Positions 1 through 35,698 of a DNA stretch of 35,698 bases are shown one piece after another. A program made the position numbers and the translations under genes. Within the stretch, counting starts at the first letter, position 1; every line of letters starts with the position of its first letter. The stretch comes from a bacterium. GTDB taxonomy: Bacteria; Armatimonadota; Chthonomonadetes; Chthonomonadales; CAJBBX01. The stretch lies in contig JAJZOL010000211.1 of NCBI GenBank assembly GCA_021811565.1, forward strand, positions 1 through 35,698, in the 5' to 3' direction. A model generated the notes under the pieces. It ran no database searches. It was given only the letters and a program-made list of their open reading frames with translations, and was not told the origin of the DNA.

Positions 1-294
1 ATATAAAGGATGCAACGTTGGACCGGTTTCTCGCTCAGGTCCACATATGGGCAGGTGATGGAGACATTGAAAGGAGTGTCTATAGAGCTTCGCATTCTGA
101 AAGAGAAGTTGCCGGATGTCTGATATCTGTATTGGTCAATATAGGTATGCGCTCCATCCTTGTCGAACGCCATCGCTGCCTTGTCACCCGCCAGTACGCG
201 CACCATGGTATCCCCCACGGGGAATGTCATTGCTAGAGGCGAGGCGAAACCGTATGCGGTTCGATTGCCCGGTCCAACGTTGCATCCTTTATAT
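1..294. repeat. 26-bp perfect inverted repeat (arms 1-26 and 269-294)
   Basis: Bases 1-26 (ATATAAAGGATGCAACGTTG...) are the exact reverse complement of bases 269-294, separated by 242 bp. The match stops at base 27 and begins at the first base of the window. Both arms lie inside the leftmost reading frame and encode unrelated peptides (LYKGCNVGPG and PVQRCILY). A fold-back at a contig end is the simplest explanation; a natural inverted repeat is possible. Confidence 0.85.
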
Positions 295-2183
295 AAACCA
301 TAACACTCCGCCATGTCACCTGCGGGATAGTCCTTGATGGAGGGATAGTATTCGTCTCTATAAAGGACATGCCATCGACTGAGAGACCCCTGCAAAGCAT
401 ACATGAGAATAGGATCTCCGGTATCCACTGCGGTTTGCGCCAAAGTGTCGAGGTCCCACATCACTTCGTTTGCACAGGCCGCGCCGGTCCAATCCCTACC
501 GGAGTTAGGCTCCCAGAGGAAAGAGGAATCCAAATTGTCAACCCTGTTGTTATCTCCAGCCCACATAGTGAGATAGCGATACACGAAGGAGCGCGCCATC
601 TGCAACGCCTCCTCGGCTCGTTTCGCTCGCAGGGGGTCGTGTCGAAATGTATGATAATAATCCAAACAGAACGCCGCTGAAAGCGTACCTCCGATAGCGA
701 ACGGTGACGAGGGAACGTCCGGGAATTCGTTACGAGTCCATACAATGGATCGAGTCCAATTGAAAACACCGTCAATATAGGGCAGATATTGGGTGTCATG
801 GCGATCGCGATAGAGATCAATCATCAATCTTCCTGCCGCCCAGCCATCGGAGTTATGATAGGACGCCACCGCTTTCCCGCCAAAATTCTCGGTCCAACTT
901 CCGGTGACAGGCTGGTCCCAATAGACCCCAATATTATCCGGAGGAACTCCGGTTCCGCTGTAGGGTGGGATGAAGTGTTTTGGGGATTCCCCCGCCGCCG
1001 TGATTCGAAACCACTTCGCCATGCCCACGAGTTCCCGTGCTTCGTTCTCCAAGCGATCCAAGCGTGCAATGTCGTTGTTTTTCACTGGCGCATCCACCAT
1101 GCTTTCATTGTGGGTGTCCCAGCCGCTTAGACCGGTGGTTCCCGGAGTGTGAAACGTATCTCCAGTAACAGACCTGTAGATGATCCCCCCGGTTGGAGGC
1201 CCTTGGAACTGAGTTAATAGATCCTGTCCGGGCATCCAGGACATGTCCACTCTGAGGGGGACGCTTGGTAATAAGGATTTGTCACGGTGCCAAACGTACT
1301 TCCACAAAAGTTCGTTCGGGTCCTTCGTACCGGGAAGCTGATCGCTCCATATCAATCGACAATGCGAATAGAGTACATCGCCTGCAAGTGGGAAAACCAA
1401 TTGTTGAAAGCCTGGTCCGCCGTAGGGATACACCAAGCTGACGAATTGTTTATTCAGTCTTCCCGGTGCTCCGGGAAGCGATTCCTTCCAACAATAGGCT
1501 GTGGCGATGTTCTTTTCGGTGTTATCCTCCAGCCGCGTGGTGGCGAATTCAAACCCCGCGTAAAGGGATTTCTGCGGCTCCCATAACCCAATGATCGGTA
1601 CGGATTGCGCTCCTAACGGCGGGGTATAACTCCAATTGCGATTATACGTGTAACCGGATATTTCAGGGGTACCACCATGAGGGTCTATTAGCAGCGGAAA
1701 TGGATCCGTATAAGGCGTTGCGTTTAACCACCCTTGAATATGCCACGCCATTGCCTCCGGCATGTAAAGGGATAGGAAGTGGAATGGGGATTTACCCACC
1801 ATCTTCAGCCAAGCTTTAGTGTTGAAGGAGCGCACAGTGATGCGAAATTTCACTTGCGGATAAGAATCACCTGGCGTCAACGCGATCTCAATGAAATCCT
1901 TTCCACCTAATGACAAACCGCTTCCTTTTAGCGATTGCAAGGAGGTGAACAACAACCTTTTTGGAGAATACATTATTTTGCATGCGCCTGCGGTCAGCAA
2001 TCCATTGGAGCTTAGTTTCACCTGAGTGATAAGATGATTGTTGTGATAGAGGTTGAAACCGGTCCAGTGTTCTCCTTCTTTCACAGCAACCAATCGCACA
2101 TCGCCTTGGGATATTTGCTGGGCTCGGGCTGCTATGCCATAGGACATAATCATACATAAAATAATAGCGATACGAATACGCAT
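1..2183 (-). CDS. Large secreted protein of unknown function, partial (C-terminus beyond window)
   Basis: The reverse strand is open from an ATG at 2183 to the window edge, giving 727 codons without a stop. The ATG follows a strong GGAGGT ribosome binding site five bases upstream. The first 22 residues (MRIRIAIILCMIMSYGIAARA) are a signal peptide, so export is expected. Residues about 23-330 look beta-rich. The remainder is helical and rich in aromatic residues, with stretches such as SYHNSDGWAAGRLMIDLYRD that resemble the (alpha/alpha)6 barrels of six-hairpin glycosidases, but I do not recognise a family. It starts 48 bp downstream of the NPCBM hydrolase gene on the same strand and is probably cotranscribed with it and with the GH28-like gene. 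The distal end may be unreliable because a 26-bp inverted repeat sits at the window edge, so the last ten or so codons read here could be a fold-back artefact. Confidence 0.8.
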   Translation of the reverse strand, partial: MRIRIAIILCMIMSYGIAARAQQISQGDVRLVAVKEGEHWTGFNLYHNNHLITQVKLSSNGLLTAGACKIMYSPKRLLFTSLQSLKGSGLSLGGKDFIEIALTPGDSYPQVKFRITVRSFNTKAWLKMVGKSPFHFLSLYMPEAMAWHIQGWLNATPYTDPFPLLIDPHGGTPEISGYTYNRNWSYTPPLGAQSVPIIGLWEPQKSLYAGFEFATTRLEDNTEKNIATAYCWKESLPGAPGRLNKQFVSLVYPYGGPGFQQLVFPLAGDVLYSHCRLIWSDQLPGTKDPNELLWKYVWHRDKSLLPSVPLRVDMSWMPGQDLLTQFQGPPTGGIIYRSVTGDTFHTPGTTGLSGWDTHNESMVDAPVKNNDIARLDRLENEARELVGMAKWFRITAAGESPKHFIPPYSGTGVPPDNIGVYWDQPVTGSWTENFGGKAVASYHNSDGWAAGRLMIDLYRDRHDTQYLPYIDGVFNWTRSIVWTRNEFPDVPSSPFAIGGTLSAAFCLDYYHTFRHDPLRAKRAEEALQMARSFVYRYLTMWAGDNNRVDNLDSSFLWEPNSGRDWTGAACANEVMWDLDTLAQTAVDTGDPILMYALQGSLSRWHVLYRDEYYPSIKDYPAGDMAECYGLYKGCNVGPGNRTAYGFASPLAMTFPVGDTMVRVLAGDKAAMAFDKDGAHTYIDQYRYQTSGNFSFRMRSSIDTPFNVSITCPYVDLSEKPVQRCILY

Positions 2184-2231
2184 GAAATACCTCCACATTA
2201 ATTATCCAGGGGATCGGTCCAATCAGACATA

Positions 2232-4790
2232 TCAGTTGGAATCCATGGGGCTAACACGCACCATCGCGCAACCGTGCGCCAAAGGAACCGTTATATCCAC
2301 TCTGTCGGCATCGTTCTTAACGTTGCAAGGATACCACATATCCCCACCAGGAGTGATCGATTCCGCGCTTACGCGTTTCGGCATACCCGGTAATCGTAGC
2401 AGCGACACCACAACCTCCTTCGCTTGACCTCCGAAGACGACCGGTATGATGTATCCCAATGGTGTGGAAAACAGATTGACCAGCGCGGAACCGCGTTTCA
2501 TCTCGATACAATGCGGCGTGAGAACCCATTTTTTCGCTCTCATCGCATCCATCAACGGTCCGTATTCCACATACCATTGGATTTTCTCCGCCGAGGGAGT
2601 AATGCAGTGGTTATTCGTGGGATACGGTGCGGTGGGATATGCACCGAGGAAAAGATGATACTGAAAAAAGGCATCGCTGAGCTTGTTGTCATCCGATGTC
2701 CACAGAAGAGCTGGCTTTCGGAGGCAAATGAGGCTCACTCCGTTTGCAACGGTTGGATATCCGCCGAATTCCGCATAAACTCCGTCCAAATGACGTGCGA
2801 GGTCGAGACGGCAGTCTTGGAAGTTGGCGAAAATCACCTTGCCATGCTCGTGCATTAAGGGGCCTAGTTTCGCCATCAGCGTTTTCCAGGAATTCACAAA
2901 TGCGCGGCACGGCTTGCCAGTCCAACTCACTCCATCATCCGCATTCGGGTTGTATAACCGTAGCCAATCGGTTCGGTCGATGCAGATTCCCGCTGAATCC
3001 GGAATCATTTTGATGTCTCGTCTGGCTTGGCGTAGAAGATGCTCTCGGTATGCGGGATCGCCTGGATCCACAACCCAGGCGTTGTAACAGGTGCCGATAA
3101 TGGGTTGCATATAGGCGTGAGGCATCTTGATTTTGAGATATTGAACCGGGTTCCGCCAAAGATTCGGATCCGATGCAAGAGATGGATCAACCGGCTCGTC
3201 CTTCATATTTCGCCCAAATTCGGTGGTGTTGAAGTAGTCCAGAACGTAAAAACCGTGATCCTTCATCCATTTGGCGTAGTCATTCAATCGTTCGAAGCTG
3301 GTCCAGAGCGGCTTCCCAGGGGGACGTGGTTCGTCATTGGCTCTGTTCCATCGATCATACGGCTCCTTCAAAGGCGGAAGGAATTCACCCATGTAGGGAA
3401 AATCGTCTGAGAGTTTCCAGTTTACGCGAAAAGCCATCCGCTTATAAAGCCCCACGTCAATGGGGTCCTCGTTACCCGAATAGGCTGCGCACCCTCCCAT
3501 CTCATCCGCCATGGGATTTGGAGGATTAAAGTATTTCGGATACCGCTTCACCATCCATGCCAAGCCGCCGCGCACATCCCTGGGGTGAACAACCAAATCG
3601 TAGTGAAAACTCACCACATTCCCGCCACCCATGCGATGATTGGTCTGAATGAATTTCATATCCCCATCGCTGCCCGTCATCAGCGACATGTCGAGCAGCG
3701 TGTCCTTGGGCGATTCCGCCATGGTCAACCCCAAATCATGGTTCTCTAGTAGGAATGTTGCGAGAGGAAGGGTGATGAGATTGCCTTGAGTGTAAGACCC
3801 ATCCGGGGTTTCACCGAAGGAGTAGAGACGATTACGCATGGGTTGAGGTATCAATGGGTCATGCCACGTTTGATTCAGTGTTGATTGATCCGTCATGGGA
3901 TCCTGCCATGCGGTCCAGAATCGAATGGTTTCAGGTTTTTTCCAAGTCAATCCCGTTACAATCGGAGAGGACCAATATTTCCCATTTCCTCTCAGGTTCA
4001 CCTCCCAACTCACTCCATCCTTCGTGGGGGTAAATACCTGTGTTATGATGAAACGATGCTTCTTGAAAAATGAGATGAATGGCTGAGTGAAAATCAACGC
4101 TCCGTTAGGGAGACGTCGAACTTTGCATTTTCCATCGGCTTTGCTCCCTGGAATCTCCGAAACACTGGATACCGGACAGGCGATTTTTTTTGCACCTATT
4201 CTGAGCAGCACCATCTGCCCATCATTTGAGAGGGAAACCGTCAAAACCGGTGATTTTACGACGTATTTGCCCACGGCGGGCGGCGGTGTGGTGGGATAAC
4301 CGATTAATACCGCATCCGCCCAATCCGCATGATCGTCATTGATGCCGTCCCCGCCATCGGTTACCACAAGCGTTAACTCCTTCGCCCCCTTGACTGAGAC
4401 GTCGAGGAATTTCGCGGGCGTGGGGTTGCGCATGATGCCGCTGTCGTATAGCTTTTTTCCATCCGCGTAAACCTGAAAATCAATGCTGCTCTTGCCATAA
4501 CTTTGCATCTCCTCGTCAACGCCAACCCAGGATTCAAATCGCTCGTACCTTCCATTCAGATCATATATGATTTTGCTGTTCGCATGCGTTCCAATGCCGT
4601 ATTTGTATGTTTTTTTCCCTATGGTGATAGGATTACCCTGCACGCTTTGATTGAAATGCAGGCTTCCCCAGTCTTGCCTGGCGTATATCGGGAACAGGCT
4701 GCTTAACTCCACCACTTGCGGTTTGATTTGCGCCAAGCTCGGAAGTGCAACGACCATCAACAATATGATTAAGGCTGCATGGATACGCAT
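2232..4790 (-). CDS. Secreted NPCBM-domain protein with glycoside-hydrolase-like TIM barrel
   Basis: This 852-residue protein begins with a signal peptide (residues 1-20, ending SLA-Q) behind a GGAGGAG ribosome binding site. Residues about 28-165 are an NPCBM domain, the carbohydrate-binding module often fused to alpha-galactosidases. Visible hallmarks are YGIGTHANSKI, WVGVDEE and DDHADWADA. A beta-sandwich region follows (about 175-400). Residues about 430-720 look like a TIM barrel, with strand-end motifs such as GFYVLDYFN (513-521) and GICIDRTDWLRLYN (601-614); aspartates there are candidate catalytic residues. The C-terminus (about 750-852) looks like the beta domain that closes many GH-D clan enzymes. 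I cannot assign a GH family; a distant GH36, GH31 or GH101 relative is possible. It is the middle gene of a leftward set, 129 bp downstream of the GH28-like gene. It ends in TGA, with a second in-frame TGA two codons later. Confidence 0.8.
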   Translation of the reverse strand: MRIHAALIILLMVVALPSLAQIKPQVVELSSLFPIYARQDWGSLHFNQSVQGNPITIGKKTYKYGIGTHANSKIIYDLNGRYERFESWVGVDEEMQSYGKSSIDFQVYADGKKLYDSGIMRNPTPAKFLDVSVKGAKELTLVVTDGGDGINDDHADWADAVLIGYPTTPPPAVGKYVVKSPVLTVSLSNDGQMVLLRIGAKKIACPVSSVSEIPGSKADGKCKVRRLPNGALIFTQPFISFFKKHRFIITQVFTPTKDGVSWEVNLRGNGKYWSSPIVTGLTWKKPETIRFWTAWQDPMTDQSTLNQTWHDPLIPQPMRNRLYSFGETPDGSYTQGNLITLPLATFLLENHDLGLTMAESPKDTLLDMSLMTGSDGDMKFIQTNHRMGGGNVVSFHYDLVVHPRDVRGGLAWMVKRYPKYFNPPNPMADEMGGCAAYSGNEDPIDVGLYKRMAFRVNWKLSDDFPYMGEFLPPLKEPYDRWNRANDEPRPPGKPLWTSFERLNDYAKWMKDHGFYVLDYFNTTEFGRNMKDEPVDPSLASDPNLWRNPVQYLKIKMPHAYMQPIIGTCYNAWVVDPGDPAYREHLLRQARRDIKMIPDSAGICIDRTDWLRLYNPNADDGVSWTGKPCRAFVNSWKTLMAKLGPLMHEHGKVIFANFQDCRLDLARHLDGVYAEFGGYPTVANGVSLICLRKPALLWTSDDNKLSDAFFQYHLFLGAYPTAPYPTNNHCITPSAEKIQWYVEYGPLMDAMRAKKWVLTPHCIEMKRGSALVNLFSTPLGYIIPVVFGGQAKEVVVSLLRLPGMPKRVSAESITPGGDMWYPCNVKNDADRVDITVPLAHGCAMVRVSPMDSN

Positions 4791-4919
4791 TCCATTCCTC
4801 CTCCGATTTCGAATTGGAAGTTATTCAATTGACAATGGTTAAAACAGAGATACTATGATCTTGTCTATGTGAGCGCATTTCATTATGCACGCAGGCATGG
4901 CATTGTGCCATGGATACGA

Positions 4920-6350
4920 TTATTTGACCATGATCTCTCTTGCGAACGGATTGCACTCCATGTGCTCGCCTTTTATGTCGGTAATACGTCGTCCGTTCAC
5001 TTTCACATTATCAAAAGTTACGTTTTGAAAAAGATGAGTGTCATCGAAACCCGATATTTTAATTGCAGGGAAAACTGCGCCGTTCGCCGTGATGTTCTTT
5101 AGCAACACTCCGTTCACGTGACCGCGCATCTTATCGTGCCCCCAGAAGTCTTCGCCTATCCATCCATCGAACAAAGTGTTGCTCACATCCTCGATAAGGA
5201 TGTTTTCAAACCGGATATTGCTTATTGTCCCCGAATCGGAGACGAGAATGGCCAGCGAGGCGCAATCCCCCCCATTTGAGAAATCATGGATGATGTCGCA
5301 GTTCTCAAAAAGGACATTCGAGATATTCGCACGGGTTTCGCTTGTGATCCCCAGTCCTCTCGCTCGCTCGTTCCAAATCACGCAGTTTCGAACCACGATG
5401 TCCTTCGATTCCTGAGCGGGCGGCGGCGATGTGGTCTTCACGCATATCTCATCGTCGTTATTGCGAAGGAAGCTATTCTCTACAAGCACATTCTGCGAAT
5501 TGCAGATATCCACTCCGTCACTGTTCTCCCTGCGGCATATCTCCTTGATATTTCGAATGGTGATATCTCGCGAACCAAACATTCCCGCAACCCAACAGGG
5601 GGCGTCCATGATGATTATTCCATCCATGGTCACATGGTCGCAATTGCGGAACACGAATGCATTGCGCGCATGCCAGGGCAATCCGCTCATATCCAGGACG
5701 CCACGCCCCATAATGGATACGTTTTTAGCGTTCTCGGCTTCGATCAGATTCCTGTAGTTTTTCACACCCGACCAATCCTTCTCGACCGTCGGCTTTTCAT
5801 CGGGCATGAGGATCGCTTTCACCACAGCGCCGCCGGAGAGGTAGAGAGTCTGCCCGCTGTGCATTCGCAGTATGCCGAGTTCATGGACCCCCGGCCCGTA
5901 AAAGATTACTTTCGGATCTTCGGGGTTCGGAATATCGGTTTGTAACGGATTTGCGAACAGATGCAGGGGGCGGTCGATGGAGTCGTTCAACTCGATGGTC
6001 AGGTTGCAGGGATGGGCAAGATCAAAGTGGATCGAGCCATCCTTTAGGATCGGCTTAATGGCAAGGGAGAGAGGTCGGATGGTTACGCTGTTCATCGGAG
6101 CGGCGGGGATGATTTCCACGTTCGCTATCCCGGAAAAATCAAAATAAGCGAAGGAGGCTGGACCACCGCGAAGCGTCTGCGCCATGTAGACGAAGAGCGG
6201 ATTTCCATTTACTTTGACGGTGTAATCGGCGGATTTCGCAATCCCGGGAGGTCCGGGGTAGGTCACTATGCTTGAGGCATGCGCATCGGGAAGGGCTAAG
6301 ACGAAAAGGCACAACACAAGAAGTGGTGCTAGACAATAGGTGAAACTCAT
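4920..6350 (-). CDS. Secreted GH28-like right-handed beta-helix glycosidase
   Basis: The 476-residue product has a signal peptide (residues 1-25, ending AHA-SS) and is preceded by GGAGGG seven bases before the ATG. Residues about 30-145 form an N-terminal beta domain. From about 150 to 470 the sequence is a repetitive parallel beta-helix of the pectin-lyase fold (VSIMGRGVLD, DITIRNIKE, NVLVENSFL, NVLFENCDI). It carries the GH28 aspartate motifs as NSDGVDI (276-282) and NDDEICVKT (298-306). The canonical GHG histidine and RIK motifs of polygalacturonases are not evident; RGLGITSET occupies the expected place. The enzyme probably hydrolyses a pectin-like or other plant glycan outside the cell, with altered specificity. 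It is the first gene of the leftward three-gene set; a small perfect hairpin (4897-4911) just past its stop lacks a T tract and is not a convincing terminator. Confidence 0.85.
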   Translation of the reverse strand: MSFTYCLAPLLVLCLFVLALPDAHASSIVTYPGPPGIAKSADYTVKVNGNPLFVYMAQTLRGGPASFAYFDFSGIANVEIIPAAPMNSVTIRPLSLAIKPILKDGSIHFDLAHPCNLTIELNDSIDRPLHLFANPLQTDIPNPEDPKVIFYGPGVHELGILRMHSGQTLYLSGGAVVKAILMPDEKPTVEKDWSGVKNYRNLIEAENAKNVSIMGRGVLDMSGLPWHARNAFVFRNCDHVTMDGIIIMDAPCWVAGMFGSRDITIRNIKEICRRENSDGVDICNSQNVLVENSFLRNNDDEICVKTTSPPPAQESKDIVVRNCVIWNERARGLGITSETRANISNVLFENCDIIHDFSNGGDCASLAILVSDSGTISNIRFENILIEDVSNTLFDGWIGEDFWGHDKMRGHVNGVLLKNITANGAVFPAIKISGFDDTHLFQNVTFDNVKVNGRRITDIKGEHMECNPFAREIMVK

Positions 6351-6567
6351 TCCATAACCCTCCGTTTAAAACATCCGAACGAGAAACCGCTCCAAATATT
6401 TTTATCATTGGTCATGCGTCATTGAGGAATTTTACAATCTACGCTTGATGGAGTCAATCCGAGGGCGAAAAACAGTGCATAGCGGAATGCGTCAACTTAC
6501 CGGTTGTAACCCAAGGGGAAACTACGAACGAACTAGTAATGAATCTTAAGGAGGTAATCTCTCCGCC

Positions 6568-7728
6568 CTAGAAATAGGGACCGCCCATCATATAGATCGC
6601 CGTGCCCATTAGGTTCAGATAGAGAAACCACAAGGTAATTACCAAGCGATGCGCCAAATGCGAATGATAACGGTCGGCCAGAATGAAGAACAAAGGGAAT
6701 GCTGTGATGAGGAACCGCGGAATAGCCGATCCGCTACTCCTAAAGAGGATGGAGACCAGAACCGCCCCTGCGAAAAACTTCATCAGGAACGAATACCGTG
6801 GGTCCTTAAGCAGAAAAGCGTAGAACAGGATGCACGCCATCAGCCCGCAGTAACTCAATTCCAATATCAAGGGGAACCAGGACAGTCCCGCCGTACCGAC
6901 AATTGTTCGCGCGATAAAACCTGGAAATTGCCAGATGGGGAGCAGGTGTTGTTGCCAGTTGCCTTGTTCGGCGTGGAAGCTGGCCAAGGGGTCCTGGAAG
7001 GCGATTCCGAAATAGCACATATGGAGACCTATCGCAAACAAAGGCAATATTAACCCTCCTATCATTGCAAATGAAATTCGAGGAATCCTGCGTCGATGAA
7101 GGAGATAAATAATATTGGATACGATCGCGATATAAGCCGGGTAGCCCATCGGCCAGGTCAGGTAAGCAAGCGCCACGTATCCACCGGTTTTCCACCACTT
7201 CTCATCTTCCGCCGCAAGAAATCCGGCGAAGAGAAACGCGAAAAACAACGACATGGAATATCCCGTGGCGAGGAAGACGCCGGCGGGGGAGACGGCCCAC
7301 AGCAGCAGGCAAAGCCTTCGCGCCGGATCGTTAAGATATCGTCGGCAAAGCCGATCCAGGAAAATCATCGCCCACAGGGACGCCGCACCGGATACGATGA
7401 GCGCACTATACGCGAGAGAGTAAAAATTGGTTTTGAAAAACAGTAACAGGCTGAGGAAATGAATGAGGATGGGATAGAGCGGATAAAAGACGACACGGGG
7501 GTCGCCAAACTGGTAGCCATCGCGGGCGATGTGGATATAGTCCCGGGCGTCCCCGCGCGTAATGACATGAAGAAAAGGATATGAATGTCGAAAAAAGATT
7601 CAGACGAAAAGCGCGACCGCATAGGTGACCCCCACGCCGGCGAGCCAGTATTTTACCGGGTCGCACGCTTGGATCCATCCGTTTTTCAAGGAGTGGTCGG
7701 TGGGCTTTTGGGATTGGATACTTTTCAT
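6568..7728 (-). pseudogene. PIG-V/GPI-mannosyltransferase-like membrane glycosyltransferase, interrupted by in-frame TGA
   Basis: The frame runs from an ATG at 7728 through 42 codons to a TGA at 7602-7600 and then continues in the same frame, without another stop, to a TAG at 6568. Directly after the TGA the translation has the family signature of multi-spanning PIG-V-type mannosyltransferases: RGDARDYIHIARDGYQFGDP followed by VVFYPLYPILIHFLSLLL. Normal members have WDA..Y..IA..GY and FPLYP in this loop. The rest has about eight hydrophobic helices. An internal ATG at 7368 could start a 266-residue product, but it would lack the first helix and the catalytic loop aspartates. The enzyme would transfer a hexose from a lipid-linked donor on the outer face of the membrane. 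The stop may be a true nonsense mutation (CGA or TGG to TGA), readthrough or a sequence error. Last gene of the damaged leftward cluster. Confidence 0.75.
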
Positions 7729-7800
7729 TTTTCCGTTTTGTTTGTTAAAATCCGGGAAATAATTCCCGATGCAACGCCTATCGGTGGATTGTCAAATCAC

Positions 7801-8817
7801 TCAAGCTGGGGTTTTTCTCCTTCGCATTATCCACGCAAAGGCGATCAGGGTGCAAACGAACAGACCGGTCACCAACGCTTGGATGAGCCGCTCCCTGCTT
7901 TTAGCCCTCTCCGCCGCTTCGCGCATTTGGACAAGTTGGTGGGCTACGGAGCCGGTCCCCTGGAGCACCTGGTTCAAGGATTCCCCGGCGAACTCCTGCT
8001 TCCCTTCCACTGGAATTCCGAAACGATTGTCAAAGACAGTTTTCCCCTCCACGGATAGGTTAAAGGAGGATGATGGCGGTGCTTGGAAACTGGCTTGAAG
8101 AATATGTATATTATCAGTCTCAGTTCGTCTGCCATTATTGATATCATATTCCGTGGAATTCACTATTGTTGGTATCCATGCGCCATCCTGACTGCGCTTC
8201 CATGAATTCATAATCCAGCGTCTCATTAGAAGATTGCGGATTTTCGTATAACGAGATATCTCCTTTGCAACATATCCATGAGCGGGATCCAATACGGCGC
8301 GGATATAACTGCCATCTCCGATATCTCCCGTAAAAATCACATCGTTTTTTTCATATGAAATCACTGGATGTTTAATATAAGCAAAGCCTCTGCCAATATA
8401 AGCGCATGGACCAGGTATCATTGTCAACAACCATGCAATATTCTTTGGAATTCCTGGAATGAATGAACTTTTTGGATGTATCTCCATGGAATTCCCCATT
8501 GAATAAAACGTATTATGTTCATTTGAGATGATTGTTGCCACATCTTTCTGTTTTAATTGGGATGACTGAGTTTCGATTTTGTAATTCCCTTTCTTTGTGT
8601 ATATGATGCATTCATGTTGATATGAATTTGATACCGGAGATCCATACAGTTTATGCGTTGTTAAATTGTAAATTAAACAGCCTTGAAGCGCTTGATTATC
8701 GTTATGGCGGATATGAGCAAGAATGTCATCTGTTTTAGAGATAGCGTGCGTCATTGACAAAAAAAGAAATGTAACAATCATGCAAATAATCGGAATATGG
8801 ATTTGCTGTCGAATCAT
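7801..8817 (-). CDS. Membrane-anchored extracytoplasmic protein of unknown function
   Basis: The 338-residue product has an N-terminal signal peptide (residues 1-25, MIRQQIHIPIICMIVTFLFL then SMTHA). A large extracytoplasmic domain rich in beta-strand-like sequence follows. Near the C-terminus is one membrane helix (about 311-331) followed by MRRRKTPA, so this is a type I membrane protein. The start follows AAAGGAT about nine bases upstream. The ATG codons and coding frame are intact, unlike the genes on both sides. The sequence is AT-richer than most of the window. The pattern of Y/K/E-rich strands (GNYKIETQSSQ, YSMGNSMEIHP) is reminiscent of LolA/RseB-like domains, and its place behind an ECF sigma factor would fit an envelope-sensing partner, but this is a guess. 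No family is recognised. Confidence 0.7.
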   Translation of the reverse strand: MIRQQIHIPIICMIVTFLFLSMTHAISKTDDILAHIRHNDNQALQGCLIYNLTTHKLYGSPVSNSYQHECIIYTKKGNYKIETQSSQLKQKDVATIISNEHNTFYSMGNSMEIHPKSSFIPGIPKNIAWLLTMIPGPCAYIGRGFAYIKHPVISYEKNDVIFTGDIGDGSYIRAVLDPAHGYVAKEISRYTKIRNLLMRRWIMNSWKRSQDGAWIPTIVNSTEYDINNGRRTETDNIHILQASFQAPPSSSFNLSVEGKTVFDNRFGIPVEGKQEFAGESLNQVLQGTGSVAHQLVQMREAAERAKSRERLIQALVTGLFVCTLIAFAWIMRRRKTPA

Positions 8818-8905
8818 TAAATGTTAATCCTTTGATGGCTAATGGTTGCTAATCTGATTATTCACAACAAACGTAAGCGGTGTCGAATTCCACTTTATTT
8901 CCATC

Positions 8906-9196
8906 TTATCCTTGAGTGACTCCCTTTATTTGTCCACCGCAATCAAGTTCATCATAATGATAATCCCACCTGTATTCAGGCTGTGGTGCTTTTTGACACC
9001 CTTCGAATGGGTTTGTAGTTACTCCGCAATTTAATGGTGGATCAGGTGCTAATCATACCATCCATCGTATTTACTTTGTGGTGTTTGCGCTATTGGTGTT
9101 TCCGCGCATGTTGCCCACACCACCGCCACGCAACTGATAACCAGGAAGAGGCTCGCCAGAAGCGTAAGCATGCATTTCTTAAATTCAGTTTGCCAT
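8906..9196 (-). pseudogene. Small secreted protein gene, frame-shifted
   Basis: Between the sigma factor and the 338-residue protein, the reverse strand holds a small exported protein split over two frames. From an ATG at 9171 one frame reads a signal-peptide-like segment MLTLLASLFLVISCVAVVWA, then TCAETPIAQTPQSKYDGWYD and a TAG at 9051-9049. At the same point another frame continues with APDPPLNCGVTTNPFEGC, then a Cys-containing tail ending DELDCGGQIKGVTQG and TAA at 8908-8906. One missing base near 9051 would join them into a protein of about 90 residues with conserved-looking Cys/Gly positions. A better start may be the ATG at 9196 behind AAGGAG, but that also needs a one-base shift near 9188. 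The ends 9196 and 8906 are in the same frame, so two compensating indels restore the frame. The product would be a short exported Cys-containing protein; its role is unknown. Confidence 0.45.
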
Positions 9197-9413
9197 TGAT
9201 CTCAATTCTCCTTTTCTCGAAAATGCGTCCTCGTTTCGGTCGTTCAAGTATTCCCGCTTTTTTTTTGGTGCGAAAGCGTCCGTCAAACCGGCGCGGAACG
9301 GGGACTTGTTCATCCCTCATACTATAAAACGACGCAAACGGGCTAAAACCTACGGGTTGAGCGAAAAAATTTTTTTCGTGAACCTCGCTAAATCTCACCG
9401 ACGGATCATATCC

Positions 9414-10022
9414 TTAGCCTCCCGGGATGATGTATCCTTTGGCTCGCAGAATTTTTCGCAAACGTCGTCTGGCTCTTCTTAGGGTTTGATCCGCAGCTTC
9501 CTCGGTGATGCGAAGCGCATCGGCTATCTCCCGGATCGGCTGATCGTAATAACAACGCAGAACAAGAACGTCGATCTCTTTTTTTGTCAAACCCTCAAGG
9601 GCGACATTCACATGCTCCATAAAATCCTTTCAACACAATTCCTCCTCCGGGTTTGAGGGTTGATCGGATGGATCGCGCGGAACGATGTCCCCGTTTTTTG
9701 CTTCATATTCCTCCAAACTCGTTTTGTGTTTGTTCCGGCGGAGAATAGGTCTCGTATAATCTATCAAGTGGTTAAAGGCGTAAGTGGCAAGACGATGCCT
9801 ATTCGCGTTCGCACATGTTTCGTTGCATTCGGCGAGTATGCATCCGTTAGTTCGCATCATCTTCTCGATAAATGTGATACGGCAATCCTCCGCATCCGCA
9901 TACTGCATGCGGAAATAAGCAGCCAATTTTAGGATTATTTCGCTCAGGCACTTAAAACAATTTTGATCGGAGTATCGGCTAATCGACGCGTCTTCCTCTC
10001 AAAGGGTCATTTTCAGGCTCAT
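9414..10022 (-). pseudogene. ECF-type RNA polymerase sigma factor interrupted by two in-frame TGA codons
   Basis: Three consecutive open pieces in one frame together spell an ECF sigma factor of about 200 residues. Piece one starts at ATG 10022 (MSLKMTL) and stops at TGA 10001-9999. Piece two (EEDASISRYSDQNCFKCLSE..., with LAAYFRMQYADAEDC typical of region 2.1/2.2) stops at TGA 9632-9630 after NPEEELC. Piece three (KDFMEHVNVALEGLTKKEID) has the region 4 helix-turn-helix, including YYDQPIREIADALRITEEAA and RRARRRLRKIL. No frame change is needed, only readthrough or reversion of two TGAs; CGA (Arg) would suit both sites. Alternatives for piece two alone are TTG at 9926, which cuts into the first helix, or a rare ATT at 9983 placed after GAGAGGAAG. 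Piece three has its own ATG at 9620 preceded by AAAGGA and could be made as a free region-4 peptide. Head of the leftward cluster. Confidence 0.7.
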
Positions 10023-10483
10023 CGCAAAAGAGGCGGGATTTCCATTTATTGATGATCAATTGAATTTGGAAATAACGTAGGGAGATTGCGATTCTCTTTT
10101 TATCACAACTCGCTTTATTTGTCAATAAATAGTTCATTTCATTGCAGGATTTCAAATAAATTTTAAAATAAAATAGTTTGTTATTGTAAGGAGGGAATAT
10201 CGGATGCGAACATGCGGTGGGAGTGGAAATTATGTCGGAGGTTGGGGTGACGGAGTTCCGGCGTGAGATCCCCATGTTTCGGCGGATATTAGCTGGTGGT
10301 TGAAACCGCGCCTCGCAAAATCACGAAACCGACTGTGCGACTTGAGGCGTTAATTCATTCACGGGGTGGGGGCTCATCGCCCGCAGGGGGGCGTATACAC
10401 CCGCTTGATAGGGCTCGCGGCTCGGATTGCCCACGCAAGAAATCGCGGTCGGTCAGATTGGTGGTTCATACCCGTTCAATAGA
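10023..10483. other. Intergenic region between the sigma factor and the GH27 gene
   Basis: This 461-bp gap lies upstream of the leftward sigma factor and downstream of the leftward GH27 gene. The half next to the sigma factor (10023-10195) is AT-rich and would hold its promoter, though no clear -35/-10 pair was found. The half next to GH27 is GC-rich, with local hairpins such as CGCCCGCAGGGGGGCG (10378-10393), and contains scrambled coding-like sequence on the plus strand (see 10232-10303). No intact gene is supported. Confidence 0.5.
10232..10303 (+). pseudogene. Possible Phd/RelB-type antitoxin N-terminal fragment
   Basis: A 23-codon plus-strand frame reads MSEVGVTEFRREIPMFRRIL then AGG and TGA. 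It sits behind GGGAGTGG with a five-base gap to the ATG. The VGVTEFRR...AGG pattern resembles the N-terminal DNA-binding segment of Phd-like antitoxins, where AGE would be followed by a VVVT strand. Another frame directly downstream (from about 10304) reads ETAPRKITKPTVRLEAL, which could be the displaced continuation, and later LVVHTRSIDHF, vaguely like a PIN-toxin start. This is weak pattern matching on short degenerate sequence. Confidence 0.2.
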
Positions 10484-12583
10484 TCATTTCACCCTCGTAA
10501 GCCTAATTAACACCGCCCCATGTCCCGGCACATTGGTTTCGTATTTGTCGGAGAACACCCCCTGGTTCCTCCTCAGCCAAAGGTTCCTCGCCTCGTATTT
10601 GCCGGAGATGCCAAGGGCTTGCCAGTCGGCGGTCACACGTTCCGAGAAGAAGTTGCGGTTAAACAGAGCCACCGCCAGGGAGCCATCCGCAAGTCGTCGT
10701 GACCACACCTCGGCGCCATTTTCCTCCGCAATCGGTTTCGCACCCTCTCCGAGTGAATCCTGATCTATGGCGAGAACCTCGGGATTGGTCAGCAACGCCA
10801 AGGTCCACGGGTCGTTGTCCGGCAAGTCCGCGCCCAGCATAAGCGGCGAGGGAAGCATGCACCATAGCGTGAGCAGGGTCTCCTGTTCGTTTTTGGTGAA
10901 GTTGGTTCTGCGGTCGGGTCCTACGCTCCTTCCCGAGATTGAGATGTGTCCGAGGGGGAGCATGTCGGCGTCGGGCCAATGTCCCGGTCCAGGGTACCCC
11001 AGCCATCGCTTGGCTAAGCTGAACTCGTGATCCAGCGAATTCCAATTATCCCAGAAATCCCCGGAGACCCGCCATAGGTTGGCGTGAGAGGATACGTCCT
11101 TGCCGTACTCTATCGGCGTTTCGCCCGGGGAGAGGCTATAGACGATGGAACGTCCGCATTTCAGGATGGCGCTATGGACCGCATGGATTTCATCCTCGTG
11201 ATAAGGGGAGGAGGTATCGTCCATCTTCACGTAGTCCACCCCCCAGGATGCGTAGAGGCGGAAAAGGGAATCGTAATACGCCTGTCCCGCCGGTGTATCC
11301 CCTCGTACACCGTACATATCCGGGCACCAACCGCAGGTATCGGACGTATTGGCCGCATCCACCGCATGATACGGGGATCCCTCGATAGGCAGGTTCTTCT
11401 CCACCGCCAATCGGGGAATCCCGCGCATGATGTGGATGCCGAACTTCAGCCCCATGGCGTGGATTTCATCCGCGAGCGGTTTGAACCCCTCTCCGTTTAT
11501 AGCGGACGGAAAGCGGTTCGGAGCAGGCAGAAGCCGACCGTATCGGTCCATGGACAGATCTGCCCCAGCGCGAGCATTCGGATTGTTCGGTGCCAATGAC
11601 GCACCCGGATCGTACCAGCGGTAGTCCACCACGATGGTGTCCCAACCGTAGGGTTGCAGATACTTATGAACGTATCGAGCGTTCGCTAATATCTCTGCTT
11701 CCGTCACATCATCCCCGAACGCATCATAGCTGTTCCAACCCATTGGCGGCGTCAATGCGATGGTTTCGCCCGCAATGAGATGCACAATATGCTCCGCCTT
11801 GCCAGCACGGTTTTTCGCGATAATACGCACGGCATGGTCGCCTGGCTTCGTGAGAGTTCCGGTGATGGTTCCCGTGGAGGGGTTAATGCGCAATTCGGAC
11901 GGCAACCCCTCAGCGCTGAAGGTGATCGGGCGCACTCCGGATACGGGAACGGTCCAGATCAATGGGGTTCCCGTGTAGACGCCCACACTGTAAGGTGCGT
12001 TGATGACGGGTTTCGCAGGTTCGGGCTTTGTCGAAATCGGCAATGTCTTTTCCTTGGATTGCAAGGAGATAGTTTTGGGCATCGCACCCGTCACGACGAA
12101 TTGAGCGTCAGCCCAATCGGCGTGATCGAAATCGTATGGCTTGCCTGCGGTTGTGACCACAAGTAGGATCGTTTTCAAATTCGATACGTCCAACTGCACT
12201 CTCTTCGGGGGATCCCCTCGGTGCATCACCCCACTTCGCCAGAGGATGCGATTCTTCGGTCCCAGCACTTCGAACTCCACATTACCCGCCCCCGCTGGAA
12301 CCTCGTCATCCACTCCAACCGTCGCACTGAAACTTTTGGAGCCGCCATTAAGCTCCACCGCGAGCATCCCGGGAGAGTGTGTGCCGAATCCGTGAGCGTA
12401 AACGTGACCATCCAAGGATATGGGATTCCCGCCGACCGATTTGTCTTTCGATGGGCTTCCCCATCCCTGGATCGCCTTTGAAAGATCCAGCGAGGAGAGT
12501 TGGACAATGGCATTGCGTGAAGGAGTTTGCACCTTATTATTGGAGATAATGCCAAGTGCGATAGGAATCAAGAAGGAAAGCAT
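10484..12583 (-). CDS. Secreted GH27 alpha-galactosidase-like enzyme with NPCBM domain
   Basis: The 699-residue product starts at ATG 12583 behind GAGGAG; a longer reading from 12622 lacks a binding site and would bury the signal sequence MLSFLIPIALGIIS. Domains in order: signal peptide (about 1-15), NPCBM (about 26-166, with HGFGTHSPG, VGVDDEVPAG, FDHADWADA), an Ig-like putative sugar-binding module (about 195-272, LPSELRINPSTGTITGTL), the GH27 TIM barrel from TPPMGWNSYDAFG (278-290), and a C-terminal beta domain (about 610-699). The catalytic pair is visible: nucleophile Asp455 in YVKMDD and acid/base Asp509 in WRVSGDFWD. It should release terminal alpha-galactose (or a related sugar) outside the cytoplasm by a retaining mechanism. 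It lies downstream of the pseudopilin gene but behind that gene's terminator, so it is probably transcribed on its own. Ends in TGA. Confidence 0.92.
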   Translation of the reverse strand: MLSFLIPIALGIISNNKVQTPSRNAIVQLSSLDLSKAIQGWGSPSKDKSVGGNPISLDGHVYAHGFGTHSPGMLAVELNGGSKSFSATVGVDDEVPAGAGNVEFEVLGPKNRILWRSGVMHRGDPPKRVQLDVSNLKTILLVVTTAGKPYDFDHADWADAQFVVTGAMPKTISLQSKEKTLPISTKPEPAKPVINAPYSVGVYTGTPLIWTVPVSGVRPITFSAEGLPSELRINPSTGTITGTLTKPGDHAVRIIAKNRAGKAEHIVHLIAGETIALTPPMGWNSYDAFGDDVTEAEILANARYVHKYLQPYGWDTIVVDYRWYDPGASLAPNNPNARAGADLSMDRYGRLLPAPNRFPSAINGEGFKPLADEIHAMGLKFGIHIMRGIPRLAVEKNLPIEGSPYHAVDAANTSDTCGWCPDMYGVRGDTPAGQAYYDSLFRLYASWGVDYVKMDDTSSPYHEDEIHAVHSAILKCGRSIVYSLSPGETPIEYGKDVSSHANLWRVSGDFWDNWNSLDHEFSLAKRWLGYPGPGHWPDADMLPLGHISISGRSVGPDRRTNFTKNEQETLLTLWCMLPSPLMLGADLPDNDPWTLALLTNPEVLAIDQDSLGEGAKPIAEENGAEVWSRRLADGSLAVALFNRNFFSERVTADWQALGISGKYEARNLWLRRNQGVFSDKYETNVPGHGAVLIRLTRVK

Positions 12584-12709
12584 AATACGAACTCCTCTTC
12601 TATGGTGATGGATACTGAGCAATGAGGCGTATCACAAACATTATGGCGCTGAAATCGGCAGGAATTCGACATTTCGACGGTAAAAATCAACACGGAGGCT
12701 CGAAATGAA

Positions 12710-12736
12710 AAAGCGCACTCGATTAGAGTGCGCTTT
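12710..12736 (-). terminator. Rho-independent terminator of the pseudopilin gene
   Basis: An 11-bp perfect stem (AAAGCGCACTC / GAGTGCGCTTT) encloses a five-base loop, 14 bp beyond the pseudopilin stop. Read leftward, the stem ends in GCGCTTTTTC, giving the required T run. Confidence 0.85.
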
Positions 12737-12750
12737 AAATTATCGCAGTT

Positions 12751-13494
12751 CTACGGACCTGGCTTACTAAGGTACCAATCCCTGGCTTGAGAGTGCTTCA
12801 CCCATTTGACATGTCCATCGTACCAGAGAATGTTATACCCTCCGGAGTGATTCTTGGCGATACGTCCCGGGTTGTCCACGTTACCGTTCCATTGCAAACC
12901 ATAATAATTGCCGACTACGTCCGTATCCCATACCCCCCAAACATTCAGCTCCCATCGCCCTTCGTACACTTGGATGGTGTTTGCGGGCTCTTGAACCGCC
13001 GCCAATGGCGCCCCTATGGCATCGTTCCACGCTTGAACCGTTCCTATAGGTGTGTTGTTTGCGGCGAGACCGTTATAAGCGTAACTGCTTCCGGATTGTA
13101 CGTCAGGATTGGCGGGATGCCCCTGGGGCCAATCCCAATAGTACCAGCGGACCATTTGCGACTGATCGGAGCCGGAACTTGGACATTTGAAAATCTGGGC
13201 GTTCTTCACATAAGGGTAGATCAATTCGGCGAACCCCACTCTGCTCCCATACACGCAAGGCTTCCACGCGCCGCAATAGGTTTCATCATAATCCTGAGCG
13301 TATTGCTGCAGTGCGAGACCGATCTGTTTTTCATTGCTGGTGCAACTGATTTGTCGCGCCTTTTCGCGGGCCTGTGCGAATACAGGAAACAAAATAGCAG
13401 CCAAAATGGCAATAATTGCTATAACAACAAGCAATTCAATGAGTGTGAAACCCAACTTCATTGGGTTTTTGGTGGATCCAAAATTTCCCTTCAT
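12751..13494 (-). CDS. Type II pseudopilin-like protein with H-X9-DG C-terminal motif (DUF1559-like)
   Basis: This 247-residue protein starts at ATG 13494 behind AAAGGA; an upstream ATG at 13533 has no binding site. The class III leader [15 protein letters not shown] is followed by [20 protein letters not shown], the prepilin peptidase substrate, so processing after the glycine and assembly into, or association with, a type IV pilus/type II secretion-like system is expected. [16 protein letters not shown] follows, as in the many pseudopilin paralogues of Armatimonadota and Planctomycetes. The rest is a globular head, and near the end [16 protein letters not shown] carries the DG motif typical of the DUF1559 group. 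It is a single-gene unit with a consensus promoter (13553-13581) and its own terminator (12710-12736). Its role in these bacteria is not established. Confidence 0.92.
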
Positions 13495-13529
13495 ACCTGT
13501 CCTTTCGATTGTCAAAGAGAGTCTTGTCG

Positions 13530-13545
13530 ACATTCATATGAATGT
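13530..13545. promoter_or_regulatory. 16-bp perfect palindrome at the predicted start of transcription
   Basis: ACATTCATATGAATGT is a perfect palindrome. It lies just downstream of the leftward -10 box (13553-13558), overlapping the expected transcription start of the pseudopilin gene. A dimeric repressor bound there would block transcription. No regulator gene is adjacent, so the operator role is inference. Confidence 0.4.
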
Positions 13546-13552
13546 ATAACAT

Positions 13553-13581
13553 ATTATAACAGAATGATAACCAGTAATCAA
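13553..13581 (-). promoter_or_regulatory. Sigma-70-type promoter of the pseudopilin gene
   Basis: Reading leftward, TTGATT (13581-13576) and TATAAT (13558-13553) are separated by 17 bp, a near-consensus promoter. It predicts an untranslated leader of about 50 nt before ATG 13494. Confidence 0.65.
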
Positions 13582-13647
13582 TTGTTTGCTGTTACCTATT
13601 ATCCATTCCGAACGAATCGGTTACGGCATCCATACTGCGAGAAACGA

Positions 13648-13758
13648 TATCATTCAATCTGGCTTGTTTGTAATTCATGGTATCACGCCGAAATTTGCGA
13701 TGATATCTAAGATTGGTGTCGTATCATTCAATCTGGCTTGTTTGCAATTCATGGTATC
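13648..13758. repeat. Two 37-bp direct repeats, 74-bp period
   Basis: Copies at 13648-13684 and 13722-13758 share 36 of 37 bases (TATCATTCAATCTGGCTTGT...), differing only at T versus C in TTTG(T/C)AATTC. Each copy begins with TATC and ends with GGTATC. The 37-bp spacer between them is unrelated. They lie upstream of the pseudopilin promoter and about 0.4 kb before the GH38-like gene. Tandem protein-binding sites are possible. Confidence 0.8.
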
Positions 13759-13759
13759 T

Positions 13760-14007
13760 GTTTCCCTGACATGTAGGTTAATATTTACATGAAGGCTGTT
13801 TATTGACACATAGGGAAACCTCATCCGTCTCTCATTCACGATCCACTAACATAAAGGTTTTTGAAAGCGAAACTAAATCTTAAAACCACCTGAAATTACA
13901 AGAATGAAGCCGAAATACCCTGTCTTATCACAAGACGATCATTTACCTTGCTGCGGGAAAGTTGGAGTTAGGGACCCACACTTGAAACAAAGAGAACAGA
14001 GGTGTTG
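13760..14007. other. Non-coding stretch between repeat blocks
   Basis: No gene is supported on either strand. A short inverted repeat CATGTA...TACATG lies at about 13770-13790, and TTGACA occurs at 13803-13808 on the plus strand without a matching -10 box. No remnant of a pseudopilin leader (FTLIELL) was found leftward of the second promoter copy. Confidence 0.5.
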
Positions 14008-14163
14008 TTGAAATTGATATGAACGGGTACCGGATTATGACAAAATGATAGCCATAATCAATTGTATGCTGTTCCCTTTGATTCATACCGAACGAACTGT
14101 TTTTGCATCCATTCCGCAGGCAACGGTATCCTTTGATCCGACATGAGTGATGGAGGTGAATAG

Positions 14164-16575
14164 ATGGAGCCGCTTTTTTTGTTGACTTATGACCATGGTG
14201 GCTTAATTCTTTGGGGCGTGGAGCATTTTGCGGAGCGTCTCAGGAACGCCATCGAATGGCTGGACAAATATTCTCATTTCAAAATCGGGTTGGAAAACGA
14301 GGCGTTCGCCTATGACGCCCTGGCGGAGAACGATCGTTCCCTCTTGGATGAAATCAGGGAGTATCGACGCAAATACGCCGGTAGATTTGAGATAGGCTCC
14401 TGCACCTACGGTCAACCGCTCTCCACCTTTATCAACGAGGAATCGAACATCCGCCAAATCGGTTACGCTATACAAACGAATCTGAAACATTTCGGATACA
14501 CGCCGTCCATCTACTTGATGAGCGAGCACGCCATGCATAGCCAAATCCCTCAAATCATTAAGGGATTCGGGTTCATCGGTGCAATCATGAGAACCCATTT
14601 TATGATGTACGGGTACAACCCGACATTCGATACGTCATACGGTTGGTGGGTGGGCGTGGATGGCACCCGTATCCCCGCCGTCCCCACATATCCCGGAGAG
14701 GGCGCTCAATTTGGAATCACCACGATGGATAACTGGTTTCTGACCCGATATCCAGGTCCTGAAGGCAGGGAATCCCCCATGGAATTTCGCACCAAGTTCG
14801 CTCATATCCATCCATTGTTAGCTTCCAGGGCGGATGATTCCGGATTACGCAGGGAGGAGTTGGTGGCGCAATTGGAGGGGGATTCGGAATATCGGTGGAT
14901 ACTGCTGGATGAGATACCCGCCATTATGCCGGAGCCGGAAAGAGAAATGAGAACCGGTCCGAACGATTTCACCGTTAGAATGCCGTGGGGATATTGCGGA
15001 AACGAAATATGGATCGTCAATCGCAAGGCGGAGACGCAGGTTTTGGTTGCGGAGCGTCTGGCTGCGTTGGAAACGATGATGGATGGTTCCAATCGTGAAA
15101 AAGAGTTGGAGACCGCATGGAAGCACCTGCTTGTGGCGCAGCATCACGACGTGCAGATATGCGGGTTGTTGCCGGAAGCCAGAAAACATTTGTCGATATC
15201 CTTGGAGGAATCCGGGAAGACGCTGAACAAGGCGATTGTAGCCATCGCCTCGCGATTGAAAGGAGATGGCTTGGGGCAAATCACGGTTTTCAATCCTCTC
15301 TCCTGGAGTCGGAAGTGCTGGGTTGAGGTGGAGATAAGCCTTAAGGAAGGAGAGGCTAAAGCGATTGAGATCACATGCGGCGACAATAAGGTCCCGTACC
15401 GCATAATCCGTGCGGAAAGACGTTCGGACGGATCAATATCCCGATGCAAATTGGCGATCTTGTGTGATGCTCCTTCATTGGGAGTGGTGGCGTATTCCAT
15501 CCGATCCAGCGGGTCCGACAAAAACGAGTGTGAAAGCGGGATAGAGATTGACGAAGCGAATTTACGCATCGTCACCCCCTATTACGACATGCGCCTGAAC
15601 CCGAACGGCGGCATCGATTCCCTGACATCTCGGAGTAACGATAAGCCTCTTCTTGTCTCAAATGGGCGAACAGGAGTGTTCGAGGGGGTAATGGAAGGTA
15701 AGGAATGTGTTTCCTACGGGCGATGGACGCTCCAAAAAATGGCGGATGAAACCCCATATGTTACCGCGCGGGAGATGGGAAAGATAGGCGGTATTCCTTA
15801 CACCTTTGAAATGACTTTGCATGCGAATGATCCGCGCGTGGATTGTCATGCGGAGTTTGAGATGAATAACGAAAAGGTGGGTAGGTTGAGCGAAAACCAT
15901 AGGGATGGAGTTTCCGGGTTTTTGCACGAGGAGAAACTACGTTTCAAGTTGCATCCGCTTACGGGCGAGGATATACGTGGCGTGCGCGACCTTCCATTTG
16001 TCATTTCCGAGACGAAAGACAAATACGTGGAGGGCGTTTACTGGGCGGCTTTGGCGGGCAGTTCAGGCGGATTGGCGTTTTTAAACCGAGGGACCATGGG
16101 AGCTGTACGCGAGCAAGATGGTGGATTCTCCGTTCCGCTGATTTTCGCGATGTATTATGTTTGGGGGACTCGGATGCTAACCGGCAACTTTGGTTTCGAT
16201 TTCGCGTTTCTGCCGTTTGAGGGGGATTGGCGGGATGCTGATTTGCACGCCGAAGCCTTGGAGTACAACTATCCCTTGATACCTCATGTCGGCGAGATTG
16301 GGGATAGTTCGCATGGCGAGTGCTTCCAACCGATCATGATGGAAACCAAGCGAATTACACTGTCCGCGCTTTACACGGAAAACGGAAAAGTCCACGCTCG
16401 ATTTTACGAGTGCGGCGGGAAGAGAGAGGATCTAACGATACGCTTAGCGAACAGCTCAAGCTCGATCATCGAAACAAGCCTGCGCGGGGAGATTTTAAAA
16501 ACAGTCTCCTCCCCCCTTCTCTTCGAGCCTTGGCAAATTCGCACCTTTAGAATTGAGGAAAATGACTCTGCGTAA
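14164..16575 (+). CDS. GH38-like alpha-mannosidase family protein with atypical active site
   Basis: The 803-residue product starts at ATG 14164 behind GGAGGTG and has no signal peptide, so it should be cytoplasmic. Residues about 1-260 correspond to the GH38 N-terminal catalytic barrel, 280-380 to the helical middle domain (ETAWKHLLVAQHHDVQICG, 316-334), and the rest to the large C-terminal beta domains. The HHD of the middle domain (327-329), part of the zinc site in alpha-mannosidases, is kept. The N-terminal H-x-D zinc pair is replaced by LTYDHGG (7-13), and the usual D-x-F-G-H before QxPQ is SEHAMHSQIPQ (120-130), so the canonical nucleophile is not obvious. It may be a divergent glycosidase acting on imported oligosaccharides, or a catalytically changed member. 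It runs alone on the plus strand and converges with the pentapeptide-repeat gene, 46 bp apart. Confidence 0.75.
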   Translation: MEPLFLLTYDHGGLILWGVEHFAERLRNAIEWLDKYSHFKIGLENEAFAYDALAENDRSLLDEIREYRRKYAGRFEIGSCTYGQPLSTFINEESNIRQIGYAIQTNLKHFGYTPSIYLMSEHAMHSQIPQIIKGFGFIGAIMRTHFMMYGYNPTFDTSYGWWVGVDGTRIPAVPTYPGEGAQFGITTMDNWFLTRYPGPEGRESPMEFRTKFAHIHPLLASRADDSGLRREELVAQLEGDSEYRWILLDEIPAIMPEPEREMRTGPNDFTVRMPWGYCGNEIWIVNRKAETQVLVAERLAALETMMDGSNREKELETAWKHLLVAQHHDVQICGLLPEARKHLSISLEESGKTLNKAIVAIASRLKGDGLGQITVFNPLSWSRKCWVEVEISLKEGEAKAIEITCGDNKVPYRIIRAERRSDGSISRCKLAILCDAPSLGVVAYSIRSSGSDKNECESGIEIDEANLRIVTPYYDMRLNPNGGIDSLTSRSNDKPLLVSNGRTGVFEGVMEGKECVSYGRWTLQKMADETPYVTAREMGKIGGIPYTFEMTLHANDPRVDCHAEFEMNNEKVGRLSENHRDGVSGFLHEEKLRFKLHPLTGEDIRGVRDLPFVISETKDKYVEGVYWAALAGSSGGLAFLNRGTMGAVREQDGGFSVPLIFAMYYVWGTRMLTGNFGFDFAFLPFEGDWRDADLHAEALEYNYPLIPHVGEIGDSSHGECFQPIMMETKRITLSALYTENGKVHARFYECGGKREDLTIRLANSSSSIIETSLRGEILKTVSSPLLFEPWQIRTFRIEENDSA

Positions 16576-16621
16576 CTTAAGGTGAACCGATTGGAGGATG
16601 AAATACGGCATGTCTGCGAGT

Positions 16622-17260
16622 TTATAAATAGTCTTCCAGTAGTGTCTCCCTTAGATCCGCCCATTTCAGATTGGCATCCGTCATATCCGCGTTGGTGAGA
16701 TCGGCGCGGATAAGATTGGCATGGGTGAGGTCGGCACCATTAAAAATAGCTCCCGTAAGATTCGCTTCGTTAAGTTTTGCATCCGAGAGGTTGGCGCCTG
16801 TAAGGTTCGCCCCAGATAGGTCCGCCTCGTTCAAATAGGCGCCCACGAGATTGGCTCCGGAAAGGTTCGCCCCTCTTAAATCCGCTCCCGAAAAATAGGC
16901 GCCGGAGAGAGTGGCTTCGGATAGTTCCGCCCCGGAGAGGTTGGCGTATGAGAGATTGGCGCCCGTGAGGTTCGCCATGAAAAGGTTCGCCTCCGATAGT
17001 TTCGCCATCAGAAGTTTGGAGTTCTGTAGATCCGCCCACATGAGTTTCGCCCAATTCAGATGAGCCCGGGATAGGTCCGCCTCCGAAATATCCGCACCGG
17101 ATAAAAGCGCCCCGTTAAGACATGATTCACAGAGTATCGTTTTGCACAGCTTCGCACCGGATAGATCCTTAAAGGATAAATCCGCACCTGCAAGATTCTT
17201 CTCGGAAAGGTCTCCTCCAGGAAACGCCAACTCACTCAATTCCACCTCTGTGATCTCCAT
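16622..17260 (-). CDS. Pentapeptide repeat protein
   Basis: The 212-residue product consists almost wholly of A(D/N)LXX repeats from about residue 17 to 205 ([42 protein letters not shown]). This is the signature of a right-handed quadrilateral beta-helix. There is no signal peptide or membrane helix. Start ATG 17260 follows GGGGGGTG four bases upstream. Known pentapeptide repeat proteins range from DNA gyrase mimics (Qnr/MfpA) to scaffold modules of unknown role. This one has no enzyme domain, and its irregular insertion-free rod could mimic a nucleic acid, but nothing here decides it. It converges with the GH38-like gene. Confidence 0.93.
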
Positions 17261-17483
17261 GTAACACCCCCCTTTACAACTATAGATACGGATATACCGA
17301 CGATATATTCCTAAGCATTTTCTTATTTATTGCAGGAGATAGGGATAAGCAGTCTCAAATCTTCCGCATAGCTAAAACCTCGTGCGCTCAGAAGAGACCC
17401 AATTGGGAAACGGAATTTCAAATCATCCATTCGACCCTTTTCCCGGAAAATCACCTGTATGACAGGGAAAGATAGAGTATGCT

Positions 17484-19289
17484 TCATTTTGATGAAATTC
17501 CGATGAGAACCGAGGCTCCTGAAAGAGGAAATTTCACTGTAAAGCCTTGATTCATCAACTCGTCGCCTGTTATCTCACAGCTTTCCCCAATGGCTGATAG
17601 CGGATTGAGAAGGTACTTTCTGTTTGGTTGCAAACCATGCAACTTTAGAGTGTGTTCCAGCGCGCCATCGCCTGCTTGAAATGCGAATAGCAATCCCTCC
17701 TCAGTTTTCGAATCCCAATATTGCATCGCCTGCATGGAGCGAGGATCGGAACCATCCACCTGCGGCGAGAGATGGTAGACGTCCGCATCGCGGAGAACTG
17801 AGCGTATGCTCTTGTAGGTCGCAATACTTTTCTTCGCCTGTTTTAGAATAGCGTTATCCCATTGATCAATCCTGCCGGACAGACCGAAATGCACCGTCAT
17901 GTTCGCCAGGAATTGAGCTTCAATATCCATTTTGACGTCCGAGAGATTCGGAAATACGGTCCAATGCAGGCACATTTCCGGCGGGAAGAGATAAGTCACC
18001 CCGAAATTCTGCATCAGGTTCATGTGGTTGTCCACGTTATCCGATACCCAGTGGGTGTCCGTATAGGCGGCGGGAGTGAGGTCTTGTCTTTGAGAGCCGC
18101 TGGAGCAGTTTTCGACGATCAGTTTGGGATGTTTCTCACGCATGTAAGTCCAGAGTTCCGCCAAGCCTTTGTAATGTTGATACAAAGGATCGGTTTTGGG
18201 AGTGAGCGCGTCGGTATTCAATGGCATCTGCGTGTTGAAGTCCATTTTGAGGTAGTCGAGATGATAGTCGTTCACAAGCCTGTCAATAACGGATTTCGCA
18301 TATGCCAGTACGTCGCGATTACCGAAATCCAACACGGATCGGTTGGAGAGCGGTTTGCCATCCTCTTTCAAAAGCCAATCCGGGTGTTCCCGAACGATGG
18401 GACTGCCGAGGTAGGCGCACTCTATCTCCACCCATAGTCCGAATTTCATCCCCAACCCATGCACCAATTCCGAAATGGGTTCCAGACCATGCGGAAGCCT
18501 GCTGCGGTTTACCCGCCAATCCCCCACGGTATCTGACCAATTCTCTCCGCCGTACCATCCCGCATCCATCACATACGCCTCGCACCCCAAGTCTTTTGCG
18601 ATATGGGCGGAGTTGATCACTGCGGCTTCGTCGAAGTTACCGTCATAGGCGTACCAATTGTTGTACTCCACCCAGGGCCAATCCTCTCCGTGCTTGCGTA
18701 AAAGGTGCGAGCGAACGAAACGCAGGATGGGGAGGGAGCCATAATCCCAGTCTCCTGTGAATTCAGAGACGAGAGCGCCTGGAATGGAAAGACCTTGGAT
18801 ATGGGCGAACGGAGGAAGCGTGGCGGGAGATGTTCGCGCCTCCACGCTCGTATTCCCTCCTTCGGATTTCACCTCGAAACACCAGTTGCCCATATACGCC
18901 AAGGCGATGGCGACTCCCTTGCCTGTGATGCGATTACGCATCAACCAGTAAGGGATATGGTGGGCGCAACTCTCCCCCGCAGTCTCCAGAAAACGATAGC
19001 CCCCCGATGTTAAGGGAAGGATTTGGATTTCATATTCATGACCCCATCCGCCGGAAAACGTCATGAGATCGTAATTTGTGGTGTCGCCGGGAAGCACCTT
19101 ACGGTAAGGAAGCCTTACAGGAGAGGCGAAGGAATGGGAGGAACGGTTTTCAAGCTGATTATGCGTGTCGGGAATCATGGCGTATTCCTCATCAAGTTGT
19201 TCGATTATTTTGGAATCGGCTCGACCATCGCTGATTAAAAAGGATGCTCCGAGCAGCGCCATCCATTTTACCAAGTCTCTTCGAAGCAT
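17484..19289 (-). CDS. Exported GH36 alpha-galactosidase-like enzyme
   Basis: The 601-residue product starts at ATG 19289 behind GGAGG; a longer reading from 19364 would push the export signal inside. The N-terminus MLRRDLVKWMALLGASFLIS has paired arginines before a hydrophobic stretch, suggesting Tat export. Residues about 50-195 are the beta-sandwich domain, and 205-520 the catalytic barrel (EYNNWYAYDGNFDE, VMDAGWYGG, WVEIECAYLGSP). The nucleophile Asp350 is in YLKMDFN, and the acid/base Asp417 is in HWVSDNVD following the NCSSGSQR loop (394-401). The C-terminal beta domain ends at 601. It should cleave terminal alpha-galactosides, complementing the GH27 enzyme. It is transcribed alone; no terminator was found in the 223 bp before the pentapeptide-repeat gene. 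Confidence 0.92.
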   Translation of the reverse strand: MLRRDLVKWMALLGASFLISDGRADSKIIEQLDEEYAMIPDTHNQLENRSSHSFASPVRLPYRKVLPGDTTNYDLMTFSGGWGHEYEIQILPLTSGGYRFLETAGESCAHHIPYWLMRNRITGKGVAIALAYMGNWCFEVKSEGGNTSVEARTSPATLPPFAHIQGLSIPGALVSEFTGDWDYGSLPILRFVRSHLLRKHGEDWPWVEYNNWYAYDGNFDEAAVINSAHIAKDLGCEAYVMDAGWYGGENWSDTVGDWRVNRSRLPHGLEPISELVHGLGMKFGLWVEIECAYLGSPIVREHPDWLLKEDGKPLSNRSVLDFGNRDVLAYAKSVIDRLVNDYHLDYLKMDFNTQMPLNTDALTPKTDPLYQHYKGLAELWTYMREKHPKLIVENCSSGSQRQDLTPAAYTDTHWVSDNVDNHMNLMQNFGVTYLFPPEMCLHWTVFPNLSDVKMDIEAQFLANMTVHFGLSGRIDQWDNAILKQAKKSIATYKSIRSVLRDADVYHLSPQVDGSDPRSMQAMQYWDSKTEEGLLFAFQAGDGALEHTLKLHGLQPNRKYLLNPLSAIGESCEITGDELMNQGFTVKFPLSGASVLIGISSK

Positions 19290-19471
19290 ATTAGATCCTC
19301 CATGGACTGAAGATTCCCTCCGTTCAATGAGTGTATCGGAGGGTGGCGTTCGGTGCGGAAGCATACTTTGTATACTATACCGGAAAATGGTCTGAAACAG
19401 GGTTTTGAGGGGATGCGTCCGCCTAACACGAGAGGCAGGCGATCACTCACCCATTCGGATTACCTTCGGGG

Positions 19472-20016
19472 TTAAGCGTGGATGGTTTTAAGCCATTCGC
19501 GATAGCCTCTGGCATTCTTTTTCGCCGCTTTGATATGAGAGTTGATCACCTTCCATCATTCCTCTTGTAAGATGATCCGGGAGGCAATCAAGCATCCGCG
19601 CGGCGTGAGCCTTAAACGTATTCGCCAGTCTTTTCCTGCTCGACCCGATATCGCCACTCGAAACCCATTAAAAAAGGAAACTCTCTTTTTTTACCAAACG
19701 AACCCAAGGATTCTTCGGAGATAAAAAAAGTCATCCCGCCTTGGCTGAGAAGCCGATCTTAACCGATTCTATTTTCATATATAGGTACGGCAGCACCCCG
19801 TTTTACTATCTTTTTTTGAAGGCGAGGGCAAGAAAGGCTCCAGCGTCATCATGGCGGCGCCGGAAGTCCGTGCGATTACCCCATGGGATGCAACGATGGG
19901 GGGACGTGGATATGTATGTGAAGCTCTCCTTCGTCAAGGTTGAATTCCGCCTTTTTCACCTGATAATGGATGTGCCAGCCCAAGGCGGCTGTGAAAAGCT
20001 CGTTTTCGTCGCTCAT
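19472..20016 (-). mobile_element. Relic of an ISL3-family transposase (internally deleted, frame-shifted)
   Basis: Leftward from ATG 20016 the frame reads MSDENELFTAALGW, then VKKAEFNLDEGELHIHIHVPP, the N-terminal signature of ISL3 transposases (normally followed by a CPxCG zinc motif). A stop comes at 19878-19876, though C-PWG-like remnants persist in a shifted frame. Further left, about 19640-19565 reads LANTFKAHAARMLDCLPDHL then TRGMMEG, and after a one-base shift INSHIKAAKKNARGYREWLK up to TAA at 19474-19472. This matches the ISL3 C-terminal block (KAH..G......NG..EG.NS.IQ.AK..ARGYR). The whole spans 545 bp against about 1.2 kb for an intact gene, so some 650 bp of the middle, including part of the catalytic core, is gone. 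No terminal inverted repeats were identified. Confidence 0.7.
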
Positions 20017-20279
20017 TTCACTTTGTTCTCCATTTTGTTTGACTGAGGTGATAGCAACTCTCAACCAATGTCAATAATATCACCTACACAACAGCGAAGA
20101 ACCCTATTATATATATTCGCGGAAAACGCCGTCTTATTTCATATATCCCGGGCGGTTCCACGGCACCGGCCGGGCGTTCAACCCCCCCATAGGGAAGGTT
20201 TGCACTCCGGTTACTTGGTTGCCATCGACAAATATGTCAAAATAGAGTGAATATCCCTGTCATTCATCGAGTCGCCATC

Positions 20280-20972
20280 ATGAAAGAAGTTGATCTCCAC
20301 GCCCCGCTCCTTTCGTTTTTAACGGATCAAGGGTTCGAAGTGCGCAGCGAAGTGCACCATTGCGATTTGACAGCCTGCAAAGGCGACGAACTTGTTATCA
20401 TTGAGTTGAAGCTGAATCTCAATCTTGCATTGCTCGTTCAGGCGGCAAAAAGACAGAGATTAACCGACCATGTGTATGTGGCGGTGCCCAAGCCATCAGC
20501 AAAAACGGATGCGGAGCGATGGAGAGGGGTGCATCTTCTTCTGCGTAGGTTGGAACTGGGATTGCTGTATGTGGATATGTCGCAGGAAACGGCGCGTGTG
20601 GAGCTAGTGTTCCATCCTCTCCCGTATCATAAAAGGCGCACACCAATGAAACGCGCCTCCTTGCTGAGAGAGATCGCCGCACGTTCCGGAGATTTTAACG
20701 TGGCGGGTTCCGTCAGGCGGCAACTGATGACCTCCTACCGCGAATCCGCGCTCCTCATCGCATATCATTTGGGGCAATTGGGAGAGGCATCCCCTCGAAC
20801 TTTGAGGAAGAGCGGGACTAGTTCCAAAACGCAATCCATTCTTGCTCATAACTATTATAAATGGTTTGACAGAGTGGGGCGAGGAATCTATCGTTTGACG
20901 GATGCCGGGATCTCCGCCGTTTCCGAAAATACGGTTGTGCTTCAGGAGATGCTTCGCAAACAATCATGTTAG
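20280..20972 (+). CDS. DUF2161-family PD-(D/E)XK nuclease-like protein
   Basis: The 230-residue product begins at ATG 20280; a GTG at 20247 would add 11 residues, and neither start has a strong binding site. The N-terminal part has the layout of PD-(D/E)XK folds as found in DUF2161: LHAPLLSFLTDQGFEVRSEV, then HCDLTACKGDELVIIELKLN (D-x(n)-E-x-K core with IIELK), then LALLVQAAKRQRLTDHVYVA ending VP. The C-terminal half looks helical and basic, with a winged-helix-like tail (YKWFDRVGRGIYRLTDAG), so DNA binding is plausible. Its biological role is unknown in the family. The deacetylase gene begins 14 bp after its stop and is probably cotranscribed. The ISL3 relic lies just upstream on the opposite strand. 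Confidence 0.75.
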   Translation: MKEVDLHAPLLSFLTDQGFEVRSEVHHCDLTACKGDELVIIELKLNLNLALLVQAAKRQRLTDHVYVAVPKPSAKTDAERWRGVHLLLRRLELGLLYVDMSQETARVELVFHPLPYHKRRTPMKRASLLREIAARSGDFNVAGSVRRQLMTSYRESALLIAYHLGQLGEASPRTLRKSGTSSKTQSILAHNYYKWFDRVGRGIYRLTDAGISAVSENTVVLQEMLRKQSC

Positions 20973-20986
20973 GAAGGGGTTCATTT

Positions 20987-21763
20987 GTGAAAAAGACATT
21001 CGTTATCCTCGTGGTTTTTATAGGAGTTTTGGCTTGGATTCCATCGAAAGGTTACACCGAAGCGAATCGCATCCCCTCGCAATTCCGCGGAAAGGTCATT
21101 CGAAGCAGAGTCCGATATTTTCCCTACAAACTCCTGGCTCTGACTTTTGACGATGGTCCCGACCCCCGGAACACCCCCATCGTTCTCAATGCGCTGAAAA
21201 AATATCACGCTCACGCCACCTTTTTTGTCATTGGAAGCGAAGCGAAGCGGTACCCTAAGCTCCTCCAGGAGATTGTTGAGGGTGGGAATGAGATCGGAAG
21301 TCATAGTTACACGCATCCCGCTCATCCCACTCCCGCCCAATCGATACAGGAGTTGGATAAAACCGCCGAGGTGATTCGTAAAGCGACGGGAATCTCCCCC
21401 GTATGCTATCGTCCGCCGTATGGCATCGTGCACAATAATCTGACCCGTTTGGCTTTGAGCAGAGGATATGCCGTCTTTCTGTGGACCATAAGCTCTGCGG
21501 ACACCCGGCCAGTAAGCGTGATGACACTAGCCAATAATGTGATTCATACGCCCAACCCGGGTGACATCATTCTTATGCATGACGGTCCTGGACATATTCG
21601 CACCACGCAAGCTGTTCCAATCATCCTTGCGCAACTGACTCGGATGGGGTACAAATTCGTCACCCTTCCGCAACTGCTTCAGGCGTGGAGTGCGTGGGAG
21701 TTAACTCACCCTCATAATATGTTGAGGTCCATGGGTCGATCTCATTCCTATCGTTTGAAGTGA
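20987..21763 (+). CDS. Polysaccharide deacetylase (NodB domain), exported
   Basis: The 258-residue product starts at GTG 20987, seven bases after AGGAAGGGG. An ATG at 20966 overlaps the upstream stop but lacks a binding site. The signal sequence is MKKTFVILVVFIGVLAWIPS. The NodB motifs are all present: TFDDGPD (53-59, catalytic base Asp55 and metal Asp56), HSYTHP (106-111, metal histidines 106 and 110), RPPYG (142-146) and DIILMHDG (193-200). It should remove acetyl groups from an envelope or extracellular polysaccharide such as peptidoglycan, chitin-like glycans or xylan, using a divalent metal. It is probably cotranscribed with the nuclease-like gene. Short C-terminal extension (about 230-258) of no recognised role. 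Confidence 0.92.
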   Translation: MKKTFVILVVFIGVLAWIPSKGYTEANRIPSQFRGKVIRSRVRYFPYKLLALTFDDGPDPRNTPIVLNALKKYHAHATFFVIGSEAKRYPKLLQEIVEGGNEIGSHSYTHPAHPTPAQSIQELDKTAEVIRKATGISPVCYRPPYGIVHNNLTRLALSRGYAVFLWTISSADTRPVSVMTLANNVIHTPNPGDIILMHDGPGHIRTTQAVPIILAQLTRMGYKFVTLPQLLQAWSAWELTHPHNMLRSMGRSHSYRLK

Positions 21764-21790
21764 ACCACCTTCCGGTTCTCGCAAAAAAAA

Positions 21791-21822
21791 CGCCGTTCCC
21801 ATTTTCTCGAAAGGGAACGGCG
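21791..21822 (-). terminator. Rho-independent terminator downstream of sodA
   Basis: CGCCGTTCCC and GGGAACGGCG form a perfect 10-bp stem around a 12-base loop. Read leftward it ends in a run of eight T, so it terminates the leftward sodA transcript. It may partly serve the converging deacetylase transcript, but the T run on that side is poor. Confidence 0.88.
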
Positions 21823-21860
21823 ATTTCCGTTGGAAAACAATTTACAATGTCAAAGAGAAG

Positions 21861-22475
21861 CTATTTCCCCGCTCCGAATCGTGCGCCAACCACATCCCAG
21901 TTCACTACATTCCACCATGCTTTGAGGTAGTCGCCGCGTCGGTTTTGGTAGTGTAGATAATAGGCATGCTCCCATACGTCCACACCTAGCACCGGATAGA
22001 GCCCTTCAATCAACGGGCTGTCCTGGTTGGGCGTGCTCATAATGGATAGACCGCCCGCGTGATTCTCCACAAGCCACGCCCAACCGCTTCCAAACCTCTT
22101 GAGGCCTGCGTCGTTGATTTTCTCCTTTAAAGCATCAAGACCGCCAAAGGTGGAGTTAATGGCGTCGGCAAGCTTTCCCATTGGCTCCTTGCTTCCACCG
22201 GGCTTCATAATCTCCCAGAATAGGGTGTGGTTGGCATGTCCGCCACCATTGTTTCTCACCGCTATTCTAGCCGGCTCTGGAACCGTCTCCAAGTTTTTTA
22301 AAATCTCATCAATGGGCTTCTCGTAGAATTCCGGATAATTTTTCAACGCCGCGTTTAAATTGGCGACATACGCCCCATGGTGTTTGTCATGGTGAATTTC
22401 CATGGTTTTGGCGTCGATGTGGGGCTCGAGGGCTGCAAAATCATAACCCAGCGCAGGAACGATAAATTCAGACAT
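21861..22475 (-). CDS. sodA: Superoxide dismutase, manganese type
   Basis: The 204-residue protein has the standard length and motifs of Fe/Mn superoxide dismutases. Metal ligands are His28 (MEIHHDKHH), His83 ([11 protein letters not shown]), Asp166 and His170 ([15 protein letters not shown]). The GGG before HANH and the glutamine in NQDSPL (about 151) are the residues that favour manganese over iron, so the Mn form is likely though not certain. It converts superoxide to oxygen and hydrogen peroxide in the cytoplasm; no signal peptide is present. ATG 22475 follows AAGGAG. A small hairpin (GCATCC-GAT-GGATGC, 22500-22514) lies in the leader. It is a single-gene unit ending at the terminator 21791-21822. 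Confidence 0.96.
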
Positions 22476-22894
22476 TTTCGCATCTCCTTAAGGTTTGCCG
22501 CATCCGATGGATGCGCTCTTTGTTTCGTTGGTGTATCTTACGTTTATTTACGAAGGCTAAATATATTCCGTTTCCCTTTCCTCATCATTTGTGAAAAAAA
22601 TAATGAATGGATGAGCTTTACGTTCTCTCTCAATCCATTCGCACATCCGGCTTCCCATGTTTAGGCGGTAGGGGCAGTTTTATGGGGATCTAATCTAGTC
22701 TTGTATTTTTGTTTGTATATTGGATGCATTGGGCGAAGAAAGATATTTAGTGCCGCTAACGGGAGCGGCATCGCCAAGAGACACGTATATTCACGCGATT
22801 CAATCGCAATTCATCTTGCGTCAACAGAGATCACAGACGCAGGGGGATACGATTCTATTTCGCTTCAATCATATGTTGCATCAAGGAGACAAAG
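22476..22894. other. Divergent intergenic region between sodA and the PhyH gene
   Basis: The 419-bp region must hold promoters for sodA (leftward) and the PhyH gene (rightward). Visible structures are a hairpin TGCCGCT-AACGGG-AGCGGCA at about 22752-22771 and the palindrome GCGATTCAATCGC at about 22796-22808. No convincing -35/-10 pair and no supported gene were found; a plus-strand frame at 22720-22917 has no binding site and overlaps the next gene. Confidence 0.45.
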
Positions 22895-23701
22895 GTGAAA
22901 AATCAACTGTCGGATAGCCAATTGGCGCAATACGAAAAGAATGGATTTATCGTCATCGAGAACTTCCTGGATCACGATGAGCTTGAATTATGGCGTGAAA
23001 ACACCCAAGAGGCGGTTGATCAACGACTTGCGTCGAAAGGCATGCTGACGAATCAAGACGCGGACGAGTACTACCGTTCCGTATTCACGCAGTGCCTGAA
23101 ACTGGCGGATACGCATTCCGGAATGCGGAGGATCATATTCAACCCGAGGATCGCCGAAATGGCTGCGACATTGTCCGGAATCGATACCATACGCGTTTGG
23201 CACGATCAGGCTCTGTTCAAACCGCCGTTCGGGAATCCAACCTCCTGGCATCTGGACAATCCCTTTTGGTCCTTCGACTCTCATCACGCCATCTCGATTT
23301 GGGTGGCTTTGGACGATGCCACCTTGGCGAATGGATGCATGTTTTATATTCCGGGCACCCATAAAACGGCGAGATACGACAACGTGGGGATTGGAAAGCA
23401 GGTCGGGGATTTGTTCTGTCTCTATCCTGAATGGAAGAGCATAGAACCCGTGGGGTGCCCGTGCCCGGCGGGTTCGGCGGTTTTTCATCATGGGTTGGTG
23501 GCGCATGGCGCAGGCGCGAATATGACGAACAAGCCCCGTCGCGCCATGACCTGCGCTTACATGCCGGATGGGTGCGTGTTCAACGGGAAACGCAACGTTC
23601 TTCCGGAGGACTATTTTAATTCACTTCAAATCGGTGATCCCCTTAATGATCCTGTGGTGAACCCTCTCGTGTGGTCTAAAAACATGGTGGCAAACAGCTA
23701 A
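22895..23701 (+). CDS. Phytanoyl-CoA dioxygenase (PhyH) family Fe(II)/2-oxoglutarate oxygenase
   Basis: The 268-residue product starts at GTG 22895, six bases after AAGGAG. It shows the PhyH layout: an N-terminal YEKNGFIVIENFLDHDEL (13-30), then the iron-binding HxD in SWHLDNPF (His119, Asp121), GCMFYIPGTHK (147-157) and the distal histidine in VAHGAGAN (His204), with Arg215/Arg216 placed to bind 2-oxoglutarate. It should hydroxylate or oxidatively decarboxylate a small molecule, using oxygen and 2-oxoglutarate. The PhyH family is broad and the substrate cannot be read from sequence. It is a single-gene unit with a strong terminator at 23756-23792, in the cytoplasm. Confidence 0.92.
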   Translation: MKNQLSDSQLAQYEKNGFIVIENFLDHDELELWRENTQEAVDQRLASKGMLTNQDADEYYRSVFTQCLKLADTHSGMRRIIFNPRIAEMAATLSGIDTIRVWHDQALFKPPFGNPTSWHLDNPFWSFDSHHAISIWVALDDATLANGCMFYIPGTHKTARYDNVGIGKQVGDLFCLYPEWKSIEPVGCPCPAGSAVFHHGLVAHGAGANMTNKPRRAMTCAYMPDGCVFNGKRNVLPEDYFNSLQIGDPLNDPVVNPLVWSKNMVANS

Positions 23702-23755
23702 TCGAAATAGCCGGCTTATAATCGGATAGTTTCCAGGTATGAGTAAAACCCTCTT

Positions 23756-23792
23756 CGGAGACGCTCGCAACAGGCGTCTCCGAGTTGTTTTT
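23756..23792 (+). terminator. Rho-independent terminator of the PhyH gene
   Basis: A nine-base stem (CGGAGACGC / GCGTCTCCG) with a nine-base loop is followed by AGTTGTTTTT, 54 bp after the PhyH stop. Confidence 0.9.
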
Positions 23793-23961
23793 CACCCCTT
23801 CAAGCATCGTTGGCAAACCATGGCGACATCTTATTGATACGTATTATCATATTTATCGGAATCTGGTGTAAAATGCTATTATTCGTGAGTTACCAGAAAA
23901 ACAAGCGATTCGGCTTCCCTCGGGGCAATGGCCTTGGGAAACGGTGCGAAAGAAGGATGAG

Positions 23962-25044
23962 ATGGTGAATAAAATAACGCGCCGGGAAATGCTGGCGTTG
24001 GGAGCGGTGTTTGCGATGACGAATCTCACCAAAAAAAGCGAGGCTAAAAAAGTGGATTATCGAAAGCTGCCAAGATGGCGAGGATTTAATCTCCTCAATA
24101 AATTCACCCTGCAAATGAACAAACCTTACGATGAGAGCGATTTCGATCTGATAGCGGAATGGGGATTCGATTTTGTGCGCTTGCCAACCTCCTATCTTTG
24201 TTGGACCATTTCTCCCGGTGTCTACAAGGAGGACGTGCTGAAGGAGATCGATCAAGCGATCGCTTTCGGAAGGGAGAGGAAAATACATGTCAATCTTTGT
24301 CTGCATCGCGCACCTGGGTATTGCGTGAATCCGCCGAAGGAGCCTTTGGACCTTTGGTCGGATGGAGAGGATGGCGTGTTGGCGCGAGATCAGTTCGCCG
24401 CTCAATGGCGAATGTTTTCCGCCAGATACAAAGACATCCCCAGCGATCAGCTCTCCTTCGACCTGGTGAATGAGCCCGGAAGCATATCCGATTCGGTCTA
24501 CGTGCGCGCCATGAAGGAAGCGGTGGAAGCCATCCGCGCGGAGGATCCGAATCGACTGATTATAGCGGATGGTCTTTATTGGGGAAATCACCCTGTTCCG
24601 GAGTTGGCTCCGCTTCATATCGCGCAGAGCACCAGAGGGTATCAACCCATGCAAATCAGCCATTACAAGGCGGGTTGGGTTTCCGGTTCCGATACTTGGC
24701 AGACGCCAACATGGCCCTTGAAGGAGGGCGATAACACTGTGATTGATAAAACCTGGCTTCGCAAAAACATGATAGAACCGTTCCAAGACCTCCAAAAAAT
24801 GGGAGTTGGGGTGCATGTTGGCGAATGGGGGGCGTTCAATAAAACCCCTCATACGGTGGTCATTGCATGGATGAAGGATCAGCTTTCCCTTTGGAGAGAG
24901 GCGGGGTGGGGCTGGGCGATGTGGAACTTCAGCGGCTCCTTCGGCCCGCTTGACAGCGGTCGCGAGGATGTGAAATACGAAAATTACAAAGGCCGCAAGG
25001 TGGATAAAGAGATGCTGGATCTGCTATTGGCGGATAAGACGTAA
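23962..25044 (+). CDS. Exported GH5-family glycoside hydrolase (cellulase/mannanase type)
   Basis: The 360-residue product starts at ATG 23962 behind AAGGA; a GTG at 23944 would add six residues. The N-terminus MVNKITRREMLALGAVFAMT is a Tat-type signal with twin arginines. From RWRGFNLLNKF (39-49) onward it is a GH5 (beta/alpha)8 barrel, with GFDFVRLP (68-75), HVNLCLHRAPGY (109-120), the acid/base Glu171 in FDLVNEPG, the active-site HY of QISHYKAGW (231-239), and the nucleophile Glu288 in HVGEWGAF. The WNFSGSFG stretch near the C-terminus is the usual final strand. It should cleave beta-1,4-linked glucan or mannan outside the cytoplasm; subfamily and substrate are not decided here. It stands alone between the PhyH terminator and the leftward small membrane genes. 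Confidence 0.92.
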   Translation: MVNKITRREMLALGAVFAMTNLTKKSEAKKVDYRKLPRWRGFNLLNKFTLQMNKPYDESDFDLIAEWGFDFVRLPTSYLCWTISPGVYKEDVLKEIDQAIAFGRERKIHVNLCLHRAPGYCVNPPKEPLDLWSDGEDGVLARDQFAAQWRMFSARYKDIPSDQLSFDLVNEPGSISDSVYVRAMKEAVEAIRAEDPNRLIIADGLYWGNHPVPELAPLHIAQSTRGYQPMQISHYKAGWVSGSDTWQTPTWPLKEGDNTVIDKTWLRKNMIEPFQDLQKMGVGVHVGEWGAFNKTPHTVVIAWMKDQLSLWREAGWGWAMWNFSGSFGPLDSGREDVKYENYKGRKVDKEMLDLLLADKT

Positions 25045-25122
25045 TATGCAATGCCTTTGTCAACAGAATGAGTTGTTGCCAAGAAAGTCGGCGTGATAAT
25101 CGAATGCGGATATCGTGTGTGT

Positions 25123-25329
25123 TTACGTTCGACCTAGCCCTTCCACGATCCTAAGCACTCCGTAAACCGTAGTCGCGAGGGACCCGCAAATGATGAAGCC
25201 TGTGACCCCTTCGGCGAACGCGCCGGATGACCCAAGGAAATATCCCTCCCCGTAAATCGCGAGGAGAATGAGAATGACTGATAACATCAGCCACATAAAT
25301 CCTTCCGTCACTTTTTTCCAATCCGGCAT
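25123..25329 (-). CDS. Small two-helix membrane protein
   Basis: The 68-residue product starts at ATG 25329 behind a full AGGAGG site. After a short basic start (MPDWKKVTEG) it has two hydrophobic segments, FMWLMLSVILILLAIYG (about 11-27) and GVTGFIICGSLATTVYGVLR (about 41-60). No family is recognised. It follows the 168-residue membrane protein gene by 17 bp and is almost certainly cotranscribed with it. Confidence 0.65.
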   Translation of the reverse strand: MPDWKKVTEGFMWLMLSVILILLAIYGEGYFLGSSGAFAEGVTGFIICGSLATTVYGVLRIVEGLGRT

Positions 25330-25346
25330 TTTCCACCTCCTTTTCC

Positions 25347-25853
25347 TTAGCGGATCTGAGAACAAAAATCCTCGGCAAGCGATCTCACCTTGTCTGTGAT
25401 TATGGATGAGTTCGAATTACCCAGATCAAATGTATCCGTTCCCTCCCAGTAAGTTTGAAACAGGAAAATACTGCGCATTGACTCCTCAATCTCAACATGA
25501 GTGGAGCCGTTTTCATTCCGTGAGAGTTTTACGATCACAAGGAAATGATAAAACGGGTCTCCCTCTGTGGGGTTCCATAGATTGTGAGAGACGAGAGCAT
25601 CCTGAAAAGCCTTGCCAATGCGAAGATTGGTAAGCGGAGCGTCCAGAGAAACGGATCCATCGGTGAAGACATTGGCTAAGACGTTTGTGTGAAACCCTCT
25701 CACCATACGGCCTGTGTCCAACACAATGGAAGTTTTCCTTTCATTCCATACCGGATTGGATGCACGCAGGATGATGTAGGTTCCGACCGCTACGATGCAT
25801 ACGAAAAGGAACGCAAGGAATGCTATTACCGCGATAAATCTGCTATTCCTCAA
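25347..25853 (-). CDS. Single-pass membrane protein of unknown function
   Basis: The 168-residue product probably starts at TTG 25853, nine bases after GGAGGAG; no ATG serves the N-terminus. A basic start (MRNSRF) and one membrane helix (about 7-29, IAVIAFLAFLFVCIVAVGTY) are followed by an extracytoplasmic domain of about 135 residues with alternating strand-like and helical segments (NPVWNERKTSIVLDTGRMV, IGKAFQDALVSHNLWNP, FYHFLVIVKLSRNENG). No family is recognised. It is followed by a two-helix protein, so the two may form a small membrane complex (inference). Confidence 0.65.
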   Translation of the reverse strand: MRNSRFIAVIAFLAFLFVCIVAVGTYIILRASNPVWNERKTSIVLDTGRMVRGFHTNVLANVFTDGSVSLDAPLTNLRIGKAFQDALVSHNLWNPTEGDPFYHFLVIVKLSRNENGSTHVEIEESMRSIFLFQTYWEGTDTFDLGNSNSSIITDKVRSLAEDFCSQIR

Positions 25854-25912
25854 TGGGGCACGCTCCTCCCTTGTTCATCATTCCCTTCGTACGAAGGTTC
25901 CATATACAATAG

Positions 25913-25999
25913 AGGTAATGGCAAAATTCAGGAAATGTTGCTATGATCGTTCATTTTACATTCGGCGAAACACTTGGAAATCGAATTTTGCAATGACCT
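25913..25999. repeat. 87-bp MITE-like element, copy 1
   Basis: The element starts AGGTAATGGCAAAATTCAGG and ends GAATTTTGCAATGACCT. It aligns end to end, without gaps, with the copy at 27491-27577 (76 of 87 bases identical). Its terminal inverted repeats have decayed at two positions. No flanking target duplication is obvious. Confidence 0.8.
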
Positions 26000-26131
26000 G
26001 AATATATATCAACGGCGAGACTAAAAACAGGAAATCAATGAATGTCCCCGATGGATTCGCTGGTTACCAGGATCGCATATCCTCATTCGTTCCGCATTGA
26101 ACGGTGCGACGCTCGTCTCGCAATCCGATTA

Positions 26132-27091
26132 TTATAAATCCGCAAGGAAGTCGAAAATAATGTCTCCGCTTCCTGGCAAGCCCTCATGCCCGAAATCCGG
26201 GTAGATGATCATCTTTTTGGAGGAATTGATCTTGTTGTAGGCTGCGAACTGAGTGGATGGCGGGCAGATGGTGTCCATGAGACCTGTGAACATCAACACC
26301 TCCGCTTTGATCCGATGTGCGATATGCTGATTGTCAATATATCCGAGACGTGTGAACCATTCCGTTTCCCGCTCATGGCGAGGATCGAATCGACGGAAGA
26401 AATCACGCAACTCGTTGTATGCAGCCACAGCCAAGTCCATCTCCCAAACGCGTTGGTAATCGCAAAGGAACGGAAACACCGGCGCGGCTCGCTTCAAACT
26501 CGGAACCAGGGCGGCGCACGCCAACGTTAGACCGCCTCCCTGAGATCCCCCCGTTGCGCCAATGCGATTGGGGTCCACTTCGGGCATTCCCATGACGATT
26601 TTCGCCAGTTGAGCCGTATCGAGGAAATGACTCCGAAAAAGAAGCTTTTCAGGGGATTCCTCGAGACCACGAATAATGTGACCATTCAGTGTGTTTCCTT
26701 TTACGCCCCCCACATCCTCGGAGCGTCCCCCCTGTCCGCGACAATCCAAAGCGGCAACGCTGTATCCCTGGGATACGTATGTGAGTTTATCCTGCCAGTC
26801 GCCGCTGTCACCGGAGTAGCCGTGAAACATGAGGACTGCGGGATGCGGTGCGGCGCCGTTCTTGGGTCGAAGGTATTTGGCGTGAACTCGCGCACCGCCC
26901 ACTCCCGTGAAATAGAGGTCGAAGCATTCGGCGATTGCGGATTTCATCGGGTGGGGGGTTAATTTCACGTCTGGGTCGACGGATTCCATCTCTTGCAGGG
27001 CGCGATCCCAATACGCGTCAATATCTTTCGGTTTGGGATTGCGTCCGGAATAGTTTTGAAGTTCGTGAAGCGGCATATCAACAATGGGCAT
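26132..27091 (-). CDS. Acetyl xylan esterase / cephalosporin-C deacetylase family (AXE1)
   Basis: The 319-residue product starts at ATG 27091, about six bases after GCGAGGAAC; an upstream start at 27121 is unsupported. It is an alpha/beta hydrolase of the AXE1 type: MPIVDMPLHELQNYSGRNPK is the typical opening, followed by PAVLMFHGYSG (84-94), AALDCRGQGGRSED (113-126), the nucleophile Ser183 in GGSQGG, Asp273 in TGLMDTICPP and His302 in FGHEG. There is no signal peptide, so it should act in the cytoplasm on imported acetylated xylo-oligosaccharides or similar small esters. It is a single-gene unit flanked on both sides by copies of the 87-bp repeat. A weak leftward promoter is noted at 27229-27234. 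Confidence 0.92.
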   Translation of the reverse strand: MPIVDMPLHELQNYSGRNPKPKDIDAYWDRALQEMESVDPDVKLTPHPMKSAIAECFDLYFTGVGGARVHAKYLRPKNGAAPHPAVLMFHGYSGDSGDWQDKLTYVSQGYSVAALDCRGQGGRSEDVGGVKGNTLNGHIIRGLEESPEKLLFRSHFLDTAQLAKIVMGMPEVDPNRIGATGGSQGGGLTLACAALVPSLKRAAPVFPFLCDYQRVWEMDLAVAAYNELRDFFRRFDPRHERETEWFTRLGYIDNQHIAHRIKAEVLMFTGLMDTICPPSTQFAAYNKINSSKKMIIYPDFGHEGLPGSGDIIFDFLADL

Positions 27092-27228
27092 GAGTTTGTT
27101 CCTCGCAGACTTGGGACACAAGCAAAATCCAGAGTGACCACGCTTCCATGTCGTACTTTACGCAGGCTCACCCTTGATGAAGTCAGGTTTGCTGTTGTCC
27201 GCTTGAAAATATAGTTGATTTTCGGCGG

Positions 27229-27247
27229 ATTATACCCTATCATGATA
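27229..27247 (-). promoter_or_regulatory. Possible -10 box and operator of the esterase gene
   Basis: Leftward TATAAT (27234-27229) is preceded by the perfect 10-bp palindrome TATCATGATA in the spacer position. The -35 region is poor, so a promoter needing an activator, or chance, are both possible. Confidence 0.3.
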
Positions 27248-27490
27248 AGAGAGGATATGATTCAGCTAATTCCTTTAGGGTATGATTTACCATTGTTTGT
27301 ATTTACTAATACCCATTAGCAACATCAACGAGAGCGGATAGGTGTGTTTTCCATCGAGTGAAAGGCGTTCTCTCCTACTGAGCATGGTTTCGACGAATGT
27401 TGACAAGGGTTCAGGGATGGATGCGCTGACCAAAACTCAACCTCTCGGAAAGAGGCGGGAACATTTAGCGATTAGATGGTTGCAGCGTGG

Positions 27491-27577
27491 AGGTAATTGC
27501 AAAATTCAGGAAATGTGGCTATTATCGCTCATTTCACGTTCGGTGATATACTTGGAAATTGAATTTTGCAATTACCT
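27491..27577. repeat. 87-bp MITE-like element, copy 2
   Basis: This copy has perfect 18-bp terminal inverted repeats (AGGTAATTGCAAAATTCA / TGAATTTTGCAATTACCT). It encodes no protein. It lies between the esterase and the large rightward operon, and its right end overlaps a possible -35 box. Confidence 0.85.
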
Positions 27578-27592
27578 GGTGTGGTTTATAAT
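27565..27592 (+). promoter_or_regulatory. Possible promoter of the MoxR operon, partly within the repeat
   Basis: TATAAT (27587-27592) is preceded at 16 bp by TTTGCA (27565-27570), which belongs to the right end of the 87-bp repeat. It would give a leader of about 170 nt before ATG 27768. The -35 match is only partial. Confidence 0.35.
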
Positions 27593-27767
27593 ATACGAGT
27601 AACCATTCAGGCTGCATCGCAGTCAAATTACCGGTGAACTCTGCAAAACAAATCCACGTTGCTCGCAGTTCGTTTCGCAAACGATATTCAAACGAGCGTG
27701 GGTTTTTGCAATGCTTTCGATTTCTTTGCCATAGTTCCATCGTATGTTCCGTAATGGAGGGAACGCA

Positions 27768-30700
27768 ATGGAAGATAAACTGCATGAAGCGCGGATACGT
27801 TGGCGGTGGTTGAATGCGTTGGTCGGATTGTGTCTGACCTTCTCCATTTTTTGTGTCGTAACGCTCCTCTCATTTTACAGCGATCGTTTTTTCATTCTAA
27901 CTGACGGGATGCGATTGGGTTGGCTGATCGCTCTCATTGGCCTCATCCTGTTCGGCATCATCTTTCTTTCCCTCATCCCCGCGCTGAGAAAAATACCAAA
28001 CGAAAAAGTGGCTGAAGCGGTCGAACGGCGTTATCCGATCTTGAAGGAGCGATTGCTCACCTCGATAGAGTTAGCTCATGCGGGCGCGACCTCGGGTGCA
28101 TCCGGCACGCTGATCGCACAGCTACGTGCCGATACCACTTCTATTGTGCAGCCTTTGAATTTCAAATCGGCGATATCCTATCGCCCTTTGCGGCGTCCCG
28201 CCTCTTTTGCATGCATCCTCGGGGTTATCCTGCTCGGTTATATCGTATTCGAACCTCAGGCGATGGATGTGTGGTTCAATCGGATCATCCATCCGTTTGC
28301 GGATATTCCCGTTTACGCCAGTACGCAGGTGTGGGTGATGCCGGGGAATATCGTCCTGCCTCGCGGCGATGATGTCCAACTAGGCGTGAAGGTCGGCGGG
28401 AACCTGACGGATGTCTCCATGCTGCATTATCGATACGGGAACGGGGATTGGTCGGTTGCGCGGTTAAATAATCCGGGCGATATTCAACAAGCCGGACGCA
28501 ATTATCACATTTTCAGCTACAAGTTGCAGGATGTGCAACAGGATATCTCCTATTACGCCACGGCGAATGACGGTCACGCCAACCCCATGACCATTCATGT
28601 TGTGGATCGTCCCACCATCCTTGGGATGAAAATGACGGTGAACTATCCGACATATATGCATAAGGATCCGCTGACCTATACGGCGAGTTCGGGCAACATC
28701 GTCGCGCCGGTTGGATCAAATGTAACGGTGCGCGCCGTAGCCAATAAGCCGGTGTCGCAGGCTGTTTTTCTTGTGAACGGATTGAGGAAGGGGGATTGGA
28801 CTGTTCGCAAGGATGTTATTTCCGGTCAACTCTCCGTGATGCATGACGAAAACTACTCTCTGCAATTGACTGATGGTTACGGATTCCAGGAGCTGACACC
28901 GCCCACCTACACCGTGAGGGCGCAACCCGACATGCCTCCAGTCGTGCAGATCGTCATTCCCGCGCAGGATGTCGAGCGGACGCCCAACGGTTTCGTGAAC
29001 CTCAAAGTGACCGCATCGGACGATTACGGCGTGAATTCCCTCGGACTTCACTGGTCGGTTGGAAAACGGGGTTCCTCCATGCCATTGCCGGGCGCAAACG
29101 GTTCCCGTTTCGCCGGCATGACCGGACCGTGGCAATTAGCTCCATTGCAATTAAAAGGCGGGGAGACGGTGACCTATTACGCGTATGCCGTGGATAACGA
29201 CACGGTAACAGGTCCGAATATGGGGAAATCCGCCGTGTATCACGTCAAAATCATCAGTCAAGCGGAGATGCGCATGCGCGTCAATGCCGATATGCAGGAG
29301 CAGCAGGACGCCATCAATCAGTTGATCAGGCATCAGGAGCTTGCTCAGAGTGAACTCTCCAAAGCGATGAAGAACTTGAAACAGACGGCTGGGTTGAACC
29401 AGGCTCAGGCCGAGCAACGAAGTGTCGCTCAGGAGGCGGCGAGTTTGGCTAGTCAGATGCAACAGACGACCACGGAGATGCAGGATAATAACATTGGGTT
29501 GCAATCCGAAATCAATCGCAGGGTTGCAGCCGCAAGCTTGCTGAACCAGTTGTCGCAGCAGGCGATGCCTCATGCGGCGGATACTATTCAGCAGGCTGTG
29601 CAGAACCCCTCCTCGCGAGAACAAAACGCCTCGAACGCGGCGCAGCAGGAAAGTCGGATTCACTCACAATTGATGAGTATCGCGTCGAATGTTTCCCGCG
29701 CCCCGAACCTCAGCAAGCTCGCGCAGCAGGCGCAAAATCTTGCCAACGAGCAGCATCTTTTGGCGGATACGTCCAATCTGGAGCATGCGAAGATCGGCGA
29801 GAAATCCCCGTCTGAGATGACGCCGCAAGAGCGAGCAAGCCTGAACTATCTTGCAACGCGTCAGCAAAATCTTCGCAACCAAACGGAGGACCTTTTGAAC
29901 GGCGTCAAAGAGGCTGCGAGAGACGCCGCCGAGCGAGGCAGGGCGAATGCGCAGATGTTGCAGCAGACTTTGCGGGAGGCGTCCCAGGCGAACATGCCAT
30001 CCAACCAAAATGAGGCGCAGCGCAATCTTCAAAACGGAAATCCCGTTAACGCGGCTCTTAAGCAGAATCAGGTGGCAAACGATCTGCAAAATCTTGCGGA
30101 TAATCTCGATCAATCCAATACGGGGGTGAAAAGGGAAGACTTGGCTCATCGCGCCAATCAACTGGATCGAATGGCGAACAAGTTACAGGAGATGGCTCAG
30201 AAGGAGCAGAATCTGGCGAATCAATCCGCAGGAAATCCGGACGAGAACACCTCGCGGAATCTAGCACAGCAGCAGTCGCAAATGCAACAATCTGCTAACT
30301 TGATCGCACAGCAGTTATCCGATGTGCCGCCCGCCCAGCAAGGCGTGCGAAACGCCTCGCAGAACATGCAGCAGGCGGAATCCGAGTTGAACAAACCCGC
30401 CCCTCAAAACGCAACCCAGCCTGCGAATGAAGCCTCTCGGCAACTCAACCAGGCGGCGCAAGCTTTGCATAACTCCGCGAACAGCCTGCGACAGGAGCAA
30501 AACGCGTTGCAACTGCAAAACGAGGTGTCGAAGATCGCCCATGCGCAGCGTTCCATCGAGAACACCACCAAGAACCTGCACAATGAATTCGGTTCCAAGC
30601 AGTTAACTCCTCAACAATCCGCTCAGGTGCAAGCCATCGCGCAAAATCAATCCAAGCTTAACCAGACGGCGCAGAGTCTGAATAACAAGATGCCCTCCCC

Positions 30701-31571
30701 CGCCTTTCAGTGGATGATGCAAAATCAGGCGGAGAATAAAATGGAGAACGCAAGGGAAGGGTTGCAGGCGCAGAACACTGGAGAGGAGACCCAGCGACAG
30801 CAACGCAATGCGGCGGATACGCTGGATAGGATCGCGAGGGCGCTCGGGCAGGAGGCGAATGGCGCACAGCAACGCGCCGAGAGCGGCAATCAGGGTTCGG
30901 AAAGTAACGACCAAACCGCCCAATCGATGGGGGATCTCACCTTGGCAAGGGAAATGGAGCAGCAGATTCATCAAGAGACCGCTAGTCTTGATCGAAGGCG
31001 CACAGGAAACCCGAACAATAGTCTCTCCAGCGGGCAGCAGAGAGAACTGAATCAACTGAATAACGCGCAAAATCAAGACCAGCAGATAACCCGTGACGCC
31101 GCCAATCATCTGACGGGTATGAACGGGGTGTCGGATAAGGTGAACAAGGCTGCGGATGAGATGAGGGATGTGCAGAGCAAGTTAGGCAATCAGGAGACTG
31201 GAACCCCCACTCAGAACCAGCAAAAAGAGATCGTTTCCATGCTTGACCAGGCGATCAATCAAGTGCAACAGGCGATGCGAAATAACCAGCAACAGATGAT
31301 GGCGTCGGCGATCAGCGCACAGCAAAGGCAGACGAACGCTCCCCAACAGAACCAAAATCATGGTCATCTGCCTGCGATGAAGTCCTTGCCCAGGTTGGAG
31401 ACCGCGAGAACCGGGGCGTTCGCCAATGTGAAGCAAGGGGGGAAAGGGTTCGTGGGATTGGGTCCGAGGAGCATTGCTGCGATGCGCGAGGGGAAAAATG
31501 AAAGGGTGCCTGCGGAGTATCGTGAGTTGGTGAACGAATATTACAAAGCCCTTTCCGAGAACGCACATTAA
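27768..31571 (+). CDS. Giant membrane-anchored protein with long Q/N-rich helical region (DUF4175-like)
   Basis: The 1267-residue product starts at ATG 27768 behind GGAGGG. Membrane helices are at about 18-38 and 51-72, and a third at about 145-162. Residues about 80-140 between them hold the IPNEKVAEAVERRYPILKER segment. Residues about 185-500 look like successive Ig-like beta domains. From about 510 to 1200 the sequence is an extended, low-complexity helical region extremely rich in Gln, Asn, Ala and Ser (LASQMQQTTTEMQ, NLANEQHLLADTSN, AQALHNSANSLRQEQ), probably coiled coil. The C-terminus ends in a conserved-looking ERVPAEYRELVNEYYKALSE. This organisation matches the DUF4175-type proteins found next to MoxR/DUF58/BatA genes in several phyla. 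It heads the operon, and its periplasmic rod may be a structural partner or client of the MoxR system (inference). Confidence 0.75.
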   Translation: MEDKLHEARIRWRWLNALVGLCLTFSIFCVVTLLSFYSDRFFILTDGMRLGWLIALIGLILFGIIFLSLIPALRKIPNEKVAEAVERRYPILKERLLTSIELAHAGATSGASGTLIAQLRADTTSIVQPLNFKSAISYRPLRRPASFACILGVILLGYIVFEPQAMDVWFNRIIHPFADIPVYASTQVWVMPGNIVLPRGDDVQLGVKVGGNLTDVSMLHYRYGNGDWSVARLNNPGDIQQAGRNYHIFSYKLQDVQQDISYYATANDGHANPMTIHVVDRPTILGMKMTVNYPTYMHKDPLTYTASSGNIVAPVGSNVTVRAVANKPVSQAVFLVNGLRKGDWTVRKDVISGQLSVMHDENYSLQLTDGYGFQELTPPTYTVRAQPDMPPVVQIVIPAQDVERTPNGFVNLKVTASDDYGVNSLGLHWSVGKRGSSMPLPGANGSRFAGMTGPWQLAPLQLKGGETVTYYAYAVDNDTVTGPNMGKSAVYHVKIISQAEMRMRVNADMQEQQDAINQLIRHQELAQSELSKAMKNLKQTAGLNQAQAEQRSVAQEAASLASQMQQTTTEMQDNNIGLQSEINRRVAAASLLNQLSQQAMPHAADTIQQAVQNPSSREQNASNAAQQESRIHSQLMSIASNVSRAPNLSKLAQQAQNLANEQHLLADTSNLEHAKIGEKSPSEMTPQERASLNYLATRQQNLRNQTEDLLNGVKEAARDAAERGRANAQMLQQTLREASQANMPSNQNEAQRNLQNGNPVNAALKQNQVANDLQNLADNLDQSNTGVKREDLAHRANQLDRMANKLQEMAQKEQNLANQSAGNPDENTSRNLAQQQSQMQQSANLIAQQLSDVPPAQQGVRNASQNMQQAESELNKPAPQNATQPANEASRQLNQAAQALHNSANSLRQEQNALQLQNEVSKIAHAQRSIENTTKNLHNEFGSKQLTPQQSAQVQAIAQNQSKLNQTAQSLNNKMPSPAFQWMMQNQAENKMENAREGLQAQNTGEETQRQQRNAADTLDRIARALGQEANGAQQRAESGNQGSESNDQTAQSMGDLTLAREMEQQIHQETASLDRRRTGNPNNSLSSGQQRELNQLNNAQNQDQQITRDAANHLTGMNGVSDKVNKAADEMRDVQSKLGNQETGTPTQNQQKEIVSMLDQAINQVQQAMRNNQQQMMASAISAQQRQTNAPQQNQNHGHLPAMKSLPRLETARTGAFANVKQGGKGFVGLGPRSIAAMREGKNERVPAEYRELVNEYYKALSENAH

Positions 31572-31624
31572 ACTTCGGCGCGAACACGGCGTCTATTTAT
31601 CAAGGCAATAGGATTTTCGAACTT

Positions 31625-32665
31625 ATGAAAAAGTTTTATCTCGTTTCCGCTTTATTCCTGTTTGGCATTACGCCTATTTTAAGCAGGGCGCAAAGCAAGG
31701 CAAATCCGTTTGATGTGGAAGCCAAGGAGTATTTGGGCACCCCGCAATCCGAAGCGGCGGTGAAAAAAGGTCTAGAGTATCTCGCCTCAAAGCAGCAACC
31801 GGACGGCCATTGGTTATCCGGACCCTATAATGAGGATGCTGCGGTGACGGCGTTGTGCACCTTGGCGTTTCTCGCCGCCGGTTATCAACCGGGAGAGGGA
31901 AAGTATGGCATTCAGTTGAACCGTGCGGTGGATTGGCTCGCCGATACCGTGCAAAGAAATGGGTTAATCTATCATGGCGGTAATACCGGCCCGCCGATGT
32001 ACGGTCAGGGTTTCGCAACGCTCTGTCTCTCCGAACTTTACGGGATGACTCCTCGGCCGGATTTGCGATCCAAATTGGAGAGTGCGGTGCAATTGATCGC
32101 CTCGACTCAGAACGCCGAGGGGGGATGGCGTTACCAACCCCAAGTTGCGGATGCCGACATCTCCGTATCCGCCGTACAGTTCATCGCCTTGCGCGCCGCC
32201 TATAACGCTGGAATCAAGGTTCCAGCGGAGACGGTCAAAAAGGGTTTGCAATACATCAAGAATTGCCAGAACAACCCCGACGGGGGATTCAGCTATATGA
32301 TCACTCAGAAGGGGTCCGGACCGGCGAGAACCGCCGCCGCGCTCACCTGCCTCTATCTGGCGGGACAAGGGAACTGCAAGCAGGCGCAAAACGGCTTGCG
32401 TTATCTTTTGGCTCACCCTTATAAGAAGGATATGTGGGAGTGGAGACAGCACTATATGTACGGAATGTACTACGGAACGCAAGCGATGTATCAGGTTGGC
32501 GGGGAGGATTGGAAGAACTGGTTTACGGATACTCGGGATCGTCTTGTCGCCACCCAGCAGCCTGGCGGGTATTGGACGGATGACCCGGGTAAGGAGTACG
32601 CCACCGCCATGGCGGTGCTTGTGCTGCAGGTTCCCGCAGGATTTCTGCCGATTTACCAGAAATAG
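31625..32665 (+). CDS. Secreted prenyltransferase/squalene-cyclase-like repeat protein
   Basis: The 346-residue product has a signal peptide (residues 1-22, ending SRA-Q). It carries repeated QW-type motifs of the alpha/alpha toroid superfamily: KQQPDGHWLSG, TQNAEGGWRYQP, CQNNPDGGFSYM and TQQPGGYWTDD. Each pairs with helical segments such as AVTALCTLAFLAAGY and RTAAALTCLYLAGQG. The acidic catalytic motif of squalene-hopene cyclases (DxDD) is not evident, so it is probably a non-catalytic toroid or an enzyme of other specificity. Such proteins recur beside MoxR/vWA genes in Planctomycetes and related phyla. It starts 53 bp after the giant membrane protein. The ribosome binding site is weak (AGGA 12 bases upstream). 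Confidence 0.85.
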   Translation: MKKFYLVSALFLFGITPILSRAQSKANPFDVEAKEYLGTPQSEAAVKKGLEYLASKQQPDGHWLSGPYNEDAAVTALCTLAFLAAGYQPGEGKYGIQLNRAVDWLADTVQRNGLIYHGGNTGPPMYGQGFATLCLSELYGMTPRPDLRSKLESAVQLIASTQNAEGGWRYQPQVADADISVSAVQFIALRAAYNAGIKVPAETVKKGLQYIKNCQNNPDGGFSYMITQKGSGPARTAAALTCLYLAGQGNCKQAQNGLRYLLAHPYKKDMWEWRQHYMYGMYYGTQAMYQVGGEDWKNWFTDTRDRLVATQQPGGYWTDDPGKEYATAMAVLVLQVPAGFLPIYQK

Positions 32666-32800
32666 GATAGTACGGGTACACGAGATATGCTTTTCAGGCG
32701 TTTCTCCGTGCGGAAATCGCTCGGTTTTCGCCTTGAGGATGGATTTTGGCGCCAGCCAAACCCTATCGGATTTTACAGTTCGCCATAAAGGAGAGAAATC

Positions 32801-33841
32801 ATGACCACGCCTAGCACGAAAGCCGTTGAATCCGACTTGGATGACATCAATGCATTGAAAAATCTGAAGGATGGCTATGACACCATGCGCAAGGAGATTT
32901 CACGTATGGTGATCGGTCAAAACCAAGTGATAGAGGAGCTATTGATCGCCATCTTTTCAAGAGGTCATTGCATACTGGTGGGAGTGCCGGGTTTGGCGAA
33001 AACTCTCCTCGTAAGCACTTTGGCAAAAACCCTTTCCCTCAGCTTTAAACGGATACAGTTCACACCGGACCTCATGCCTGCGGATATCACCGGAACGGAG
33101 ATCATTCAGGAGGATAAGATTAGCCGTGATCGAAGTTTCGTCTTCATGCATGGTCCGGTCTTCGCCAACATGATTCTCGCGGATGAGATCAACCGCACTC
33201 CGCCGAAGACTCAAGCGGCTTTGCTGGAGGCGATGCAGGAGCACCATGTCACTGCGGCGGGGCATTCCTACCCTTTGCCCGAACCTTTCTTTGTGCTTGC
33301 AACGCAAAATCCCATCGAGCAGGAGGGAACCTATCCCCTGCCCGAGGCTCAATTGGATCGCTTCATGTTTATGATTTCGGTGGATTATCCCTCTGCGGAC
33401 GAGGAAATGCGGATCATGCAGTCCACCACCTCAATCCAAAACGTGGAATTGTCGAAAACCCTGAACGCCGAGGATATCCTAAGGCTGCAGGACACCGTGC
33501 GGCGAATTCCCGTGGGGGATCATGTCTTTCGATACGCGATGGATATCAGCAGAGCCACTCGTCCAAATTCCCCCGAGGCTCCGGATTTCATCAAGGATTA
33601 CGTCAATTGGGGGGCGGGGCCGAGGGCGTCGCAATATCTCATTTTGGGAGCGAAGGCGCGCGCCGCGCTGTTCGGCAGGAATTACGCGACCACCGAGGAT
33701 GTGATGCAGGTGGCGGCACCGGTGTTGCGCCATCGCATCATCACAAACTTCAGCGCCGAGGCGGAAGGGGTTGACGCGGACAAGATCGTGAAGCGGCTGT
33801 TGGAGCATATTCCGCGTCCAACCGAACCTTCCAGACAATAG
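32801..33841 (+). CDS. MoxR-family AAA+ ATPase
   Basis: The 346-residue product starts at ATG 32801 behind AAGGAG. It has the MoxR-type AAA core: an N-terminal MVIGQNQVIEELLIAIFSRG (36-55), Walker A GVPGLAKT (61-68), LMPADITGTE (91-100), Walker B ILADEINRTPPKTQ (125-138), sensor 1 ATQNPIEQEGTYPLPEAQLD (167-186), and the lid domain ending near RLLEHIPRPTE. MoxR ATPases act as chaperones that help assemble or activate protein complexes, often metal- or vWA-containing ones. It is followed 43 bp later by the DUF58 gene and preceded by the toroid protein in one operon. It is cytoplasmic. Confidence 0.96.
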   Translation: MTTPSTKAVESDLDDINALKNLKDGYDTMRKEISRMVIGQNQVIEELLIAIFSRGHCILVGVPGLAKTLLVSTLAKTLSLSFKRIQFTPDLMPADITGTEIIQEDKISRDRSFVFMHGPVFANMILADEINRTPPKTQAALLEAMQEHHVTAAGHSYPLPEPFFVLATQNPIEQEGTYPLPEAQLDRFMFMISVDYPSADEEMRIMQSTTSIQNVELSKTLNAEDILRLQDTVRRIPVGDHVFRYAMDISRATRPNSPEAPDFIKDYVNWGAGPRASQYLILGAKARAALFGRNYATTEDVMQVAAPVLRHRIITNFSAEAEGVDADKIVKRLLEHIPRPTEPSRQ

Positions 33842-33884
33842 ACGCCCATTACGATACAATCTCACATAGCGGAAGTGAAACCAA

Positions 33885-34790
33885 ATGCCAGGAAAAACGG
33901 AGACGGAATATAGTCGCGCCGCAGACCCCCAAACCCTTGCCCGCATCGCCAAGCTGGAGTTGCGCGCACGGTTGGTGGTGGAGGGGGTGATTTCAGGAAT
34001 GCATAAAAGCCCTCATCGCGGCTACAGCGTTGAGTTTGCGCAACATCGGGATTATACGCAAGGGGATGAGATACGGCATATCGACTGGAAAGTATATGGT
34101 CGGTCGGATAGGTATTACATCAAGCAGTACGAGGAGGAGACGAACCTCAAAGCGTATCTGCTTGTGGACACCAGCAACTCCATGAATTACAAATCCGGTC
34201 CGCTTTCCAAATTGGATTACGCCGGCATCCTCGCCTCCGCCTTAGGATCGCTGCTTCTTCAGCAGCGTGATGCGGTGGGGCTCTCTCTGTTCAACGATGG
34301 TATCCAGGTCTTTCTGCCTCCCTCCGGACTGGCTTCCCAGATGAGGGAGATGCTGCGTCTATTGGAGTCCGCTCAGACCGCTCCCCGCACCAACGTCAGC
34401 GGGACGATGCACGATCTTGCAGAGCGTATCAAGCGTCGCGGGCTGGTGATGATTTTCAGCGATTTCTTCGACGACCCTGATGAGATCATCAAAGGGTTGC
34501 AGCATTTCCGACATCGCAAGCACGAAGTCATTGTCTTCCATCTTCTCGATCGTTATGAACTGACTTTCCCCTTCAAGGAATCCTGCATTTTCGAGGGAAT
34601 GGAGGAAGAGGGGCAGCTTCCAGCAGAGCCGAACGCTTTGCGAAAAACCTACATGGAGGCGTTCAACGCCTTCGTGCGGAAATTGATGCGTGGGTGCAGA
34701 GATATGAACATGGATTACGTCCAGATGCCCACGGATATGCCTGTCGACGATGCATTGGCGCGATACTTACATCAACGGATGAATTACTAA
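33885..34790 (+). CDS. DUF58 domain protein (vWA-like partner of MoxR)
   Basis: The 301-residue product starts at ATG 33885 behind GGAAGTGAAAC. It bears the DUF58 signature: SPHRGYSVEFAQHRDYTQGD (42-61), DEIRHIDWKVYGRSDRYYIK (61-80), then a von Willebrand A-like core beginning YLLVDTSNSM (91-100), a MIDAS-type DxSxS metal site, and VMIFSDFFDDPDEI. No membrane helix is visible, so it is probably a cytoplasmic or membrane-associated partner of the upstream ATPase. DUF58 proteins are encoded next to MoxR in many bacteria and are thought to form part of the same complex; the client is unknown. Confidence 0.94.
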   Translation: MPGKTETEYSRAADPQTLARIAKLELRARLVVEGVISGMHKSPHRGYSVEFAQHRDYTQGDEIRHIDWKVYGRSDRYYIKQYEEETNLKAYLLVDTSNSMNYKSGPLSKLDYAGILASALGSLLLQQRDAVGLSLFNDGIQVFLPPSGLASQMREMLRLLESAQTAPRTNVSGTMHDLAERIKRRGLVMIFSDFFDDPDEIIKGLQHFRHRKHEVIVFHLLDRYELTFPFKESCIFEGMEEEGQLPAEPNALRKTYMEAFNAFVRKLMRGCRDMNMDYVQMPTDMPVDDALARYLHQRMNY

Positions 34791-34843
34791 AGGCTTCCGT
34801 CAAAACCCTTGGGTTAGGGAGTCGCGGTAGGGAACGACTGCAT

Positions 34844-35698
34844 ATGTCCGCTCTATCCTTTTTAAATCCAGCCTTTCTTGGCGCATTAAGCCTGATCGCC
34901 ATTCCGATCCTGATACACTTAATGCGTCGCAAACGCATTCGGGTCATCCCATGGGCGGCTTGGGAGTTTCTCCTCCAATCGCGCAGGAAGAATCGGCGCA
35001 GGCTTCGTATCGAGCAGTTGATCCTGCTGATATTGAGAATTCTGATCGTATGCCTCGTGGTTCTGGCTTTCACTCGCCCTCTGTTGCAGACAAGGGGGTT
35101 GCCCATTGTGGCGGAGGACGCGAGGGTTCACGCGATGATCGTCCTAGATAACTCCTTTAGCATGGGTTACAAGAACGGGAATCTAAGCGACTTTGACAAG
35201 GGCAAGAAGGTTGCGGAGGATATCCTTGGGAGGGCTCTCAAGCAAGGGGATTCCGTGCAGATCGTACTCTTGTCCAATCACCCCTCAGCACTCATTCAAG
35301 AGCCGACATATGCGCTTGGCAAGGCGCGTCAGGAGTTGCAAAAAGCAACGCTTAGCGATTACGGCACCGATTATGCGGCTGGAGCGCTTTTCTGCGCCAA
35401 ATTGCTGAAGCCGGTGAAAACACCCGTAAGGGAAGTCTATTGGATCACAGACAACCAAAAGATCGGTTATCCGGGAACGGGGGATTCCCGCCTTCAGGAC
35501 GCCTGGAAGGAGCTCTCGGGAATGGCGAGAGTCACCTGGATTGACACCGCCTCGCCGGATCGCGAAAACCTTTCCGTGGGAACGCCCGTGTTCAGCCGAG
35601 AACTCATCACCCCGCAGGCTCCCGTTCGGATTGAAGCCATGATCCATAATTACACGCCGACGGCTCGGAATGGATTGCTGGCGGACCTTTACGTGGAC
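34844..35698 (+). CDS. BatA-like membrane protein with vWA domain, partial (continues beyond window)
   Basis: The reading frame is open from ATG 34844 to the last base (285 codons). The N-terminus has the BatA/aerotolerance-regulator signature: a short hydrophobic LNPAFLGALSLIAIPILIHL (7-26), the basic stretch RRKRIRVIPWAAWEFLLQSR, and a second membrane helix (about 63-82, LLILRILIVCLVVLAF). A von Willebrand A domain follows, with MIVLDNSFSMGY (a DxSxS metal site). Members often carry several further extracytoplasmic domains after the vWA part, which is cut off here. It starts 53 bp after the DUF58 gene with a weak ribosome binding site. It is the fifth gene of the MoxR operon. Confidence 0.88.
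   Translation, partial: MSALSFLNPAFLGALSLIAIPILIHLMRRKRIRVIPWAAWEFLLQSRRKNRRRLRIEQLILLILRILIVCLVVLAFTRPLLQTRGLPIVAEDARVHAMIVLDNSFSMGYKNGNLSDFDKGKKVAEDILGRALKQGDSVQIVLLSNHPSALIQEPTYALGKARQELQKATLSDYGTDYAAGALFCAKLLKPVKTPVREVYWITDNQKIGYPGTGDSRLQDAWKELSGMARVTWIDTASPDRENLSVGTPVFSRELITPQAPVRIEAMIHNYTPTARNGLLADLYVD

Follow-up and report, generated by a model that had tools for sequence, protein, structure and literature searches.

Stop codons inside the reading frames of neighboring genes may mark an operon in decay or one in which UGA is read through, and the locus analyzed here raises the question of which applies. The locus lies in contig C8 of a metagenome-assembled genome (4.0 Mb, 248 contigs, 92% complete) from an uncultured bacterium of the Armatimonadota; this stretch of 35,698 nucleotides is referred to as the window. 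On its minus strand it carries, in order, a sigma-like gene and genes for a small secreted protein, a 338-aa protein and a polytopic membrane protein. A preliminary description had reported two TGA codons in the sigma gene, indels in the small secreted gene and one TGA in a gene named as a mannosyltransferase, and had weighed clustered decay of one functional unit against local UGA readthrough; it had also proposed a comparison of orthologous operons, a genome survey for in-frame TGA in conserved genes and a check for a suppressor tRNA(UCA).

We compared the operon with those of two reference genomes: G001, from the same genus, and G014, from another family of the same order. In both, the four genes recur in identical order and are open, although the sigma gene of G014 lacks an in-frame start. 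The window and G001 are 64% identical in the sigma protein, 50% in the 338-aa protein and 89% in the membrane protein, with corresponding values against G014 of 42% for the 338-aa protein and 64% for the membrane protein. Since the relatives are intact where the window has lesions, each lesion can be called against an intact copy; judged in this way, the window has at least seven disabling lesions within 3.4 kb, distributed over three of the four genes. The lesions are present in the window and absent from the two relatives, which supports the clustered decay suggested previously. Based on these comparisons, we propose with a probability of roughly 0.87 that ordinary point mutations and small indels have recently disabled the four-gene operon of this lineage, under the standard genetic code. 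The inactivating events would comprise: (i) two start losses; (ii) a single nonsense codon per gene in three genes; and (iii) indels that disrupt the frame of the small gene.

Of the first gene, which encodes a CxxC-type ECF sigma factor, a remnant persists from the lost start to its TAA (9414–9983, minus strand), and its region 4 matches PF04545 in a Pfam search. A codon view of this gene and its intact G001 ortholog reveals two lesions: the start codon, ATG in G001, is ATT (9981–9983, minus strand), and a CAG has changed to TGA in the linker between sigma regions 2 and 4 (9630–9632, minus strand). The other TGA previously counted against this gene (9999–10001, minus strand) is not a lesion, as it precedes the true start and is also present in the intact G001 gene, where it begins 18 nt before the ATG within the ribosome-binding stretch TGAGAGGAAGG. 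The dN/dS ratio between the window and G001 is 0.52 for the sigma gene.

The break falls exactly in the linker and leaves both halves in frame, and the TGA is directly followed by AAGGATTTTATG (9618–9629, minus strand), where a ribosome might bind and restart translation of the region-4 half. This would be compatible with a split sigma factor, in which regions 2 and 4 are two proteins and the second restarts at ATG 9618–9620 after AAGGAT; SigO and RsoA of Bacillus subtilis work as two proteins. However, AAGGAT simply corresponds to the Lys-Asp codons of the unsplit ortholog, which reads AAG GAT TTG ATG at this point, the first half begins with ATT instead of a normal start, both operon neighbors are also broken, and the second half alone has a dN/dS of 0.74 against G001. 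We therefore regard a functional split as very unlikely, even if the region-4 half of the window sigma might still be produced from the in-frame ATG after AAGGAT.

The small Cys-rich secreted-protein gene is intact in both G001 and G014, and broken in the window (8858–9200, minus strand), as had been described. Aligned to the intact G001 gene, its start has changed from ATG to ATC (9198–9200), one base is missing near 9171, more frame-breaking indels are present, with a TAG at 9049–9051, and a CAA has become an in-frame TAA (8906–8908). The last of these contradicts the statement that all nonsense codons at the locus are TGA; the TAA and the start losses of the sigma and small genes had been missed. 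In the polytopic membrane-protein gene (6568–7728, minus strand), intact in both relatives, the reported TGA is confirmed (7600–7602, minus strand), and results from a one-base change from TGG, at a Trp that is invariant in the relatives. The name given to this gene finds no support in family searches: the membrane protein has no Pfam match at E ≤ 1, its intact ortholog no NCBIfam match at E ≤ 0.1, and no credible PDB relative was found, so that a glycosyl- or mannosyltransferase label is unsupported.

These lesions bear directly on local recoding, under which TGA would encode an amino acid here and the genes of the operon would be functional. TGA does account for two of the three nonsense codons, with one at a Trp position, and the overall dN/dS of the membrane-protein gene, window versus G001, is still low (0.15). 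The low ratio shows only that the decay is recent. Against recoding stand the TAA, the lost start and the indels of the small gene, and the sigma gene is without its ATG too. Elsewhere in the same genome, stops occur in none of 45 ABC_tran and none of 20 Sigma70_r2 domain matches (0/65), and the tRNA-Trp anticodon is CCA; no UCA tRNA was present among the 30 of 40 tRNA loci read in this 92% complete assembly, with the tRNA-Sec model left out. The mixture of lesion kinds and the lack of further in-frame stops in the domain matches sampled lead us to reject UGA recoding, and we consider local readthrough extremely unlikely.

Sequencing or assembly errors would be conceivable in a metagenome-assembled contig from an assembly of 248 contigs and 92% completeness, and every lesion is small. 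Such an explanation would nevertheless need at least seven independent errors in 3.4 kb, most of the lesions being single substitutions, while the 65 domain matches and the surrounding long genes of the window, previously noted as intact, are clean. We judge it to be very unlikely.

The one gene that is intact, in agreement with the preliminary description, is the 338-codon open reading frame (7801–8817, minus strand), which encodes a secreted protein with a C-terminal membrane anchor. A Pfam search gave no family for this protein, and its AlphaFold model is too poor for use. The gene is a mosaic: compared with G001, the N-terminal ~240 aa are strongly diverged, with dS near or beyond saturation, and the C-terminal 105 aa have a dS of 0.54, while the GC content of the N-terminal part is 0.37 versus 0.44 in G001. 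By blastn, positions 6569–8110 match G001 at 88% and 9073–10126 at 80%, with no match between. The unmatched, low-GC block of ~960 bp (8110–9073) spans the coding sequence of the mature small protein as well as that of the 338-aa ectodomain, and is flanked by sequence that is 80–88% identical. The blastn gap and the contrasts in dS and GC point to probable recombination of this block. The mature small protein and the 338-aa ectodomain seem to have been swapped as one unit, as would suit proteins that interact with each other.

An intact 338-aa gene counts against decay, as does the sigma divergence from G014: the distance of the window sigma from G014 does not exceed that of the intact G001 copy, so that a long phase of relaxed evolution is not apparent. 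The loss thus looks recent. We infer that the operon as a unit no longer works. As in other cases of bacterial operon pseudogenization, several independent lesions are found in adjacent genes whose orthologs are intact in relatives; the difference is that one gene, encoding the 338-aa protein, is open and contains a probably recombined block. At least two other copies of the sigma family carry stops (G001:C6:37994-38527, a TGA; G001:C3, an internal TAG), which suggests that gain and loss of such cassettes may be routine. At G001:C6:35000-41500, TGA is found in the sigma gene and in the adjoining membrane-protein gene as well. The loss of an envelope-stress or glycan pathway, as suggested earlier, is not established by this decay: the membrane protein is without a family, and other sigma-family cassettes remain in the genome.

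Profile searches identified 18 well-covered CxxC-type sigma genes in G000, G001, G012 and G014, and weaker relatives in G008, G010 and G030. The family resembles ECF (group 4) sigma factors in that region 4 matches Pfam and intact relatives score above the cut-off of the sigma70-ECF superfamily model TIGR02937 (42.9 bits): the G001 ortholog of the window gene scores 56.2 bits, the G012 relative 64.1 and the G014 relative 54.3, with the G000:C166 paralog below the cut-off at 33.7. The best PDB match of the G001 sigma model is an ECF sigma, although a weak one (E 1.5e-3, with poor global superposition). The family differs from ECF sigma factors in a region 2 that falls below Pfam detection, in a conserved CxxCL near the N-terminus together with a further conserved Cys, and in genomic partners that are small Cys-rich secreted proteins. 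Similar sigma cassettes also carry Cys-rich secreted proteins. The genes downstream of the sigma gene at G001:C76 encode, as judged by eye, proteins of 253 aa (prepilin-like) and 375 aa; the latter, with a Cys-rich CAECDQRELCAGGC motif at its end, looks like a radical-SAM/SPASM maturase.

Of the 18 genes, 13 have an unusual 5' end, with no in-frame ATG, GTG or TTG before the domain: the window copy, ten that would need a +1 shift and two that would need a −1 or +2 shift. The ten +1 candidates (G000:C28 and C166; G001:C16, C17, C43, C46 and C76; G012:C91 and C124; G014:C55) lack an in-frame start but have an ATG or GTG one frame off. Among 54 control sigma loci only two were flagged, both because their alignments are only partial. 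In nine of the ten candidates, the off-frame start is followed by exactly five codons and a stop, giving the leader peptides MKDEYP, MNDEYP, MKDDYP (twice), VNTEPP (twice), MNRIPP, MSDHPH and MNDHPH. The junctions read CCC-TAG-C in four genes, CCC-TGA-A in two, CCC-TGA-C in one and CAC-TGA-A in two, such that a CCC-stop junction is present in seven of the ten, and the junction is invariant among close relatives. In the tenth candidate, G001:C46, the junction is TTG-TGA-G and lies at codon 11; the fit is poorer, because a shift at this position would lose the first Cys.

Two comparisons argue that these genes are maintained. The open frames of the close ortholog pair G000:C166 and G001:C17 are full-length and preceded by an identical leader, and differ by 17 synonymous and 8 non-synonymous changes; the resulting dN/dS of 0.144 indicates, for this one pair, that the frame-changed sigma gene is under clear purifying selection and not simply dead. 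All four C28-type paralogs retain CCCTAGC at the junction, with pairwise dS values of 0.27–0.92 between them.

Taken together, the sequences lead us to favor, with some reservation, the view that programmed +1 frameshifting directly after initiation is the only route by which an ECF sigma family of Chthonomonadales-type Armatimonadota is produced. Translation would start at the ATG or GTG one frame off and proceed through five further codons (MKDEYP, MNRIPP, VNTEPP, MNDHPH), whereupon the ribosome would meet the stop at codon 7 (CCC-TAG-C, CCC-TGA or CAC-TGA). A +1 slip at this point would place the ribosome in the sigma frame, with the CxxCL motif a few residues ahead, and sigma output would depend on release-factor speed at the leader stop. 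Where CCC is followed by T, tRNA-Pro can re-pair in the +1 frame. The CAC-T and TTG junctions allow only poor +1 re-pairing and are a weak point of the frameshift reading; the candidates are also few in number and share common descent. As the chief alternative, translation may begin at a non-AUG codon within the sigma frame.

The closest known parallel considered is the +1 frameshift of prfB, encoding RF2, which has its classical CTTTGAC site in these genomes, so that +1 frameshifting is in use there. The sigma paralogs likewise have an early in-frame stop and need a +1 shift, and their P-site codon can re-pair when CCC is followed by T. They differ from prfB in that the shift would occur at codon 6–7, directly after initiation, at CCC-TGA, CCC-TAG or CAC-TGA instead of CTT-TGA-C, with no internal Shine-Dalgarno stimulator seen, and in a gene for a sigma factor, not a release factor. 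Folding of the sequence beyond the shift site gave no common structure that would indicate a shared stimulatory hairpin. When four genomes were searched for the pattern GGAG...ATG-4 codons-CCC-TGA, 5 matches were returned versus 3 for the reversed pattern, and thus no sign of such sites outside the sigma family; the TGA members of the family lack the combination of GGAG and ATG, and were not expected to match.

The two genes that would need a −1 or +2 shift, G000:C38 and G001:C3, have an ATG-led leader, MEPHTQY or MESHTQY, that ends in TAC-TGA. In these two genes, a CTG that overlaps the stop (CTGA) might act as an alternative start or restart. The window sigma lacks the off-frame-start arrangement of its sister genes, and we reject +1 frameshifting for it: the ATG upstream (AAAATGACCCTTTGA) already shares the frame of the sigma coding sequence, and after a +1 slip at CTT-TGA translation would, as read from the sequence, end after about 21 residues.

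Frameshifting in sigma-factor genes was not described in the literature searched, which was covered in part; in the portion consulted, the GeneTack survey, which covers 1,106 genomes, makes no mention of sigma in its main text (PMC3711429).

For the window itself, the analysis removes one recoding candidate and shows the recent loss of one sigma-linked cassette. This is ordinary, recent operon decay, and the greater interest lies in the sister sigma genes. If these do shift frame immediately after initiation, a ribosome slip would set the dose of these regulators, and several natural shift sites would be available for comparison.
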